Assembly: GCF_009741375.1 (NCBI RefSeq)
Contig: NZ_WOWP01000057.1
Location: 1 to 64,000 of the forward strand
Source of the DNA: Flavobacterium rakeshii
GTDB lineage: Bacteria; Bacteroidota; Bacteroidia; Flavobacteriales; Flavobacteriaceae
Length of the DNA: 64,000 nucleotides
Reading direction: 5' to 3'
Shown: piece after piece, positions 1 to 64,000 of the stretch
How positions within the stretch are numbered: position 1 is the stretch's first letter
Layout of the letters: each line of letters begins with the position of its first letter
The notes under the pieces: generated by a model
Told to the model about the DNA's origin: nothing
The model's input: only the letters and a program-made list of their open reading frames with translations
The model's database searches: none
Made by a program: the position numbers and the translations under genes

Positions 1-270
1 ATTGGAAACAAAATTATTTATTTAGATTAAATAAAAATAACTATTTAGAATTATTACAAATAATTATTTCTAAAACTTAAAAAAAGAATGATATAATATG
101 ATTTTAAGACTGAATTTATTTCATATTGAAATTATAAACTGTTTGTATAAAAAATATTAATAAAGTTTTCAATACTATATTACTCCTAACCTTTATATCA
201 CTAAATAGTGTTTATTAAAATTAGTCTTAAACAAACTACCAAATTCTATTTATTCATACGTAACTTATTT
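1..270. other. AT-rich intergenic region, no gene seen
   Basis: Very AT-rich stretch with stop codons in all frames. I see no RNA gene, repeat array or long hairpin. It is upstream of the Crp-like regulator gene and may contain the end of a gene that lies outside the window. Confidence 0.6.
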
Positions 271-286
271 TTTGCCAAATGACAAA
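271..286. promoter_or_regulatory. Crp-type palindrome upstream of the regulator gene
   Basis: TTTGCCAAATGACAAA, a 16-bp near-perfect palindrome ending 33 bp before the Crp-like gene. Its perfect version lies before the next gene. Autoregulation by the Crp-like protein is inferred. Confidence 0.6.
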
Positions 287-319
287 AAGAACTTACTTAA
301 TGATTACTAACTTTACCTA

Positions 320-880
320 ATGGAACAGCTTATTGAATATATTTTACAGTTTAGCAATTTAAATACACAGCAAATTGAACTTATTTCTAAAAATTCAGTT
401 GAGACAGAATTACATAAGGACGAGTATTTTGCTGAAGCCGGTAAAAGGTTTGACTACTATGCTTTTATTTTAGAAGGTGTTTTCCGTATTTGTTACTATA
501 ACCGAAAAGGCGAAGAAATCACCAAGTATTTTGTTGAAGAAAACCACTTTATAGCAAACCCTTATAGAGCTGAACCCTTTACTGAATACATACAGGCTGC
601 AACCTACAGTAAACTGATTCTGTTTTCCCAACAGCAATGGAAAGAACTCTCTAATACAATTGTAGACTGGGAAACTATTACCAATAAGATATTTCATAAT
701 GCCTTAATGAAAAAGGTAGACAGGATGAGTTCGCTGGTTTCGGAAGATGCCACAACACGCTACCTCATCTTTCTGGAAAAATTCCCAACTCTAGTAAACA
801 GAGTTCCGCTCACCTACATAGCCTCTTATCTGGGAGTTACACAATCATCACTAAGCAGGATTCGAAAAAACATTCGCTAA
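320..880 (+). CDS. Crp/Fnr-family transcriptional regulator
   Basis: DNA-binding regulator of 186 residues. An N-terminal cyclic-nucleotide-binding-like beta-roll (about residues 15-115) has the typical EGVFRICYYNRKGEEI strand pair, and a C-terminal helix-turn-helix (about 150-185) contains YLGVTQSSLSRIRK. The phosphate-binding cassette of true cAMP receptors is not evident, so the ligand is unknown. This compact form is common in Bacteroidota and often controls a neighbouring oxidoreductase gene. A TTTGCCAAATG palindrome precedes both this gene and the following aldo/keto reductase, which suggests autoregulation and control of the neighbour. Family is secure; ligand and targets are inferred. 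Confidence 0.9.
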   Translation: MEQLIEYILQFSNLNTQQIELISKNSVETELHKDEYFAEAGKRFDYYAFILEGVFRICYYNRKGEEITKYFVEENHFIANPYRAEPFTEYIQAATYSKLILFSQQQWKELSNTIVDWETITNKIFHNALMKKVDRMSSLVSEDATTRYLIFLEKFPTLVNRVPLTYIASYLGVTQSSLSRIRKNIR

Positions 881-887
881 GTCCCTT

Positions 888-903
888 TTTGCCAAATGGC
901 AAA
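888..903. promoter_or_regulatory. Crp-type palindrome upstream of the aldo/keto reductase
   Basis: TTTGCCAAATGGCAAA is a perfect 16-bp palindrome just after the regulator stop codon and 54 bp before the reductase ATG. It differs by one base from the site before the regulator gene. Probable operator of the Crp-like protein. Confidence 0.65.
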
Positions 904-957
904 TGTTTTAATATCCGGTTAATAGAACTTTGTGTTGTTAATCAAAAAAAGTAAAAA

Positions 958-1839
958 ATGAGTTTTAAAGAAACAATTACAATTGGTGCCAATACAAGTA
1001 ATCCATTAACCATAAAAAGGTTAGGTTATGGCACTATGCAGTTACCCGGAGAGTATGTTTGGGGTGAGCCTAAAAACAGAGATGAAGCCTTACAGATTTT
1101 AAAAACAGCTTCTGAACAGGGAATTAACTTTTTAGATACCGCCGACTACTATGGTCAGGATATAACTAACCGACTTATTAAAGAAGCCTTATATCCATAT
1201 AAAGATGACTTGGTAATATGCACAAAAGTAGGTGCAAACAGAGGTGAAGATAAAAGCTGGGGTGTTTATGATAAACCTGAGAATTTAAGAGCCAGTATTG
1301 AAAATAATTTAAGAACCTTAAAAACAGAACAGATACAGCTTGTACATTTCCGTGTAATGCCTGGCTCAAGTACACCTTTTGAGGAATCGCTAAATGCAAT
1401 GTTTGAGATGCAAAAGGAAGGGAAAATTATGCATGTAGGTTTGAGTAATGTAACTCCTGAAGAATTAAATAAAGCTCTAGCTATGGGGAATGTAGCCAGT
1501 GTTGAAAATGCATTTGGTTATGATCAACGTAAAAGCTTCTCTACACACGGAATGGAAATAAGAGGGCTGCAGGAAGTAATGGATATTTGTGTAGCTAATA
1601 ATATCCCTATGGTTCCGTTTTTCTCATTACAAAGCTCTTTACATAACAAGGAAAATAAAATCGCTGAGATTGCAAAAAAATACAATGTATCATCGGCACA
1701 AATAAACCTGGCTTGGCTGTTACATTATAATGATTTGATTTTACCTATTCCGGGGACTTCAAAACTAAACCACTTAAATGAAAACATTAAAGCTTTTGAC
1801 ATAAGGCTTACCGATGAAGATATGGCGTTTTTAGGATAA
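958..1839 (+). CDS. Aldo/keto reductase
   Basis: NADPH-dependent oxidoreductase with a TIM-barrel fold, 293 residues, probably reducing aldehydes or ketones in the cytoplasm. The family's catalytic tetrad is visible: Asp60 and Tyr65 in FLDTADYYG, Lys90 in ICTKVGAN, His130 in LVHFRVM. The C-terminal PIPGTSKLNHLNEN stretch is the cofactor phosphate-binding region. It closely resembles the YajO/IolS-like oxidoreductases annotated as aldo/keto reductase in many bacteria; the substrate cannot be told. It follows the Crp-like regulator and shares its palindrome, so it is likely a target. A strong terminator follows. Confidence 0.93.
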   Translation: MSFKETITIGANTSNPLTIKRLGYGTMQLPGEYVWGEPKNRDEALQILKTASEQGINFLDTADYYGQDITNRLIKEALYPYKDDLVICTKVGANRGEDKSWGVYDKPENLRASIENNLRTLKTEQIQLVHFRVMPGSSTPFEESLNAMFEMQKEGKIMHVGLSNVTPEELNKALAMGNVASVENAFGYDQRKSFSTHGMEIRGLQEVMDICVANNIPMVPFFSLQSSLHNKENKIAEIAKKYNVSSAQINLAWLLHYNDLILPIPGTSKLNHLNENIKAFDIRLTDEDMAFLG

Positions 1840-1847
1840 TTCGTCAT

Positions 1848-1886
1848 AACCAAAAGGTACAGTTTAGTTGTGCCTTTTGGTTTTTA
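1848..1886 (+). terminator. Intrinsic terminator after the aldo/keto reductase
   Basis: 13-bp arms (AACCAAAAGGTAC with GTGCCTTTTGGTT, one G-U pair) around a 9-nt loop, followed by a T run. Confidence 0.85.
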
Positions 1887-1919
1887 TTCTCTAATACAAT
1901 ACATATTCTACCTCCTATT

Positions 1920-1936
1920 TTGAGTAGTTTACTCAA
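1920..1936. promoter_or_regulatory. Inverted repeat over the -33 region of the HD-domain gene
   Basis: TTGAGTA-GTT-TACTCAA, a perfect 7-3-7 inverted repeat. It begins 24 bp upstream of a TAATTTTG -7 element, so a bound protein would cover the -33 region. Regulator unknown; in AT-rich DNA it could be chance. Confidence 0.35.
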
Positions 1937-1943
1937 TAGTTTT

Positions 1944-1951
1944 TAATTTTG
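1944..1951 (+). promoter_or_regulatory. -7 promoter element (TAnnTTTG) of the HD-domain gene
   Basis: TAATTTTG matches the Bacteroidota sigma-A -7 consensus. The expected start of transcription is about 6 nt further, some 20 nt before the ATG at 1977. Confidence 0.55.
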
Positions 1952-1972
1952 TAATTCACTTCACAATTACAA
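1949..1972 (+). promoter_or_regulatory. Short hairpin just before the HD-domain start codon
   Basis: TTGTAATT and AATTACAA form a perfect 8-bp inverted repeat with an 8-nt loop ending 4 nt before the ATG. Half of it lies in the -7 element, so as RNA only part would be transcribed; an operator role is as likely as an RNA role. Confidence 0.25.
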
Positions 1973-1976
1973 GAAT

Positions 1977-2570
1977 ATGATTCCGGAAAACCTGATTAAA
2001 CAGATTGCTTTCATTAAGGAAATTGATAAGATAAAGTACATACAGAGGAAAACTAAGCTATTTAATAGTGACCGAAATGAAAATGATGCAGAGCACAGTT
2101 GGCATTTGGCAGTAATGGCTATCGTTTTAGCCGAACATTCAAATGAACCGATAGATGTTCTCAAAGTGGTTAAAATGGTTTTGATACATGATATTGTAGA
2201 AATTGATGCCGGAGATACTTTTATTTATGACACCCAGAAAAACCATGATAATACCGATGAGGAAAGAATAGCTGCTAATCGTATTTTTGGACTACTACCT
2301 AAAGAACAAGCAAATGAGTTAATAGAGATTTGGGAAGAGTTTGAAGCGGGAATAACCAAAGAAGCAAAGTTTGCCAGAGCAATGGACAGACTGGAGCCAT
2401 TACTACAAAACACATCTAACAATGGCGGAACATGGAGAGAGTTTAATGTAAGCTATGATAAGGTATATAACAAGAAAAAAGTAATTAACGAAGGCTCAAC
2501 AACCCTGTGGGACTTTGCCGAAAAATTAATAAACGAAAGTGTAGAGAAAGGTATTTTAAATAAGGAATAG
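1977..2570 (+). CDS. HD-domain hydrolase (YfbR/HDDC2-like)
   Basis: Metal-dependent phosphohydrolase of 197 residues. The HD-domain ligands are visible: His40 in the DAEHSWH motif, His71-Asp72 in VLIHDIVEID, and a later Asp in the helix containing RAMDRLEPLL. The DAEHSWH signature is typical of the YfbR/HDDC2 group, whose E. coli member is a 5'-deoxynucleotidase acting on deoxynucleoside monophosphates, so nucleotide-pool housekeeping is the likely job. Monocistronic, with its own TAnnTTTG element and two short inverted repeats upstream. Family is secure, substrate is inferred. Confidence 0.88.
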   Translation: MIPENLIKQIAFIKEIDKIKYIQRKTKLFNSDRNENDAEHSWHLAVMAIVLAEHSNEPIDVLKVVKMVLIHDIVEIDAGDTFIYDTQKNHDNTDEERIAANRIFGLLPKEQANELIEIWEEFEAGITKEAKFARAMDRLEPLLQNTSNNGGTWREFNVSYDKVYNKKKVINEGSTTLWDFAEKLINESVEKGILNKE

Positions 2571-2607
2571 TCTAATCATAATAATAAATATTATAAAAAC
2601 ATTCCTG

Positions 2608-3189
2608 TTATTCAATAACAACTACTTCATCAATATTATAAATCCAATCATCAGGATTGGTTTCGTTATACCTGAAAATCCCCTTAATGGTTATAAACTT
2701 ATCAGTTTTTAAACGCTGAGTATTACCATCTTTAAAATTAATACCAGAAATAGATTCGGGGCCTGCAGCTCCACAAAAAAAGCATGAAGCCATTTGATTT
2801 TTGCTAATAGCATAACTTTCTTCATCGATAGGAATAACATAACCTTTTAATACTACTTCCTTACCCAAAAGAGTTTTTAATTTTGTGTTTACCTTAGGAT
2901 ACATTATTCCTTCAGGATATATTGAATCTTTTATCTCACTATATTCAATGTCAGAAAGTAATTTCCAGTTTAAAGTATAAGGCTCATCTATATTGTATTG
3001 ACTTACTATTGAATCCTTTTTAAATTTTGTTTTTTCACTATATGTCCCTAATACTACTGAGTCATGTATTATATCTGTATTAACCTTTGTTTTATCTATA
3101 GTTTTATTATTGCTAACCAAATAACTGCCACCAAAAATTAAGAGACTACAAATAACTACTATTATGGCTATTAAATAAGTTTTACTCAT
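2608..3189 (-). CDS. Membrane-anchored protein of the DUF3299-like type, zinc-associated
   Basis: 193 residues with an N-terminal membrane anchor (about residues 5-27, no lipobox Cys) and an exported remainder. The C-terminal half holds VVLKGYVIPIDEE, then SCFFCGAAGPESISG, then an ITIKGIFRYNE strand, a layout resembling DUF3299/OB-like exported proteins. The Cys pair could bind metal. It starts 7 bp after the COG0523 GTPase stop, so the two are co-transcribed, and the pair sits behind probable zinc-type operators. A role in handling zinc outside the inner membrane is inferred from context only. Confidence 0.6.
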   Translation of the reverse strand: MSKTYLIAIIVVICSLLIFGGSYLVSNNKTIDKTKVNTDIIHDSVVLGTYSEKTKFKKDSIVSQYNIDEPYTLNWKLLSDIEYSEIKDSIYPEGIMYPKVNTKLKTLLGKEVVLKGYVIPIDEESYAISKNQMASCFFCGAAGPESISGINFKDGNTQRLKTDKFITIKGIFRYNETNPDDWIYNIDEVVVIE

Positions 3190-3196
3190 GTGATAT

Positions 3197-4402
3197 TTAC
3201 ATTATTTCAGGAAAATTATCCTCCCATTTTATAGTTTTCCAATTTTTAATTTCATCATCATTTAATAAACATTTTTCCAGTTGACCAATGTATTCCTCCC
3301 TATTTAACTGCTGACCAATAAAAACAATTTCATTTTTACGGTCCCCCCAATTACTATCCCATGATTCCTCTATATCATACTGATTATCATGAAAAGCACG
3401 GTATCTTATTCTTTCACTATATGGCATGCTACACCACCATACCCCGGCAGTTTCTACACGCATGCTACCACCAGCCTGACTAAAATTAACTGCCAAATCA
3501 GGACGTGAAGCTAACCAAAATAATCCCTTTGCCCGTATTGTATTAGAAGGGTAATGCTCTCCCAAAAAATTTAACCAGCGTTGTGGATGAAATGGTTTTT
3601 TACTCCTAAAAACAAATGATGAAATACCGTATTCTTCCGTTTCAGGAACATGCTCATTTTCCAGCTCCTTTAACCAGCCGGCAGACGTTTGTGCTTTTTC
3701 AAAATCAAAACTGCCCGTATTTATTATATCAGCTAAAGGAACCTTACCAAATTCCGAAACAATAATATGGGCATCTGAATTAAGTTTGCGTAAAGCTGCC
3801 TTAAGAACTTTTATAACTTCAGCATCTACTAGATCAGCTTTATTAATGATAATTACATTTGCAAATTCTACCTGTTCTGTGAGTAGATTAACTATAGTTC
3901 TATTATCGGCAGGGTCATCTGTAAGGTCCCTGTCAGCAAGTACTTCATCGGTATTAAAATCCCTGAAAAAATTATACGCATCCACAACAGTAACCATAGT
4001 ATCTATATAACTAAAAGTGGAAAGGTCTACAGAGCCATCTTCGGTACTAAAAGTAAATGTTTGGGCTACAGGTACAGGCTCTGAAATGCCTGTACTTTCA
4101 ATCAATAAATAGTCAAACCTGTTTTCTTTTGCTAATCTTTCAACTTCAATAATAAGATCTTCTCTTAAAGTACAGCAAATACAACCATTACTCATCTCAA
4201 CTAACTTCTCTTCTGTTCTTGAAAGAGTTTGTTCTTTAGCAACAAGTCCGGCATCAATATTTATCTCGCTCATATCATTAACAATCACCGCAACCTTTAA
4301 ACCGTCCTTATTGTGTAATATATGGTTTAGTAAAGTCGTTTTGCCAGCCCCTAAAAAACCACTTAATACCGTTACCGGAAGTCTATTTATTTTTTCCTGC
4401 AT
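3197..4402 (-). CDS. COG0523-family GTPase, zinc metallochaperone (ZigA-like)
   Basis: G3E-family GTPase of 401 residues. Walker [10 protein letters not shown] is at residues 15-23, the metal-binding C-x-C-C motif (NGCICC) at 74-77, the guanine-specificity motif NKAD near 187, and the CobW C-terminal domain (about 250-390) includes [12 protein letters not shown]. Members such as ZigA, YeiR and YciC deliver zinc to client enzymes and are usually induced by zinc starvation through Zur. Two 6-3-6 palindromes directly upstream fit that. It leads an operon with the exported FFCGAAGPES protein. GTPase family is certain; the zinc assignment is strong inference. Confidence 0.9.
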
Positions 4403-4453
4403 TTTTTCTGTTTATATATTAGAAAATGAAAAGTATTATTGCATCAACACTAA

Positions 4454-4468
4454 TGCAACTTAGTTGCA
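4454..4468. promoter_or_regulatory. Zur-like palindrome, copy 1
   Basis: TGCAAC-TTA-GTTGCA, a perfect 6-3-6 palindrome 51 bp upstream of the COG0523 GTPase start. Its centre is 37 bp from copy 2, between two divergent genes. Zinc-responsive Fur-family binding is inferred from the target GTPase. Confidence 0.65.
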
Positions 4469-4490
4469 AATATAAACAAAACCTTATTAC

Positions 4491-4505
4491 TGCAACTATG
4501 TTGCA
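4491..4505. promoter_or_regulatory. Zur-like palindrome, copy 2
   Basis: TGCAAC-TAT-GTTGCA, same arms and spacing as copy 1, 85 bp upstream of the decarboxylase ATG. Identical arms with a differing centre argue for a bound dimer rather than chance. Confidence 0.65.
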
Positions 4506-4562
4506 ATAAATTAAATTATGAACTATACTTATGACATATATCATATTTTAAGTTCACACTAA

Positions 4563-4593
4563 CATCTTAATTTGCCTAAAACAAATTAAGATG
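4563..4593 (+). promoter_or_regulatory. Perfect 12-7-12 hairpin ending in the decarboxylase start codon
   Basis: The left arm CATCTTAATTTG (4563-4574) is the exact reverse complement of the right arm CAAATTAAGATG (4582-4593), with a 7-nt loop. The last three bases are the ATG of the decarboxylase. In RNA the start codon would be paired; in DNA it could be an operator. Function unknown. Confidence 0.6.
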
Positions 4594-5841
4594 GAATACT
4601 GGAAAAAAATTACACACAGCGAGCGCTTAAAAGATATTAAAAAGGCATTACACAACAATGTAAACTTCTCTGAAGATCCTTCCCTTGGATATCCAGCATC
4701 AAAGTTGGATGAAAAGGTTTTTAACGATGAGGCTCCGTTTTTAAAAGACAGTCCTGTACTGCAATCGTTTGTAGCAAACCCAAATCATATAGGCTGCCAT
4801 ACCTTTGGCACATCTGAAAAAGCTTTTAAAGGCACTCAGGATATAGAACGCGAAGTACTCAATATAGTAGCCGTTGATATTTTTAAGGCACAACCTGATT
4901 CATTTGACGGCTATATAGCCCCGGGAGGTACCGAAGCTAATATACAGGCATTATGGGTGTACCGAAATTACTTTATAAACGAATTAAATGCTTCTCCTAA
5001 TGAAATAGCCATAATAGCATCAGAAGATACCCACTACTCTATCCCAAAAGGTTCAAACCTGTTAATGATAGATTATATCAAAATACCTGTTGATTTTGAA
5101 AATAGGTCGGTTAACAAACCGGCTTTAGAAAGCAGTATTAAAAAAGCAATCATTAACGGTAAGAAATACTTCATTATAGTAGCCAACATGGGGACTACCA
5201 TGTTCGGCTCTGTAGATGATGTAAATACTTATGTAGCTGTAATGGAGCAAAACAATCTCCCTTTCAAACTACATATTGATGCTGCTTACGGCGGATTTAT
5301 ATATCCGTTTAGTAATCCAAACAGTGATATGAGTTTTAATAACCAAAACATTAGTTCCATAACAATAGATGCTCATAAAATGTTACAGGCACCTTACGGT
5401 ACAGGAATTTTTATCTGTCGTAAAGGATTAATTGAAAACGTACTGACCAAAGAAGCCGAATATGTTGAGGGAATGGATTTAACCCTGTGCGGCAGCCGAT
5501 CAGGAACTAACGCAGTTGCGGTTTGGGCAATACTTGCTACATATGGTCCGCATGCGTGGTTTGAAAAAATAAGTATACTGCAAATGCGAACAACATGGCT
5601 ATGTAATCAGTTAGATGAGTTAGACATAAAATACTTCAGGAATCCATATATGAATATCGTAACCATTAAGGCAGAAGGAATCCCTGAAGAACTGGCCCTT
5701 AAATTTGATTTGGTACCCCAAAAACATGATGAAACCAACCAATGGTATAAAATCATTGTAATGGGACACGTTGAGGTAGAAGATTTATTACAGTTTATAA
5801 ATGAACTTAAGGTGGTTAAAAACGTTTCTGTTATTAATTAA
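4591..5841 (+). CDS. Group II PLP-dependent amino-acid decarboxylase
   Basis: Pyridoxal-phosphate decarboxylase of 416 residues. Cofactor residues are clear: His148 (EDTHYS) stacks on the ring, Asp230 in HIDAAYGG holds the ring nitrogen, and Lys263 in IDAHKMLQAPYG forms the Schiff base. The group includes histidine, tyrosine, aspartate and glutamate decarboxylases; the substrate cannot be told from sequence alone. It is divergent from the zinc GTPase, with two Zur-like palindromes between and a start-codon hairpin of its own. Acinetobacter ZigA is linked to histidine metabolism, so histidine is an attractive but unproven substrate. Confidence 0.85.
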   Translation: MEYWKKITHSERLKDIKKALHNNVNFSEDPSLGYPASKLDEKVFNDEAPFLKDSPVLQSFVANPNHIGCHTFGTSEKAFKGTQDIEREVLNIVAVDIFKAQPDSFDGYIAPGGTEANIQALWVYRNYFINELNASPNEIAIIASEDTHYSIPKGSNLLMIDYIKIPVDFENRSVNKPALESSIKKAIINGKKYFIIVANMGTTMFGSVDDVNTYVAVMEQNNLPFKLHIDAAYGGFIYPFSNPNSDMSFNNQNISSITIDAHKMLQAPYGTGIFICRKGLIENVLTKEAEYVEGMDLTLCGSRSGTNAVAVWAILATYGPHAWFEKISILQMRTTWLCNQLDELDIKYFRNPYMNIVTIKAEGIPEELALKFDLVPQKHDETNQWYKIIVMGHVEVEDLLQFINELKVVKNVSVIN

Positions 5842-5912
5842 ATAAATCAGGCATTTATACCTAAAATACCCAAACAGGTAGTATTACGGTATATTTATAA
5901 CTATTAAGTATT

Positions 5913-5920
5913 TAAATTTG
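5913..5920 (+). promoter_or_regulatory. -7 promoter element of the sheath gene
   Basis: TAAATTTG matches TAnnTTTG and lies 24 bp before the ATG at 5945. Confidence 0.5.
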
Positions 5921-5944
5921 AGATGTACTTAATTAACCATACCC

Positions 5945-7525
5945 ATGTTAGAATCAAACATTAAAACCCCGGGAGTATATATAAATGAAATCAATGCATT
6001 TCCTAATTCGGTTGTACCGGTACCTACCGCCGTACCTGCCTTTATAGGATATACACCACAGGCTGAATATGAAGGAAAATCATACACTAATAAGGTTCAG
6101 AAAATAACATCGTTCTCTGAATTCAAAGCAATATACTGTATACCCGATGCGGCACCTCCGGCAGATCCTTCAAAACAATATAATCCACAGTATTATCTTG
6201 TAAAACAGGAGGCGCAACCTGCCAGTGGCGACTATTTACAGGTAAACGGTACTTTTTATTCTGTTGTTTCTGATCCTAATACTATTTACTATTTATACAA
6301 TAGTATAAGGTTGTTTTATCAAAATGGTGGTGGTGATGCTTATATTATTTCCGTAGGAGGATATGGTAAACCTTCAGGAACACCTGGTGCTATTGGTAAA
6401 AACATAATAAATCCTAATGTAAAGCTCAATGAGCTTTTAAATGGCCTGGCATTACTTCAAAATGAGAATGAGCCTACCATGTACATCTGTCCGGAAGCTA
6501 CATTATTATCTGTTTCAGATAATGGCACTCTTATGCAAAAGATGTTGTTACAATGTACACAAAAAGAAAACCCTATATCGATATTTGATATTATAGGGGG
6601 TAATAATCCCGACCCTACACTTTACACTAATGACATTGAAACCTTTAAAAACAATACCGGCAACAACGGATTAGACTACGGAGCCGCCTATTATCCTTTT
6701 GTAGGTACAACCGTAACGCAAAGTAATGAAATTGATTACACTAATCTTTTTGGCGGAGATATAAAACAACTGGCTACTATACTAACCGAGGCCGACGGTA
6801 ACAGCGATACCCTGAATCAGTTATTGGATACTATTCAAAATCCCGGGAAAGATCCTTTAACGGTTTCTCAATACAATAATGCTCTTATAAATGCCAGTAA
6901 AAAGTATCATGAAATTATAAACCATATTTTAGCTGATGTTAACATACTACCTCCAAGTGGCGGAATGGCCGGAGTAATAACTGTAACAGATAATGAAACT
7001 GGAGTTTGGCAGGCACCCGCCAATAAAACTATTGTTGGCGCAAACACACTCCCAATAAAGCTTAATGATAGCCAACAGGCTAATTTAAATGTAGATAGTG
7101 TTACAGGTAAATCAATAAATGCAATACGCTTTTTTAACGGACAGGGAATTTTAATTTGGGGAGCAAGAACGCTAGATGGTAATAGTAATGACTGGAGATA
7201 TATCTCTGTAAGAAGAACTGTGTCTTTTATACAGCAATCCTGTAAACTAGCCATGAAAGCTTATGTTTTTGAGCCTAATACCGTAAATACCTGGTCAGCA
7301 GTAAAATCATCTATTAGTAATTTTCTAATCTCAGTTTGGAAAGAAGGAGGCTTACAGGGTGCAACTGCGGCCGACGCTTTTTCTGTACAATGTGGTTTAG
7401 GGACCACAATGACTTCTGATGATATAATTAACGGAGTAATGAATGTTACAATTAAAGTGGCAGTTACACATCCTGCAGAATTTATTGTTATTACACTTCA
7501 ACAACAAATGGCTACCGGTAATTAA
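5945..7525 (+). CDS. Contractile tail-sheath protein (phage-tail-like)
   Basis: Sheath subunit of a contractile injection apparatus, 526 residues. The N-terminus (KTPGVYINEINAFPNSVVPV) is the usual sheath start that links neighbouring subunits, GDAYIISVGGYG belongs to the first sheath domain, and the C-terminal domain (about 405-520) ends with the family's EFIVITLQQQM strand. The length fits Afp/PVC or phage sheaths. No tube, baseplate, spike, AAA ATPase or effector gene is next to it: the neighbours are a decarboxylase and a ferredoxin. It has its own promoter element and terminator, so it is a solitary transcription unit. Either partner genes are elsewhere or it is an orphan. Confidence 0.9.
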   Translation: MLESNIKTPGVYINEINAFPNSVVPVPTAVPAFIGYTPQAEYEGKSYTNKVQKITSFSEFKAIYCIPDAAPPADPSKQYNPQYYLVKQEAQPASGDYLQVNGTFYSVVSDPNTIYYLYNSIRLFYQNGGGDAYIISVGGYGKPSGTPGAIGKNIINPNVKLNELLNGLALLQNENEPTMYICPEATLLSVSDNGTLMQKMLLQCTQKENPISIFDIIGGNNPDPTLYTNDIETFKNNTGNNGLDYGAAYYPFVGTTVTQSNEIDYTNLFGGDIKQLATILTEADGNSDTLNQLLDTIQNPGKDPLTVSQYNNALINASKKYHEIINHILADVNILPPSGGMAGVITVTDNETGVWQAPANKTIVGANTLPIKLNDSQQANLNVDSVTGKSINAIRFFNGQGILIWGARTLDGNSNDWRYISVRRTVSFIQQSCKLAMKAYVFEPNTVNTWSAVKSSISNFLISVWKEGGLQGATAADAFSVQCGLGTTMTSDDIINGVMNVTIKVAVTHPAEFIVITLQQQMATGN

Positions 7526-7548
7526 ATAAATTATGCCACATTACATTA

Positions 7549-7576
7549 AAAAGCCTCACTGAATAGTGAGGCTTTT
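7549..7576. terminator. Bidirectional terminator between sheath and ferredoxin genes
   Basis: AAAAGCCTCACT and AGTGAGGCTTTT form a perfect 12-bp stem with loop GAAT. A or T runs on both sides serve both converging genes. Confidence 0.9.
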
Positions 7577-7579
7577 CTA

Positions 7580-7786
7580 TTATTCCTTAATACTTAATGC
7601 TCCTGACGGGCATTTGGCTACCTGATCAATCAGTTCTTTTGACGAGGCATTCTCCGGTTTAATCCAGGGCCTCTCTTTAGGGTTATATACTTTAGGTAAT
7701 GTTTTTACGCAAATACCCGAATGTATACACAGCTTTTGCTTCCATAGTATAGTAACCTCTCCGTTAGTATATTCACGAACGTCCAT
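7580..7786 (-). CDS. Divergent 4Fe-4S mono-cluster protein
   Basis: 68-residue iron-sulfur protein of the YjdI type. Three cysteines, Cys20 and Cys26 (LCIHSGICVKTLP) and Cys59 (AKCPSGAL), surround the conserved YNPKERPWI segment, as in the divergent 4Fe-4S mono-cluster family. Probably a small electron carrier or cluster-binding accessory of unknown partner. Complete for its family and transcribed alone, converging with the sheath gene. Confidence 0.85.
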   Translation of the reverse strand: MDVREYTNGEVTILWKQKLCIHSGICVKTLPKVYNPKERPWIKPENASSKELIDQVAKCPSGALSIKE

Positions 7787-7907
7787 AATTTCATAGTTTT
7801 TATACGTTACAAGTTACTTCTTTTCGGGTAATAAAACAACATTTTAAGTTGGCTATTCAAAATGGTTTAACCCACGAATGCCCCATATCATTGATTATAT
7901 AATCGGT

Positions 7908-8648
7908 TTATTTATTAAAAGAACTTTCGGTGTTAACCTTATTATCCTCACCATAAACTTTTTGTCCCCAATTACCCTTGTCACCTAAAGCACGACCTTT
8001 AATTAGCCAGGCAATACCAAAAACTAACAATGATAAAGCCTCAAAAGTTAATGTTGAATACGGAAACAGTTTAAACTTTGCCGATACAGGTACCATAATG
8101 ATAAATACCAATATAGAGTAGCCACAAAAACGGTAAATATTATTTTCATTCACAACGCTTTGTGGTGTATTCGTTTCATGTTTATGTCCTATGGTAAATA
8201 CATTAATTGATAAGAGTGAAAAAACTAGGAACAACATTCCGGCAAAACCATAATGCAACGCTCCCAACCAAGCATCTGGATACGGGATAAGAGTGTATAT
8301 TTTTTATGAAATAACCTCGGGGTTTGTAGGTACCATAGCTACACCAACAGCCATTATCCCTGCAATATTTGTAAGTAAATTGTCATTTTTCCATATGGAT
8401 GGATTACCATGACCCTTGTAGCGTATTAAAAACAAGCCAACAGCACACAGGGTACCGGTAAAAATCTCCCTGAAGTTGGTATAATAATAGTGGCTGATTG
8501 ACGGTTGTACGTTGGTATCAAAAAAATCTATAAACGAAAGGATAACCAAAACTATAGGTAAAAATATTCCTAAATAACCTATAGCTCTTCTTATCCTTCG
8601 ATAAGAATATATATCAAAAACCGGAATTTCTGTTTTTGGCGTTTCCAT
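7908..8648 (-). pseudogene. Multi-pass membrane protein gene interrupted by an in-frame stop
   Basis: Two open segments (8304-8648 and 7908-8267) lie in the same frame and together would encode about 246 residues with around six membrane helices. They are separated only by one TAA (8304-8306). Translation past it gives KIYTLIPYPDAWLGALHYGFAG, which runs smoothly into the downstream segment, so no frameshift is needed. The first part ends with IAGIMAVGVAMVPTNP, the second starts GALHYGFAGMLFLVFSLLS. It looks like a DUF998-type membrane protein, though I do not recognise it firmly. A recent nonsense mutation, a sequencing error, or expression of a 114-residue product are all possible. Confidence 0.7.
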
Positions 8649-8767
8649 AATTGATTAGATTTGGTTTCTGTAAAATTATCAATATATTGAAAAGTATATA
8701 CAGGTAAAACTACCTGTTTTGTATAAGGGTTTTCACTATATAACTATAAACCAAATACCTAATAACC

Positions 8768-9502
8768 TTGAAAGGTAAAACCGAATCACTTAAAAACAGA
8801 GGTAAAAGCTCTGAAGACGATAAACTTTTCGGTAACGAAAAAGAACAGCTAAAAATAACCGAAGGGCTTAAAGATATGTATTACCTGTTAAGCAGAGATT
8901 TCCCTGCAAAAGCATCGGTAGGGCTTGTAGGTAATCGATACCGCCTTAAAACAAGGCAAATAAAGGCATTACAGGGAATGGGAGCTTCAAGTCAGGATAT
9001 TTCGCTCAGAAAAAGTAAAGAACTTACTCCCGAAGAGTTAAAAGGTAAAACTATTTACCTTGATGGTTTTAATGTAATAATACTGTTTGAAACCTTACTT
9101 TCCCAAGGATTTATTTTTAAAGGGCTTGATGGTTGTTACAGGGATATATCCTCTGTTCATGGTACTTATAAAAGAGTTAGCCAAACGCAGGAAGTACTAG
9201 TTACAATAGGGGAAATATTCAGTAAACTGGAACTGGAAAAAGTGATATGGGTATTTGATGCTCCCGTATCAAACAGCGGAAAAATGAAAAGCTTTTGTTA
9301 TGAACTGACACAACAACATAACTTTAAATGGGAAGTACTTCTGGATAATTCTCCCGATAATTTTTTGTGTGAAGGGGAGAAACTTGTTTGCTCATCAGAC
9401 GCGTGGATACTAAACGAATGTAAGCAATGGTTTAATTTAGGAAGCTATATAATTAACAACCTGTTTCCTAACACAAAACCGTCTTATATAATAGAACCAT
9501 AA
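8768..9502 (+). CDS. DUF434 domain-containing protein
   Basis: 244 residues of the DUF434/COG2454 family. The N-terminal third (about 30-75) is the DUF434 segment with YYLLSRDFPAKASVGLVGNR, followed by a PIN/NYN-like core: IYLDGFNVIILFETLLS with its conserved Asp-Gly-x-Asn, and VIWVFDAPVSNSGKM. That acidic pattern suggests a nuclease-like fold, but no activity is known. The only suitable start is TTG at 8768. It stands alone before a strong terminator shared with the convergent ferredoxin. Confidence 0.8.
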   Translation: MKGKTESLKNRGKSSEDDKLFGNEKEQLKITEGLKDMYYLLSRDFPAKASVGLVGNRYRLKTRQIKALQGMGASSQDISLRKSKELTPEELKGKTIYLDGFNVIILFETLLSQGFIFKGLDGCYRDISSVHGTYKRVSQTQEVLVTIGEIFSKLELEKVIWVFDAPVSNSGKMKSFCYELTQQHNFKWEVLLDNSPDNFLCEGEKLVCSSDAWILNECKQWFNLGSYIINNLFPNTKPSYIIEP

Positions 9503-9503
9503 A

Positions 9504-9530
9504 AAAATCCCCTGCAATGCAGGGGATTTT
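9504..9530. terminator. Bidirectional terminator
   Basis: AAAATCCCCTGCA and TGCAGGGGATTTT form a 13-bp inverted repeat between the convergent DUF434 and ferredoxin genes. Confidence 0.88.
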
Positions 9531-9550
9531 ATATTTAAAATAAGATTTCC

Positions 9551-9904
9551 TTATTCATCACCATGTAAAAATGCCTGCCTGTTTAATAGTGTTTCTTCAC
9601 TTTCAACATGGTCATCATCAGGCACACAGCAGTCTACCGGACATACAGCAGCACATTGAGGCTCCTCATGGAAACCTTTACACTCTGTACATTTACCTGG
9701 TACAATGTAATATAAGTCGTCTGAAATAGGTGTTTGAGCCTCATCAGCATCTACCTCTTCCCCGCTTGGTAATACAATTTTACCACTTAAACTGGTACCA
9801 TCTTTATATCTCCAGTCATCGGCACCTTCATATATTGCCGTATTAGGACACTCGGGTTCACATGCCCCACAGTTTATACATTCGTCTGTTATTATGATTG
9901 CCAT
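9551..9904 (-). CDS. 2[4Fe-4S] ferredoxin
   Basis: 117-residue ferredoxin. Cluster one uses the Cys residues of [13 protein letters not shown] (9, 12, 15, 19) and exchanges its fourth ligand with cluster two, [21 protein letters not shown] (72, 75, 84, 88, 92). The insert of eight residues between the second and third ligand of that motif is typical of the YfhL/Allochromatium-type ferredoxins. Soluble electron carrier. It is divergent from the acyl-CoA reductase gene, a pairing that may mean shared control or use. Confidence 0.92.
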
Positions 9905-9974
9905 AGCTTGTTTTATTTTTTAATAATGTAAATTTGCACAAAATTACGTCCAAAACTATTCATAAGCAAATCTA

Positions 9975-11036
9975 ATGACTTTAGCCGAAAGAAAAACAGC
10001 CTTTGTTGAATTAGGTAAATTTTTAGGTCAGTTTTCTGCCGAAAACACTACTCCGAAAGAAGGTGTACAGCACAACGACTTATTTTTTGATAACTTTTCT
10101 AACCTGATAGAGTTATCACAATCACACAATCGTTGGTTTACTAAGGATGAGGTTTATTTCGCATTACAGTCATGGGCTGATGCCTTAACCCCTGATAATC
10201 TGGATAAATGGTTAAGCAACTACAATCTTGATACTGTAGAGCCAAAAACTATTGGACTTATTTTAGCCGGGAATATTCCGCTTGTTGGGTTTCACGATTT
10301 AATTTCGGTAGTAATTACAGGGCATAAAGCTTTGGTTAAAACATCATCAAACGATCAGCATTTACTACCATTTTTAGCCAAGTATTTAATTACGGTTGAA
10401 CCCCGTTTAGAAAACGCGGTTACTTTTACCGAGCAAAAACTGGAAGGTTTTGATGCTGTTATTGCCACGGGTAGTAATAATACAGCACGTTATTTTGAAT
10501 ACTACTTTAAAGATAAGCCCTCTATAATCCGTAAAAACCGTAACTCAGCTGCTATACTTACAGGAAATGAAAGTAAAGAAGAATTGATAGGGCTTGGAGA
10601 AGATATTTTCAGGTATTTTGGTTTAGGATGCCGTAATGTATCAAAACTATTTGTACCAAAGGATTATGATTTTACTCCGTTTTGGGAAGCCATTTATGAG
10701 TACAGAGATATTATCCATTATGAAAAATATGCTAATAATTACGATTACAACAAGGCGGTTTTCCTAATGAGTAACTTTAAAATTCTGGACAACGGTTTTT
10801 TAACCATAAAAGAAGACAGTAGTTACTCCTCTCCTATCTCAAGTGTTTTTTATGAGTTTTATGAAAACACAGATGCTATTAAACAGCGTATTGAAACAGA
10901 TAAAGAACTGATTCAGTGCATTGTTAGCAACATTGACGGTATTGGCGGAAAAGTTGCTTTTGGAGACACACAAAAACCACAGCTTTGGGATTATGCTGAT
11001 GGTGTGGATACAATTGCATTTTTATCAAAAATATAG
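9975..11036 (+). CDS. Acyl-CoA reductase (LuxC-like)
   Basis: 353-residue member of the LuxC/aldehyde-dehydrogenase superfamily. It has the nucleotide-binding region GLILAGNIPLVGFHDLISV and the active-site segment FRYFGLGCRNVSKLFVP, where the Cys should be the acyl-accepting nucleophile. The family reduces acyl-CoA or acyl-ACP to the aldehyde with NADPH. No luxD/E or other lux genes are near, so it is not a luminescence gene; the neighbours are a divergent ferredoxin and serC-serA. Substrate unknown. Confidence 0.87.
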   Translation: MTLAERKTAFVELGKFLGQFSAENTTPKEGVQHNDLFFDNFSNLIELSQSHNRWFTKDEVYFALQSWADALTPDNLDKWLSNYNLDTVEPKTIGLILAGNIPLVGFHDLISVVITGHKALVKTSSNDQHLLPFLAKYLITVEPRLENAVTFTEQKLEGFDAVIATGSNNTARYFEYYFKDKPSIIRKNRNSAAILTGNESKEELIGLGEDIFRYFGLGCRNVSKLFVPKDYDFTPFWEAIYEYRDIIHYEKYANNYDYNKAVFLMSNFKILDNGFLTIKEDSSYSSPISSVFYEFYENTDAIKQRIETDKELIQCIVSNIDGIGGKVAFGDTQKPQLWDYADGVDTIAFLSKI

Positions 11037-11133
11037 CGGAATAATTCAAAATATTTCCGAATCTTTTTTGCTGTTATCTAATGGATATTTTGGAAATTTG
11101 TAGCACGCATTCTATCTATTTTTAATTTGTCCC

Positions 11134-12204
11134 ATGAAAAAACACAATTTCAGTGCAGGTCCCTCAATCCTGCCACAAGAAGTATTTGAAAAATCTGCTC
11201 AGGCAGTCCTTGATTTTAATAATTCAGGGCTTTCTATTCTCGAAATCTCACACAGAAGTAAAGATTTTGTTGCCGTTATGGAAGAAGCCAGAGCCACCGC
11301 GCTTGAGCTTTTAGGGCTGGAAGGCAAAGGTTATAAAGCACTTTTCCTAACCGGAGGTGCCAGTATGGAGTTTGTAAGGGTTCCGTACAACCTGTTAAAA
11401 GAAAATGGCAAAGCTGCTTATCTTGACACGGGAACATGGGCTTCGGGCGCTATAAAGGAAGCTAAACGTTTTGGCACTACAGAGGTTATAGCATCATCCA
11501 AAGACGAAAACTACAACTATATACCAAAAGGCTTTGCTGTACCGGCAGACGCCGATTATTTACACTGTACAAGTAACAATACCATCTTCGGGACACAAAT
11601 GCACAGTTTCCCTGAAACCAATGTGCCTTTGGTTTGTGATATGAGTTCTGATATTTTTTCGAGAGAACTGGATTTTTCTAAATTCGGAATTATATATGCC
11701 GGTGCTCAAAAAAATATGGGTCCTGCAGGTACTACCCTTGTAGTAGTGAAAGAAGATATACTTGGTAATACAGGAAGAAACATCCCGGGAATTTTAGATT
11801 ACAGTCAGCATATCGCTAAAGACAGTATGTACAATACACCTGCTGTATTCCCTGTTTACACTTCTCTTTTAACTCTGCAATGGGTTAAAAGAAATGGCGG
11901 TGTTACAGCTATAGAAAAGAAAAACAATGAAAAGGCCGAACTGCTTTATAATGAGATTGACCGTAACCCATTGTTTACCGGAACAGCTAAAACTGAAGAC
12001 CGCTCTAAAATGAACGTAACCTTCCTTTTAAAGGATGAAGCATATACAGAACAGTTTGATAAACTTTGGAAAGAAGCTAACATTAGCGGTATTAACGGAC
12101 ACAGGTCTGTAGGCGGATACAGGGCTTCCATTTACAATGCCATGCCATTAGAGAGCGTTAAGGTACTTGTAGATGTAATGCAGGAGTTTGAAAGAACTGT
12201 ATAA
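11134..12204 (+). CDS. serC: Phosphoserine aminotransferase
   Basis: Converts 3-phosphohydroxypyruvate and glutamate to phosphoserine; can also serve in PLP synthesis. 356 residues, full length. Landmarks: HNFSAGPSILPQEVFE at the start, FLTGGASMEF (phosphate/PLP loop), and the Schiff-base Lys193 in GAQKNMGPAG. The C-terminus GHRSVGGYRASIYNAMP is the family's substrate-binding end. It is 29 bp ahead of the hydroxyacid dehydrogenase gene, giving a serC-serA operon. The dedicated phosphatase serB is not in the window. Confidence 0.97.
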   Translation: MKKHNFSAGPSILPQEVFEKSAQAVLDFNNSGLSILEISHRSKDFVAVMEEARATALELLGLEGKGYKALFLTGGASMEFVRVPYNLLKENGKAAYLDTGTWASGAIKEAKRFGTTEVIASSKDENYNYIPKGFAVPADADYLHCTSNNTIFGTQMHSFPETNVPLVCDMSSDIFSRELDFSKFGIIYAGAQKNMGPAGTTLVVVKEDILGNTGRNIPGILDYSQHIAKDSMYNTPAVFPVYTSLLTLQWVKRNGGVTAIEKKNNEKAELLYNEIDRNPLFTGTAKTEDRSKMNVTFLLKDEAYTEQFDKLWKEANISGINGHRSVGGYRASIYNAMPLESVKVLVDVMQEFERTV

Positions 12205-12233
12205 ATTTTAATCATCAAATCTTAAGATAACAA

Positions 12234-13196
12234 ATGAAAATTTTAGCAAACGACGGTATTTCCAAAAGTGGTATTATAGCTCTTGAAGATGCCGGATTTG
12301 AAGTAATAACAACAAAAGTTGCACAGGAACAGGTAGCTAATTACATTAATAAAAATGAAATTAGTGTAATTTTAGTAAGGAGTGCAACACAGGTAAGAAA
12401 AGATATTATTGACAATTGCCCAAGCCTAAAAATAATAGGCCGTGGTGGTGTTGGTATGGATAATATTGATGTTGAATATGCCCGTGAAAAAGGTATACAT
12501 GTAATCAATACCCCGGCTGCTTCGTCTGACTCGGTTGCAGAACTTGTTTTTGCTCACCTTTTCTCAGGCGTACGTTTCCTGCATGATTCTAACAGACTTA
12601 TGCCTCTTGAAGGTGACAGTAATTTTAACAGCCTTAAAAAAAGCTATGCAGCTGGTACTGAGCTTAAAGGTAAAACACTTGGTATTATCGGGTTTGGTAA
12701 AATAGGTAAATCAGTAGCACGTATTGCTCTTGGATTAGGCATGAAAGTAATTGCTTCAGATAAATTTATTGGCAATGCCGAGATCAGAGTAGATTTTTAC
12801 AACGGTCAGTTTATCAATGTAGAAATAATTACAGAACCAATTGAGGACATCTTTAAACATGCCGACTTTATTACCCTACACGTACCTGCACAGGGAGGTC
12901 ACCTTATTGGTAAGGCTGAACTTGAATCTATGAAAGACGGTGTTGGTATCATTAACGCATCTCGTGGTGGTATTATTGACGAAGTTGCCCTTGTTGATGC
13001 CCTTGACAGCGGTAAAGTTGCCTTTGCCGGACTTGATGTATTTGAAGAAGAGCCTAAACCGGCTATACAGGTATTAATGAACCCTAAAATCTCATTAACG
13101 CCACACATTGGGGCTGCTACCCTTGAGGCTCAGGATCGTATTGGTACAGAGCTAGCCGAACAGATTATAAGCATATTGAAAACAGCAAATAGCTAA
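12234..13196 (+). CDS. serA: D-3-phosphoglycerate dehydrogenase
   Basis: NAD-dependent oxidation of 3-phosphoglycerate, the first step of serine synthesis. 320 residues, with the catalytic and Rossmann domains but without the C-terminal ACT domain, so the usual serine feedback site is missing. Motifs: GRGGVGMDNIDVEYA, the NAD loop GIIGFGKIGKSVA, catalytic Arg in NASRGGIID, the Glu in LDVFEEEP, and His in PHIGAATLEAQDR. Directly downstream of serC, which supports SerA over other D-hydroxyacid dehydrogenases. Terminator follows. Confidence 0.92.
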   Translation: MKILANDGISKSGIIALEDAGFEVITTKVAQEQVANYINKNEISVILVRSATQVRKDIIDNCPSLKIIGRGGVGMDNIDVEYAREKGIHVINTPAASSDSVAELVFAHLFSGVRFLHDSNRLMPLEGDSNFNSLKKSYAAGTELKGKTLGIIGFGKIGKSVARIALGLGMKVIASDKFIGNAEIRVDFYNGQFINVEIITEPIEDIFKHADFITLHVPAQGGHLIGKAELESMKDGVGIINASRGGIIDEVALVDALDSGKVAFAGLDVFEEEPKPAIQVLMNPKISLTPHIGAATLEAQDRIGTELAEQIISILKTANS

Positions 13197-13218
13197 GATT
13201 AAAAATCTTAATTAACAG

Positions 13219-13247
13219 AAAAGCACCCTATCGGGTGCTTTTTATTT
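13219..13247 (+). terminator. Terminator of the serC-serA operon
   Basis: AAAAGCACCC and GGGTGCTTTT form a 10-bp stem with loop TATC, then a T-rich run. Confidence 0.9.
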
Positions 13248-13285
13248 TTTAACTTTATAGCTGTATGATCAAAAGTCATATCGCT

Positions 13286-13732
13286 ATGAAAAATTACATT
13301 CTACTTTTCGGCATGTTTTTACTGCTTGTATTTAGCTGTAAAACACAAAATGACACTGAAGCTATGGAACCTATGTCTGTGACTACAGATACTACCGCCA
13401 TTGCTAATGACACTGTACGTATTGCAAACGATGAGCTGGAATATGAAATTACCATTATAGATCCCGGTTTTAATTCATGGTTATATTCCAGAGCAAAACC
13501 AAGAGGATATTACTCACAACAATACCTGAAAAACAAAAACAGGCTTTGGGTAATACAATGGAATATAAGAGCAATGCAGCCACAACGTTACAGAGACCTA
13601 TACCTTATGCAAATAGATTATGAACCCCGAATAGACTACGGATATGAAGTAAACTATATGCTATACAATTATTTGGTATATTTTCAGTTAACAACAGGAC
13701 AACGCCTTGGAGGTATTGTACCTAAAACTTAA
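13286..13732 (+). CDS. DUF6146 family lipoprotein
   Basis: About 148 residues. I chose the ATG at 13286 rather than 13265, because the signal peptide then begins MKNYILLFGMFLLL and the lipobox VFSC follows at the usual distance. After an acidic linker the conserved domain has ITIIDPGFNSWLYSRAKPRG and, near the end, IDYEPRIDYGYEVNYMLYN, a pattern I associate with the Bacteroidota-only DUF6146. Probably tethered to the inner face of the outer membrane. Function unknown. Confidence 0.75.
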   Translation: MKNYILLFGMFLLLVFSCKTQNDTEAMEPMSVTTDTTAIANDTVRIANDELEYEITIIDPGFNSWLYSRAKPRGYYSQQYLKNKNRLWVIQWNIRAMQPQRYRDLYLMQIDYEPRIDYGYEVNYMLYNYLVYFQLTTGQRLGGIVPKT

Positions 13733-13738
13733 ATCCAG

Positions 13739-13746
13739 TATATTTG
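13739..13746 (+). promoter_or_regulatory. -7 promoter element of the DUF6787 gene
   Basis: TATATTTG matches TAnnTTTG; it lies 16 bp before the ATG at 13763, giving a leader of about 10 nt. Confidence 0.5.
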
Positions 13747-13762
13747 TCTTTTAACCCTTTTC

Positions 13763-14080
13763 ATGGAAAAATTAAAAAAGCGCTGGGGCATTACCAGCAA
13801 TTTCCAACTCATAGTAATATTCATTGTTTTTGCCATAACGGGCTCAACATCGGCATATTTATCTAAACCTGTAATAGAATGGATAGGCATCTCTAAAGAT
13901 GCTATGTCTCCTTGGCTGTATATACCGCTTCGGCTACTTATTATCTTCCCTGTATATCAGGTATTACTGGTGTTTTTCGGACTTGTATCCGGTCAGTTTA
14001 AATTCTTTTGGAACTTCGAGAAAAAAATGCTCCGTGGTATGGGGCTTGGCTTTCTCTTTAAAAATAAAAAAAGCTCCTAA
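13763..14080 (+). CDS. DUF6787 family membrane protein
   Basis: 105 residues with two predicted membrane helices (about 16-36 and 52-76) and a conserved amphipathic tail (FKFFWNFEKKMLRGMG). The start KLKKRWGITSNFQLIVIFIVFA is the part I recognise from the Bacteroidota DUF6787 family, sometimes mislabelled as prolipoprotein diacylglyceryl transferase; it has none of that enzyme's motifs. Inner-membrane protein of unknown function. Its end overlaps the terminator stem. Confidence 0.75.
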   Translation: MEKLKKRWGITSNFQLIVIFIVFAITGSTSAYLSKPVIEWIGISKDAMSPWLYIPLRLLIIFPVYQVLLVFFGLVSGQFKFFWNFEKKMLRGMGLGFLFKNKKSS

Positions 14081-14096
14081 TCAGGAGCTTTTCTTT
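14067..14096. terminator. Bidirectional terminator before msrA
   Basis: AAAAGCTCCT and AGGAGCTTTT form a 10-bp stem with loop AATC; the left arm overlaps the end of the DUF6787 gene. Confidence 0.88.
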
Positions 14097-14111
14097 TATC
14101 AATTACATTAA

Positions 14112-14774
14112 TTATTCTTTAAGCTTGGACTTATAGTTCTTTTTAAGCTTACTAAGCTTTGGCTCAATCACTGCCTTACAATACGGCTGATTAGGGTTTA
14201 AAGCATAATAATCCTGATGGTAATCTTCTGCCGGATAAAACTCGGTAGCCTCGCTAACTTTAGTAACTATCTTCTTATCAAATATCTTTTGATCTTCCAG
14301 TAACTTAATAAAGTTCTCTGCTTTGATTTTCTGTTCAGGGGTAGTATAAAACACCTCACTTCTGTATTGCGTACCTATATCTGCCCCTTGCCTGTTTAGC
14401 GTAGTAGGGTCGTGAGTCGCAAAAAAGATTTCAAGTAAATCTTCATAAGCAATTTCATCAGGGTTATAGGTAATTTTAATAGCCTCGGCATGTCCTGTTG
14501 TACCACTGCAAACCTCTTTATAGGTTGGATTTTTTGTAGTACCCCCTATATAACCGGAAACTACTTTGTCCACTCCTTTTAAATCGGTAAAAAATGCCTC
14601 TGTACACCAAAAGCAGCCTCCTGCAAATATGGCAGTCTCTAACTTACTGTTATCCATTTGTTTTAAATCTCCTTTCTTTAATTCTTCTTTGTTGTTATCT
14701 GTTACTGCTGTCTCAGGCTTTCCCTGGCAGGAAAGTGTAAAAACAGCCAGTGTTAGCATCATAATTCGTTTCAT
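14112..14774 (-). CDS. msrA: Peptide-methionine (S)-S-oxide reductase, lipoprotein form
   Basis: Repairs oxidised methionine. 220 residues: an N-terminal lipoprotein signal (TLSC, Cys16), an acidic spacer, then the catalytic domain with GGCFWCTEAFF (nucleophile Cys54), the substrate motif GTTGHAEAIKITY and GADIGTQYRSEVFY, and a C-terminal Cys (NQPYCKAVIEPKL) that can resolve the disulfide. The lipoprotein start implies action in the periplasm or at the outer membrane, unlike cytoplasmic MsrA. A TAACTTTG -7 element is 14 bp upstream, and an inverted repeat is further up. Confidence 0.95.
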   Translation of the reverse strand: MKRIMMLTLAVFTLSCQGKPETAVTDNNKEELKKGDLKQMDNSKLETAIFAGGCFWCTEAFFTDLKGVDKVVSGYIGGTTKNPTYKEVCSGTTGHAEAIKITYNPDEIAYEDLLEIFFATHDPTTLNRQGADIGTQYRSEVFYTTPEQKIKAENFIKLLEDQKIFDKKIVTKVSEATEFYPAEDYHQDYYALNPNQPYCKAVIEPKLSKLKKNYKSKLKE

Positions 14775-14787
14775 TGTATGTAGTTTT

Positions 14788-14795
14788 CAAAGTTA
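14788..14795 (-). promoter_or_regulatory. -7 promoter element of msrA
   Basis: TAACTTTG on the minus strand matches TAnnTTTG, 13 bp before the msrA ATG, so the leader would be only about 6-8 nt. Confidence 0.5.
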
Positions 14796-14814
14796 TACAA
14801 TCATTTTATTACAA

Positions 14815-14830
14815 TCTGTTTGTAAACAGA
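14815..14830. promoter_or_regulatory. Inverted repeat between msrA and the ABC ATPase gene
   Basis: TCTGTTT-GT-AAACAGA, a perfect 7-2-7 inverted repeat about 20 bp beyond the msrA -7 element, i.e. near its -33. Possible operator; the regulator is unknown. Confidence 0.3.
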
Positions 14831-14916
14831 CTTTACACTATTTACATACGAAATATTGTGCCAAAAAAGATTTATTTTTATTTAAATTGTTTGTTTCTTT
14901 GTGAAAACCCGAATTA

Positions 14917-15585
14917 ATGATACAGGCAAAAAACATTCATAAATATTACGATTCACTTCATGTACTTAAAGGAGTAGATTTGCATATTAAAAAAGGAGAA
15001 GTCGTTTCTATTGTAGGAGCATCAGGTGCCGGAAAAACAACCCTTCTGCAAATATTGGGAACGCTTGACAAACCTAAATCAGAAAACGGAACTTCACTAC
15101 TTATAGACGGTGAAGACGTACTGAATATGAAAGACAAAGCCTTATCTAAGTTCCGAAACCTTAAACTCGGTTTTATATTCCAGTTTCACCAGTTATTTCC
15201 TGAATTTACAGCTCTTGAAAACGTATGTATACCTGCGTTTATAGCAGGGAAACAAAAAGCAGAAACAGAAGCAGAGGCCAAAAAACTACTTGAGTATTTA
15301 GGCCTTTCACACCGAATAAACCACAAACCGGGAGAACTATCGGGTGGTGAGCAGCAACGTGTTGCTGTAGCCAGAGCACTTATAAATAAGCCTGCCGTTA
15401 TTTTTGCCGATGAACCTTCGGGGAATCTTGACACCCATTCTGCCGAAAACCTACACAACCTGTTTTTTAAGTTAAGAGATGAAATGGGACAGACTTTTGT
15501 TATTGTTACCCATAATGAGGAACTGGCTAATATGGCCGACAGGAAACTGGTTATGAGTGACGGACAGATAATTTCGGGACATTAA
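14917..15585 (+). CDS. lolD: ABC transporter ATP-binding protein (LolD/MacB type)
   Basis: ATPase of 222 residues. Walker [10 protein letters not shown] (34-42), the Q-loop [12 protein letters not shown], signature [15 protein letters not shown], Walker [14 protein letters not shown] and the H-loop IVTHNEEL are all intact. The DEPSGNLD sequence and the Q-loop are those of the LolD/MacB/FtsE group, which act with FtsX-like permeases; LolD drives lipoprotein release to the outer membrane. No permease gene is adjacent, so partner and exact role are inferred. The next gene starts 4 bp later. Confidence 0.85.
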
Positions 15586-15589
15586 AATA

Positions 15590-16381
15590 ATGGAGATTTC
15601 TGTGATGAATGAAAAAATGAATGTGGAGGAGCTTAAATCGTTCCTTGATGAAAAAGTAATTTTATACAACAATCCTGATTTTATTGACACCGATCCAATA
15701 CAGATTCCGCATCGATATACCCTGAAAGAAGATAAAGAAATTGCCGGATTCCTTGCCTCTACCATTGCCTGGGGTAATCGTAAAATGATTATTAACAGTG
15801 CCAACAAAATGATGGATTTAATGGGTAACAGTCCGTATGACTTTGTTATGAATCATAATGAAGACCATTTGGATAATCTGGAAGGCTTTGTACACCGCAC
15901 ATTCAATTCGACAGACTTAGCCACTTTCATGCAGGCATTACAGAATATTTATAAAAATCATGGTGGACTCGAAATGCTTTTTACTAAACATCAAAATGCA
16001 GATGGAATGCAGCAAAGTATAAGCGAGTTTAAAAAAGTTTTCTTTGAAATAGCCCATCAGTCACGTACTCGAAAACATGTATCTGATCCCTTAAACGGTT
16101 CGGCAGCAAAAAGAATCAACATGTTTTTACGATGGATGGTTCGTAACGATAATGCAGGGGTAGATTTAGGTATATGGAACAAAATATCTCCTTCACTCCT
16201 ATCCTGCCCGTTAGATGTACATTCCGGTAACGTAGCGCGTAAACTGGGTTTACTTAACCGAAAGCAAAACGATGCTAAAGCTCTGAAAGAACTGGATGCT
16301 CAATTACGCCAGTTAGACCCTAAGGATCCTGTAAAGTACGACTTTGCTTTATTTGGGCTTGGTGTGTTTGAAGGATTTTAG
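15590..16381 (+). CDS. TIGR02757 family protein
   Basis: 263-residue conserved protein widely found in Bacteroidota and annotated only as TIGR02757. Visible conserved segments: DPIQIPHRYTLKEDKEIAGF, STIAWGNRKMIINSANKMM, GGSAAKR-like NGSAAKRINMFLRWMVR, and LDVHSGNVARKLGLL near the end. The helix-hairpin-helix-like C-terminal part recalls DNA glycosylases, but no catalytic residue can be pointed to. It starts 4 bp after the ABC ATPase stop and is probably co-transcribed. Function unknown. Confidence 0.85.
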   Translation: MEISVMNEKMNVEELKSFLDEKVILYNNPDFIDTDPIQIPHRYTLKEDKEIAGFLASTIAWGNRKMIINSANKMMDLMGNSPYDFVMNHNEDHLDNLEGFVHRTFNSTDLATFMQALQNIYKNHGGLEMLFTKHQNADGMQQSISEFKKVFFEIAHQSRTRKHVSDPLNGSAAKRINMFLRWMVRNDNAGVDLGIWNKISPSLLSCPLDVHSGNVARKLGLLNRKQNDAKALKELDAQLRQLDPKDPVKYDFALFGLGVFEGF

Positions 16382-16416
16382 TTAAATTGCAGTGTATCAA
16401 ACAAATCCTTACCTAT

Positions 16417-17031
16417 ATGAGATTACTTACTGCATTACTATGCCTGCTTTTTAGCTTTCACTCCTATTCGCAGGAACCAAACGTATATTTTTATAATCAC
16501 AAAGGAGAGTCTATTGATAAACAAACATTTATTGATAGTATAAAAGTTCCTAAGCATAAATATACTTATAAGCTTATTGAAAATGATACCGCCGTATTAG
16601 GTAGTTTATTTTTGAGAGAAGAGATAAACGTAATTACACAGGAAGAGCGAAAATCGCTAATAAAAGAACTTGAATTATTAAGCGGGCAAAAAATTAAAGA
16701 CAACCAGACTATAGTAATTGATTTTTTCTCATATCCGGTAAAAAAGCAATCGAGTTATGATGGCTTTTTCAATAAATACACGAAAAACCGTTCCTATTTA
16801 AGATTTTTTAAAAAGAATGACGGTTATGTACACTTTTTCGTTTCACAAAAAGATTATATACTAGATGGATTTATAGAAGATAAAAATAATTATCTGCTTA
16901 AAAATCTATTTTCAAATTATGAAGCCTCTTACGGGAATTATATTATAATAAAGCCCAACGGACATTATTTGAGAAGGCTTGATGAGCACAGGCAGGATGA
17001 AATAATCGATAAAATAAAAGGAGACTGGTAG
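16417..17031 (+). CDS. Secreted hypothetical protein
   Basis: About 204 residues. The ATG at 16417 puts a clean signal peptide at the start (MRLLTALLCLLFSFHSYSQE, cleavage after the SYS-Q region); the frame is open from a TTG at 16387 but that start adds only polar residues. The body is lysine- and tyrosine-rich with no motif I recognise; the tail DEHRQDEIIDKIKGDW overlaps the terminator. Possibly a periplasmic, TlpA/thioredoxin-sized protein, but no CxxC is present. Confidence 0.65.
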   Translation: MRLLTALLCLLFSFHSYSQEPNVYFYNHKGESIDKQTFIDSIKVPKHKYTYKLIENDTAVLGSLFLREEINVITQEERKSLIKELELLSGQKIKDNQTIVIDFFSYPVKKQSSYDGFFNKYTKNRSYLRFFKKNDGYVHFFVSQKDYILDGFIEDKNNYLLKNLFSNYEASYGNYIIIKPNGHYLRRLDEHRQDEIIDKIKGDW

Positions 17032-17044
17032 TCTCCTTTTATTT
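17016..17044 (+). terminator. Terminator overlapping the end of the secreted-protein gene
   Basis: AAAAGGAGACT and AGTCTCCTTTT form an 11-bp stem with a 3-nt loop, then T-rich sequence. The stop codon lies in the loop/right arm. Confidence 0.85.
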
Positions 17045-17047
17045 TTT

Positions 17048-17182
17048 TTATTTAGATAAAGTTTTTTTCGCAATGTATCTCACTAAAAAGAATATGCCTA
17101 CTACAAAAAGTAGCAGGAGCAGTATACAAAGTAGCTGCCACATTCCAATACCAAAAGAAAAATCGGTTACTGTTGTTTCCAT
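17048..17182 (-). CDS. 44-residue single-pass membrane protein
   Basis: Short gene starting 8 bp after the macro-domain stop, same strand. The product begins METTVTDFSFGIGMWQ, has one strongly hydrophobic helix (about residues 16-35, rich in Leu/Val/Phe) and ends with a basic tail, RYIAKKTLSK. The positive-inside rule puts the C-terminus in the cytoplasm. The spacing and coding look make it a plausible real gene, but I know no family. Confidence 0.55.
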   Translation of the reverse strand: METTVTDFSFGIGMWQLLCILLLLLFVVGIFFLVRYIAKKTLSK

Positions 17183-17190
17183 TGTTAAAT

Positions 17191-17712
17191 TTATTGTTCT
17201 AAAATTGATTTGTAGAGAGTATAATTTTCGTCATCAAAACAAACAAATATTACTTTATCGATTGCCTGATTATTATTTTCTAAAAATTCCTTTACGGAAG
17301 CTATAGCTACATCAGCCGCTTTATCTTTGGGATAGTGATAAATACCAGTACTAATATTAGGAAAAGCTATAGTCTTTACATTATTTTCAAGTGCCAGATT
17401 TAAACTGTTGATATAGCAGTTTTTAAGTAGCTCTTCCTCTTTTTTTGCACCGCCATTCCAAACCGGCCCCACAGTATGAATAACATAGTTAGCTGGTAAA
17501 TTACCTGCTGTGGTAATAACTGCTTCTCCTGTTTTACAATTACCCTGTTTATTTCTTATAGCTACACAGGCATCCAGTATTGCCGATCCTCCCGCTCTAT
17601 GTATAGCACCATCAACTCCACCGCCACCTAACAAAGACGAATTAGCCGCATTAACAATAACATCGGCCGTGATTTTTGTTATATCACCTTTAATAAGCTC
17701 TATTTTAGACAT
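17191..17712 (-). CDS. Macro-domain O-acetyl-ADP-ribose deacetylase
   Basis: 173-residue macro domain of the YmdB/MacroD type. Ligand-binding segments: [20 protein letters not shown] near residues 20-40 with the catalytic Asn/Asp pair, and [18 protein letters not shown] (diphosphate loop) near 120. Such enzymes hydrolyse O-acetyl-ADP-ribose or remove mono-ADP-ribose from proteins; YmdB also modulates RNase III. It lies 2 bp after the ppx gene, in the ppx/ppk1 cluster. Fold certain, substrate inferred. Confidence 0.92.
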
Positions 17713-17714
17713 GA

Positions 17715-18605
17715 TTAGATTTTTCCGTAATACATTGCTTTTACTATACCGTCAGACAGCCCTATTTTAGGCACGTAAATATTGCGTGCGCCACTCCACT
17801 TCATGGCATTGAGATAAATGCGTGTGGCATATATAATAACGTCTGCCCTGTCTGGATTAAGCCCTAATTCAGCAATGCGCTGCTCATAAGTAAGCGTATT
17901 AAGGAACTGATACTGCGAATTAATATAAAAATAGGATAACGGTAAATCCTGTTTTTTACCTGAAAGTTTAAACAGCTTGTTGATATTACCACCAGAACCT
18001 ATAAGGGTAACATTATCAAACGGCTCGGTTACTGTTTTAATCCATTTTTCTATTTCTACCCAAACCAAATCGTTCACCATATTATTAAGCAAACGTACCG
18101 TACCGTTTTTAAACGATTTTGATGCTATGATCTTACCGTTGTCAAAAAGAGAAAATTCGGTACTACCACCACCAACATCTACAAAAAGATACGTTTGATC
18201 GGGTTTTATAAAAGTATGTAAGTCGGTCGATGCTATAATGGCAGCTTCCTTTTTACCATCTATAATATCTATTTTAATTTCAGCTTCCTGTTGAATCAGT
18301 TCGGCCACTTCATTTCCGTTAAAAGCCTCACGCATTGCCGATGTGGCACATGCCATATATCTTTCAACCTTATGTACTTTCATAAGTAACTTATAGGCTT
18401 TCATGGCATCTACCATGCGCTCTATATTATCATCACTTATTTCGCCAACAGTAAAGGCATCCTGCCCTAAACGTATTGGAACACGTACTAACGAACTTTT
18501 ATTGAATTGTGGTGCTTTTCCTTCCTGCTCTACAATATTGCACACCAAAAGCCTCATGGCATTTGATCCAATATCTATCGCTGCATATTTTTTTATATTA
18601 ATCAT
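17715..18605 (-). CDS. ppx: Exopolyphosphatase, Ppx/GppA family
   Basis: Removes terminal phosphates from polyphosphate or hydrolyses pppGpp; 296 residues, i.e. the short single-core form without the C-terminal HD domain. ASKHA-fold motifs: [14 protein letters not shown] (phosphate 1), [14 protein letters not shown] (phosphate 2), [12 protein letters not shown] start at the second ATG (18605), whose product begins [11 protein letters not shown]; an ATG 6 nt earlier is also possible. The ppk1 gene is 36 bp upstream, so making and degrading polyphosphate is encoded side by side. Confidence 0.93.
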
Positions 18606-18647
18606 TCGCAATAAGAACCCCTGGCTCTAAGCCACAAGTTTTATAAT

Positions 18648-20783
18648 TTAAAAATTATCGAAAACCACTTCCAGTTTATCCCTGTAATAGTTGTAGGTTT
18701 CAAGCTGTGCCCTGAATATTTTTTCTTCAGGACGTTTTCTGTACCTGTTTTCAAGATTTTCAGAATGTAGTCTTGCTTTTACATTACCTTTCCAGCCAAT
18801 TTCAAAAGTATCTATAAGTTCCTTCTTTATATCCTCATCATAAACAGGACAGGTAACTTCTACCCTTTCATCAAGGTTACGGGTCATAAAATCGGCAGAA
18901 GAGATAAACACTTCCGGCTGCCCGTTATTCCCAAAAATATAAACTCTTGAATGTTCCAGGTAATTATCTACAATACTTATAGCCTCAATATTCTCGCTCA
19001 TACCTTCCACACCCGGAATAAGACAGCAAATACCCCTTATAACAAGCTGTATTTTTACTCCTTCCCTACTGGCTTCATACAATTTGTCGATCATTTTATA
19101 GTCGGTAAGGCTATTCATTTTTAGTTTGATATAGGCCTCTTTTCCGGCTATCGCATTAAGTATCTCCCTGTCTATCAGTTTATAGAACTTAGACCTTGTA
19201 TAATGCGGTGATACAAACAAATGCTTGTAGCGATGTATTCGGTAATTTACATCAAAAAAGTCAAATATTTTGTTTACATCCTTTAATATTTGCTGGTGAT
19301 AGGTAAACAAAGTTACATCGGTATAAATCTTAGCAGTCGACTCATTAAAGTTACCTGTAGAGATAAATCCGTAACGTTTTATCTTTCCTTTCTCAACACG
19401 CTCAACCACACATATTTTACTGTGTACCTTAAGCCCTTTTACTCCAAAAATAAGGTTGATACCTTCCCTTTGCATCTGCTCTGAATAAGAAATATTACTT
19501 GCCTCATCAAAACGTGCCTGCAGCTCAATTTGAACGGTAACCTTTTTACCGTTTTTAGCCGCATTAATAAGGGAACTGATAATTTGGGAATTTTTAGAAA
19601 GCCTGTAAAGGGTAATTTTTATCGAAATTACCTTTGGATCCAGTGCTGCTTCCCTTAAAAAACGAATGATATAAGAGAACGACTGGTATGGAGCATTTAA
19701 CAAATAATCTTTTTCTTTTATTTTATCCAGAATACTACCGTCAAGGCTTAATCCCGGTATGGGTAATGGCGGATTTTGTTTGTAAAGCAAATCATACCTG
19801 CCCAGGTTAGGAAAACTCATATAATCCCTCCTGTTATGGTAACGACCACCCGGAATAATACTATCGGTAGCATCAATACCCATTCGGGTAAGGAAAAAGT
19901 TAAGTGTATCTTTCTCTATCGACTGATCGTAAACGAAACGTACCGGCTCACCAATCCTTCTTTCTTTTACCCCTTTAGAAATTTTTTCCATTAAACTCTT
20001 ACTCTGGTCACTATCAATTTCCAGCTGAGCATCACGGGTAATTTTAATCATGTGTGCAGATACACTCTCATAATTAAAAATACTGAAGATATTGTGAAGG
20101 TTATAACGGATAACATCATCTAACAAAATAACATAGTGCTTATCGTTATTAGACGGCAGTACCACAAAACGGTTTACTGTTTTAGGCATTTCCACAACCG
20201 CATAACGCACTTCCCTTTTCTTGTTACTGTCATCATCAATTAAAGTTCCGTCAGGGCCTTTAATTTGTTTAGGCTTAATAACAAGTTTAACGGCAAGATA
20301 ACCTGCCGCATCTTTAAGTAACGGGAATTCATCAAGATCATTAAGGATAATGGTTACCAACTCCGGACTAACCTTTTGGATAAAGAAATCTTTTATAAAG
20401 TTTTCCTGTTCCTTGGAAATTTCAGTTTCGTTGATAATATAAATGTTCTCCTGCTGAAGTTCCTGTTCAATAACGCTTAATATCCTTAAACTTTCAGACT
20501 GTTGTTCAATAACGATCTCGGTAATATCCTTAAGCAACTGCTGTGAGGATATACCACCAAGAAGCTTCTCTCCGGTTTGCCCCGCTAAGCTTAATCGCCT
20601 AACTGCAGCATACCGAACCCTGAAGAATTCGTCTAAATTATTGGAAAATATACCTAAAAATCTAAGTCGGTCTAGTAACGGGACTTTTTCATCAGCAGCT
20701 TCCTGTAATACTCTCGCATTAAAGGCCAGCCAACTTTTTTCCCTGTCAATATACCGGTTTACCGGTGTGTGATGGTGAATCAT
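18648..20783 (-). CDS. ppk1: Polyphosphate kinase 1
   Basis: Reversible synthesis of polyphosphate from ATP, membrane-associated. 711 residues, the normal length. N-terminal domain YIDREKSWLAFNARVLQEA, with the phosphorylated His454 in GLKVHSKICVV and the second catalytic His611 in DNYLEHSRVYIF, both in the two phospholipase-D-like C-terminal domains. Its start overlaps the sixA end by 38 bp, indicating translational coupling. Together with ppx and sixA it makes a phosphate-storage cluster. Confidence 0.97.
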   Translation of the reverse strand: MIHHHTPVNRYIDREKSWLAFNARVLQEAADEKVPLLDRLRFLGIFSNNLDEFFRVRYAAVRRLSLAGQTGEKLLGGISSQQLLKDITEIVIEQQSESLRILSVIEQELQQENIYIINETEISKEQENFIKDFFIQKVSPELVTIILNDLDEFPLLKDAAGYLAVKLVIKPKQIKGPDGTLIDDDSNKKREVRYAVVEMPKTVNRFVVLPSNNDKHYVILLDDVIRYNLHNIFSIFNYESVSAHMIKITRDAQLEIDSDQSKSLMEKISKGVKERRIGEPVRFVYDQSIEKDTLNFFLTRMGIDATDSIIPGGRYHNRRDYMSFPNLGRYDLLYKQNPPLPIPGLSLDGSILDKIKEKDYLLNAPYQSFSYIIRFLREAALDPKVISIKITLYRLSKNSQIISSLINAAKNGKKVTVQIELQARFDEASNISYSEQMQREGINLIFGVKGLKVHSKICVVERVEKGKIKRYGFISTGNFNESTAKIYTDVTLFTYHQQILKDVNKIFDFFDVNYRIHRYKHLFVSPHYTRSKFYKLIDREILNAIAGKEAYIKLKMNSLTDYKMIDKLYEASREGVKIQLVIRGICCLIPGVEGMSENIEAISIVDNYLEHSRVYIFGNNGQPEVFISSADFMTRNLDERVEVTCPVYDEDIKKELIDTFEIGWKGNVKARLHSENLENRYRKRPEEKIFRAQLETYNYYRDKLEVVFDNF

Positions 20784-21270
20784 ATTTTTTTAACTCTCTT
20801 GGAAAAACTGTTTTTTGGGTTTTACCTTTTTGTATTGCACCCCAGTCGTCTTGTTCAAAAGATATTGAAACAAAGCCTGAAGTAGGTACATTATCTAAGG
20901 TAACGCTCCCAAAGATATTAACAAAATTAGTAATCGCCTCGTTATGTCCAAAAAGAATTAGGTTATCATATTTGTTATCACAACTTTTTATAATATTCTC
21001 AAGCCTCTTTACCTCAAATGTGTAAAGATCATCTTTAAACACTATATTTTCTATAGGAATTGAAAGAGTCTCAGCAAAAATGTAGGCTGTATTTTTAGCG
21101 CGTTGTGCCGTACTGGACCAAACCATAAAAGTTTTTGGTAAGTATCCTGAAACCGCAGAAGCAACCAGATGCGCATCGTCTATCCCTCTTTTAGACAATG
21201 GTCTGTCTTTATCAATCAGTGGGGCATCCCAGCTTGATTTTGCGTGACGGATTAATATTAAATTTTTCAT
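20746..21270 (-). CDS. sixA: SixA-type histidine phosphatase
   Basis: 174-residue branch-2-like phosphoglycerate-mutase-fold phosphatase. The RHG-type motif is LIRHAKSSWD with phosphoaccepting His9, and the second His lies in LILFGHNEAIT. E. coli SixA dephosphorylates phosphohistidine on HPt/PTS proteins. This one overlaps ppk1, whose product works through phosphohistidine, so acting on Ppk1 or polyphosphate-related phosphohistidine is an appealing guess. The family is certain, the target is not. Confidence 0.9.
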   Translation of the reverse strand: MKNLILIRHAKSSWDAPLIDKDRPLSKRGIDDAHLVASAVSGYLPKTFMVWSSTAQRAKNTAYIFAETLSIPIENIVFKDDLYTFEVKRLENIIKSCDNKYDNLILFGHNEAITNFVNIFGSVTLDNVPTSGFVSISFEQDDWGAIQKGKTQKTVFPRELKKYDSPSHTGKPVY

Positions 21271-21352
21271 GGGCCTGCATTTTTTAAAATATCTATATAT
21301 TAAATATCAGAAAAAATAGCTTAATAAAATCCAAAGAATATGTTAATTTTTA

Positions 21353-21997
21353 TTACGGAGCAAGCCTATCTGTTAACCAACTGAAATCATCCTGTAGTTT
21401 ATATCGTATCCTGTCATGAAGTCTGTTTGGTCTTCCCTGCCAAAATTCTACTTCTACAGGTTTTACGATAAAACCTCCCCAGTTTTTTGGGCGCGGAATT
21501 TCTTTCCCTTTGTATTCGTTTTCAAGGTCATGAAGTTTATTCTCAAGAAAATCACGAGAAGGGATAACTTCACTCTGCGGTGATACTATAGCCCCCAGCC
21601 TGCTTCCTTCCGGACGGCTTTCAAAGTAACCGTCAGATATATTTTCGGAAACCTTCTCTGCAACACCTTTTATAATAACCTGACGTTCAAGTTCATGCCA
21701 AAAAAATGAAAGACATACATTTGGATTAGCTTCTATAGCTTTTCCTTTTTCAGAATTGTAATTGGTATAGAATATAAAACCTTCGTACGTAAACTGTTTA
21801 AGCAACACCACCCTCGCTTTTGGAAAACCGTCTTTACCAATGGTAGAAACCGTCATAGCATTTACCTCGGCAACAGCACCAAAATCTTCAACTTCATGAA
21901 ACCACTTTTTAAAAAGCGATATAGGATCTTCAGGTAAATTCTGTTCGGTTAATTCACCTTTTTCATACGAACGTCTGTAATTACTTAAATCTTCCAT
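21353..21997 (-). CDS. pdxH: Pyridoxamine 5'-phosphate oxidase
   Basis: FMN enzyme that makes PLP from pyridoxamine or pyridoxine phosphate. 214 residues, full length. Landmarks: AMTVSTIGKDGFPKARVVLL, FYTNYNSEKGKAIEANP, FFWHELERQVIIKG, and the C-terminal signature VEFWQGRPNRLHDRIRY with the substrate Arg residues. Many PLP enzymes lie in this window. Own transcription unit between sixA and rnz. Confidence 0.97.
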   Translation of the reverse strand: MEDLSNYRRSYEKGELTEQNLPEDPISLFKKWFHEVEDFGAVAEVNAMTVSTIGKDGFPKARVVLLKQFTYEGFIFYTNYNSEKGKAIEANPNVCLSFFWHELERQVIIKGVAEKVSENISDGYFESRPEGSRLGAIVSPQSEVIPSRDFLENKLHDLENEYKGKEIPRPKNWGGFIVKPVEVEFWQGRPNRLHDRIRYKLQDDFSWLTDRLAP

Positions 21998-22077
21998 TTT
22001 TATATCTTTTTAAGCTGTACAAATAACAGTTTAAATTTATTTAATTTTTAAATAACAAAACCTGACTTTTATGAAAA

Positions 22078-22983
22078 TCAGAACTCAAAAAACTTACCGT
22101 CATCTGCCAGTTCAACATTTTCAAAAACAGTTTGTGCCTCTTCCTTAAACAACTCAATAGAATCGTAACGCGTGGAGAAATGCCCTAACAGCAAGTGTTT
22201 AGCATTAGCTTTCTTAGCTATAGTTGCAGCCTGTTTTGCGGTACTATGCATTGTTTTTTCACACAAGTATTCTTCAGTATCTAAAAAAGTACTTTCATGA
22301 TACAAAACATCTACATTATTAATAATCGGTAATATATCTTCACTATACAAAGTATCTGAACAAAAAGCATAACTTTTTGGTGCGGGAGGGTCAAACGTAA
22401 GTTCACTATTTGATATTACTCTTCCATCATCAAGCGTGATATCACTTCCGTTTTTTATCTTTTGGTAATAACAGGTATCAATACCATAATCTTCTACTTT
22501 ACCTATATGCAGTTTACGTTCGGCAGGTTTTTCCTCAAAAAGGTAACCATTTGTATATACCTTATGTTTTAAAGGAATTGTACGTACTATTACTTTATCA
22601 TCTTCAAAAACCACCTGAGATTCATTTCCTTCCAACTCATGAAAGTAAAGGTTATAGGTTGTCCATGATGCCGATAGCTTTAACTGTACCAACATCATTT
22701 CCTTAATCCCTTTAGGTCCGTGAACATGTAGGTCGTTTTTTCTTCCCAGTAATGAGAACGTAGAAATTAAGCCTATAAGTCCGTAAACATGATCCCCATG
22801 CAGGTGTGAAATAAAAACGTGATTGATTTTAGAAAAACGGATTTTATTTTTCCTGAGCTGTACCTGTGTACCTTCACCACAGTCTATCAAAAACATTCTG
22901 TTTTTTATCTCTAAAACCTGTGAGGTAGGATTAGTTAATGTTCTTGGAGTAGCGGCATAACAGCCAAGTATGGTGAGATTCAT
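22078..22983 (-). CDS. rnz: Ribonuclease Z
   Basis: Zinc endonuclease that trims tRNA 3' trailers; 301 residues. The metallo-beta-lactamase motif is FISHLHGDHVYGL, with further ligands in the FCSDTL and LLGHFSTRY segments; the exosite arm is around residues 150-190. I start at the internal ATG (22983): the product then begins MNLTILGCYAATPR as in homologues, whereas the ATG at 23004 adds seven residues. Followed downstream by pdxH. Confidence 0.95.
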   Translation of the reverse strand: MNLTILGCYAATPRTLTNPTSQVLEIKNRMFLIDCGEGTQVQLRKNKIRFSKINHVFISHLHGDHVYGLIGLISTFSLLGRKNDLHVHGPKGIKEMMLVQLKLSASWTTYNLYFHELEGNESQVVFEDDKVIVRTIPLKHKVYTNGYLFEEKPAERKLHIGKVEDYGIDTCYYQKIKNGSDITLDDGRVISNSELTFDPPAPKSYAFCSDTLYSEDILPIINNVDVLYHESTFLDTEEYLCEKTMHSTAKQAATIAKKANAKHLLLGHFSTRYDSIELFKEEAQTVFENVELADDGKFFEF

Positions 22984-23073
22984 CTGCTTGAATTTTGAAA
23001 ACAAAAAAGCAGGGTCATTATAAATGCCTTTTTGCTTGCTGTTACATAGAGTAACAGTATTTATAAATTAAAA

Positions 23074-23406
23074 TTAAAAGCCCAGATCTCTTTCTATCTC
23101 TTCCATTTCAATGATATCGTGTGCCTCTAAAACTGTAGGCACTACAATCATCTCATCTGGAACTTCATTAAAATCAAAATCGTTTACTACCATAACAAAC
23201 GATTTTTTAGATTTTCTGTGCTTGTTGGATAGTGATAAAAATGATAAAATATCATTTAATCCTAATCCTGTATCCTGTGTAACATCAAGTATGATGTTTA
23301 GGTTTTTAAAGGAATTGTATTCACTTTCAATTTTTTCTCTGAAAGCATTAATATCTCCCTGAGTGTCTTTTAAAGTAACGGTATGTCCTTTTTCGTCTAC
23401 TTTCAT
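23074..23406 (-). CDS. STAS-like small protein upstream of rnz
   Basis: 110 residues with an alternating beta/alpha pattern: an N-terminal strand (KVDEKGHTVTLKD), NLNIILDVTQDTGLG, then KKSFVMVVNDFDFNEVPDE and an acidic tail IIEMEEIERDLGF. This resembles a STAS/anti-sigma-antagonist fold without an obvious phosphorylation serine. In Flavobacteriaceae it is often annotated ribonuclease Z merely for its position. Probably co-transcribed with rnz, 69 bp ahead. Function unknown. Confidence 0.7.
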   Translation of the reverse strand: MKVDEKGHTVTLKDTQGDINAFREKIESEYNSFKNLNIILDVTQDTGLGLNDILSFLSLSNKHRKSKKSFVMVVNDFDFNEVPDEMIVVPTVLEAHDIIEMEEIERDLGF

Positions 23407-23478
23407 AAGTTATTGTGCTGTTATAGCTAATTTACAAACAGATAAATGAAAAATACTGTTTTTAAAATAATTTTATGC

Positions 23479-24408
23479 CTATTGCTTAATTTTAGAGGCT
23501 AACAGATAAATAACTGCCATCCTTATAGCAACACCGTTTTCTACCTGATTTAATATAACAGACTGTTGTGAGTCAGCAACATCACTGGTAATCTCTACCC
23601 CTCTGTTTATAGGTCCCGGGTGCATTATAACAATTTCTTTGTTTAACGAATCAAGCAACTCCTTATCAACACCATATTGCTGGCTATACTCTCTTGTAGA
23701 CGGGAAATAGTTTACATCAAGGCGTTCATTTTGTACCCTAAGCATATTAGCAACATCACACCACTCCAGTGCTTTACGCAAGTTAGACTCTACTTTTACA
23801 CCAAGTGATTCAACATATCTCGGGATTAATGTTTTTGGTCCGCAAACCATAACCTCGGCTCCCTGAAGCTGTAATGCAAAAATATTGGAAAGCGCCACCC
23901 TTGAGTGAAGAATATCACCTACTATAACTACTTTCTTACCACCTACATCACCAAGCCTTTCCCTTATAGTGTAAGAATCCAGTAAACCCTGTGTTGGGTG
24001 TTCGTGAGCACCGTCTCCGGCATTAACTATACTTGCGCTTACATTTTGTGAAAGGAAATGAGCAGCTCCCGGATGTGAGTGCCTCATAACTACCATATCC
24101 ACCTTCATGGATAGGATATTGTTTACAGTATCAATAAGCGTTTCTCCTTTCTTTACAGACGATTGTGCAGCCGAAAAGCTTATCACATCTGCCGAAAGAC
24201 GCTTTTGTGCCAACTCAAAAGAAAGCTTGGTACGCGTACTGTTTTCAAAAAATATATTGGCTATGGTAATATCCCTAAGCGAAGGGACTTTTTTAATAGG
24301 TCGGTTTATTACTTCTTTAAAATGGTCGGCCGTTTCAAAAATAAGGTCAATATCAGCTTTGTTGATATATTTTATTCCTAATAAATGATTAACGCTTAAT
24401 TCTTTCAT
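23479..24408 (-). CDS. pyrB: Aspartate carbamoyltransferase catalytic chain
   Basis: Pyrimidine pathway step two: carbamoyl phosphate and aspartate to carbamoyl aspartate. 309 residues. The carbamoyl-phosphate loop is FFENSTRTKLSFELAQ, then VVMRHSHPGAAHFLS, GDGAHEHPTQGLLD and the C-terminal IVMHPGPINRGVEI. No pyrI regulatory chain is adjacent, as usual for Bacteroidota. It follows pyrR by 21 bp in a pyrR-pyrB operon. Confidence 0.97.
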   Translation of the reverse strand: MKELSVNHLLGIKYINKADIDLIFETADHFKEVINRPIKKVPSLRDITIANIFFENSTRTKLSFELAQKRLSADVISFSAAQSSVKKGETLIDTVNNILSMKVDMVVMRHSHPGAAHFLSQNVSASIVNAGDGAHEHPTQGLLDSYTIRERLGDVGGKKVVIVGDILHSRVALSNIFALQLQGAEVMVCGPKTLIPRYVESLGVKVESNLRKALEWCDVANMLRVQNERLDVNYFPSTREYSQQYGVDKELLDSLNKEIVIMHPGPINRGVEITSDVADSQQSVILNQVENGVAIRMAVIYLLASKIKQ

Positions 24409-24429
24409 TACTTACTGTTGCTATTACGC

Positions 24430-24963
24430 CTAAATTAAATAAACACTATCCTCTCCCTCGTTCTGTTGCCAGGTTACTTTTACCTTTTCGTTGTTAATTG
24501 CATCTACCTGACGGCCTCTGTAATCAGGCTGTATAGGTAAGTGTCTGCTAAAACGACGGTCAATAAGTACCAGTAATTCTATCTCAGAAGGTCTTCCGAA
24601 CGACTGTATTGCTGTTAATGCAGATCTTATGCTTCGGCCTGTGTACAATACATCGTCAATAAAAACTACCTTTTTATTTTCTACTAAAAAGTCAATTTGG
24701 GTTTTGTTTGCCTCCAACGGCTTATCTGACCTACGGAAATCATCCCTGAAAAATGTAATATCCAAAAATCCAAGTGGTACATCTTTCACATTATAATCCT
24801 GTTCCAGCAACTGTTTTATACGTTCTGCCAGATAACGGCCTCTGGGCTGTAATCCAATAAGTATAGTATCAGAAAAATCAAGATGTTTTTCAATTAACTG
24901 GCAGGCCAAACGGTTAAGGATGATATTGACTTCTTTTGAAGTTAGCAATATTTTATGGCTCAT
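24430..24963 (-). CDS. pyrR: Bifunctional pyr operon regulator / uracil phosphoribosyltransferase
   Basis: 177 residues with the phosphoribosyltransferase motif VVFIDDVLYTGRSIRSAL and the LIGLQPRGRYLAERI hood loop. In Gram-positives PyrR binds pyr mRNA to control attenuation; it also makes UMP from uracil. First gene of the pyrR-pyrB operon. I do not see a clear PyrR anti-terminator structure upstream, so RNA regulation here is unproven. Confidence 0.95.
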   Translation of the reverse strand: MSHKILLTSKEVNIILNRLACQLIEKHLDFSDTILIGLQPRGRYLAERIKQLLEQDYNVKDVPLGFLDITFFRDDFRRSDKPLEANKTQIDFLVENKKVVFIDDVLYTGRSIRSALTAIQSFGRPSEIELLVLIDRRFSRHLPIQPDYRGRQVDAINNEKVKVTWQQNEGEDSVYLI

Positions 24964-25135
24964 AGTGCTGTGTTAAGTTTGGAGTGTAAAAGTAGTGAAA
25001 AAACAGAATTAGAAAAAATAACACCACATATTTAATTTCAGTATTTACCAGTAGCATTTCAACATTAATTCAATTTTAACGAAATACGATTTTAAGTGCT
25101 TTAACTTTATAATAATAACCAAAAAGCAAAAAGCT

Positions 25136-25303
25136 ATGAAAAAGAGTATTTTAAAACCTGCCCTATTATTACTTATGCTGGTATCCCTAACCGGATGTGA
25201 ACTGGCCGGCGATATATTTCAGGTAGGTGTGAGTGTAGGTGTTTTTATCGTAATAGCAGTACTGGTACTGATTGTTTGGCTTATTTTTAAAATGAAAAAA
25301 TAG
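25136..25303 (+). CDS. 55-residue lipoprotein with one membrane helix
   Basis: Short gene between divergent pyrR and convergent rho. The product starts MKKSILKPALLLLMLVS, has a lipobox LTGC (Cys21), a short ELAGDIF linker, and a second very hydrophobic segment (about 32-50) ending in basic KMKK. A typical small flavobacterial lipoprotein, sometimes wrongly annotated as phosphatidate cytidylyltransferase. Strong terminator 20 bp later. Function unknown. Confidence 0.75.
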   Translation: MKKSILKPALLLLMLVSLTGCELAGDIFQVGVSVGVFIVIAVLVLIVWLIFKMKK

Positions 25304-25321
25304 CCGATACCATCAAGTAAT

Positions 25322-25353
25322 AAAAAAGCCCCTGTAATTACAGGGGCTTTTTT
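25322..25353. terminator. Bidirectional terminator between the small lipoprotein gene and rho
   Basis: AAAAAGCCCCTGTAA and TTACAGGGGCTTTTT: perfect 15-bp arms, A and T runs at both ends, between convergent genes. Confidence 0.92.
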
Positions 25354-25356
25354 ATA

Positions 25357-27144
25357 TTAATCATCGTTCATGGAAAGCAGAAACTCTTCGTTGTTCCTAG
25401 TTTTCTTGAAACGGTCGTTTATAAAGTCCATTGCCTCCACAGGGTTCATATCTGCCAGATACTTTCTCATGATCCACATACGCTGTATGGTTTTCTCATC
25501 AAGAAGAAGATCATCCCTACGCGTACTTGACGAAGTAAGGTCGATAGCCGGGAATATACGTCTGTTAGCAATTTTACGGTCAAGCTGAAGCTCCATGTTA
25601 CCTGTACCTTTAAACTCTTCAAAGATAACCTCGTCCATTTTAGAACCGGTATCAGTAAGTGCAGTAGCAATAATACTTAAAGAACCTCCGCCTTCAATAT
25701 TACGTGCAGCACCAAAGAAACGTTTTGGTTTTTGAAGCGCATTTGCATCAACACCACCACTCAATACTTTACCCGATGCAGGCTGTACCGTATTGTAAGC
25801 CCTTGCCAAACGGGTAATAGAGTCAAGCAGTATCACTACATCATGACCACACTCTACCAAACGTTTTGCTTTTTCAAGCACTATGTTGGCAACTTTTACG
25901 TGGCGTTCTGCAGGTTCATCAAAGGTAGAAGCAATAACCTCTCCCCTTACGCTACGCTGCATATCGGTAACCTCTTCAGGACGCTCATCAATAAGTAATA
26001 CAATAAGGTAAACTTCAGGGTGGTTAGCCGCGATAGAGTTGGCTATATCTTTTAGTAACATTGTTTTACCTGTTTTAGGCTGCGCAACGATCATACCACG
26101 CTGTCCTTTACCTATAGGTGAAAACAAATCAATAATTCTTGTAGAAATGGTACTTTGCTTATTAGCAAGGTTAAATCTTTCTTCAGGGAAAAGCGGAGTT
26201 AAATGTTCAAAAGAAACTCTGTCTCTTACTACCTGCGGATCGTGTCCGTTTATTTTTAAAACCCTTACAAGAGGGAAATATTTCTCACCTTCTTTTGGCG
26301 GGCGAACCACACCTTTAACCGTATCTCCTGTTTTTAAACCGAATAAACGGATTTGCGAATTGGATAAATAAATATCATCAGGAGATGCTAAGTAGTTATA
26401 ATCAGAAGAACGAAGGAAACCATAACCATCCGGCATCATTTCAAGTACTCCTTCACTTTCAATAATTCCGTCAAACTCATAATCAGGTTCTCTGAAATTT
26501 TGTTTCTTTTTATAACTTGGATGATTTGGATTGTTAGCGTTAGCTCTTTCAATTTGAGCAAGCCTCTCTTCTTCACTCAATTGAGCTTTAGTAGGCTTGT
26601 TATCGGCAGGTTTTTGGTTTTTCTGCCTGTTATCCTGGGTAGGATTCCTTTTTTTATTATCGTCTTTAGCCTGAGGTGTAGTACTGTTTGCAGGAGCATC
26701 ATTTTTAACCTCTGCTGCGGGCTGTTCTTTTACAGGACGCTGCTGAATTTTTGGTTCAGGCTTCTTCTTGGCAAAATTCTTATCCTGTGTCTTTTGTTCC
26801 TGCTCTGCAGGTTTAACTTCAGGAGTTTTTATCTCTTTTACATCAGGCTTATTTTCAGCCTTTACCTGTGATCCCGTTTCTGATTTAGTTCGGGTCGCAG
26901 GTTTTTCTTTAGCTATCCTTGCCCTTTTAGGCTTTTCAGCTTTGTCTTGTGGTAGTGCTTCGTTAGCCGCACCCGACTCATCAAACAAAGGTTTGATTTG
27001 GGTTGGATTTGCAGCCTGGTGATCTAAAATCTGGTAAACAAGTTCGTCTTTTTTTAAGCCTCTGTATTTACTGATTTTAGCTTTTTTAGCAATTTCCTGA
27101 AGCTCAGTCAGCTTCATTTCTTTTAGTTCGGAAATATCAAACAT
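25357..27144 (-). CDS. rho: Transcription termination factor Rho
   Basis: Hexameric RNA helicase that ends transcription. 595 residues, far longer than E. coli Rho (419). Order: Rho N-terminal helix domain (1-48), a charged low-complexity insertion rich in Lys, Glu, Pro and Gln (about 50-215), the cold-shock RNA-binding domain (about 225-300, with DGYGFLRS), and the RecA-like ATPase. Walker A AQPKTGKT is at 354-361, Walker [16 protein letters not shown]-loop [20 protein letters not shown]. Insertions like this occur across Bacteroidota. Confidence 0.98.
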
Positions 27145-27317
27145 GCATCAATGTTAATTAAATTATTGAGAGTGTATTCAATTTAATAAATAAAAAGTGA
27201 AGGGTGTAATTTTTATTTGAAATCTAATGCTTCGGAGAATGAAGCACTTATGGTTATGTCTTGCAATAATACGAATTTATTTTTACTGTGCAATAGTATT
27301 TTTTAAAAAAGAAACCA

Positions 27318-27325
27318 TATTTTTG
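27318..27325 (+). promoter_or_regulatory. -7 promoter element of the DUF4293 gene
   Basis: TATTTTTG matches TAnnTTTG and lies 18 bp before the ATG at 27344. It falls inside the longer open frame, which supports the later start. Confidence 0.55.
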
Positions 27326-27343
27326 TGCAGCAAACAAGAGATA

Positions 27344-27766
27344 ATGTTACAAAGAATACAAACCATATACCTATTAATAGCCCTTGTATCTGCCGGCGTT
27401 TTGCCATTTGTTTTCCCTTTATGGACTACTGCTTCCGGTAACGGATTCATGTTTATGGAAAATTTAGGATACATTGCACTATTTGGGTTAAGCGCTACGT
27501 TATCTTTAGTAAGTATAGTATCATTTAAAAAAAGAAAAAGCCAGTTTGTAATGGGCAGGCTTAATATAATATTAAATTTAATTTTATTAGGATTATTCAT
27601 TTTCAGGTCGCTAAACTTATCCGGAGAGACTGACAAAGATCTTGTCATTTCAGAGAAGGGTATTGGGATGCTTCTTCCTATTGTTTCTATCGTTTTTTTA
27701 AGCCTTGCCAATAAGGCTATCAAAAAGGACGAAGATCTCGTAAAATCAGTAGACCGATTGAGATAA
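27344..27766 (+). CDS. DUF4293 family membrane protein
   Basis: About 140 residues with four predicted membrane helices: IQTIYLLIALVSAGVLPFVF, then around 32-52, 68-86 and 108-128. The frame is open from 27227, but the ATG at 27344 gives the family's start MLQRIQTIYLL and a -7 element lies between the two. Divergent from rho, a conserved arrangement in Flavobacteriaceae. Function unknown. Confidence 0.85.
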   Translation: MLQRIQTIYLLIALVSAGVLPFVFPLWTTASGNGFMFMENLGYIALFGLSATLSLVSIVSFKKRKSQFVMGRLNIILNLILLGLFIFRSLNLSGETDKDLVISEKGIGMLLPIVSIVFLSLANKAIKKDEDLVKSVDRLR

Positions 27767-27794
27767 ACCTTTTAACTTAGTTTATTAGTGCGTT

Positions 27795-27826
27795 AAATCC
27801 CTGCTTTTTTAAGCGGGGATTTTTTG
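27795..27826 (+). terminator. Terminator of the DUF4293 gene
   Basis: AAATCCCTGCTT and AAGCGGGGATTT (one G-U pair) with a TTTT loop, followed by T6. Confidence 0.82.
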
Positions 27827-27956
27827 TTTACCCCACTCCTACTTTTTTAATTACTCATGTATTTTAATAACACTTGTTACACCTTGTAAGCTTTCTTTAA
27901 AAAGAGCAATACCAAACATGAATTATTATTAGTATAAATTACTTCTAATAAAAAGA

Positions 27957-27979
27957 AAACCCCGCTTATAGCGGGGTTT
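27957..27979. terminator. Terminator of lpdA
   Basis: AAACCCCGC and GCGGGGTTT form a 9-bp stem with loop TTATA, 26 bp beyond the lpdA stop codon. Confidence 0.88.
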
Positions 27980-28004
27980 CTATATATAATTGAATTACTA
28001 TTAA

Positions 28005-29411
28005 TTATACATGTAATGCTCTGTTAGCAGTAGCGGCAAGAGCAGCTTCTTTAACAGCTTCAGCATAGGTTGGGTGAGCGTGAGACATTCTTGAAATATC
28101 TTCGGCAGATGCTCTAAACTCCATTGCAGTTACAGCCTCAGCGATAAGATCAGCAACACGAGCACCAATCATGTGAACACCAAGAACTTCGTCAGTCTCA
28201 GCATCAGCAAGGATTTTAACAAACCCGTCAGTATCCATACTTGCACGGGAACGTCCTAATGCTTTGAACGGGAAACTTCCTGATTTGTATTTTACACCTT
28301 CTTCTTTTAATTGCTCTTCTGTTTTACCAACAGCAGCAACCTCCGGCCATGTGTAAACAACACCCGGAATTAGGTTATAATCGATATGAGGTTTTTGTCC
28401 TGCAAGAGTTTCAGCAACAAATACACCTTCTTCCTCTGCTTTGTGCGCTAACATAGCACCACGAACAACATCACCAATAGCGTAAATATTAGATACGTTA
28501 GTTTGTAAATGATCGTTTACTTCAATTTGTCCTCTGTCAGATACTTTGATACCTGCTTTATCAAGATTAAGACCATCTGTAAACGGACGACGACCTACAG
28601 AGACTAATGAGTAATCACCATCAAGAGTAATCGTTTCTCCTTTAGCATTTTCTGCCTGCACCTGTACTCCTTCTCCGTTTCTTTCTACTGATTTTACTTT
28701 GTGAGAAGTATAGAATTTCATTCCTTGTTTTTTAAGTACTTTAGTAAGCTCTTTAGATAAGCCTGCATCCATACCAGGAATGATTCTGTCAAGATATTCA
28801 ACTACAGATACCTGAGCACCTAAACGAAGGTACACCTGACCAAGCTCAAGACCAATAACACCACCACCAATAACGATAAGGTGCTTAGGAACCTCTTTAA
28901 GCTTAAGTGCTTCTGTAGAAGTGATTATTTTTTCTTTGTCAATTTTAATGAATGGTAATGAAGATGGTTTAGAACCTGTAGCCAAAATAGTGTTTTTAGC
29001 TTCGATAGTCTCTTCAGAACCGTCGTTTTTAGTTACTTTAATATGAGTAGCATCTTCAAAAGAACCAACACCTTCAAAAACAGTTATCTTGTTTTTATCC
29101 ATAAGGTATTTAATTCCGCTTACGTTTTGATCTACAACACCCTGTTTACGGGCAATCATTTGCTCAAAGTTTACTTTTATCTCTCCCGGGATATCAATAC
29201 CGTGCTCTTTAAAGTGAGAGATAGCATCATGATAGTGGTGAGATGAATCAAGAAGTGCTTTAGACGGAATACAACCTACGTTAAGGCAGGTTCCTCCAAG
29301 GGTTGGATATTTTTCTATGATTGCTGTGTTAAAACCTAGTTGTGCACAACGGATAGCGGCAACATATCCGCCGGGTCCAGAGCCTATAACGACTACGTCA
29401 AATGAACTCAT
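28005..29411 (-). CDS. lpdA: Dihydrolipoyl dehydrogenase
   Basis: FAD-dependent E3 of the 2-oxoacid dehydrogenase complexes, oxidising dihydrolipoamide with NAD. 468 residues. FAD site GSGPGGYVAAI, redox disulfide Cys42/Cys47 in GGTCLNVGCIPSKALL, NAD site VIGGGVIGLELG, FAD motif NIYAIGDVV, and the C-terminal His-Glu pair in MSHAHPTYAEAVKEA. No lipoyl domain and no E1/E2 genes adjacent; a housekeeping copy with its own promoter and terminator. Confidence 0.97.
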   Translation of the reverse strand: MSSFDVVVIGSGPGGYVAAIRCAQLGFNTAIIEKYPTLGGTCLNVGCIPSKALLDSSHHYHDAISHFKEHGIDIPGEIKVNFEQMIARKQGVVDQNVSGIKYLMDKNKITVFEGVGSFEDATHIKVTKNDGSEETIEAKNTILATGSKPSSLPFIKIDKEKIITSTEALKLKEVPKHLIVIGGGVIGLELGQVYLRLGAQVSVVEYLDRIIPGMDAGLSKELTKVLKKQGMKFYTSHKVKSVERNGEGVQVQAENAKGETITLDGDYSLVSVGRRPFTDGLNLDKAGIKVSDRGQIEVNDHLQTNVSNIYAIGDVVRGAMLAHKAEEEGVFVAETLAGQKPHIDYNLIPGVVYTWPEVAAVGKTEEQLKEEGVKYKSGSFPFKALGRSRASMDTDGFVKILADAETDEVLGVHMIGARVADLIAEAVTAMEFRASAEDISRMSHAHPTYAEAVKEAALAATANRALHV

Positions 29412-29445
29412 AATATAACTTTTTGTGTGTTTTAATTTTGTAAGG

Positions 29446-29453
29446 CAAATTTA
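29446..29453 (-). promoter_or_regulatory. -7 promoter element of lpdA
   Basis: TAAATTTG on the minus strand (TAnnTTTG), 34 bp before the lpdA ATG. Confidence 0.55.
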
Positions 29454-29693
29454 GCGAAGTTTTTTCTTTTGGGTAGTACAAAAGTCAAAAACATGACTTT
29501 AATTTTCTATCCTCAATGTTAATTTGTGATACCACCGGCTTTAAATCATAAAACTTAAAACAAAAAAGCTTAAAAAGGTGTTAAAAATACATTACAGCCG
29601 CAAAACTCACCTCTTTAAACATCCCTTATAGTATGCAGATAAAGTAATTGTCAAACCATGATTTATGTCAGTTTTTTCCCCTGTAAGACACCC

Positions 29694-29701
29694 TACTTTT
29701 G
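29694..29701 (+). promoter_or_regulatory. -7 promoter element of the OmpW-like gene
   Basis: TACTTTTG (TAnnTTTG), 25 bp before the ATG at 29727. Confidence 0.55.
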
Positions 29702-29726
29702 GTGTATAATTTAAAAACACAAAACC

Positions 29727-30413
29727 ATGAAAAAAATATTATTTGCAGCAATGGCAGCTTCACTATTTTGTGCCACAACTGCAACTGCTCAGGACAACAA
29801 TAATGATTCTGCCGACTTTAACCGATGGATGGTTCGTGTACGCGGCGTAGGTGTATTACCTAACGAAAGTGCTGATATAGGAATTATTGGCGGAGATGCT
29901 GACATAAGCAGTACGTTTATCCCTGAACTGGACTTTACTTACTTTTTTACCAAAAACATAGCTGCCGAACTTATTTTAGGTACTTCAAAACATGATGTAA
30001 AAACTACAGGCTCTGACATTTCAGCTATTGGCGGACCAACAAGTGCCGATGTTGACTTGGGTAGTGTAAGATTACTACCTCCTACCCTTACTGTACAATA
30101 CCATTTTTACACTTTTGACGGAATATTTAAACCTTATGTAGGTGCCGGTATCAACTATACTATTTTTTATGATGTAAAACCGGGTAATACTGTACATGAT
30201 GTAGATTATGATAACAGCGTAGGCTTTGCGTTACAACTTGGTTTTGACATCAAAATAAGTGATAAATTTTACATTAATGCCGATGCCAAACAGCTGTTCC
30301 TTAATACTGATGTAACTGTAGACGGTTCCAACCTTGCACCGGGACTTAGCATACCAGCCGATGTAGATATTAACCCTCTTTTATTAGGTGTGGGTATAGG
30401 CTATACATTTTAG
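29727..30413 (+). CDS. OmpW-family outer membrane beta-barrel protein
   Basis: 228 residues with a signal peptide (KKILFAAMAASLFCATTATA, then Q) and a small eight-strand barrel. Strands alternate polar and hydrophobic residues; the segment FKPYVGAGINYTIFYDV and the C-terminal LLLGVGIGYTF, ending in Phe for BAM recognition, are typical of OmpW. Probably a narrow channel for small hydrophobic solutes. Own promoter element and terminator. Confidence 0.88.
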   Translation: MKKILFAAMAASLFCATTATAQDNNNDSADFNRWMVRVRGVGVLPNESADIGIIGGDADISSTFIPELDFTYFFTKNIAAELILGTSKHDVKTTGSDISAIGGPTSADVDLGSVRLLPPTLTVQYHFYTFDGIFKPYVGAGINYTIFYDVKPGNTVHDVDYDNSVGFALQLGFDIKISDKFYINADAKQLFLNTDVTVDGSNLAPGLSIPADVDINPLLLGVGIGYTF

Positions 30414-30434
30414 TTCGTAGTTTTTTATAGATGT

Positions 30435-30473
30435 AAAAAAGGCTGTCGCTTTAAGGGAGTGACAGCCTTTTTG
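30435..30473. terminator. Terminator after the OmpW-like gene
   Basis: GGCTGTC and GACAGCC with additional pairing near the loop, flanked by A6 and T5; it can serve both convergent genes. Confidence 0.88.
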
Positions 30474-30491
30474 ATTTTTTATAATTTACTA

Positions 30492-32126
30492 TTAAAATCC
30501 GTAATAAGTATTAAGGAATAAATACCTGTCCCTGTGTTGCTCTGGTTCGGCAGCTGTTTGCGCTCCAATAGTAAGCACATTCATTGTTTCATTAGCTTTA
30601 CTAACAGGCCATTGCGGCAGGTTTTCTGTATTTGGATTGCCTGTTTTTATAAAATTAGCCAGATACTTTACTCCGGTTTGGGATACTTTATGATCTTCTT
30701 CCGTCCAGTTATAAAGTTCATTGTTGTTAAGATTACCCAACAGATATTCAATATCAGAAGCATGTGATGCTCCCGGCAGTGCTGCAGGCATTTCATTCTC
30801 TTTCTTTTCTCCGTCTTCTTTAATTATTCCTCCGGCGAGACCTTCTTTAACATTACCCAACTCCGACTTTAACGGAGGTCGTTGCTGTGCAAACCTGTAT
30901 ACATACGTAGGTTGTCCTGTTGTATTTTTATGAAGCTCTGCCCACTTCCATGTACTGAAAACTATAAAGTTATCACTTGCCAGTGCAGTAGCCGATTGTA
31001 TTACTTCCTCCTGCGTAGTACCCGGATACAATTTTAAAACCTCCTCGGCCTTATCACCAAACATTTGTTTTACCCTTGCAGCATAATTTTCCGGATTAGG
31101 GAATTGTCCCTGCATGAAAGCCATATAAGGCATTTCTGCCGATGTCCATCCTGCCAGTAAAGGTACTTTTGCCTGTTCACCATCAGCAAAAATAGTTGAT
31201 GGTAGTTTTGGTAAAAAATAACCGTCTACAGTAGCTCTTGTATTAAAAGCACCCCATTTTGAAGCCTCTTCCAGTAATGAATCGGCAGAGATTTTTCTCA
31301 AATCTGCCAGTGATTGTGCATTAATACGTTTTGCAAATTCAAGTCCGTTTTGTTCTGCCTCATTTAAAGGAACAGCATCAAGAGTAGGTTTTATCATAGC
31401 ACCACTCTCTCCTATTGCTCCGTTAATTAAATCTTTTGATAAAGGTGAAGCCATTTGTGCTGATACCGATATTGATCCGGCAGACTCACCCGCTATAGTG
31501 ATTTTACCCGGATCTCCGCCAAAAGCAGCAATGTTGTTTTTAACCCAAACCAAAGCCGCATTCTGATCCAGTAAACCATAGTTGCCCGATGCGTTATTAG
31601 GTGACTCTTTAGTAAGTTCAGGGTGTGAAAAGAACCCGAATATCCCTAATCTGTAGTTTAGCGTTACAGTAATAATCCCTTCTCTAGCAATGGTTTCTCC
31701 GTCATACCTCCCTTCAGACCCATCTCCGGCCACAAAACCTCCGCCATAAAAATACACCAGCACAGGTAGTTTTTTTTCTTTAGCATCAGCAGGAGCCCAT
31801 ACATTAAGGTAAAGACAATCTTCACTCATGCCGGACGACCTGAATTTCATATCGCCAAAAACATCTTTTTGCATGGCATTATCTTTAAATGCATCGGCTT
31901 TTAAAACACCCTCCCATTTTTGTGGTGGCTGTGGTGCTTTCCATCGCAGTTCGCCAACAGGTGGCTGTGCAAAAGGTATTCCTTTAAAACTGTGTATTCC
32001 GCTTGGCAAGGCAACACCTTCAAGTATCCCCTGCTCCACTTGTACCTGTAAATCGTTTAACTTTTTTTCCTGAGTACAGGACGTGAAAATAACGCTGCCA
32101 AAAAGCAGCAAGAAGTATTTTTTCAT
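30492..32126 (-). CDS. Type-B carboxylesterase, lipoprotein
   Basis: Alpha/beta-hydrolase of 544 residues that should cleave carboxylic esters. Lipobox FTSC (Cys17) indicates export and lipid anchoring. The family's VEQGILEGVALPSGIHSFKG start, EDCLYLNVWAP, the oxyanion YGGGFVAGDG, nucleophile in TIAGESAGS, acid in WTSAEMPYM and His in PGASHASDIEYLLG are all present. Likely surface or periplasmic degradation of esters; substrate unknown. Single gene between the OmpW-like gene and an Lrp regulator. Confidence 0.93.
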   Translation of the reverse strand: MKKYFLLLFGSVIFTSCTQEKKLNDLQVQVEQGILEGVALPSGIHSFKGIPFAQPPVGELRWKAPQPPQKWEGVLKADAFKDNAMQKDVFGDMKFRSSGMSEDCLYLNVWAPADAKEKKLPVLVYFYGGGFVAGDGSEGRYDGETIAREGIITVTLNYRLGIFGFFSHPELTKESPNNASGNYGLLDQNAALVWVKNNIAAFGGDPGKITIAGESAGSISVSAQMASPLSKDLINGAIGESGAMIKPTLDAVPLNEAEQNGLEFAKRINAQSLADLRKISADSLLEEASKWGAFNTRATVDGYFLPKLPSTIFADGEQAKVPLLAGWTSAEMPYMAFMQGQFPNPENYAARVKQMFGDKAEEVLKLYPGTTQEEVIQSATALASDNFIVFSTWKWAELHKNTTGQPTYVYRFAQQRPPLKSELGNVKEGLAGGIIKEDGEKKENEMPAALPGASHASDIEYLLGNLNNNELYNWTEEDHKVSQTGVKYLANFIKTGNPNTENLPQWPVSKANETMNVLTIGAQTAAEPEQHRDRYLFLNTYYGF

Positions 32127-32157
32127 AATAATAGATTCGGTTGAAGCGTAAAGATAA

Positions 32158-32616
32158 CTATAAAGTTATGACATTGGTATTTTTCACTTCACTAATCATA
32201 AAGGTACTGTGAGTACTACCTATGTGCTTTAAGGTTGTAAGCTTGGTTACCATAAACTCGCGGTATTCCTCCATATCGGCAACAAAAATTTTAAGGATGT
32301 AATCATAATCACCACTTACATGGTAACACTCAATTACCTCGTCCAGCCTAACTACTTCCTGTTCAAAATGAGTAAGGTATTCTTTAGCATGCTGGGTAAG
32401 CTTTAAATGGCAAAAAACTACAAACCCCCTATTTACCTTTTTTTGGTTCAGTACCGCCACATACCTATCAATAACTCCCTCACGCTCCAGTTTTTTTACA
32501 CGTTCGTAAACCGCTGTAACAGATAGATTTAATTTTAAAGAGAGCTCTTTAGTGGTTCGGGTACTGTCCTGCTGAAGCAGCATCAATATTTTCCTGTCGG
32601 TTGCATCAAAAGCCAT
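32158..32616 (-). CDS. Lrp/AsnC-family transcriptional regulator
   Basis: 152 residues: helix-turn-helix (about 5-55, with TTKELSLKLNLSVTAVYERV) and RAM effector domain (about 65-145, with VIECYHVSGDYDYILKIF). Such proteins sense amino acids. It is divergent from a Cys/Met-metabolism PLP enzyme, 165 bp away, an arrangement like the MdeR-MdeA (methionine gamma-lyase) pair, so a sulfur amino acid is the likely effector. Effector inferred. Confidence 0.92.
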   Translation of the reverse strand: MAFDATDRKILMLLQQDSTRTTKELSLKLNLSVTAVYERVKKLEREGVIDRYVAVLNQKKVNRGFVVFCHLKLTQHAKEYLTHFEQEVVRLDEVIECYHVSGDYDYILKIFVADMEEYREFMVTKLTTLKHIGSTHSTFMISEVKNTNVITL

Positions 32617-32781
32617 GTGAAAAATTTTCGGTTAAAAACTATAATTAAAACTATTTTATAAACTTTAAATCTAAATAATAACGATTAAGTAGAAATAAAA
32701 ACCAAATATATAGATTATCATTGATTTTTATAGTAGTTTTTATTCTCTTTGAAAACATAAACGATTAAAAACAACACATTT

Positions 32782-33981
32782 ATGAAATTCAATCCGGCCG
32801 ATAATATACAGGATTTACAGTACTTTGGTGAATTTGGAGGAGTAAACCCTTCAATTTCAGATTCATCTACTTATACATTCCTTTCTGCAAAAACAATGTT
32901 TGATACATTTGAAGGAAATGCTGATGGATGTTACCTGTACTCCCGTCACTCATCTCCAAGTAACCTATATTTAGGTCAGGCACTTGCCGCTATGGAAGGT
33001 ACAGAAACTGCTAATGTTGCAGCGTCTGGTATGGGAGCTATTACGCCTGTATTATTACAACTTTGCGGAGCCGGAGATCACATAGTATCAAGCCGTACTA
33101 TATATGGCGGTACTTATGCTTTCATGAAAAACTTTTTACCTAAGCTTAATATCACTACTTCGTTTGTAGATATTACTAAGCTTGATGTGGTAGAGGCAGC
33201 TATTACCCCTAACACTAAAGTTCTTTACTGTGAAACAGTAAGTAACCCGTTACTTGAGGTTGCCGATATTGAAAGCCTTGCTAAAATTGCTAAAAAACAT
33301 AATCTTAAACTAGTTGTAGATAATACATTCTCTCCACTATCTGTATCGCCTGCTAAAATGGGTGCTGATGTGGTAATACACAGTCTTACCAAGTTCATTA
33401 ACGGAAGTAGTGATACTGTGGGTGGTGTAGTTTGCGGTACTCAGGAATTTATCGATGCACTTCGCAACGTTAACGATGGTGCCAGCATGCTTTTAGGCCC
33501 TACAATGGACAGCCTTAGGGCAGCCAGTATACTTAAAAATTTAAGGACTTTGCACATAAGAATGAAACAACACAGCCATAATGCTACGTATTTGGCTGAG
33601 CGTTTCGAACAAGACGGATTAAAAGTAGTATACCCTGGGCTTGAAAGCCACCCTAGCCACAAATTATACAAAGAAATGATTAACCCTGAGTATGGTTTTG
33701 GAGGTATGATGACTGTTGATGTTGGCTCTCTTGATAAGGCTAACGAGCTTATGGAACTTATGCAACACAGAAACCTTGGTTATCTTGCAGTAAGTTTAGG
33801 TTTCTATAAAACTTTATTCAGTGCACCGGGTACTTCTACATCAAGTGAAATACCAATAGAGGAGCAGGTTGAAATGGGATTAACAGATGGTCTTATTCGT
33901 TTCTCAATAGGACTTGATAATGATATTAAAAGAACATATAATATGATGAAGAGCTGCATGCAGGAGCTTGGAATATTATAA
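32782..33981 (+). CDS. megL: Methionine gamma-lyase-like PLP enzyme
   Basis: Cys/Met-metabolism PLP enzyme of 399 residues. The PLP lysine is Lys204 in SLTKFINGSSDTVGG; Tyr108 (SRTIYGGTYAF) is the catalytic tyrosine, and YSRHSSPS holds the phosphate of the neighbouring subunit. Family members include cystathionine gamma-synthase, gamma-lyase and methionine gamma-lyase. Divergence from an Lrp regulator favours a catabolic lyase, but a biosynthetic role cannot be excluded. Terminator 25 bp after the stop. Confidence 0.82.
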   Translation: MKFNPADNIQDLQYFGEFGGVNPSISDSSTYTFLSAKTMFDTFEGNADGCYLYSRHSSPSNLYLGQALAAMEGTETANVAASGMGAITPVLLQLCGAGDHIVSSRTIYGGTYAFMKNFLPKLNITTSFVDITKLDVVEAAITPNTKVLYCETVSNPLLEVADIESLAKIAKKHNLKLVVDNTFSPLSVSPAKMGADVVIHSLTKFINGSSDTVGGVVCGTQEFIDALRNVNDGASMLLGPTMDSLRAASILKNLRTLHIRMKQHSHNATYLAERFEQDGLKVVYPGLESHPSHKLYKEMINPEYGFGGMMTVDVGSLDKANELMELMQHRNLGYLAVSLGFYKTLFSAPGTSTSSEIPIEEQVEMGLTDGLIRFSIGLDNDIKRTYNMMKSCMQELGIL

Positions 33982-34006
33982 GTGTGTATTCAAACATAAA
34001 CAACTG

Positions 34007-34036
34007 AAAAATCCGTTTCTCCTGAAACGGATTTTT
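34007..34036 (+). terminator. Terminator of the megL-like gene
   Basis: AAAAATCCGTTTC and GAAACGGATTTTT, perfect 13-bp arms with loop TCCT. Confidence 0.92.
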
Positions 34037-34170
34037 TTATTAAATCACAAAAAAGCAACTCAATTAAATCAGTTTTTTTGTAACTAATCAGTAATAAACA
34101 GTACTAATTAGCATTATTATATTTCTGAATAAGATTGAGTTTAATTAAATTCGCCATAAAATATAAAAAC

Positions 34171-36345
34171 ATGAAAAAACTTTTACTGCTGTTCCTTTTA
34201 ACGGGAATGGTTGCAACAGCACAACAAAACCTTACCATAGAGCAGGCTACCTATGGGCAATATCAGGCCTACGCACCTAAAAGCCTAACTGCTCCACAAT
34301 GGAGAACTGATACAAAAACCATTACTTATCTTGACAATACCTACTCTAAACTTATGTCAAGAAGTGAAGAGTCTAACTGGGAAGAAACTACTTTCCTAAC
34401 AAAACAGGACTTGACAACAGCCCTTAAAGCTAAATTCCCTTCTGATTATTTCAGTTTTCAGATATTCCCTTACAGATATGAGTGGAAAGATAAAAACACT
34501 ATTTCTTTTGATGCTACAGGAACAAACGGTACTTACCTTGTACTATTTGACGTAGAGAAAAAAGAGGTTATACATGCCGTTTCTTTCTCTACAGATGCTG
34601 CACAGCAAACTATGGCTCCAAACGGAACTAAAGCCGCGTGGTTAAACGAAAACAATATTGTTATTACCGATGAGAACGGAAACAATACTAACGTTACAAA
34701 CGATACTGATAAAGGTATTGTAAACGGTAGCGACTATGTACACCGTCAGGAATTTGGTATTAACAAAGGTATGTGGTGGTCTGCAGATAGCAACATGCTT
34801 TTATACTACCGTAAGGATGAAACTATGGTGGCAAACTATCCGCTTGTAAACTTTGGCGAGCGTATAGCAAAAGAAAATGATATAAAATACCCAATGGCAG
34901 GGATGAAAAGTGAAGAAGTAACTCTTGTGATTTACAATATTGCTTCTAAAACTAAAACCACGCTTAAAACCGAAGGCCCTAAAGAGCAGTTTTTAACCTG
35001 TGTAACCTGGAGTCCTGACAACAAATATGTATTTGTTGGTGTACTTAACCGCGAGCAAAACCATTTAAAGCTTAACCGTTATGAAGCTGCTACCGGTAAC
35101 TTTGTAAATACTCTTTTTGAAGAACAGGCTTCTACCTATGTAGAACCACTTCACAACCTTACATTCCTTCCTAACAGTAATGATAAATTCCTTTACAGAA
35201 CGGAGAAAAACGGTTACGAGCAACTTTATGTTTATAACACCGATGGTAAGCTAATCAAAAACCTTGGTTATAACGACGTTGTAGTAATGGAGCTTTTAAA
35301 CTTTGATGCTAAAGGAAAAACGGTATTTTATGTAGGTACTGCTAACAATGGTTTAGACAGACAATTATATCAGGTAAACCTTAAATCCGGTAAAACTACA
35401 CAAATAACTAACGGCTCGGGTACACACTCTGTAATGGTGAGCAGTGACGGATCTTTAGCACTTGACAGCTTTAGCAATACTACTACTCCAAACGATGTGA
35501 GCATTATAGCTACAGCTTCTAAAAAAACTACATCTATATTAAAATCAGATAACCCATATACAGGCGTAACCAAACTGCCTAAAATGGAACTGGTTACTAT
35601 AACTGCTGCCGATGGTAAAACTCCTCTTAACGGAAGACTTATTTACCCTGGTAACTTTGACGCTAATAAACAATACCCTGTAATGGTTTATGTATATGGT
35701 GGCCCTCATGCACAGTTAGTAACTAACGACTGGTTAGGTGGTGCTTCACTATTTGACTACTACATGGCGCAACAGGGATATGTTGTATTTACACTGGACA
35801 ACAGAGGTAGTGATGCACGCGGACGTGATTTTGAACATGTAATTCACAGAAACCTTGGTCAGAATGAAATGGCCGATCAAATGAAAGGTGTTGAATTCCT
35901 TAAATCAAAGTCGTTTGTAAATCAGGATAAAATTGGTGTTTATGGATGGAGCTTTGGCGGATTCATGTCTACTTCCCTAATGCTTAATCACAGTGATACC
36001 TTTAAAGTAGGTGTTGCAGGAGGTCCTGTTTGCGACTGGCAGTATTATGAAGTAATGTATGGTGAGCGCTACATGGATATGCCACAGGAAAACCCTGAAG
36101 GTTATGAAAAAGCAAGCGTTGTAAACAAAGCTTCTAAATTAAACGGAAGACTACTTATGATACACGGTGCTCAGGATAATGTGGTTGTACAGCAACACAG
36201 TATGCAGTTTATTAATGCCTGTATTACTGCAGGAAAACAGGTTGATTACTTCCTATACCCTACTCATGAACATAATGTTCGCGGTAAAGACAGGATTCAC
36301 CTGAACCACAAAATAGCCGACTATTTTGATACACATTTAAAATAA
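34171..36345 (+). CDS. Dipeptidyl peptidase IV-like S9 peptidase
   Basis: About 724 residues. The ATG at 34171 gives a signal peptide KKLLLLFLLTGMVATA; the upstream TTG only adds a polar stretch. N-terminal eight-bladed propeller (about 50-460) and C-terminal alpha/beta hydrolase with catalytic Ser in GVYGWSFGGFMS, Asp in IHGAQDNVV and His in YPTHEHNVRG. DPP IV enzymes release Xaa-Pro dipeptides in the periplasm, a usual way for Bacteroidota to use peptides. A GDSL or T9SS tail is absent. Terminator follows. Confidence 0.94.
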   Translation: MKKLLLLFLLTGMVATAQQNLTIEQATYGQYQAYAPKSLTAPQWRTDTKTITYLDNTYSKLMSRSEESNWEETTFLTKQDLTTALKAKFPSDYFSFQIFPYRYEWKDKNTISFDATGTNGTYLVLFDVEKKEVIHAVSFSTDAAQQTMAPNGTKAAWLNENNIVITDENGNNTNVTNDTDKGIVNGSDYVHRQEFGINKGMWWSADSNMLLYYRKDETMVANYPLVNFGERIAKENDIKYPMAGMKSEEVTLVIYNIASKTKTTLKTEGPKEQFLTCVTWSPDNKYVFVGVLNREQNHLKLNRYEAATGNFVNTLFEEQASTYVEPLHNLTFLPNSNDKFLYRTEKNGYEQLYVYNTDGKLIKNLGYNDVVVMELLNFDAKGKTVFYVGTANNGLDRQLYQVNLKSGKTTQITNGSGTHSVMVSSDGSLALDSFSNTTTPNDVSIIATASKKTTSILKSDNPYTGVTKLPKMELVTITAADGKTPLNGRLIYPGNFDANKQYPVMVYVYGGPHAQLVTNDWLGGASLFDYYMAQQGYVVFTLDNRGSDARGRDFEHVIHRNLGQNEMADQMKGVEFLKSKSFVNQDKIGVYGWSFGGFMSTSLMLNHSDTFKVGVAGGPVCDWQYYEVMYGERYMDMPQENPEGYEKASVVNKASKLNGRLLMIHGAQDNVVVQQHSMQFINACITAGKQVDYFLYPTHEHNVRGKDRIHLNHKIADYFDTHLK

Positions 36346-36353
36346 GATATTAT

Positions 36354-36378
36354 AAAGGAGCCTTAGGGCTCCTTTCTT
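36354..36378 (+). terminator. Terminator of the S9 peptidase gene
   Basis: AAAGGAGCC and GGCTCCTTT, 9-bp stem, loop TTAG, then CTTTTT. Confidence 0.85.
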
Positions 36379-36414
36379 TTTATACTAAAATGAAAAATAA
36401 TACGTTTTATACAT

Positions 36415-36435
36415 ATACATTTAAATAAAATGTAT
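36415..36435. promoter_or_regulatory. PadR-type operator 1
   Basis: ATACATTT-AAATA-AAATGTAT, a perfect 8-5-8 palindrome ending 9 bp before the padR start at 36445. Its twin lies before the small GldL-like gene (37246). ATGT/ACAT half-sites are typical of PadR operators. Confidence 0.65.
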
Positions 36436-36444
36436 ATTTATATT

Positions 36445-36783
36445 ATGTATAGTAAAGAACTCACCAAAGGAACACTACAACCTATTATCCTGAAACTACT
36501 TCATGATAAGGGTAAAATGTATGGTTATGAAATTACACAAACGGTTAAGGATATAACCAGAGGAAAGATTGATATATCTGAAGGAGCACTATACCCTATT
36601 CTCCATAAACTGGAAGCTGAAGGCATACTGGAAACAGAGAAAATGTACATTGGCAAAAGGGTACGCAAATACTATCAGGTAACCAGTACCGGTATAAAGG
36701 CTGCGCAACAGGTTACTGATGAACTGAATAACTTTATAAGTACATTATCTATTATTTTTAAAGAAAAAGAAGTTGCCAAATGA
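36445..36783 (+). CDS. PadR-family transcriptional regulator
   Basis: 112 residues: winged helix of the PadR type with LTKGTLQPIILKLLHDKGKM, YGYEITQTVKDITRG and EGALYPILHKLEAEGIL. A shorter member with one C-terminal dimer helix. I use the ATG at 36445 since the upstream ATG at 36430 lies inside the operator palindrome. It overlaps the next gene by 4 bp. This group usually represses its own operon, often one affecting membrane stress or transport. Confidence 0.92.
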   Translation: MYSKELTKGTLQPIILKLLHDKGKMYGYEITQTVKDITRGKIDISEGALYPILHKLEAEGILETEKMYIGKRVRKYYQVTSTGIKAAQQVTDELNNFISTLSIIFKEKEVAK

Positions 36784-37208
36784 TACTTAGTGAACAGCAA
36801 ATAGAATATATCTCTGATAACCTGAAGTTTTACGGACTTACAACCGAAGAGCTTCACAGTGATGTACTGGATCATATATGTTCCCTTATTGAAAACAGTG
36901 AACATAATGATTTTGATACAGCCTATAAAGAGGCTATAAAGAACTTTGGCGGTTATAATGAAATGAGGGCAATAGAACGCGACACTTATTTACTTATCGC
37001 TTTTAGAAAGAACATGAAAAGACAGAAAATTGTTTATTTACTTGGCTTGATAAGTTCAATGCTTATATGTTTTGGTCAGTTCTTTAAAATAATGCATTGG
37101 CCGGGAGCAAGTATTATTGTTACCCTTGGTTTTGCACTATTTACTATTTTCTTTCTACCAATATATTTCTACCATCGGTATAAACTGTCTTATGCTAAAA
37201 ACATATAA
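36780..37208 (+). CDS. HAAS-type membrane protein with GldL-like motif
   Basis: 142 residues. The N-terminal half (about 1-70) is a helical, acidic HAAS/DUF1700-like domain (SDNLKFYGLTTEELHSDVLDHI), the usual partner of PadR regulators; the C-terminal half has two membrane helices. Between them is FGQFFKIMHWPGAS, the motif of GldL-type small membrane proteins. ATGA overlap with padR shows co-translation. Such padR-HAAS pairs are thought to sense or control envelope processes; the role here is unknown. Confidence 0.8.
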   Translation: MILSEQQIEYISDNLKFYGLTTEELHSDVLDHICSLIENSEHNDFDTAYKEAIKNFGGYNEMRAIERDTYLLIAFRKNMKRQKIVYLLGLISSMLICFGQFFKIMHWPGASIIVTLGFALFTIFFLPIYFYHRYKLSYAKNI

Positions 37209-37213
37209 ATAAC

Positions 37214-37240
37214 TATAAAAGGCTTTCGCCTTTTTTTAAA
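37214..37240 (+). terminator. Terminator of the padR operon
   Basis: AAAGGC-TTTC-GCCTTT hairpin followed by T-rich sequence. Confidence 0.65.
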
Positions 37241-37245
37241 CCTAA

Positions 37246-37266
37246 ATACATTTTATTAAAATGCAT
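37246..37266. promoter_or_regulatory. PadR-type operator 2
   Basis: ATACATTT-TATTA-AAATGCAT, same 8-5-8 layout as operator 1 with a single mismatch, 36 bp before the small membrane gene at 37303. Confidence 0.6.
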
Positions 37267-37302
37267 TTTTAAAAACTATTATTAACTAAAAAAACATTAA
37301 TC

Positions 37303-37479
37303 ATGAAAAAATTAGTTTATGTATTCGGCTTTATCAGCCTGTTTTTAATCAGTAACGGAGTATTGTTTAAAATTATGCACTGGCCAAGTGCCAGTATACA
37401 ATTGTGTACAGGTGTTGTAATACTGAATTTTGGATACCTACCCTTTTATTTTTATAAAAAATATAAGACACAGCCTTAA
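37303..37479 (+). CDS. 58-residue two-helix membrane protein with GldL-like motif
   Basis: Short gene after the padR operon. The product starts MKKLVYVFGFISLFLISNG, contains LFKIMHWPSAS at residues 21-31, and has a second helix (about 32-52) ending YFYKKYKTQP. It is a shorter relative of the membrane half of the preceding HAAS protein (FFKIMHWPGAS), suggesting duplication or interaction. The twin PadR-type operator upstream suggests shared control. Unknown function. Confidence 0.75.
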   Translation: MKKLVYVFGFISLFLISNGVLFKIMHWPSASIQLCTGVVILNFGYLPFYFYKKYKTQP

Positions 37480-37570
37480 TTTAAAAGTTAAACAATACCT
37501 ACTTATAGGTGTTGAACAGCTTGATAAGAGCTTATAACTTTGAAGATCTTTTAAGATTTGAGTTAGTAGT

Positions 37571-37605
37571 AAAAATCCGCTTCACAATAATGTGAGCGGA
37601 TTTTT
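37571..37605. terminator. Terminator of the cysteine desulfurase gene
   Basis: AAAAATCCGCTTCACA and TGTGAGCGGATTTTT (one bulged T), loop ATAA. Confidence 0.88.
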
Positions 37606-37608
37606 ATA

Positions 37609-38736
37609 TTATACTGTTTTAAGAGCATCGATAAGTAAATCAATATCTTCTTTAGTATTATAATGACTTAATGAAATACGTAGCGACGGCTTTTTTACAT
37701 TTTCATCAGTAAGCATTTCCTTTAAAACATGCGAAGGTTTTACACTACCACTTTGGCAGGCACTTCCTCTCGATACAGCAATTCCTTTCATGTCCAAATG
37801 GAAGAGAATCATCCCTGTTTTTTCATCTGATAATGGTAACATCACATTTACCAAATTATAAAACAGCTCGGCACCACCCCCATTAACAATATACCCTGAG
37901 AATTCGGCATCAAGCCTTTCATACAAATACTGTTTAAGCGCTGTTATTTGCTCTCTTTCTTCGTTTAAGTGTTTATAGGACAATTCCAGAGCCTTAGCCA
38001 TACCCACTATTTGATGGATAGCTTCGGTACCGGCTCTCATGCCTTTTTCCTGTTCGCCACCATATATCATAGCATGCAGCGGAGTGTTCTTCCTAACAAA
38101 AGCAAAACCAACTCCTTTTGGGCCATGAAACTTATGAGCACTCGCAGCAATAAAATCTATCGGAGTATTGTTTAGATCAAACTCTGTTTTACCTATGGAT
38201 TGTACCGTGTCTGAATGAAATAAGGCTCCATACATTTTACATATTTTCCCTACTCTATCAATATCAAGTACAACACCTGTCTCATTATTAACGTGCATAA
38301 GGCTAACCAGTGTAGGGGTTTTATCAGATAAAAGAGTTTCAAGCTGATTTAAATCGACTTCACCATTTTGAGCAACATTAACATACTCAACATTTATATC
38401 AAATTCGGTTTCCAGTATTTTAACTGTATTCAATACAGCATGATGCTCTATTTTAGAGGTTATTATACGTTTAATTCCTAAATCTTTAACAGTGCTACGT
38501 ATAACCCAGTTATCAGCCTCAGTACCCCCCGATGTAAATATAATTTCTCTGGCTTCAGCCCCAATTAGGGATGCTATGGTTTTTCTTGCTGTTTCCAAAA
38601 GTACTTTAGCTCCCCTGCCATAACTGTGTGTAGAAGAAGGGTTTCCAAAGTTTTGTGACATTACAGCCGTTATTTCCTCAATTACTTCAGGTCTTATAGC
38701 TGTGGTAGATGCGTTATCCAGGTATGCTTTTTTCAT
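37609..38736 (-). CDS. Cysteine desulfurase (NifS/IscS-like)
   Basis: PLP enzyme that takes sulfur from cysteine for Fe-S clusters or thiolation; about 375 residues. YLDNASTTAIRPEV start, HAVLNT histidine, PLP lysine in SAHKFHGPKGVGF and the persulfide Cys in SRGSACQSGSVKPS, the short class I-type loop. The start at 38736 (MKKAYLDNAS) is preferred; a TAATTTTG -7 element ends 5 nt before it, within the longer frame. No IscU/SUF genes adjacent. Confidence 0.93.
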   Translation of the reverse strand: MKKAYLDNASTTAIRPEVIEEITAVMSQNFGNPSSTHSYGRGAKVLLETARKTIASLIGAEAREIIFTSGGTEADNWVIRSTVKDLGIKRIITSKIEHHAVLNTVKILETEFDINVEYVNVAQNGEVDLNQLETLLSDKTPTLVSLMHVNNETGVVLDIDRVGKICKMYGALFHSDTVQSIGKTEFDLNNTPIDFIAASAHKFHGPKGVGFAFVRKNTPLHAMIYGGEQEKGMRAGTEAIHQIVGMAKALELSYKHLNEEREQITALKQYLYERLDAEFSGYIVNGGGAELFYNLVNVMLPLSDEKTGMILFHLDMKGIAVSRGSACQSGSVKPSHVLKEMLTDENVKKPSLRISLSHYNTKEDIDLLIDALKTV

Positions 38737-38741
38737 ACCTG

Positions 38742-38749
38742 CAAAATTA
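38742..38749 (-). promoter_or_regulatory. -7 promoter element of the cysteine desulfurase gene
   Basis: TAATTTTG on the minus strand, only 5 nt before the ATG at 38736; the mRNA would begin at or next to the start codon. Confidence 0.55.
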
Positions 38750-38823
38750 CTTAAAAAGCATTTATAAGTACCATATATAATATACAGCTTCATAAAAACG
38801 TTTTATCAACTCGGTAAAAACCT

Positions 38824-38831
38824 TATTTTTG
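38824..38831 (+). promoter_or_regulatory. -7 promoter element of the 326-residue lipoprotein gene
   Basis: TATTTTTG (TAnnTTTG), 16 bp before the ATG at 38848. Confidence 0.55.
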
Positions 38832-38847
38832 TTGAAAAATATAATTT

Positions 38848-39828
38848 ATGAAAAAGCTATCTGCTCTGTTTGCTATTGTACTGCTGGTATTTGCCTGTGA
38901 TGATGGTGATATGACATTCAAAGATTTTAACTTTGGTGATGTAACTACAGCACAGTTGTGTACTGCAAACGAATTTTTATACAAGATAAACGGAACAGAA
39001 GTACTTATACTTGATGTAAACATTGAGGAATACTTTTCAAATATTGACGGAACCATAGATACTATTACTGTAAACAGCGCCAATAAAGTTATTTACAGAA
39101 ATTATAGCGGTACAGTAACTTCATCGGCTATTTGTACATCATTGCCTCCTGCAACACCTACTGTTGTTGAAGAATGGAATGCATCACAAGGTGGTGAGCT
39201 TACTGTTACAACTACAAAACTTGTAAGTGATGACGGTGATGTATCTTACGAACACAGCATCTCTATTGTTAGACTTGAATTTGTTAAAGATGATGAGACT
39301 ATAGTGATTGAAAACCAAAACTATGGTACATATACTACTTCACAAGGATTTGATTTTGATTTTGAAGATTTCTCAAACGGTACTATTAACCCCAGCAAAT
39401 GTGATAGCGGAGATGAAAGTGCACCTAAAATAATATACGAAATCAACTCTGATGAAGTATTGAAAATAATTATTACTTCAGAAAACTTCAATACCTTATT
39501 TGTTAATGAAGTTACCGGTATTGATGCTCCAAGAATTCTTGAACTTGACGATACTGATAACAGGATAATTTTTGATGTGTACTCCAATACTGCTTCAGGT
39601 ACATTAATTTGTAGCAACACCCCACCTATTACTCCCGTTGTGGAACAGAGATGGAATGCTACCGGAGAAATTTGGGTAACAACTGAAGAAGTTGTAGTGG
39701 GAGAATTTCAGCATACTGTAATATTTCACGATGTTACGTTTTTTAATTCTGCGAACGATGAAGAAACCTTTAAACCAACAGAAGACGAAAACGGTAATTA
39801 TATTTATGGCCAATTTGCAATAGAATAA
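38848..39828 (+). CDS. Hypothetical lipoprotein with two repeated halves
   Basis: 326 residues, lipobox VFAC (Cys17), acidic and beta-rich. Two related halves: TAQLCTANEFLYKINGTEVL with SAICTSLPPATPTVVEEWNA in the first, and KCDSGDESAPKIIYEINSDEVL with LICSNTPPITPVVEQRWNA in the second. Each half keeps a Cys pair, so this looks like an internal domain duplication of about 150 residues. Probably an outer-membrane lipoprotein; I do not know the family. Confidence 0.75.
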   Translation: MKKLSALFAIVLLVFACDDGDMTFKDFNFGDVTTAQLCTANEFLYKINGTEVLILDVNIEEYFSNIDGTIDTITVNSANKVIYRNYSGTVTSSAICTSLPPATPTVVEEWNASQGGELTVTTTKLVSDDGDVSYEHSISIVRLEFVKDDETIVIENQNYGTYTTSQGFDFDFEDFSNGTINPSKCDSGDESAPKIIYEINSDEVLKIIITSENFNTLFVNEVTGIDAPRILELDDTDNRIIFDVYSNTASGTLICSNTPPITPVVEQRWNATGEIWVTTEEVVVGEFQHTVIFHDVTFFNSANDEETFKPTEDENGNYIYGQFAIE

Positions 39829-39854
39829 AAAAGCAGCCATTAGGCTGCTTTTTT
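39827..39854. terminator. Bidirectional terminator between lipoprotein and Smr genes
   Basis: AAAAAAGCAGCC and GGCTGCTTTTTT, 12-bp stem with loop ATTA between convergent genes. Confidence 0.9.
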
Positions 39855-39866
39855 ATTTTTTATCTA

Positions 39867-40421
39867 TCAGGGGTTTTGTTTTATGTAAACCTCTGTAGCA
39901 CCAAGTCCGTATTTCCTGTAATTAGCATCCTGAAAGCTAATGTTGTCATATCTTCCCAAAAGGAAGTCTAATTCTGCTTTAAGTATACCTTCTCCCACCC
40001 CGTGAATAAGTACAACTTTAGGCATTCTGTTTTTTATGGCAAAATCAATTTGGCGTTTGGCTGTTTCGGTTTGTAAAGTAAGTATATCATAGTTAGACAT
40101 ACCTTTTTTGTTAGGTACGAGTTTCTCTATGTGTAAATCAACTTCCAGTACAAACTCATCTTTTTTAGAACGTTTTTCCTTTACAAAACTTCTTTTTTTA
40201 GGCTCTTCCTTGTCTTTCAATACAGAAGACAGGCTTTGGGATGAAAATAATGATTTCATGTCACCGGTATCAGCAATTTTAACCAGTTCCTGTGCTTCAA
40301 AATCAAGCTCAAAACCTTCGGGGGTTTCAATAACAACTCGGTCTTTTTTAAACCCTTTTACTTTGCCAGAAAAAGAATCGTCTAAAACCGTTACCTCATC
40401 ACCTATATTAAATGTCTTCAT
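39867..40421 (-). CDS. Smr-domain protein with DUF2027-like N-terminus
   Basis: 184 residues. An N-terminal SH3-like barrel (KTFNIGDEVTVLDDSFSGKV) is followed by a linker and a C-terminal Smr nuclease-type domain with DLHIEKL, the conserved VVLIHGVGEGILKAEL and GLGATEVYIK. MutS2-type Smr domains cut nucleic acid or bind ribosomes. Preferred start is 40421 (MKTFNIGDE); 40439 is also open. It overlaps the upstream small membrane gene by 14 bp, so they are probably co-translated. Confidence 0.85.
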   Translation of the reverse strand: MKTFNIGDEVTVLDDSFSGKVKGFKKDRVVIETPEGFELDFEAQELVKIADTGDMKSLFSSQSLSSVLKDKEEPKKRSFVKEKRSKKDEFVLEVDLHIEKLVPNKKGMSNYDILTLQTETAKRQIDFAIKNRMPKVVLIHGVGEGILKAELDFLLGRYDNISFQDANYRKYGLGATEVYIKQNP

Positions 40422-40602
40422 CTCTGTTTTCTCTTTCATCTCTTTCTTCCTTACTTGGCACTTTTGCCATAAGGCGCATTAAACCAAAAGCAAAAACTGC
40501 AAAAGCAAGAATCATTAATATTTTGTTAGGCTGATCTTTAGACTGCTCATAAAAAGCCCAAAAAGCGGCCAAAAACATTAATATTATAAAAATTGTTCTC
40601 AT
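40408..40602 (-). CDS. Small two-helix membrane protein
   Basis: 64 residues starting MRTIFIILMFLAAFWAFYEQ: two membrane helices (about 2-18 and 27-44) and a highly charged tail (KEERDERENRDEDI). The start at 40602 is favoured over 40659 because it begins directly with a helix. Co-transcribed with the Smr protein, whose start lies within its end. Function unknown. Confidence 0.7.
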   Translation of the reverse strand: MRTIFIILMFLAAFWAFYEQSKDQPNKILMILAFAVFAFGLMRLMAKVPSKEERDERENRDEDI

Positions 40603-40646
40603 AGTGTTTATTAAGACTCCAAATTTACTATAAGTTTTTAAATAAA

Positions 40647-40669
40647 AAATCCCGCACATGGCGGGATTT
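40647..40669 (-). terminator. Terminator of the DUF5362 gene
   Basis: AAATCCCGC and GCGGGATTT, 9-bp stem with loop CATGT. Confidence 0.85.
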
Positions 40670-40698
40670 ATATATTTCTAGTATTGAAGTACTTTGAA

Positions 40699-41160
40699 TT
40701 ACATTCTACCACCCATAGAGGCAGCAGCACCTATACCTATAACAATTAAAAGTATATAAAGAACAATTACAATAAGAGTAAAAATACCCATAAACCTAAA
40801 ATATGATTTTAGGTTTTTCATAGACTCAGTAAGATCTTCTGTTCTGTTACTTAATAAAGCCTGTTTTGTTCTTGAAGAAAATTTATACAGGTATAATGTA
40901 GGTATGAAAGCCAAAGCCACTACTAAAAGATAAAAAATTCCAAAAACAGAACCTGATAAACCTCCCATAGCACCTCCCATGGCAGATCCCATAGCGCTAC
41001 CTAAAGCAAGCATTGAAAATCCTCCAAGAGCTCCTAAACCTAAAAATACGAAACCTACAATTGCTAAGAAGCCTGACCATTTAGCAGCAACTCTTAGATA
41101 CTCTTTAGACTCGTTAGTAATTTGTAATTCAAAAGAATCAAATGCTGAATTTTCTTCCAT
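40699..41160 (-). CDS. DUF5362 family membrane protein
   Basis: 153 residues, four predicted membrane helices. A conspicuous Gly/Ala/Met/Ser run around residues 45-67 (SAMGSAMGGAMGG) follows the first helix pair, and KNLKSYFRFMGIFTLIVIVL marks the second. It fits the Bacteroidota DUF5362 family from memory. Monocistronic with its own terminator; function unknown. Confidence 0.75.
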   Translation of the reverse strand: MEENSAFDSFELQITNESKEYLRVAAKWSGFLAIVGFVFLGLGALGGFSMLALGSAMGSAMGGAMGGLSGSVFGIFYLLVVALAFIPTLYLYKFSSRTKQALLSNRTEDLTESMKNLKSYFRFMGIFTLIVIVLYILLIVIGIGAAASMGGRM

Positions 41161-41207
41161 AAAACAAAATTGTTAGTTAATAATTAATTGGTTATTTAGT
41201 GTGTTTG

Positions 41208-42452
41208 TTATTTTTCAAATTCTTTAAGCGTCGATGTAATGATATTTACACAGTCTAGCAATTGCTCCTCATTCATAACTAATGGTGGTGCAAATCGAAT
41301 TATGTTACCATGTGTTGGTTTTGCTAATAATCCATGTTCTTTTAGCTTAACACAAATATCCCATGCTGTAGAGCTGTCTTCTGTATCATTTATTACTATA
41401 GCATTAAGTAATCCTTTACCTCTTACTAAAGTAACTATATTGCTTTCACTAATATATTCATTTATTTTATCACGGAAAAGAACACCTAATTTTTCTGCAT
41501 TTTCGGCAAGTTTTTCTTCTTCAATTACTTCCAACGCAGCTATAGCAACAACAGCAGCAACAGGATTACCTCCAAAAGTAGAACCGTGTTGCCCCGGCTT
41601 AATAACATCCATAATATTGTTATTGGCTAATACTGCCGATACAGGATAAGCTCCTCCTGAAAGTGCTTTCCCTAAAATAAGAATATCCGGAGTTACATTT
41701 TCGTGGTTAACCGCAAGCAGTTTACCTGTTCTTGCAATACCGGTTTGAACCTCATCTGCAATAAACAGTACATTATGTTTTTCACAAAGTGCTTTGGCTT
41801 TAGCTAAATACCCTTCTGAAGGTACATAAACCCCTGCTTCTCCCTGTATAGGTTCTACAAGGAATCCTGCAATATCACTATTATTTTTTAAAGTTTCTTC
41901 CAGTGCCTGTAGGTTATCATATTCTATTTTGATGAAACCTTCAGTATACGGACCGAAGTTTTTCCTTGCATCCTCATCATTAGAGAACGAAATTATTGTT
42001 GTTGTCCTACCGTGGAAGTTGTTTTTACAAACTACTATTTTAGCCTGTTGCTCTGCAATTCCTTTTTTCTCATAAGCCCATTTACGGCAAAGTTTAATTG
42101 CTGTTTCTACGGCTTCAGCACCAGTATTCATTGGCAGTACTTTATCAAAACCAAAATATTTGGTTATAAACTCTTCGTATCTGCCCAGCTTATCATTATA
42201 AAAAGCTCTTGATGTTAATGTTAGGGTTTGAGCCTGCTCCATCATTGCTCCTACAATTTTAGGATGGCAATGTCCCTGATTTACTGCCGAATAAGCCGAT
42301 AGAAAATCGTAATATTTTTTCCCTTCAACATCCCACACATAAACACCTTCTCCTTTGCTTAAAACTACCGGAAGCGGGTGATAGTTATGCGCTCCGTATT
42401 TGTCTTCTAAAGCAATGGCATCTGCCGAACTCAATTTTTCTAAAACTGACAT
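41208..42452 (-). CDS. rocD: Ornithine aminotransferase
   Basis: Turns ornithine and 2-oxoglutarate into glutamate semialdehyde and glutamate in arginine/proline metabolism. 414 residues. Signature [67 protein letters not shown] and the PLP Lys in [16 protein letters not shown]. Distinguished from acetylornithine transaminase by the [10 protein letters not shown] segment. Single gene; no other arginine-catabolism genes nearby. Confidence 0.95.
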
Positions 42453-42574
42453 TGTAATCTAAATTTTTAATTTTCACTTTACAATTCCTGCTTAGTTAGG
42501 AGAGAAATCATCCTTTGCTGCAAATTAATAAAATTAAAACGATTTATTATTTATTTTGAGTAAAATGTAATTAA

Positions 42575-42607
42575 AAATCCCTCACGCAGTATTGCAGTGA
42601 GGGATTT
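42575..42607 (-). terminator. Terminator of the DinB gene
   Basis: AAATCCCTCAC and GTGAGGGATTT, 11-bp arms with an 11-nt loop, directly beyond the DinB stop codon. Confidence 0.88.
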
Positions 42608-42628
42608 GTAAAATTTAGCGTTTTTAAA

Positions 42629-43126
42629 CTAGAAAGCTACTTCGTCGGCACTTGGTCCGTAACTACCCGGTATAGGTATATTAAGCAATCTTAAATATAC
42701 ACCTAACTGCGCCCTGTGATGCACAACCTGAGAATAAGCCATCCTTATTACACTATATTTAGTATAAGAATTAAGAATTTGCTCTCCGTTTCTAAGTGTC
42801 CACGGCTCATTAAAATCTTTCACTTCGATTTTTTCAAGTCCGTCCTTTGCATTTTTAAGCGACTCTTCAAAGTAGTCCAGTAATTCACCTGTGTTTTTAA
42901 CATCCTTAGGCTCATAAGGGTTATCAGCAAAGTCAAGCTCATGAGTATCTACAGCCATTGCTACCCATCCCGGAAGTTCTGCCACGTGTGAAGCAAGCCT
43001 ACCCAGTGTCATGCTCTTAGGGTGTGGCTGCCAGTCAAATTTCTCTGGTGGTACCCTGCTAAGCATTTTACGGGTTGTTCTTGACTCTTCATTCAATTCC
43101 TGTTTTAATAATGCGATTAATTCCAT
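42629..43126 (-). CDS. DinB-family protein
   Basis: 165-residue four-helix-bundle protein of the DinB/YfiT fold. Metal-ligand histidines: HVAELPGW near residue 48 and VVHHRAQLGVYLRLL near 140; the end IPGSYGPSADE is typical of the group. DinB-like enzymes are thiol-dependent transferases or detoxification proteins. The WYL-regulator gene is 72 bp upstream on the same strand and may control it. Confidence 0.9.
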   Translation of the reverse strand: MELIALLKQELNEESRTTRKMLSRVPPEKFDWQPHPKSMTLGRLASHVAELPGWVAMAVDTHELDFADNPYEPKDVKNTGELLDYFEESLKNAKDGLEKIEVKDFNEPWTLRNGEQILNSYTKYSVIRMAYSQVVHHRAQLGVYLRLLNIPIPGSYGPSADEVAF

Positions 43127-43198
43127 AACTGTTGTGGTTTATTTGTTTGACACTACAAAGTAAACACCGGGTTGTGACAACAGTATGTCAGCAGGATT

Positions 43199-44152
43199 TT
43201 AAAGATTCATTTTTTCTGAAATTCGTTCCAAAAGTTTCTTCATATCGGTTTTAAGCGATAGTGGTTCAACCAGCTCTGCCTGATCACCAAACATAGCTAG
43301 CCATCTTACAAAACCCTGCTGTGGTGATTGGGTTAAAAAAGTCATTTCTATATAATCATCGTTAACTTTTTCTGAAACAAAGCCATAATAATGCTTATGT
43401 TCCTGTATGTACAAAGCCATAGCTTTATCTACCTTAATGATTACTTTTTGTAAAGTGAGACTTGCTTTTGCCCTTTCACGCATTTCATTAAATTCCTTAA
43501 GTGAGGTACGCTCCTGTTGCAACTCATCTGTAAGTTCAATACTTACTACCCTATCTAACCTAAACTGCCTGTAACTGTCCCTTAAATGGCAATATCCTAT
43601 AGTGTACCAGTTTTCATATTCATGGAACACCCCTATAGGCTCTATTTTTCTTTCGAGACTTTCTTCGTTCCCAAAGGCCTTATACTCTAGTTTTATAACT
43701 TTCTTATCTGATATGGCTTTAAGCAATGTATCCAGTATATTACCCGACGGAGAAGTATTGGTTTTTCTTTGGGTTACCATTATCTGGTTTTCTAAATTTT
43801 CCACAAGGTCTTTCTCGGTTCCTCTTAAAACCGCCTTTACCTTATACATAGCCGAAGAAAAATGATTTTGCAGAGAATCATCGGTAAACTTTTCCATAAG
43901 CTTTTCGGCAGTTAAAAAGGCTATAGCCTCTTCCCTACTAAACATCACCGGCGGAAGCCTGTATCCCTCTACCAGGGAGTACCCAACTCCTGCCTCACCA
44001 TATAAAGGCACTCCGGCTTCTTCAAGTGTACGGATGTCACGATATACAGTACGAAGGCTTATATCAAACCTATCGGCAAGATCTTGTGCTTTAACTACCC
44101 TTTTAGACTGTAGTTGTATTAATATTGCAGTAATACGGTCAAAACGATTCAT
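43199..44152 (-). CDS. YafY-type HTH/WYL-domain regulator
   Basis: 317 residues: N-terminal HTH_11 winged helix (RITAILIQLQSKRVVKAQDL, DISLRTVYRDIRTL), then the WYL domain (about 140-225) with WYTIGYCHLRDSYRQFRLDR, and a WCX extension. WYL domains bind nucleic acid or nucleotide ligands and often regulate DNA damage or defence genes. This YafY form is very common in Bacteroidota; linked here to DinB and OsmC genes on the same strand. No defence genes adjacent. Confidence 0.92.
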   Translation of the reverse strand: MNRFDRITAILIQLQSKRVVKAQDLADRFDISLRTVYRDIRTLEEAGVPLYGEAGVGYSLVEGYRLPPVMFSREEAIAFLTAEKLMEKFTDDSLQNHFSSAMYKVKAVLRGTEKDLVENLENQIMVTQRKTNTSPSGNILDTLLKAISDKKVIKLEYKAFGNEESLERKIEPIGVFHEYENWYTIGYCHLRDSYRQFRLDRVVSIELTDELQQERTSLKEFNEMRERAKASLTLQKVIIKVDKAMALYIQEHKHYYGFVSEKVNDDYIEMTFLTQSPQQGFVRWLAMFGDQAELVEPLSLKTDMKKLLERISEKMNL

Positions 44153-44193
44153 TTGATTAAGATGATTGATTAGCCAAATATACTACAAATAAA

Positions 44194-44216
44194 AAAGCCC
44201 CAAAAAGGGGCTTTAC
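44194..44216 (-). terminator. Terminator of the OsmC gene
   Basis: AAAGCCCC-AAAAA-GGGGCTTT, a perfect 8-bp stem, beyond the OsmC stop codon. Confidence 0.85.
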
Positions 44217-44237
44217 TAAGTAACCTTTGTAATTTAA

Positions 44238-44654
44238 TTATTGCTGCACAAGCGTTGCATTCGAGGTTATTTTTGTATTAAGCAATCGAGATATAGGGCA
44301 ATTGCTTTCTGCTTTCGTTACCAGTTGTTGAAACTCGTCTGTACTAATCTTAGCTACTTTAGCTACAACCGACAGGTGAGACTCAACTATACTTCCGTTT
44401 TGAAAATCAATATCACATTTGGTTTCAATAGAGTCTACCTCATACCCTGCCTCATTAATATAGGCTGTAAGCTGCATGGTAAAACAACCGGAATGGGCTG
44501 CTGCCACGAGTTCTTCAGGGTTTGTTCCGTTACCGTCTTCAAAACGGGTTTTAAACGAATATTGTGTGTTATTTAGAACAGTACTTTGTGTAGTTAGTTT
44601 TCCGGCACCTTCTTTCAACGATCCTTCCCAATGGGCAGTTGCATGTCTTTTCAT
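44238..44654 (-). CDS. OsmC-family peroxiredoxin-like protein
   Basis: 138 residues, complete OsmC fold. Starts with KRHATAHWEGSLKEGAG; the peroxidatic Cys is in AAAHSGCFTMQLTAYI and the second in AESNCPISRLLN, with the catalytic Glu/Arg in GTNPEELVA and FKTRFED. Reduces organic hydroperoxides; closer to OsmC than to Ohr by the KRHATAHW start. Cytoplasmic, stress-linked. Confidence 0.94.
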   Translation of the reverse strand: MKRHATAHWEGSLKEGAGKLTTQSTVLNNTQYSFKTRFEDGNGTNPEELVAAAHSGCFTMQLTAYINEAGYEVDSIETKCDIDFQNGSIVESHLSVVAKVAKISTDEFQQLVTKAESNCPISRLLNTKITSNATLVQQ

Positions 44655-44757
44655 AAATCTTTTATTATTTGGTTTCTTTATTCCTTATAAAGTTACTAAA
44701 CAGATAAACAACAAATAATCAATGATTTAAATTTAACATAACATTAAAATTGAGAAC

Positions 44758-45315
44758 TTATTTTTCAGATTTCTCTAACATTGTAAGTAACTTAATGGTC
44801 GTATTCCAGTTACGGGTTGTAGCCCTCAACTTAAGTTTTGATTCGATAAGATTATTACTCAGTTTAGAATCAGATGCCTTTGTTGCCAGCTTAAAGTATA
44901 ATATACCATCATTAAACTCAATACTGTCATCACCTATGGGTGCGTCATAAAGCTTTTGGATATTCTCTTTTTGTGGGATTTCCGACAGGAAAGTAACATA
45001 CAGTTTTTTACTCCCCTCTTCCAGTTCGTCTCTTGTGGCATAAGGATTATTTGCAGCAACTTTGTTCATATCTGCCATATCAAGTACAAACACGGTAATA
45101 TCATAACCGTATTCTTTTTTGATAAGTGACTCAATAGCAACAGATACTTTTGCCTTAGCTGTTTCTTTAGCCTCAAAAACCACATTGCCACTTTGTATGT
45201 ATGTTTGCACATTACCATAGCCTGCTAGGTTCATTTGCTTACGCAAACTTTCCATTTTAATTATGTTTTTACCACTTACGTTTATCCCTCTGAAAAGTGC
45301 CAGATATAGTGCCAT
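44758..45315 (-). CDS. DUF1697 domain-containing protein
   Basis: 185 residues. Start LYLALFRGINVSGKNIIKM and TYIQSGNVVFEAK are the hallmarks of DUF1697, with SVAIESLIKKEYGYDITVFV following. A ferredoxin-like tandem fold is known from structures, function not known. Divergent from rlmD, with back-to-back -7 elements between them. Confidence 0.92.
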   Translation of the reverse strand: MALYLALFRGINVSGKNIIKMESLRKQMNLAGYGNVQTYIQSGNVVFEAKETAKAKVSVAIESLIKKEYGYDITVFVLDMADMNKVAANNPYATRDELEEGSKKLYVTFLSEIPQKENIQKLYDAPIGDDSIEFNDGILYFKLATKASDSKLSNNLIESKLKLRATTRNWNTTIKLLTMLEKSEK

Positions 45316-45340
45316 TATTTTTGTTTGATTAGTTTAATTA

Positions 45341-45348
45341 CAAATTTA
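45341..45348 (-). promoter_or_regulatory. -7 promoter element of the DUF1697 gene
   Basis: TAAATTTG on the minus strand, 25 bp before the ATG at 45315. Confidence 0.5.
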
Positions 45349-45371
45349 TTTAAATTTTATAGTCAATAGTT

Positions 45372-45379
45372 TATTTTTG
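45372..45379 (+). promoter_or_regulatory. -7 promoter element of rlmD
   Basis: TATTTTTG, only 4 nt before the rlmD ATG at 45384; transcription would start at about the start codon itself. Confidence 0.5.
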
Positions 45380-45383
45380 CCGC

Positions 45384-46796
45384 ATGGGAAGAAAAAGATC
45401 AGACAAGATCGTATTTGACAATGTCAAGGTTCTTGATGCAGGCGCAAAAGGAGTATCGGTAGCTAAAGCTCCCGATGGTAAGGTTATATTTATACCAAAT
45501 GTAGTACCCGGAGACGTAGTAGACGTGCAAACCTTTAAGAAAAGGAAAGCCTACTACGAAGGCAGGGCTATTAACATTCATGAATTTTCTGAACACAGAA
45601 CAGAGCCTGTGTGTAGTCATTTTGGTTCCTGCGGGGGCTGCAAGTGGCAAAACATGAAATACAGTCAGCAGTTGTTCTATAAAAATCAGGAGGTATTCAA
45701 TAACCTTAAGCGTATTGGTAAAATAGAACTACCTGAATTTGAACCAATACTTGGTTCTGAAAAACAATTCTTTTACCGTAATAAAATGGAATTCTCTTTC
45801 TCTAATTCACGTTGGATGACAGAAGAGGAAATACAAAGCGGTAAAGAAATTGACAATGCCAATGCACTTGGATTCCATATCCCTAAAATGTGGGACAAAA
45901 TTCTTGATATTACCCACTGTAGCCTACAGGAAGATCCAAGTAACGCTATTAGGAATGAAATAAGAGACTTTGCTAATAAACACGGACTAACTTTCTTTAA
46001 TCCCCGTAACCATGAAGGACTACTACGTACGCTTATGATACGTACTGCCTCTACAGGTGAGATTATGGTACTTATCCAGTTTTTTGAGGACGATAAGGAA
46101 AATAGAGAGCTTATTCTTGATTTCCTTGCCGATCGTTTCCCTCAAATAACTTCATTACAATATGTAGTTAACAGTAAGGCTAACGATACACTTTACGACC
46201 AGGATATTATACTTTACAAAGGGCGTGATTATATTCTTGAAGAAATGGAAGGTTTGAAATTTAGCATCAATGCTAAGTCATTTTACCAAACCAATTCTGA
46301 CCAGGCTTATGAGCTTTATAAAATAACCCGTGAATTTGCAGGACTTACCGGAAACGAATTGGTATACGATTTGTATACAGGTACAGGAACCATTGCTCAG
46401 TTTGTTTCTAAAAAAGCAAAAAAAGTTATTGGTGTTGAGGCAGTGCCTGAAGCTATTGCCGATGCTAAGGAAAATGCAAAACGTAACGAAATAACCAACT
46501 GTGACTTTTTTGTGGGTGACATGAAGGTGGTATTTAATGAAGAGTTTATAAATACACACGGTACTCCCGATATAATTATAACCGACCCACCACGTGATGG
46601 TATGCACAAAGATGTTGTGGAGCAAATATTAAAAATTGCTCCGGAGAAAGTGGTTTATGTAAGCTGTAATTCGGCTACACAGGCTCGTGACCTAGCGTTA
46701 ATGGACGAAAAATACAAAGTAACACGCGTTCGCCCTGTTGATATGTTCCCGCAAACACATCACGTGGAAAATGTTGTACTTTTGGAAAAACGATAA
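45384..46796 (+). CDS. rlmD: 23S rRNA (uracil-5-)-methyltransferase RlmD
   Basis: SAM-dependent methylation of U1939 in 23S rRNA (or a related uracil). 470 residues. N-terminal TRAM domain (about 10-65); 4Fe-4S ligands in CSHFGSCGGCKWQ; SAM site YDLYTGTGTIAQF and IGVEAVPEAIADA; catalytic motifs TDPPRDGMH and VYVSCNSATQARDL with nucleophilic Cys. First gene of a probable rlmD-DUF6452-DUF6048 operon. The -7 element almost touches the ATG. Confidence 0.95.
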   Translation: MGRKRSDKIVFDNVKVLDAGAKGVSVAKAPDGKVIFIPNVVPGDVVDVQTFKKRKAYYEGRAINIHEFSEHRTEPVCSHFGSCGGCKWQNMKYSQQLFYKNQEVFNNLKRIGKIELPEFEPILGSEKQFFYRNKMEFSFSNSRWMTEEEIQSGKEIDNANALGFHIPKMWDKILDITHCSLQEDPSNAIRNEIRDFANKHGLTFFNPRNHEGLLRTLMIRTASTGEIMVLIQFFEDDKENRELILDFLADRFPQITSLQYVVNSKANDTLYDQDIILYKGRDYILEEMEGLKFSINAKSFYQTNSDQAYELYKITREFAGLTGNELVYDLYTGTGTIAQFVSKKAKKVIGVEAVPEAIADAKENAKRNEITNCDFFVGDMKVVFNEEFINTHGTPDIIITDPPRDGMHKDVVEQILKIAPEKVVYVSCNSATQARDLALMDEKYKVTRVRPVDMFPQTHHVENVVLLEKR

Positions 46797-46817
46797 TAAT
46801 TTCTGTAATTTATCACT

Positions 46818-47348
46818 ATGAAAAAAATAATAACAGTCTTTCTTCTGGCACTCCTTACAGCTGTTGGCTTTTGGAGTTGTGAAAAAGATGATATATGTGC
46901 CGAAGGTACAGCAACAACACCTAGCCTTATTATTGAATTTTATAACCGTGATAACCATACAGATCCTAAAAACGTAACCTATTTCAGTTACTTTTCGGCA
47001 GATTTAGACACCATAGGTCCAATAAATGGTACAAATCATATTGAAGTGCCTTTACGAACTGATACTACCGCTACAACATGGAATTTTAGATTAGGAACAT
47101 CTCAGCTAGGTGAAATAAATTATAACAACGATGTTATTACTTTTAACTATGAGACTAAAGAGTTATATATTTCACGTGCTTGTGGTTTTAAAAGTTATTT
47201 CACGTTAAACCCGCAAAACGGAACAGCCCCAAATCCTCTTGTAATCGAAGATTCTGAAGATGAAGAAGGTCTTTGGATACAGGAATATACTATTGAAGAG
47301 TCAAACATTGAAAACGAAGATGAAGTACACGTTAAAATTTATTTTTAG
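46818..47348 (+). CDS. DUF6452 family lipoprotein
   Basis: 176 residues with a signal peptide and lipobox-like FWSC (Cys18; KKIITVFLLALLTAVGFWSC). Conserved segments: EKDDICAEGTATTPSLIIEF, YRSC-like SRACGFKSYFTLN. I recognise the rlmD-DUF6452-DUF6048 series of Flavobacteriaceae. It starts 21 bp after rlmD, and its end overlaps the next gene by 29 bp. Probably an outer-membrane lipoprotein paired with the barrel-like DUF6048 protein. Confidence 0.8.
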   Translation: MKKIITVFLLALLTAVGFWSCEKDDICAEGTATTPSLIIEFYNRDNHTDPKNVTYFSYFSADLDTIGPINGTNHIEVPLRTDTTATTWNFRLGTSQLGEINYNNDVITFNYETKELYISRACGFKSYFTLNPQNGTAPNPLVIEDSEDEEGLWIQEYTIEESNIENEDEVHVKIYF

Positions 47349-48024
47349 TATCGTTTTAATGTTGGCCATTATGCCGGCATTTTCGCAGGAACAAAAAACA
47401 GATACCATACAAAAGCCTAAAACGGATAAGTATGGTATACGTATTGGTGCCGATTTATACAGGTTTGCCCGTTCTATTTATGATGACGACTTTCAGGGAT
47501 TTGAAATTGTTGCCGATTACAGGTTAACAAAAAAGATGTATGCTGCCGGAGAAATAGGTAATACCAAAATCACAGTAGATGACGACCAGTTAAACTTTAC
47601 TACAAACGGTAGCTATATTAAGGTTGGTTTTGATTTTAATGCTTATGAAAACTGGCTGGACATGCAAAACATGATATATGTTGGTTTCCGTTATGGTTTT
47701 AGCACTTACAGCCAAAAACTTAACAGTTATAAAATATATGATGATTCGGGGTATTTTGAGCAAACTGTGGTTTACCCTAATCAGGAATATAGCGGTCTAA
47801 GCGCACACTGGCTGGAGTTTGTAGGAGGTATTAAAGCCGAGTTATTCAACAACCTGTATTTAGGTTTTAGTGTGAGGCTAAAAGCGCTTATCACAGATAA
47901 AAAACCGGATAATTTTGATAACCTTTACATTCCAGGGTTTAACCGTACTTATGACGGAAGTTTTGGTGCAGGGTTTAACTACACCCTATCATATACCATT
48001 CCGCTATACAAAAGAGCCAAATAA
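47320..48024 (+). CDS. DUF6048 family outer membrane protein
   Basis: 234 residues from the ATG at 47320, which gives a signal peptide MKYTLKFIFSIVLMLAIMPA cleaved before SQEQK; an earlier in-frame start (47260) would bury it. The rest is beta-rich with alternating aromatic residues (FVGGIKAELFNNLYLGFSVR) and ends in a hydrophobic strand, suggesting a barrel. It overlaps the DUF6452 gene. Function unknown. Confidence 0.8.
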   Translation: MKYTLKFIFSIVLMLAIMPAFSQEQKTDTIQKPKTDKYGIRIGADLYRFARSIYDDDFQGFEIVADYRLTKKMYAAGEIGNTKITVDDDQLNFTTNGSYIKVGFDFNAYENWLDMQNMIYVGFRYGFSTYSQKLNSYKIYDDSGYFEQTVVYPNQEYSGLSAHWLEFVGGIKAELFNNLYLGFSVRLKALITDKKPDNFDNLYIPGFNRTYDGSFGAGFNYTLSYTIPLYKRAK

Positions 48025-48046
48025 TATTTCATTATACAGCAATAGG

Positions 48047-48077
48047 AAAAGCGTGAGTTTCTACTTACGCTTTTTTT
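48047..48077 (+). terminator. Terminator of the rlmD operon
   Basis: AAAAGCGTGAG and CTTACGCTTTT with one G-U pair, loop TTTCTA, then T-rich sequence. Confidence 0.82.
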
Positions 48078-48175
48078 GTTTGGTCTCTTAATTTTTTTAT
48101 AAAAAAATTAATACTAAAATGAGCAATTAGCGTTACATTGCATAATCAATTTAATGAAGGGAAAATCACTTTGAT

Positions 48176-49729
48176 ATGAATGAAATAAAGATATTATGGG
48201 TTGATGATGAAATCGACCTGTTAAAACCACACATACTGTTTTTAGAAAAGAAAAACTATAAAGTTACTACAGCAAATAACGGGCAGGATGCCTTAGACCT
48301 TTTTGACGAAGAAAGTTTTGATATTGTTTTCCTTGATGAGAACATGCCGGGGCTTAGCGGACTGGAAACACTTGCCGAGATTAAGGAGAAAAAATCGTCT
48401 GTTCCGGTAATTATGATTACCAAGAGTGAAGAGGAATACATTATGGAAGAGGCTATTGGGTCTAAAATTGCCGATTACCTTATAAAACCCGTAAATCCAA
48501 ACCAGATTTTACTTAGCCTTAAAAAGAACCTGGACAATTCAAGACTGGTATCTGAAAAAACTACGCTTGACTATCAAAAGGAATTCAGGAAAATTGCCAT
48601 GGACATGTCAATGGTAAACAGTTATGAAGACTGGATTGACCTGTATAAAAAACTGGTTTTCTGGGAAATTGAGCTTGAAAATATTGAAGACCACAGTATG
48701 ATTGAAATACTGGAGTCACAAAAGCTTGAAGCCAACTCTCAGTTTGGTAAATTTATAGAGAAAAACTACGAAGACTGGTTTGATCCTAAAGAGGATGATA
48801 AGCCTGTACTGTCTCATACCCTGTTTAAAGAACTTGTTGTTCCTGAAATCAAGAAGAAACAACCTATACTGTTTGTGGTTATAGATAACCTTAGGTACGA
48901 CCAGTGGAAAGCTTTTGAAAGTGTAGTAAACAACCACTATAAACTGGAAAAAGAAAATACTTACTTCTCTATCCTTCCTACTGCTACCCAGTATGCACGT
49001 AACGCTATCTTCTCGGGACTTATGCCTTTAGAGATGGAAAAGAAATATCCGCAGTACTGGAAAAATGATGTAGATGAGGGTGGAAAGAACCTTTTTGAGG
49101 CTGAGTTCCTTACCGAGCAAATAAAGCGTTTAGGTCTTAACATAAAACAGGAGTACTACAAAATCACTAACTTTAAAGACGGTAAAAAACTGGTAGATAA
49201 CTTTAAAGGGCTTAAAAACAATGACCTTACCACAATAGTATACAACTTTGTTGATATGCTTTCGCATGCCAAAACCGAAATGGATGTGGTAAAAGAACTT
49301 GCCAGTAACGACAAGGCTTACAGGTCGCTAACCCTTAGCTGGTTTAAAAACTCGCCTCTTTTAGAAATGATACAACAGGCTCAGCAAATGGGCTTTAAGC
49401 TTATACTTACTACAGATCACGGTACCATAAACGTTAAAAACCCATCGAAAGTTATTGGTGACAGGAATACAAGTCTTAACCTTCGCTACAAAACCGGGCG
49501 AAGCCTTACTTATGAGGATAAAGACGTGTACCATGTAAAAGATCCAAAAAGTATACACCTACCGGCTGTAAATATGAGCAGTTCGTTTATTTTTGCTAAA
49601 AACGATCTTTTCCTTGCTTATGTAAATAACTTTAACCATTATGTAAGTTATTACAGAAATACCTATCAGCATGGTGGTATTTCTCTGGAAGAAATGATTA
49701 TACCGTTTTTAGTGTTCAACCCAAAATAG
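48176..49729 (+). CDS. porX: Type IX secretion response regulator PorX
   Basis: 517 residues: receiver domain (1-120) with the phosphoacceptor Asp54 in IVFLDENMPG, Thr in VIMITKSEEE and Lys in YLIKPVNPNQ; a helical linker; and a C-terminal PglZ/alkaline-phosphatase-like domain (about 210-517) with VIDNLRYDQWKAF and LTTDHGTINV, whose zinc ligands cleave cyclic oligonucleotides in the P. gingivalis protein. PorX with PorY controls expression and assembly of the T9SS secretion/gliding machine. PorY and T9SS genes are not in this window. tsaE follows, a common pair. Confidence 0.95.
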   Translation: MNEIKILWVDDEIDLLKPHILFLEKKNYKVTTANNGQDALDLFDEESFDIVFLDENMPGLSGLETLAEIKEKKSSVPVIMITKSEEEYIMEEAIGSKIADYLIKPVNPNQILLSLKKNLDNSRLVSEKTTLDYQKEFRKIAMDMSMVNSYEDWIDLYKKLVFWEIELENIEDHSMIEILESQKLEANSQFGKFIEKNYEDWFDPKEDDKPVLSHTLFKELVVPEIKKKQPILFVVIDNLRYDQWKAFESVVNNHYKLEKENTYFSILPTATQYARNAIFSGLMPLEMEKKYPQYWKNDVDEGGKNLFEAEFLTEQIKRLGLNIKQEYYKITNFKDGKKLVDNFKGLKNNDLTTIVYNFVDMLSHAKTEMDVVKELASNDKAYRSLTLSWFKNSPLLEMIQQAQQMGFKLILTTDHGTINVKNPSKVIGDRNTSLNLRYKTGRSLTYEDKDVYHVKDPKSIHLPAVNMSSSFIFAKNDLFLAYVNNFNHYVSYYRNTYQHGGISLEEMIIPFLVFNPK

Positions 49730-49740
49730 GTGAAGTGCTT

Positions 49741-50148
49741 ATGGAAATTACATTTTCCTTAGATGAGATAGACAGCGTTGCACAGCAAATACTGTCTGCC
49801 AATATAAAAAATATAGTTTTGTTCCATGCCGGTATGGGCGTGGGCAAAACTACCCTTATAAAAGCTTTGGCTAAACAGCTTGGAGTTCAGGATATGACCT
49901 CCAGCCCTACCTTTTCACTGGTAAATGAATATGAAACCGAAAATGGTGACATCCTTTACCATTTTGACCTGTATCGTTTAAATACCGAAGAAGAGGCTTA
50001 TGATATGGGTATAGACGAATACTTCTATTCGGGTAACTTGTGCCTTATTGAATGGCCCGAAAAAACACCTAATCTTATCCCTTTAGATCATACGGCAATT
50101 ACCATTAAACAACTGCCCGACGGTAAAAGGCATGTAGTTGTAAAATAG
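49741..50148 (+). CDS. tsaE: tRNA threonylcarbamoyladenosine ATPase TsaE
   Basis: 135 residues. P-loop HAGMGVGKTTLIKALAKQ; T-SSPTF switch (DMTSSPTFSLVNEY) and the HFDLYRL and LIEWPEK motifs of the family. Acts with TsaB and TsaD to modify A37 in tRNAs. ATG at 49741 is chosen; a GTG 6 nt earlier is unlikely. It lies 11 bp after porX and is co-transcribed. Confidence 0.95.
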   Translation: MEITFSLDEIDSVAQQILSANIKNIVLFHAGMGVGKTTLIKALAKQLGVQDMTSSPTFSLVNEYETENGDILYHFDLYRLNTEEEAYDMGIDEYFYSGNLCLIEWPEKTPNLIPLDHTAITIKQLPDGKRHVVVK

Positions 50149-50205
50149 TTATTTAACTTAACATTATTTTTGTAAATTGTATCAAAATATTTCAGCCCAA
50201 CCATC

Positions 50206-51399
50206 ATGTCGTTAACACCCTTTACAAAACAGCAATTGCTTCCGCAGGAGGAGAAACTTGAAGTAGGAAAGCAGCGAAGTGACCTGTTTATAGGAATCCC
50301 TAAAGAAACATCTTATCAGGAACGAAGAATATGCCTTACACCAGATGCTGTTGCATCACTTGTAGCACACGGGCACCGCGTTATGATTGAAGCCGGAGCC
50401 GGAGTTAGTTCCAGCTACAGCGATAAGGAGTTTAGCGATGCCGGAGCCGAAATAACCAGCGATACAAGAAAAGTGTTCAGTTGCCCTGTAATACTAAAAG
50501 TTGAACCGCCTACACTACAGGAAATTGAAATGATGGCTCATCAGGGGTTACTTATTTCTGCCATACAGATAAAAACACAAAAGAAAGAATATTTTGAAGC
50601 TTTAGCCTCAAAAAAAATAACCGGACTAGCCTTTGAATTTATTAAGGATGAGGATGGCTCCTACCCTGCTGTTAAATCATTAAGTGAGATTGCAGGTACC
50701 GCTTCGGTACTTATCGCTTCAGAACTGATGATTAACCAAAAAATAGGTAAAGGCCTGCTTTTGGGGAACATAACAGGTGTACCGCCTACAGAGGTTGTTA
50801 TTGTAGGTGCCGGTACTGTAGCCGAATATGCTGCCAGAACCGCACTAGGTCTTGGTGCTAATGTAAAAGTGTTTGATAATTCGATTACCAAACTTCGTAG
50901 GCTGCAAAACAATCTTAATCAAAGGATATTTACCTCTACTATACAGGAAAAGGTGCTGCTAAAAGCCTTAATGCGTTGTGATGTGGCTATTGGTGCGATG
51001 AGAGGTAAAAACCGTACGCCAATCGTAGTTACCGAAACGATGGTGGAACGTATGAAAAAAGGAGCCGTGATTATTGATGTTTGTATTGATACCGGTGGTT
51101 GCTTTGAAACATCAGAAGTTACAACTCACGAAAAGCCTACCTTTATAAAAAACAACGTGATACACTATTGTGTACCTAATATACCATCACGTTACTCTAA
51201 AACGGCCTCTATGTCTATTAGTAACATTATTACTCCGTTTTTACTGCAAATTGCGGAAGATGGTGGAATAGAAAGCTCTATAAGATGTAATTACGGACTT
51301 AAAAACGGGATTTACTTTTATCACGGACTGTTAACCAATCGCCCTGTTGCCGAATGGTTTAATATACCTTTTAGGGACATTAACCTTTTAATTTTTTAA
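50206..51399 (+). CDS. ald: Alanine dehydrogenase
   Basis: NAD-dependent reversible deamination of alanine to pyruvate. 397 residues. IGIPKETSYQERRICLTPDAV start, substrate Lys in VILKVEPPT and His in MAHQGLLIS, NAD motif VVIVGAGTVAEYAARTALGLGA, and MKKGAVIIDVCIDTGGC near the end. A close relative of the pyridine-nucleotide transhydrogenase alpha subunit; length fits Ald. Own unit after tsaE. Confidence 0.93.
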   Translation: MSLTPFTKQQLLPQEEKLEVGKQRSDLFIGIPKETSYQERRICLTPDAVASLVAHGHRVMIEAGAGVSSSYSDKEFSDAGAEITSDTRKVFSCPVILKVEPPTLQEIEMMAHQGLLISAIQIKTQKKEYFEALASKKITGLAFEFIKDEDGSYPAVKSLSEIAGTASVLIASELMINQKIGKGLLLGNITGVPPTEVVIVGAGTVAEYAARTALGLGANVKVFDNSITKLRRLQNNLNQRIFTSTIQEKVLLKALMRCDVAIGAMRGKNRTPIVVTETMVERMKKGAVIIDVCIDTGGCFETSEVTTHEKPTFIKNNVIHYCVPNIPSRYSKTASMSISNIITPFLLQIAEDGGIESSIRCNYGLKNGIYFYHGLLTNRPVAEWFNIPFRDINLLIF

Positions 51400-51435
51400 A
51401 GAGTATAACTACTCTGTCAAACAAACAATACAATT

Positions 51436-52266
51436 TTGCATACTCCCATTACCTTAATTATCACCGGACTAATAATTGGAACAGTAGGAACACTTATAGG
51501 AGCCGGAGGTGGTTTTATTCTTGTACCCTTTTTACTTCTTTTCTATACTGAATTCCCTCCCGAGGTCGTTACGGCAATCTCAATAGCTGTTGTGGCTGTG
51601 AACTCTATTTCAGGCTCTATGGCCTACGCTAAATCCGGTAGGATTGATTATAAAGCAGGATTAGTTTTTGCAGTATTTACTATTCCGGGGTCAATACTGG
51701 GAGTATATACGGTTAAATACATTCCGCAGAATGTATTTAAAATCATATTCGGTATTATGCTTATTGGGCTTTCGGTATACCTTTTCTTTAAAAACAAGGC
51801 TATTATTTCCAGTTCGGTTATCAGCTCAGAAAAGAAAGGATACAAACATACCGTACTAACCGATAAAAGCGGAACAACATACGAATACAGCTATAAGCAG
51901 TCAATAGGTTCACTTATAAGTGTTGTGGTTGGTTACATCTCCCCTCTTTTAGGTATTGGTGGCGGAATAATACATGTACCTGCCATGGTAAACTGGCTAA
52001 AATTCCCTGTGCATATCGCTACAGCAACTTCACACTTCATATTGGCTATTATGGCTACCGTTAGTGTGATTACCCATGCCATAAACGGTACATACAATAA
52101 TACCGATATTGTTTTAACTATAGTGTACTTATCACTGGGCGTTATACCAGGAGCTCAGCTTGGTGCTTATTTTTCTCATAAAATTAAAAGCCATACCATT
52201 ATAAGGGCACTTGCTGTATGCCTTATTATAGTGGGAATCAGAATCCTTTTTTATGGTAAGCATTAG
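51436..52266 (+). CDS. TauE/SafE-family anion exporter
   Basis: 276 residues, eight predicted membrane helices in two halves. GTVGTLIGAGGGFILVP and GYISPLLGIGGGIIHVPAM are the twin TauE/SafE motifs, each at the start of a half. The start is TTG at 51436; no ATG exists before the first helix. The family moves sulfite, sulfoacetate and related anions; substrate unknown. The next gene overlaps by 14 bp. Confidence 0.9.
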   Translation: MHTPITLIITGLIIGTVGTLIGAGGGFILVPFLLLFYTEFPPEVVTAISIAVVAVNSISGSMAYAKSGRIDYKAGLVFAVFTIPGSILGVYTVKYIPQNVFKIIFGIMLIGLSVYLFFKNKAIISSSVISSEKKGYKHTVLTDKSGTTYEYSYKQSIGSLISVVVGYISPLLGIGGGIIHVPAMVNWLKFPVHIATATSHFILAIMATVSVITHAINGTYNNTDIVLTIVYLSLGVIPGAQLGAYFSHKIKSHTIIRALAVCLIIVGIRILFYGKH

Positions 52267-52708
52267 GGAGTATACATCTGCAGACAAACCCTACCTGATA
52301 GCACTACTCAGGCTAAATACCCCTCACTACTTTTCACATGAAGAAGAACAGGATTTAATTGACTATCTGGATAATAGTATTTACAAATATTATGTACTTA
52401 CTAAAGATGATAACATTGTTGGCGCAGGAGGCATAAATCTTTCTGCCGACCTTACTACAGGAATCCTTTCGTGGGATTTTTTTCATCCTGATTATCATGG
52501 ACAGGGATTAGGTACTACTTTAACCCTTTTCAGGATTCAAAAAATAAAAGAAATCAGTACGGCAACAACCATGAGGGTTCGTACATCACAACTTACCTAT
52601 AAATTTTACGGAAAGTTTGGATTTAAAATTCGTGAAATCAGTAAAGACTACTGGGCAAAAGGTTTGGATTTATACCGAATGGAAAATAATATTAGTAATA
52701 TAATCTAA
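52253..52708 (+). CDS. GNAT N-acetyltransferase
   Basis: 151-residue GNAT fold. VSIREYTSADKPYLIALLR start, VGAGGINLS beta strand, the acetyl-CoA motif FFHPDYHGQGLGTTLTLFRI (Q/R-x-x-G-x-G/A-like) and KFYGKFGFKIREIS. Acetyl donor acetyl-CoA; the acceptor is unknown. It overlaps the TauE-like gene by 14 bp, so translation is coupled, and converges with the following gene by 17 bp. Confidence 0.9.
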   Translation: MVSIREYTSADKPYLIALLRLNTPHYFSHEEEQDLIDYLDNSIYKYYVLTKDDNIVGAGGINLSADLTTGILSWDFFHPDYHGQGLGTTLTLFRIQKIKEISTATTMRVRTSQLTYKFYGKFGFKIREISKDYWAKGLDLYRMENNISNII

Positions 52709-53249
52709 AATCGAGTCTTTTACAAAGAGCATAACGTTTTTCATGCAGTTCTTCCACTATATCTACCACGTCATCACTATCTTCAAAAAGGCTGAAAAAT
52801 AATTTATCGAGATTAACACTGCTAATACCGCTAAAAGGAAGTCCGTAACCCGATATGGCTTTAGCTCCTGTAATATCAAGAAAATACTGAGCCTCCTCTT
52901 CATCAAGGTCTAATACTTTTGAGTTGGCAAAGTGTATTACTTTCCCTTTCATTTTCCCTTCAAAAAGTTCGGCAATCTCCTCTATACTGTAATAGTAACC
53001 ATTAAGACATATATTGTTTGCCTGTCCCTGCATTACCAAATAAATGATCTCGTAGTTTTTAAAATTATGATCGTCATACAGTAAAGCCTGTAGACTCTCC
53101 TCCATTCCTTCTATAGTATCACAATTTTTATAAATACTGGAAATCCCTTCAAAAGCCAGCTGTTCCAAATTCTTAACCACTTCGGTACTTCCTGCCCTTT
53201 CTACATCGGCAACAGCCTCAAGGCAAAAAATGAAGTTTTCATAATCCAT
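52692..53249 (-). CDS. Conserved Bacteroidota hypothetical protein (DUF6642-like)
   Basis: 185 residues, acidic. IFCLEAVADVERAGSTEVVK, EIIYLVMQGQANNICLNGYYYSIEEIAELFEG, GYGLPFSGISSVNLDKLFFSLFE. I associate it, without certainty, with DUF6642. The alternating strands and helices with a small Gly/Ser-rich turn suggest an alpha/beta fold. No catalytic motif is clear. Its end overlaps the GNAT gene in convergent orientation. Confidence 0.6.
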   Translation of the reverse strand: MDYENFIFCLEAVADVERAGSTEVVKNLEQLAFEGISSIYKNCDTIEGMEESLQALLYDDHNFKNYEIIYLVMQGQANNICLNGYYYSIEEIAELFEGKMKGKVIHFANSKVLDLDEEEAQYFLDITGAKAISGYGLPFSGISSVNLDKLFFSLFEDSDDVVDIVEELHEKRYALCKRLDFRLYY

Positions 53250-53408
53250 ACAATCGGTGCTAATAAATGTGTAACAAAAGTAGTAGATTGCAACTGCAAA
53301 TCCGTTTTTTTAACGTGGTAATATATCCACAGTAATCATAAATTAGACGCCAATTGTTTATTAATAAACAGAAAACCATTACTTTCGCGCAAAAAATTAT
53401 ATTATCCG

Positions 53409-55097
53409 GTGACAAGCAATCCTACAGACAGAATTACCTATTTTCCTGAAAGCCTGATAAATTCAATTGATTTACCGGAACGCTTCACCTTTCCTTTTTA
53501 CTACGAGCCACACGAGTTAACAAAAATAGCGACAGAAGAACTGCAACACTATTTAGAAACTCAAACCGAACTGGACCATAACTTTGGTTTGAATGAAAAC
53601 CACAAAGGAACTGTTATTGGTAAAATGTTTGGAGTATTGGTTGTAAAAGACACAAATGGAAAATTGGGCTACCTGTCGGCTTTTTCAGGTAAACTTGCCG
53701 GATCTAATGAGCATCCTAAGTTTGTTCCTCCTGTTTTTGATATGCTTATGGAAAATAGCTTTTTTCTGAAGGAGCAGTATATCCTTAACAGTATTAACGA
53801 CAGGGTTAAAGAAATTGAAGCCGATAATAACTACATCTCACTAAAACAAAAACTACAGGAATATAATTTAGCTTCAGATAAAGAAATAAATGACTTCAAA
53901 CAAATTGTAAAAGCCAACAAGCAGGATCGTAAAAAACAACGACAGGAACAAAAAAATATCCTGACTGGTGAAGATTATGTACAGTTTGAGGCTCTTATGA
54001 TAAAACACAGCCTGCATGACAAACATCAGCTTAACGTGCTAATAAACAAATGGCAGGAAACGATTGATGAAGTTAAACAGCAACTCGCTGAATACGAAAA
54101 CACTATTGAAAGCTTAAAGAAAGAGCGTAGGGAAAAATCGTCTGCATTGCAGCAACAGCTTTTTGAGCAATATGTGTTTTTAAATAAAGACGGAGAAGAC
54201 AAGAGCCTTCACGCTATATTTAAAAATACGGTATTTGGAAAACCTCCCGCTGCTGCCGGAGAATGTGCCACTCCTAAATTATTGCAATATGCCTTTAAAC
54301 ATGGCTTCCAACCGATAGCCATGGCTGAATTTTGGTGGGGAACACCTCCAAAGTCGGAAATAAGGCAACACAAACAATACTACCCTGCCTGTACCGGTAA
54401 ATGCAAACCTATACTGGAGCATATGCTGAAAGGCACTCCTGTAGATGATAACCCGTTATTAATCAATCAAGGAGAAGATAAAAAACTGGAAATTATTTTT
54501 GAGGATGATTACCTTATCGTGGTAAACAAACCAGCCGAGTTGCTTTCGGTTCCCGGTATTGTAATTCAGGATTCGGTTTATACGAGGCTTCAGGCAATGT
54601 GGGGAAATATCGAGCCTTTAATTATTCACAGATTGGATATGGCAACTTCTGGATTACTGGTAGTAGCTAAGACTAAAGAAACCCACAAAGACATACAAAA
54701 ACAGTTTTTAAGGCGTACTGTAAACAAACGCTATACAGCGCTACTATCAGGTACATTTACCAAAAGTGAGGGCGAAATAAGCCTGCCGTTACGTGGTGAC
54801 CTTGATAACAGACCCCGACAGTTGGTTTGTTTTGAACACGGTAAAAAAGCGGTGACCAAATGGAAAACTATAGCAAAAAATGAAACCACAACCAAAGTTC
54901 ATTTCTGGCCACTAACAGGACGTACACATCAGCTACGTATGCATTCGGCACACGAACAGGGACTAAATGCTCCTATTGTAGGCGATGATCTATATGGTAC
55001 CTCTGCCGAAAGGCTACACCTTCACGCCGCTTATTTAGAATTTACACACCCTGCAACACAGAAAAAAATGAATTTTGAAGCTCCCGAGGAGTTTTAA
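53409..55097 (+). CDS. RluA-family pseudouridine synthase with long coiled-coil N-terminus
   Basis: 562 residues, start GTG. The catalytic RluA domain (about 358-562) has DDYLIVVNKPAELLSVPG, the catalytic Asp in LIIHRLDMATSGLLVV, and GRTHQLRMHSAH. Before it come a charged coiled coil (about 110-265, rich in Lys/Glu/Gln) and a Cys-containing segment GECATPKLLQYA... TGKCKP that may bind metal. The extended form is known in Bacteroidota and gamma-proteobacteria; the target rRNA or tRNA uridine cannot be told. Confidence 0.9.
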   Translation: MTSNPTDRITYFPESLINSIDLPERFTFPFYYEPHELTKIATEELQHYLETQTELDHNFGLNENHKGTVIGKMFGVLVVKDTNGKLGYLSAFSGKLAGSNEHPKFVPPVFDMLMENSFFLKEQYILNSINDRVKEIEADNNYISLKQKLQEYNLASDKEINDFKQIVKANKQDRKKQRQEQKNILTGEDYVQFEALMIKHSLHDKHQLNVLINKWQETIDEVKQQLAEYENTIESLKKERREKSSALQQQLFEQYVFLNKDGEDKSLHAIFKNTVFGKPPAAAGECATPKLLQYAFKHGFQPIAMAEFWWGTPPKSEIRQHKQYYPACTGKCKPILEHMLKGTPVDDNPLLINQGEDKKLEIIFEDDYLIVVNKPAELLSVPGIVIQDSVYTRLQAMWGNIEPLIIHRLDMATSGLLVVAKTKETHKDIQKQFLRRTVNKRYTALLSGTFTKSEGEISLPLRGDLDNRPRQLVCFEHGKKAVTKWKTIAKNETTTKVHFWPLTGRTHQLRMHSAHEQGLNAPIVGDDLYGTSAERLHLHAAYLEFTHPATQKKMNFEAPEEF

Positions 55098-55119
55098 CTT
55101 CTGCAATATCATATAAATT

Positions 55120-55150
55120 AAAAGAGCTTCAGGTTTACTGAAGCTCTTTT
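55120..55150. terminator. Bidirectional terminator between RluA and SDR genes
   Basis: AAAAGAGCTTCAG and CTGAAGCTCTTTT, perfect 13-bp arms with loop GTTTA. Confidence 0.92.
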
Positions 55151-55171
55151 AGTGTATTACTAATTTTAAAA

Positions 55172-55927
55172 TTAGAATCCGAAAATACCTCCCGAAACAG
55201 AGATTTTCTCTCCGTTTATCCAGGCAGAATCATCAGAAGCCAGGAAAACTGCAACCTTAGCAATATCCTCCGGCTGACCGGTACGTCCCAGTGGTGTTTT
55301 AGTAATAAATTCTGCCTCAATATCACTACCTATAAATCCGCCATCACGCGAACCTTCGGTTTCAACTACTCCCGGTAACAGCGAATTAATACGGATATTT
55401 CTTCCCGTAAATTCTTTTGACAGCGCTATTGTAATAGAATCTAAAGCTGCTTTTGTAGAAGAGTACACAGATCCCGTAGCCATTGGCATTTTACCAGCCT
55501 CAGAACTAACATTAATAATGTTACCTCCTTTCTCTCCAAATAGCTTTAAAGCTTCCTGTATAGTGAATATAACACCTAATACATTAATGTTATATTGCTG
55601 GTGGAATGATTCTGCAGTAACCTGCTCAATTGGCATATATTGATAAATACCCGCGTTATTAACCAATACATCAAGCGTTCCAAAAGTATTTTTAGTTTCT
55701 TCAAAAAGCCTTACAACATCTGCATGGTTTGAAACATCAGCCTGAACAGCAATAGCAGTACCGCCATTGTCTGTAATTGCTTTAACCACTTTGTCTGCAT
55801 CTATTTTGCTTGAAGCATAATTTACAACAACTTTAGCTCCTTCGGCTGCATAATGTTTTGCAATACCGGCACCAATACCTTTTGACGCTCCTGTTACTAT
55901 AGCTACTTTATTCTTTAATTTACTCAT
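55172..55927 (-). CDS. Short-chain dehydrogenase/reductase
   Basis: 251-residue NAD(P)-dependent SDR, glucose dehydrogenase / FabG-like. Cofactor loop VTGASKGIGAGIAKHYA, NNAG in LDVLVNNAGIYQY, catalytic Ser and Tyr-Lys in INVSSEAGKM and VYSSTKAALD. Substrate unknown. Divergent from an HxlR regulator, with a cluster of GTAAC repeats between, a frequent pairing in which HxlR represses a redox enzyme. Confidence 0.93.
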   Translation of the reverse strand: MSKLKNKVAIVTGASKGIGAGIAKHYAAEGAKVVVNYASSKIDADKVVKAITDNGGTAIAVQADVSNHADVVRLFEETKNTFGTLDVLVNNAGIYQYMPIEQVTAESFHQQYNINVLGVIFTIQEALKLFGEKGGNIINVSSEAGKMPMATGSVYSSTKAALDSITIALSKEFTGRNIRINSLLPGVVETEGSRDGGFIGSDIEAEFITKTPLGRTGQPEDIAKVAVFLASDDSAWINGEKISVSGGIFGF

Positions 55928-55980
55928 TTTTATAATTTTTAAGTTTGAGCAACAAAGTTATATCGGTATTATTAATTTTA

Positions 55981-56028
55981 GTAACTTTGTTACAAAAAGT
56001 AACAGTAACCTCTAAGTAACAAAGTAAC
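55981..56028. promoter_or_regulatory. GTAAC repeat cluster at the HxlR gene
   Basis: GTAAC at 55981, 55999, 56005, 56016 and 56024, and its reverse complement GTTAC at 55989. The first pair forms GTAAC-TTT-GTTAC. The cluster ends 2 bp before the hxlR ATG; likely HxlR operators controlling both genes. Confidence 0.55.
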
Positions 56029-56030
56029 CT

Positions 56031-56381
56031 ATGTCGTGTATTTTTTTTGATAAGGAACATCATAATGAAATGAGAGCCGTAAGGGATTCAATGGACGTGC
56101 TAAACGGAAAATGGAAAATTCCCATAATTTCCTCCATTTGTTTTTATAATAAAAGAAGATTTTCAGATATACTGAGTGATATAGAAGGAATTTCAAACAA
56201 AATGTTAAGTAAGGAGCTTAAAGAGCTCGAAATTAACAAGCTCATTACCCGAACTGTGTTAGAAACCCAGCCCGTAACCGTGCAATATCAGCTTACGCAA
56301 CACGGTCACACACTACGAACAATTATTGACAACCTGAAAGACTGGGGTGTAAAACATCGTGAAGAGATTATTAAAAATTAA
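56031..56381 (+). CDS. HxlR-family regulator
   Basis: 116 residues, DUF24/HxlR winged helix. VRDSMDVLNGKWKIPIISSI, RRFSDILSDIEGISNKMLSKEL and a C-terminal PVTVQYQLTQHG wing. Cys3 near the start could sense oxidants or aldehydes, as in several HxlR proteins, but that is not shown. Divergent from the SDR gene. Confidence 0.92.
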   Translation: MSCIFFDKEHHNEMRAVRDSMDVLNGKWKIPIISSICFYNKRRFSDILSDIEGISNKMLSKELKELEINKLITRTVLETQPVTVQYQLTQHGHTLRTIIDNLKDWGVKHREEIIKN

Positions 56382-56382
56382 A

Positions 56383-56418
56383 AAAACAAAAGCAGGATAT
56401 AAATCCTGCTTTTGTTTT
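56383..56418. terminator. Bidirectional terminator between hxlR and the GH35 gene
   Basis: AAAACAAAAGCAGGAT and ATCCTGCTTTTGTTTT, perfect 16-bp arms with loop ATAA. The right arm reaches the stop codon of the convergent gene. Confidence 0.9.
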
Positions 56419-58066
56419 AACGTGTATATAATGTTACCCTGAGTACTTTAGGACTGTCAAAATTTAAGCCCCAGTCGGTTTGATCACCATTTAAAATGCG
56501 TTCCACTTTAAAGACTCCATTTTCGTAGTGGCCTTCCTCTACAGTAAGGTACTGCCAGTTAGAGTTTTTATTTTTTTCCGAAGGTTTAAACATCACCCTG
56601 CAATGGTAACCGCATACCAGAAACTGGTTTTCACTAAGCTCGGCAATAAGAAACCTTCCGTCAGGATGCTGCGGCTGAAATTCAGAACGCGAAAGTCGGC
56701 TAAATGTACCAAAAGCCACATCTGCATCCCATGATTTTAAATGTAGTGTTTTATCGGTAATATAGTTTACTCTGTCTACCGCATTACCTCTATCTGCTGT
56801 AGGATCTACAGGCACTAACTGAACTGCTGTTTGTATTTTACCATCAAAGTTAAGCCTTGCAATCTCACTTGCCATAGGGGCAAACAATTCAAAGTTAATG
56901 GCAGTGGGCTCGTACATTTCTTTAGCCGTCATTACCTCCCCTTTTTTATTGATTCTGATTCTGGTATTGTCCAGCCCAAAAGGTGCGTAGCCTATTGCAC
57001 CATATCCCAATGCAGAATAAAAGAATTTTGGGAAATCATCATGCCAAAAGGTCTCTGGAACAAAAAGCGGATTATCTCCCCTGGCATAAAGCTCCATTGC
57101 TTTTAAATAGGTTTCTGTATCACTAAAATAAATATCGGGTGCCAGTACATCTACAGCAGGTGCTGCTGCTTTCCATAATTCAAAAACATTGTCATTTGGT
57201 CCTCCCACCTGATAATACGGCGGACCCGGATTTATAGGGTTTCTTATCGCAGCATTTACATACAGTGGTAAAGGGTAAATGTCTTTACCTGCCTCTGCTA
57301 TTTTACCAATATATTGAGCTACATGCCAAACCTGAAAAAATTCATCAGCATCATTACCAAAAACCTCCTTCCAGTTCTTATTTGACTTAGGATTCTTGCC
57401 AACTGCTTTTAGTACTTCTTTCGGTACAGGCTTATCAAATATTTTTTGGGCATCTTTACTATAATCCCTTACCGAGCCCCATGCTCCCGGTTCGTTTTGA
57501 ACCTGTACCATGATAACCGTATGCTGTTTATCAAACTCCTTTAAGTGTTTCATAAAAGCCGAAAATGCCCTTACATCCTCGTTTAATGTAGCTTCGGCAT
57601 GAGGTGACGGAGAATCTATCTCCTGTCCCTCCTTATTTATCATGTTGGGATATTTTTCAGGCTGTTGCTTCATCCAGCCGGGCATATAATGGTTAGAACC
57701 ATTTTTCCATGTAGCAAACCAAAGCAATACCACTCTAACATTATGTTCCCTTGCCTGAGTGATTATAGTATCTATAACACTGTAATCAAACTGACCTTTT
57801 TGAGGCTCAAACTGTTCCCAGTAAATAGGTATTTCAAGCGTGTTTACCTTTAACTGCTCCATTGCCGACCATACCTCGGGTAATGTATCTGGCCATGCGC
57901 TCGAATTGTTACATTGTGCGCCAAGCATCAAAAACGGTTTACCGTCTACCATAAGGCAATGCCTGCCGTCTTTATGCTTAATATACGGGAGTTCTGTTTG
58001 TTGGGCTATACACAGGTTAGTATAACCTAATACCAGTAATAGGAAAGAAATCAGTTTGTGGTTCAT
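56417..58066 (-). CDS. GH35-type beta-galactosidase with DUF5597 domain
   Basis: 549 residues with a signal peptide ending near YTNLCIAQ. A TIM barrel of clan GH-A: FLMLGAQCNNSSAWPD, NTLEIPIYWEQFEPQKGQF, the acid/base Glu in VQVQNEPGAWG and the nucleophile Glu in FVPETFWHD. A DUF5597 beta-sandwich follows (about 375-545). Members hydrolyse beta-galactosides in plant or algal polysaccharides. No SusCD or sulfatase genes are adjacent, so it is not part of a visible utilisation locus. Confidence 0.92.
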   Translation of the reverse strand: MNHKLISFLLLVLGYTNLCIAQQTELPYIKHKDGRHCLMVDGKPFLMLGAQCNNSSAWPDTLPEVWSAMEQLKVNTLEIPIYWEQFEPQKGQFDYSVIDTIITQAREHNVRVVLLWFATWKNGSNHYMPGWMKQQPEKYPNMINKEGQEIDSPSPHAEATLNEDVRAFSAFMKHLKEFDKQHTVIMVQVQNEPGAWGSVRDYSKDAQKIFDKPVPKEVLKAVGKNPKSNKNWKEVFGNDADEFFQVWHVAQYIGKIAEAGKDIYPLPLYVNAAIRNPINPGPPYYQVGGPNDNVFELWKAAAPAVDVLAPDIYFSDTETYLKAMELYARGDNPLFVPETFWHDDFPKFFYSALGYGAIGYAPFGLDNTRIRINKKGEVMTAKEMYEPTAINFELFAPMASEIARLNFDGKIQTAVQLVPVDPTADRGNAVDRVNYITDKTLHLKSWDADVAFGTFSRLSRSEFQPQHPDGRFLIAELSENQFLVCGYHCRVMFKPSEKNKNSNWQYLTVEEGHYENGVFKVERILNGDQTDWGLNFDSPKVLRVTLYTR

Positions 58067-58339
58067 TATTTTACATTTTACAAAAGGTCAAAAAGACTAT
58101 ATGTTGTAAATATAAAATTTTATTCTACTATAACGATGTAATTGAGGGAAGAAAACTGAAAAAGTATGCTTTATAAATTTAGACATGCAGTAATTAAGCA
58201 AGTTTCATATTCAGTTTATTATCAAGATATTTTTAATTAACCAATTCAATAAATTTAGGGTTCGTAAATAGATTTTGAAAGGAAACTTTTTACTATTGAT
58301 TGTTTTATTAAGTCAAATTTAGTAAGGATTATTGATTAC
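58067..58339. other. AT-rich intergenic region, no feature seen
   Basis: No coding frame, terminator or repeat that I can support. It separates the GH35 gene from the duplicated lipoprotein genes. Confidence 0.55.
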
Positions 58340-58882
58340 TTACTTTGTATATTGCATGTCAAATCTACCTTCTCTTATTTGATGTACTACACCTTGATTA
58401 TCTTGTACATCAAACCAAAAAGTACCAGATACAATTTGGTTTTCAGTATCCAGTTTGGTTATCGTAAGTTCTCCGGTGTGGGTTTGTGAGGTATAATAAT
58501 TATTTATACTATTAGAGTAAAAAGAATAAATGGCTAGTGCATTGCCTGATCTGTTTTCTAATAATTGATAGGTTTCGTTTTGAAATATTTGCAATTCATT
58601 AGTTCCTATAGAAATACCAACTAAATCTCCATCACTGTTTCTTTTATTACCCTGAAGTCCTAAATAATATCCTCCATCAACATATTGATAAACACAATCT
58701 AAAGGATTTATACCTCCACTTGGCAGGAATACTTCTCCATCCAGTAAACAACCAAATGTGTTTTCCCCTGTTTGTGTAGCAGCAGGGAGCAGGTTTACAG
58801 GGTCTTGAGCAGCTTTATCATCGTCATTATTACAAGCAGTGATTCCAGTTAATAAGACTAAAGTCAAAAATAGATACTTCAT
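58340..58882 (-). CDS. Hypothetical lipoprotein, copy B of tandem duplication
   Basis: 180 residues, lipobox ITAC (Cys17), then a NNDDDKAAQDPVNLLP linker and a mostly beta-rich domain ending FDMQYTK. It is nearly identical to the following gene (upstream in transcription) except around residues 108-127. Unknown family; probably an outer-membrane lipoprotein. No -7 consensus was found directly before it, so it may be read through from copy A. Confidence 0.75.
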   Translation of the reverse strand: MKYLFLTLVLLTGITACNNDDDKAAQDPVNLLPAATQTGENTFGCLLDGEVFLPSGGINPLDCVYQYVDGGYYLGLQGNKRNSDGDLVGISIGTNELQIFQNETYQLLENRSGNALAIYSFYSNSINNYYTSQTHTGELTITKLDTENQIVSGTFWFDVQDNQGVVHQIREGRFDMQYTK

Positions 58883-58964
58883 TTTTTAGTTGGTTTATAT
58901 ATTAGAAGTTTTGAACATTTATTATGATTTAACTTATATAAAAATTCAAAAAATTATTTTTTAT

Positions 58965-59498
58965 TTATCTCACATATTGCATATCAAATCTACCTTCTCG
59001 TATTTGATGTACCACACCTTGGTTGTCTTGTACATCAAACCAAAAAGTACCCGAGACAATCTGGTTTTCAGTATCCAGTTTGGTTATCGTAAGTTCTCCG
59101 GTGTAAGTTTGAGAGGTATAATAATTATTTATTCTATAACCATAAATACCTTGAGCATTACCATTAATATTTTCTAACAACTGATAGGTTTCGTTTTGAA
59201 ATATCTGTAATCCATTAGTTCCTATGGCTATCATTATTAAATCTCCATCACTATTCCTTTTATTACCCTGAAGTCCTAAATAATATCCCCCATCAACATA
59301 TTGATAAACACAATCTAAGGGATTTATACCTCCACTTGGCAGGAATACTTCTCCATCCAGTAAACAACCAAATGTGTTTTCTCCTGTTTGTGTAGCAGCA
59401 GGGAGCAGGCTTACAGGGTCTTGAGCAGCTTTATCATCGTCATTATTACAAGCAGTAACCCCTATTAGTAAGAGTAAGGTGTAAAATAGAGGCTTCAT
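58965..59498 (-). CDS. Hypothetical lipoprotein, copy A of tandem duplication
   Basis: 177 residues, lipobox VTAC (Cys17). Shares with copy B the linker, TQTGENTFGCLLDGEVFLP, LDCVYQYVDGGYYLGLQG and FWFDVQDNQGVVHQIREGRF. The difference lies in the loop after ENINGNAQGIYGYR, three residues shorter than in B. It has a TAATTTTG -7 element, 34 bp upstream, and shares the 5' leader ACCAACTAA with copy B. Function unknown. Confidence 0.75.
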   Translation of the reverse strand: MKPLFYTLLLLIGVTACNNDDDKAAQDPVSLLPAATQTGENTFGCLLDGEVFLPSGGINPLDCVYQYVDGGYYLGLQGNKRNSDGDLIMIAIGTNGLQIFQNETYQLLENINGNAQGIYGYRINNYYTSQTYTGELTITKLDTENQIVSGTFWFDVQDNQGVVHQIREGRFDMQYVR

Positions 59499-59532
59499 TC
59501 TTAGTTGGTTTGGTACAGTATTAACATTATAC

Positions 59533-59540
59533 CAAAATTA
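59533..59540 (-). promoter_or_regulatory. -7 promoter element of lipoprotein copy A
   Basis: TAATTTTG on the minus strand, 34 bp before the ATG at 59498. Confidence 0.5.
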
Positions 59541-59561
59541 GTGTTTTTTAACAAAAAAATA

Positions 59562-59569
59562 TATATTTG
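59562..59569 (+). promoter_or_regulatory. Plus-strand -7 element in front of a candidate RNA
   Basis: TATATTTG exactly matches TAnnTTTG, but no plausible plus-strand protein gene follows. A structured region ending in T6 lies 100 bp further. Confidence 0.4.
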
Positions 59570-59574
59570 CATTA

Positions 59575-59686
59575 CAAAAGGTCTCACCTTTTTTAACCTT
59601 TAAAGTGAATACTTACGATAACGAAGTAGAGCCCAACGAGCAAGTAGCTTTTATTAGTGATGGTTCCGCGGGCTCTCGTTTTTTAT
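59575..59686 (+). ncRNA. Candidate structured small RNA
   Basis: Starts just after the TATATTTG element. Contains the hairpin AAAAGGT-CTC-ACCTTTT at its start, then a long-range pair AGAGCCC (59628) with GGGCTCT (59670), followed by CGTTTTTTATT. The layout of promoter, folded body and T-tract end fits a short RNA of about 110 nt. Its GC is higher than that of the neighbourhood. I do not recognise an Rfam family. The open frame from a GTG at 59605 looks less likely, as it runs antisense to the next gene. Confidence 0.35.
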
Positions 59687-60474
59687 TGATAGTACTGACT
59701 ACTGTTCTTTATAAATTTCAGATAGTGTCCAAAAAGATATTTTCTAAGCAATTCCTTACTCTTAGGACTAAGTCTATTTTTGTAAATATTTCTTCGCCTT
59801 ACAGTTTTATGCTTAGGATCAAAATGATCAATCAAAACAGCCACGATAACACCAAATCTTAAAATTACTTGCCTTTGTTCCTTATAATTAACATTTAATA
59901 ATTTTTTCTCTAATTCTCCTATCCATTTCGCCAAGCTACTATCCTCATTTTCCAAAGTTTCGAGAAAATCCTTTAAGGTCATTATTCTAAATTTTTGGTC
60001 TTTGTTAGATATTAAACATTCTCCAATAATTCTTTGAACAGACCTATCCAAAATTCGATGTCTTCGAGATTCGATTGTTTCGATAAATCTTAAAAGTTGG
60101 TTACCTTGTTTTATTTTTGATAAATCTATATATTGACTTTGTAATCTTAAATATTCAAGTTGCCCCCAAAATTGCGCAAATAAATATAAAACATACTTTT
60201 GATTATGTATTGGATTTGAAGATAACGATTTTTTTAAGTTTACAAAGGTTGCAAAATCCTCTTTTGCCAAAGATTCAATTTTACCATATAGTTCGCTTGA
60301 TGCCTTTAAAATAGGATCTAAATTATCATAAAAAATTTTTTTCGCAGCATTTCTGGTTTTAAAATATTGTTTTATATCAGGATAGAAAAATTTAAATCCT
60401 TCCCATATAGTTGCACCAGTTATTGTGGCTATTGTTAATTGTAGTAGATTGTTCATAAAAATGTCTGCTAACAT
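59683..60474 (-). CDS. Membrane-anchored hypothetical protein
   Basis: 263 residues (or 257 if the ATG at 60456 is used). One N-terminal membrane helix (about 8-26, ATITGATIWEGFKFFYP), then a basic, helical cytoplasmic domain with many Lys, Arg, Tyr and Phe: KTRNAAKKIFYDNLDPILKA, FAQFWGQLEYLRLQSQYIDL, RRHRILDRSVQRIIGE. No family recognised. It lies beside the tRNA fragment and could be an accessory gene carried by mobile DNA. Strong terminator upstream in the opposite sense. Confidence 0.7.
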   Translation of the reverse strand: MLADIFMNNLLQLTIATITGATIWEGFKFFYPDIKQYFKTRNAAKKIFYDNLDPILKASSELYGKIESLAKEDFATFVNLKKSLSSNPIHNQKYVLYLFAQFWGQLEYLRLQSQYIDLSKIKQGNQLLRFIETIESRRHRILDRSVQRIIGECLISNKDQKFRIMTLKDFLETLENEDSSLAKWIGELEKKLLNVNYKEQRQVILRFGVIVAVLIDHFDPKHKTVRRRNIYKNRLSPKSKELLRKYLFGHYLKFIKNSSQYYQ

Positions 60475-60583
60475 TATTTTTTACGAAACTACTCATTTTT
60501 CTTTCGTCAAAAACACCTATAACCGAATTTCTATAATTATATAGATAATATAATTATTTGCAAAGTCAATAAGGTATAGTTAA

Positions 60584-60625
60584 AACAAACAAAGCGTTTG
60601 GAATCCAAACGCTTTGTTTGTTTTT
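60584..60625. terminator. Strong terminator-like hairpin
   Basis: AACAAACAAAGCGTTTGGA (60584-60602) and its exact reverse complement (60604-60622), separated by a single A, then T5. Perfect 19-bp arms. Confidence 0.85.
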
Positions 60626-60628
60626 CTA

Positions 60629-60657
60629 TGGACGATGAGTCCCGATAGCTATCGGGA
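60629..60657. repeat. tRNA-end echo with 18-bp palindrome
   Basis: TGGACGATGAG resembles the TGGGCGATGAG of the tRNA remnant 110 bp away (one mismatch) and runs into the perfect palindrome TCCCGATAGCTATCGGGA (60640-60657). The latter looks like a dispersed flavobacterial repeat. Confidence 0.5.
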
Positions 60658-60700
60658 GAAGCGCCAACCCTCTCAATATAAACGACAGGGAAATATATTA

Positions 60701-60731
60701 AAAAAGCTTCAGTTTTCACTGAAGCTTTTTA
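60701..60731 (-). terminator. Terminator next to the tRNA fragment
   Basis: AAAGCTTCAG and CTGAAGCTTT around TTTTCA, followed on both sides by A or T runs. On the minus strand it sits 8 bp beyond the tRNA 3' end, where a tRNA terminator is expected. Confidence 0.85.
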
Positions 60732-60738
60732 AAGGTTG

Positions 60739-60762
60739 TGGGCGATGAGGGATTCGAACTTT
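60739..60762 (-). other. tRNA 3'-end fragment (probable attachment-site remnant)
   Basis: Read on the minus strand it is TTCGAATCCCTCATCGCCCA: T-loop, 3' half of the T-stem and the 3' acceptor strand of a tRNA. The upstream half of the T-stem is GAAAG rather than the GAGGG needed to pair with CCCTC, and no D-arm or anticodon arm precedes it. So only the 3' end is here, as left by integration of a mobile element into a tRNA gene. Confidence 0.65.
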
Positions 60763-60795
60763 CGCATACTAATCCGCGTCATTCCTATGTTTTAT

Positions 60796-60825
60796 AAAGT
60801 TCGTTTTGGCTGTGCCACGAACTTT
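60796..60825. repeat. 9-bp inverted repeat with CGAACTTT units
   Basis: AAAGTTCGT (60796-60804) and ACGAACTTT (60817-60825) around TTTGGCTGTGCC, itself with GGC/GCC pairing. The same CGAACTTT occurs at 60755-60762 in the tRNA fragment. Possibly integrase-related, or the operon terminator. Confidence 0.5.
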
Positions 60826-60915
60826 ATTTAAATCAATGCAAATCATCAATTTACATTACCTGCAAAATTGATTTTAAAGAACGATATAAAACTTTATTTA
60901 CAGCAAAGATATTAA

Positions 60916-61734
60916 TTATACTTTAGCACCCTTGTTAAGTTTATTATATTCTGAACTATATGCTAATAGGTATTTTAAGTCTTCTATCATTTTATCATTT
61001 GCAACAATTTTTCTATTCAATACCTCATTGATAAAGTTTGACCATTTAGAATCGGAGTTCATTTCATCAATGATGGTTTTATATTTCTGTGAAAAAACTT
61101 GATTATGCTTATTCAGAACTTTTGAGATTTCAATGATTCTTTTTAACTCTTGATAGATTTTCGGAGCTTTTACCGTCATTTTTTTAATGGAAGAATTAAT
61201 TTGCTCACGAGCTTCGATAATCTTTCTCCTTTTAGCGTTAACTTCAGAATTCAATTGAATTATTTGCCCAACTCCTTCAGCAACGACATCAAATGCTATC
61301 ATCGTAAATTCCGCCTTAAGTTCATTTTTTGAATAACCTTTTTTTTCATCTAATCGAATTAAAGACCCTTCCAGTGAATTCAGAAAGGTTTCACTTACGC
61401 TATCAAGTCCACTCTGAAAGTTGATAGTTAAGTCACCCAAATAAATATGATTTTCAATTTTGTCTACATTACTAACAGCATCTATTACTTTAGCATTTTC
61501 TTTTCCTTTAATTTCTGTAAATTTTGAGATTAGATTTTTAGCCAAAGTCAAGTTTTTCAATGCGTCCTCACGCTCATGCATAAGATATACCAAGGCCTTA
61601 TGTCTTTCTTTATTAATCAAGAGAAAGTCGTTTTGAAATAAGTAAAATCGTTCATTTAACTCATTAAATGACTCTTCTTCTTTTAGCAACTTATTATAGT
61701 TACCACCAGTGATGATATTTTTAAAAAAACTCAT
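60916..61734 (-). CDS. Coiled-coil protein, last gene of the five-gene operon
   Basis: 272 residues, almost wholly helical, with heptad-like Leu/Ile spacing. Segments: FFKNIITGGNYNKLLKEEESF, LYLMHEREDALKN-like LVYLMHEREDALKNLTLAK, IQLNSEVNAKRRKIIEARE. No signal peptide, no membrane helix, no recognised domain. Its ATG overlaps the stop of the TPR gene (ATGA), so translation is coupled. Likely a structural or scaffolding partner; function unknown. Confidence 0.75.
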   Translation of the reverse strand: MSFFKNIITGGNYNKLLKEEESFNELNERFYLFQNDFLLINKERHKALVYLMHEREDALKNLTLAKNLISKFTEIKGKENAKVIDAVSNVDKIENHIYLGDLTINFQSGLDSVSETFLNSLEGSLIRLDEKKGYSKNELKAEFTMIAFDVVAEGVGQIIQLNSEVNAKRRKIIEAREQINSSIKKMTVKAPKIYQELKRIIEISKVLNKHNQVFSQKYKTIIDEMNSDSKWSNFINEVLNRKIVANDKMIEDLKYLLAYSSEYNKLNKGAKV

Positions 61735-63131
61735 ACGTCTAGAATTTGTAAATTTCTCTTTATTTGTTTCGTAGCGGTTTCTAAATCTGTAATTTCTTGT
61801 TGGCGTTTTTCCGGCAAATCTTTAGAAACTGAAAAGCGAACTTTTTGGTTAGAACTATACACTAAATAACTTAAAGAGAGTAAATCAAGACCAAACAAGA
61901 TAACTATAATATATAGTATATATTTGTTTTTGCCGACATCTAAGATATCATTCCAAAGTATATATTTGTAATTATAAAATGATATTATACTATAAATACT
62001 ATTATAAACTAATACACTCAAAAGAATAAAATATAAAGTATACCTAATATATGATTTCACATAGAGATAATGACCCCCGACAATTCCTGTTACAAAAAAA
62101 AACATGTAAGCTTTTTTAGCTTTTCTTCCATCATATTCCTCTGTATTAAAGATTGATATAATTATATAGGTCATAGCAAAAAATATTAGGTAAAGTATAA
62201 ACAACCAATATTTCTGAAAGAAACCTTTATTTTTCCATTTTAACATTGCTGATTTCTTAATATCAGATTCAGCTTTATTAAGCTCTCCCATTTTTTGAAA
62301 TGACAATCCCCTTTTTTCAATTATGTCACTTGCAGATGGAAATAAGCGTATATAAGTTGAATAAAATTTAATAGCTTCATGGTAATTTCCAAGCTGGTAA
62401 TAGCTATCACCTAGTAAACTAAACGTTAGCGGTCTCGAATTTGGATTTTCAATTTTCAGGAAATCTATAACTGCCTCTTTAGGTTTATTAACTTTTAGGT
62501 TAAGGGTACCTCTTTTGTAAAGAATTTCGTCGTTATTTTTATTTGGATTAAGCTGAATATAGGATTGATAATCCTTGATACCTAATTTTTCCTGGTTATT
62601 TAATGTATAAAGGTTTCCACGTTTAAGATAATATGATGAGTTAAGTGGAACAGCGTTTATACAATAAGAATAATCTTCTATAGCTTTATTATAATCGTTT
62701 TTAGAATAGTACTCCGCTCTGAGTTCATGAGATTGTACATCAGAATTATGATAATTCAGATATATGTTTATACTTTCAAGAAAATCATCTTCGTCATCAC
62801 TCGCTAATTTTGCAATAGCAAGTCCCTTATGAGCTAGTGATTTATTTCCCTCGATTTCTATCACTTTATCAAAATCGTCAATACTTTCATCCCATTTTTT
62901 TAACTTAAGCCGAATATTACCTCTTGATAATAATGCAGGAGCTAAGGTATCTGTTATCTCAATTGCCTTTGTTGCGTAATCCTCAGCCTTTTTGTAATCC
63001 TTTGCCAGACTTATAGAGTCTGCTTTTTTCACAAGTGAAGTGTAATTTTTTAATTGCTCTTCATAGCTTAAATCTGACCCGCAATTATACAACAGAGCAG
63101 CCACTATAATTAATAAAATAACTTTTTTCAT
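61731..63131 (-). CDS. TPR lipoprotein with C-terminal TM2-like membrane domain
   Basis: 466 residues. Signal with lipobox LYNC (Cys17), then about seven tetratricopeptide repeats (25-290), for example AEDYATKAIEITDTLAPALL, AIEDYSYCINAVPLNSSYYL and YHEAIKFYSTYIRLFPSASD. A helix at about 303-325 follows, then AKKAYMFFFVTGIVGGHYLY resembling a TM2 pair, two more helices and a charged coiled-coil tail. The N-terminal repeats would be outside the membrane and the tail inside. I know no family with this order. Confidence 0.8.
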   Translation of the reverse strand: MKKVILLIIVAALLYNCGSDLSYEEQLKNYTSLVKKADSISLAKDYKKAEDYATKAIEITDTLAPALLSRGNIRLKLKKWDESIDDFDKVIEIEGNKSLAHKGLAIAKLASDDEDDFLESINIYLNYHNSDVQSHELRAEYYSKNDYNKAIEDYSYCINAVPLNSSYYLKRGNLYTLNNQEKLGIKDYQSYIQLNPNKNNDEILYKRGTLNLKVNKPKEAVIDFLKIENPNSRPLTFSLLGDSYYQLGNYHEAIKFYSTYIRLFPSASDIIEKRGLSFQKMGELNKAESDIKKSAMLKWKNKGFFQKYWLFILYLIFFAMTYIIISIFNTEEYDGRKAKKAYMFFFVTGIVGGHYLYVKSYIRYTLYFILLSVLVYNSIYSIISFYNYKYILWNDILDVGKNKYILYIIVILFGLDLLSLSYLVYSSNQKVRFSVSKDLPEKRQQEITDLETATKQIKRNLQILDV

Positions 63132-63133
63132 AT

Positions 63134-63565
63134 TTAAAAATCCAGTTCTAAGGGAGTATTTTTATCAAGTATAGCTTTTTTAAAGTTATCAAAATCTTCT
63201 AATGGGTTTTTCATAACAAATTCGCTTGCACCTCTTAAGCCTTGTAATATAAGTGCATCATTCCCTTCACGAAGCCCTTTATCAATAACTTCAAAATGCT
63301 TATCAATAATTCTTCCTCGTTCAGAAAAGATTAGATTTAAGACTCCTTGCTTGAGCTTGAATTCCGATAGAATTCGAGCTAATTCATTATTAAGTTCTGC
63401 ATTTCGAATGTCTAGCCTTTTGGATTCTAAATAGATATTTCCAATTTGCATTACTCCATTATTTACGGAGTCTATGCTTTGCTGGTTTATTGAAGCTACT
63501 TCTTTTATGTTTTGTAGAAATGAGTTTACATCCTCAATTTCTTTTTGCGTAACAGCATTACTCAT
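63134..63565 (-). CDS. Helical protein of 143 residues
   Basis: Mainly alpha-helical: NSFLQNIKEVASINQQSIDS, LNNELARILSEFKLKQGVLN, then a conserved-looking FSERGRIIDKHFEVIDKGL, ALILQGLRGASEF and the tail NPLEDFDNFKKAIL. It ends 2 bp before the TPR gene. No signal peptide or membrane helix; family unknown. The second half looks like the small helical domain often next to glycine-zipper peptides, but I cannot name it. Confidence 0.7.
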   Translation of the reverse strand: MSNAVTQKEIEDVNSFLQNIKEVASINQQSIDSVNNGVMQIGNIYLESKRLDIRNAELNNELARILSEFKLKQGVLNLIFSERGRIIDKHFEVIDKGLREGNDALILQGLRGASEFVMKNPLEDFDNFKKAILDKNTPLELDF

Positions 63566-63574
63566 TTTAGGGTG

Positions 63575-63751
63575 CTACTTTTTATTGTCTTTTACAAGTT
63601 TTACAATTCCGTAAATTAATAGACAGGCTCCCCCGCCAATTGCTGCCGGTGCTGCTAATGCTGTTCCTGCTATTGCTGCACCGATAGTACCTACAGCTGC
63701 GCCAACACCTGTAAAAGCAGCTCCGTTTTTTAAATCGTTATTATCGCTCAT
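63575..63751 (-). CDS. 58-residue glycine-zipper membrane peptide
   Basis: Starts MSDNNDLKNGAAFTGVG and has a long Gly/Ala-rich hydrophobic run (about 11-50; with AAVGTIGAAIAGTALAAPAA) followed by CLLIYGIVKLVKDNKK. The spaced small residues make two tightly packed helices or a pore-like hairpin likely, like small bacteriocin or glycine-zipper peptides. It stands 9 bp before the 143-residue gene. A role in membrane insertion or permeabilisation is inferred. Confidence 0.7.
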   Translation of the reverse strand: MSDNNDLKNGAAFTGVGAAVGTIGAAIAGTALAAPAAIGGGACLLIYGIVKLVKDNKK

Positions 63752-63785
63752 GAGTATATAAATTAATTAAATTGAAGTTCTATTT

Positions 63786-64000
63786 TTACAATGTTGGTGA
63801 ATGTTTCCCTTTAACACTTCCTTTAGGATGCCTTATACAGGTTCCTGCGGTTAACGAAGAAATTGAAGATGCCGAAGTACCACAGTATTTACATTGATAT
63901 TTAGACTTCTCTGAACCTTCATAAAGTTTGTGCCTTCCTTTGCCTTCAGGATGACGAATACAGCTGCCAGCAGTAAGAGAATTAATAGAAGATGATTTTG
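63786..64000 (-). CDS. Zinc-module repeat protein, 3' part only
   Basis: Partial: the start is beyond the right edge, the stop is at 63786-63788. At least 71 codons. Two repeats of a zinc-binding unit are visible: the C-terminal one has YQCKYCGTSASSISSLTAGT then CIRHPKG, giving C-x2-C-x14-C-x2-H, and the end of another (SINSLTAGSCIRHPEGKGRH) precedes it, spaced about 33 residues. Repeats of this kind are known in Bacteroidota proteins of unknown function. First visible gene of the operon; the gap to the next is 34 bp. Confidence 0.7.
   Translation of the reverse strand, partial: KSSSINSLTAGSCIRHPEGKGRHKLYEGSEKSKYQCKYCGTSASSISSLTAGTCIRHPKGSVKGKHSPTL

Follow-up and report, generated by a model that had tools for sequence, protein, structure and literature searches.

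A rare, mobile cassette of coiled-coil and membrane protein genes beside a tRNA-Val fragment in Flavobacterium rakeshii, with a possible role in anti-phage defence or envelope stress

The DNA analysed, a stretch of 64,000 nucleotides from F. rakeshii (hereafter the window), ends within contig C47 (81,355 bp) of the 3.9-Mb genome. Five minus-strand open reading frames close to this end encode, in order of transcription, a zinc-repeat protein truncated at the window end (C-terminal 70 aa; 63786..64000), a 58-aa Gly/Ala-rich hydrophobic peptide (63575..63751), a 143-aa helical protein whose C-terminal tail is acidic (..LELDF / IEL; 63134..63565), a 466-aa lipoprotein in which TPR repeats are combined with a multi-TM, TM2-like segment at the C-terminus (61731..63131) and a 272-aa, all-helical coiled-coil protein (60916..61734). 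The genes are separated by gaps of 34, 9 and 2 bp, with the last pair overlapping by 4 bp, and reading frames, lengths and spacing all agreed with the original prediction for this locus. The complete zinc-repeat protein comprises 81 aa, its gene running to contig position 64031 and starting 31 bp beyond the window end. The operon had been taken to start at this gene, which had to be revised: two genes directly upstream on the same strand encode a response regulator of the LytTR type and the 995-aa sensor kinase (together RR-HK), and the zinc gene is therefore not the operon start. Apart from the TPR repeats, no operon protein was named by Pfam, NCBIfam, PADLOC or PHROG, as had been anticipated, and no library names the cassette. 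None of its proteins matched a PADLOC model significantly, the set thus not being assignable by match to any known anti-phage system, nor was any enzyme or recognition domain directed at phage detected in it.

The zinc-repeat protein consists of two ~40-aa repeats of the form C-x2-C-G-x13-C-x2-H-P-x-G-x(1-4)-G-x-H, in each of which three Cys and one or more His are conserved, with hardly an exception, across 88 loci. It was matched by no Pfam or NCBIfam model at or above the respective cut-off. Its profile showed a weak similarity to C2H2 finger chains in the PDB (eukaryotic chains, best E 0.001), with which it shares a C-x2-C motif followed by Cys/His ligands in two repeats; unlike in C2H2 fingers, the third ligand is a Cys and two His follow (C-x2-C-x14-C-x2-H plus a second, invariant H). 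The predicted model was of moderate quality (pLDDT 77.3), and a Foldseek search of the PDB with it returned no match with an E value below 5. In the 466-aa protein, the lipobox LLYNC occupies residues 13–17, and of its predicted description as a TPR/TM2-like lipoprotein the TPR part is strongly supported (Pfam TPR_1, E 6.7e-26). The TM2 label was not upheld, since Pfam TM2 matched neither this protein nor its three sister proteins from other species; the resemblance to the TM2 motif was noted by eye. The structure model of the 272-aa protein was unusable (pLDDT 45.8).

Downstream of the operon, the window contains a 21-nt stretch identical to the 3' terminus of tRNA-Val(tac) (60739..60759, minus strand), interpreted as an attachment-site remnant with its island side towards higher coordinates; intact copies of the tRNA gene are located on contigs C10 and C34. 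Neither ARAGORN nor Rfam found a complete tRNA at the fragment. A terminator-like hairpin followed by a T run (aaaaagcttcagtgaaaactgaagctttttt; 60690..60730, minus strand) was read from the sequence just outside it. The operon thus lies, as originally proposed, beside a tRNA remnant and on its inner side, and other parts of the presumed island contain an integrase gene as well as genes for mobilisation and restriction. A tyrosine integrase (439 aa) is encoded about 0.3 kb from the intact tRNA-Val gene on C34, followed further inward by a DUF1016 nuclease, a ThiF-family protein and a PLD-domain protein. On C47, the region above the fragment comprises the cassette, RR-HK, type I restriction genes (HsdR/HsdM) and a TmtA-family gene, with a MobC-like gene at the contig end. 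The TmtA-family product, a 1480-aa protein encoded beyond the window between the type I restriction genes (locus L002, 13856-18298), was identified by PADLOC with an E value of 1.5e-281. We infer that the first ~11.5 kb of C34 and the region from 60.8 to 81.4 kb of C47 represent opposite ends of a single island. The tRNA-Val 3' end and the integrase, MobC-like, type I restriction and TmtA-family genes fit a mobilisable island that carries the operon.

The check for co-occurrence in other genomes retrieved four of the five genes together. The genes for the zinc protein, the 143-aa protein, the TM2-like lipoprotein and the 272-aa protein recur in unchanged order in three other species, F. aquidurense (L054), F. 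xueshanense (L066) and F. frigoris (L056), in two further contexts. For the three non-zinc genes, the homologues at these loci were matched with phmmer E values of about 7e-21 to 3e-70, and the proteins are 31–54% identical across the four species. Leaving aside the extra 58-aa reading frame of F. rakeshii, the core genes are separated in all four species by 2–52 bp or overlap shortly. The cassette follows RR-HK and precedes uvrA in F. aquidurense; in F. frigoris and F. xueshanense it is flanked by a TerD/VWA/phosphatase/kinase/TerC cluster and by type I restriction genes, no RR-HK is present within 9 kb upstream, and the membrane protein is a 232-aa form without TPR repeats. Comparison of F. 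xueshanense with F. frigoris yielded dN/dS values of 0.10 (zinc), 0.16 (143-aa), 0.21 (TM2-like) and 0.15 (272-aa), and the four core genes are under purifying selection. The 272-aa family is rare in the genus, with one other clear match (L117) among 199 Flavobacterium genomes; the proteins encoded there are identical to those at the F. frigoris PS1 locus (L056). Matches to the 272-aa protein in two loci from a search of the phylum (L012 and L013) were treated as chance coiled-coil matches. The cassette is real, conserved, rare, mobile and located near known defence genes. No paper on it, on PDC-M09 or on TmtA in connection with phage was found in the literature. The 58-aa reading frame is considered coding, because its synonymous codon choice matches that of the island genes, a level reached by none of 5000 uniform recodings. 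The peptide is nevertheless absent from all three sister operons, which removes it from the core set in which it had been included.

The RR-HK pair contains Reg_prop, His_kinase (PF06580), Response_reg and LytTR domains, as do the two-component regulator propeller/LytTR systems of Bacteroidota, and is the sole close copy in the genome. It differs from these systems in being tied to a zinc-finger gene with membrane cargo, frequently and not obligatorily. RR-HK is positioned directly upstream of the zinc gene in several Flavobacterium loci, including that of F. rakeshii and L054, and with one intervening gene in Algoriphagus loci; among the closest kinase orthologues sampled, one of four has the zinc gene downstream. 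Because the kinase is also found without the zinc gene, the link is frequent rather than obligatory. A search for LytTR half-sites upstream of the zinc gene found none that fitted the consensus tried.

When an alignment of the zinc protein was scanned over 84,980 species genomes, 236 relatives from several phyla were confirmed, and the loci of 80 were fetched. The partners of the zinc gene vary and include DUF262, AAA, WYL, PDDEXK_4 (PDC-S26) and EcsC (PDC-S29/S30) proteins as well as dynamin-like GTPases. Immediate zinc neighbours matched 183 PADLOC families in 77 proteins, far more than the 29 in 61 proteins for distant controls from the same loci, although the 183 are not independent matches because PADLOC families are redundant and overlapping. 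Residence on the same islands, and not a common function, may account for the defence genes nearby. Viral contigs contained no relatives of the zinc or the 143-aa protein. In F. piscis (L043) and Flavobacterium sp. SLB02 (L102), EcsC-type genes (PDC-S29/PDC-S30 in PADLOC) take the same slot as the cassette, directly downstream of RR-HK and the zinc gene, but they encode single EcsC-domain proteins without coiled-coil partners and are not homologous to it.

Outside the cassette, homologues of the 143-aa protein are mostly encoded directly beside another coiled-coil gene, which is of the PDC-M09A type in four of six loci. In these four (L010, L011, L027 and L028), the homologue directly follows a ~300-aa, glycine-zipper-containing coiled coil, the gene for which is interrupted by a frame break in L010. 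The PDC-M09A assignment was made by PADLOC match in L010 and L011 and by homology to these two in L027 and L028. Their surroundings contain restriction genes, SIR2-family and toxin-antitoxin genes, or MotA/OmpA-like genes. In a Phocaeicola locus (L100), genes for the zinc protein, a 72-aa protein, a 275-aa coiled coil and a 143-like protein are arranged in a row; the Priestia homologue (L004) has no coiled-coil neighbour among the reading frames of its locus. By score, a PDC-M09A profile search in Bacteroidota gave a single convincing match (L016). Both settings pair the 143-aa protein or its homologue with a long coiled coil in the vicinity of defence genes; the ~140-aa partner next to the coiled-coil gene is a feature of PDC-M09A-type loci that was found here and is not part of the PADLOC definition. 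The cassette differs in adding a (TPR-)TM2-like lipoprotein and a zinc-finger protein, and its 272-aa protein has no glycine-zipper segment. The 272-aa protein was not accepted as a PDC-M09A member, given a PADLOC E value of 0.31 and an hhalign probability of 14.5% against the M09A-type alignment. Likewise, a PDC-M09A protein split into the 58-aa peptide and the 272-aa protein was rejected on the basis of a BLASTP E value of 0.93 for the peptide against M09A, the three sister operons without the peptide and the missing M09A match of the 272-aa family. A MotA-like and OmpA-like gene pair beside an AAA ATPase gene and a PDC-M09A/143-like pair was observed at L014 (6816-9352); by eye, it resembles Zorya-AB.

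The cassette is a new variant among the coiled-coil/membrane modules of defence islands, and the company it keeps suggests anti-phage or envelope-stress work. The best explanation builds on the observed gene order, purifying selection, separate contexts and island features and adds an inferred function: the chances appear about even that the operon is a rare mobile accessory cassette, carried on a tRNA-Val island, that acts at the inner membrane as a module against phage or envelope stress. An anti-phage role would follow through guilt by association, from the defence-rich neighbours of the zinc gene, the upstream TmtA-family gene and the 143-aa/PDC-M09A pairs. In such a module, the kinase/LytTR pair would turn the operon on, the lipoprotein would expose its TPR domain to the periplasm and anchor the assembly by its inner-membrane segments, and the 143- and 272-aa proteins would form oligomers on the cytoplasmic side of the membrane. 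The zinc-finger protein could act as an adaptor shared by many unrelated defence cassettes, and the likely output would be altered membrane integrity in infected or stressed cells. Of the original interpretation, this reading retains the co-occurrence, the absence of family names and the island position, and it drops the 58-aa peptide as a core member, the start at the zinc gene and contact-dependent inhibition. A wider generalisation is rather doubtful, namely that the locus represents a previously undescribed, sensor-controlled defence architecture of Bacteroidota, in which a fixed front end, made up of the LytTR/propeller-kinase pair and the two-finger zinc protein that the loci share, is combined with interchangeable membrane-acting cargos (the coiled-coil/TM2-like cassette, EcsC proteins or GTPases).

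The same genes could instead maintain the envelope under stress in the manner of PspA or Ter proteins, with the kinase sensing membrane damage, the coiled coils coating and stabilising the inner membrane and no direct anti-phage role. This somewhat improbable alternative agrees with a lipoprotein that combines periplasmic TPR repeats and TM segments, with its long helical partners, with the position of the operon after TerD/TerC/VWA genes in L056 and L066 and with the LytTR regulator and sensor kinase that precede the zinc gene in F. rakeshii, L054 and L031. The sporadic occurrence of the cassette in the genus, however, suits an accessory rather than a housekeeping function, and its neighbours are restriction and TmtA genes. 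It is less probable still that an insertion hotspot behind a resident RR-HK pair or zinc gene collected accessory genes independent of one another, the zinc gene being a passenger and the genes not forming a single system. The many downstream partners of the zinc gene (EcsC, dynamin-like GTPases, DUF262, PDDEXK) and the different contents of the RR-HK/uvrA spot in L033, L043, L054 and L102 would be expected from a hotspot, but four genes keep their order and tight spacing in four species, against the prediction of random gathering. A toxin/immunity or contact-dependent inhibition set with the Gly/Ala peptide as membrane toxin, to which the hydrophobic nature and coding signature of the peptide would lend themselves, is very improbable: the sister operons do without it, and no secretion-system, polymorphic-toxin or immunity family was found in the reading frames scanned, which leaves the proposed contact-dependent system without support. 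If the reading as a mobile accessory module is confirmed, a function would be provided for a widely distributed zinc-finger family with defence-rich neighbours and for the ~143-aa family that accompanies a PADLOC candidate, and two-component envelope sensing would be linked to mobile defence cargo.

At the margins of the presumed island, a 263-aa protein is encoded just past the tRNA fragment (59683-60474, minus strand), with a Pfam REase-ARP match (E 1.4e-4) that falls under the curated cut-off. Two tandem, near-identical lipoproteins of ~180 aa (CNNDDDKAAQDPV...; 58340-58882 and 58965-59498, minus strand) are located just outside the island fragment and apparently represent a recent duplication. 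Near the intact tRNA-Val gene and the integrase on C34, the ThiF-family protein is accompanied by 855-aa and 129-aa neighbours (L115, 4664-8327), with which it possibly forms a ubiquitin-like conjugation set.
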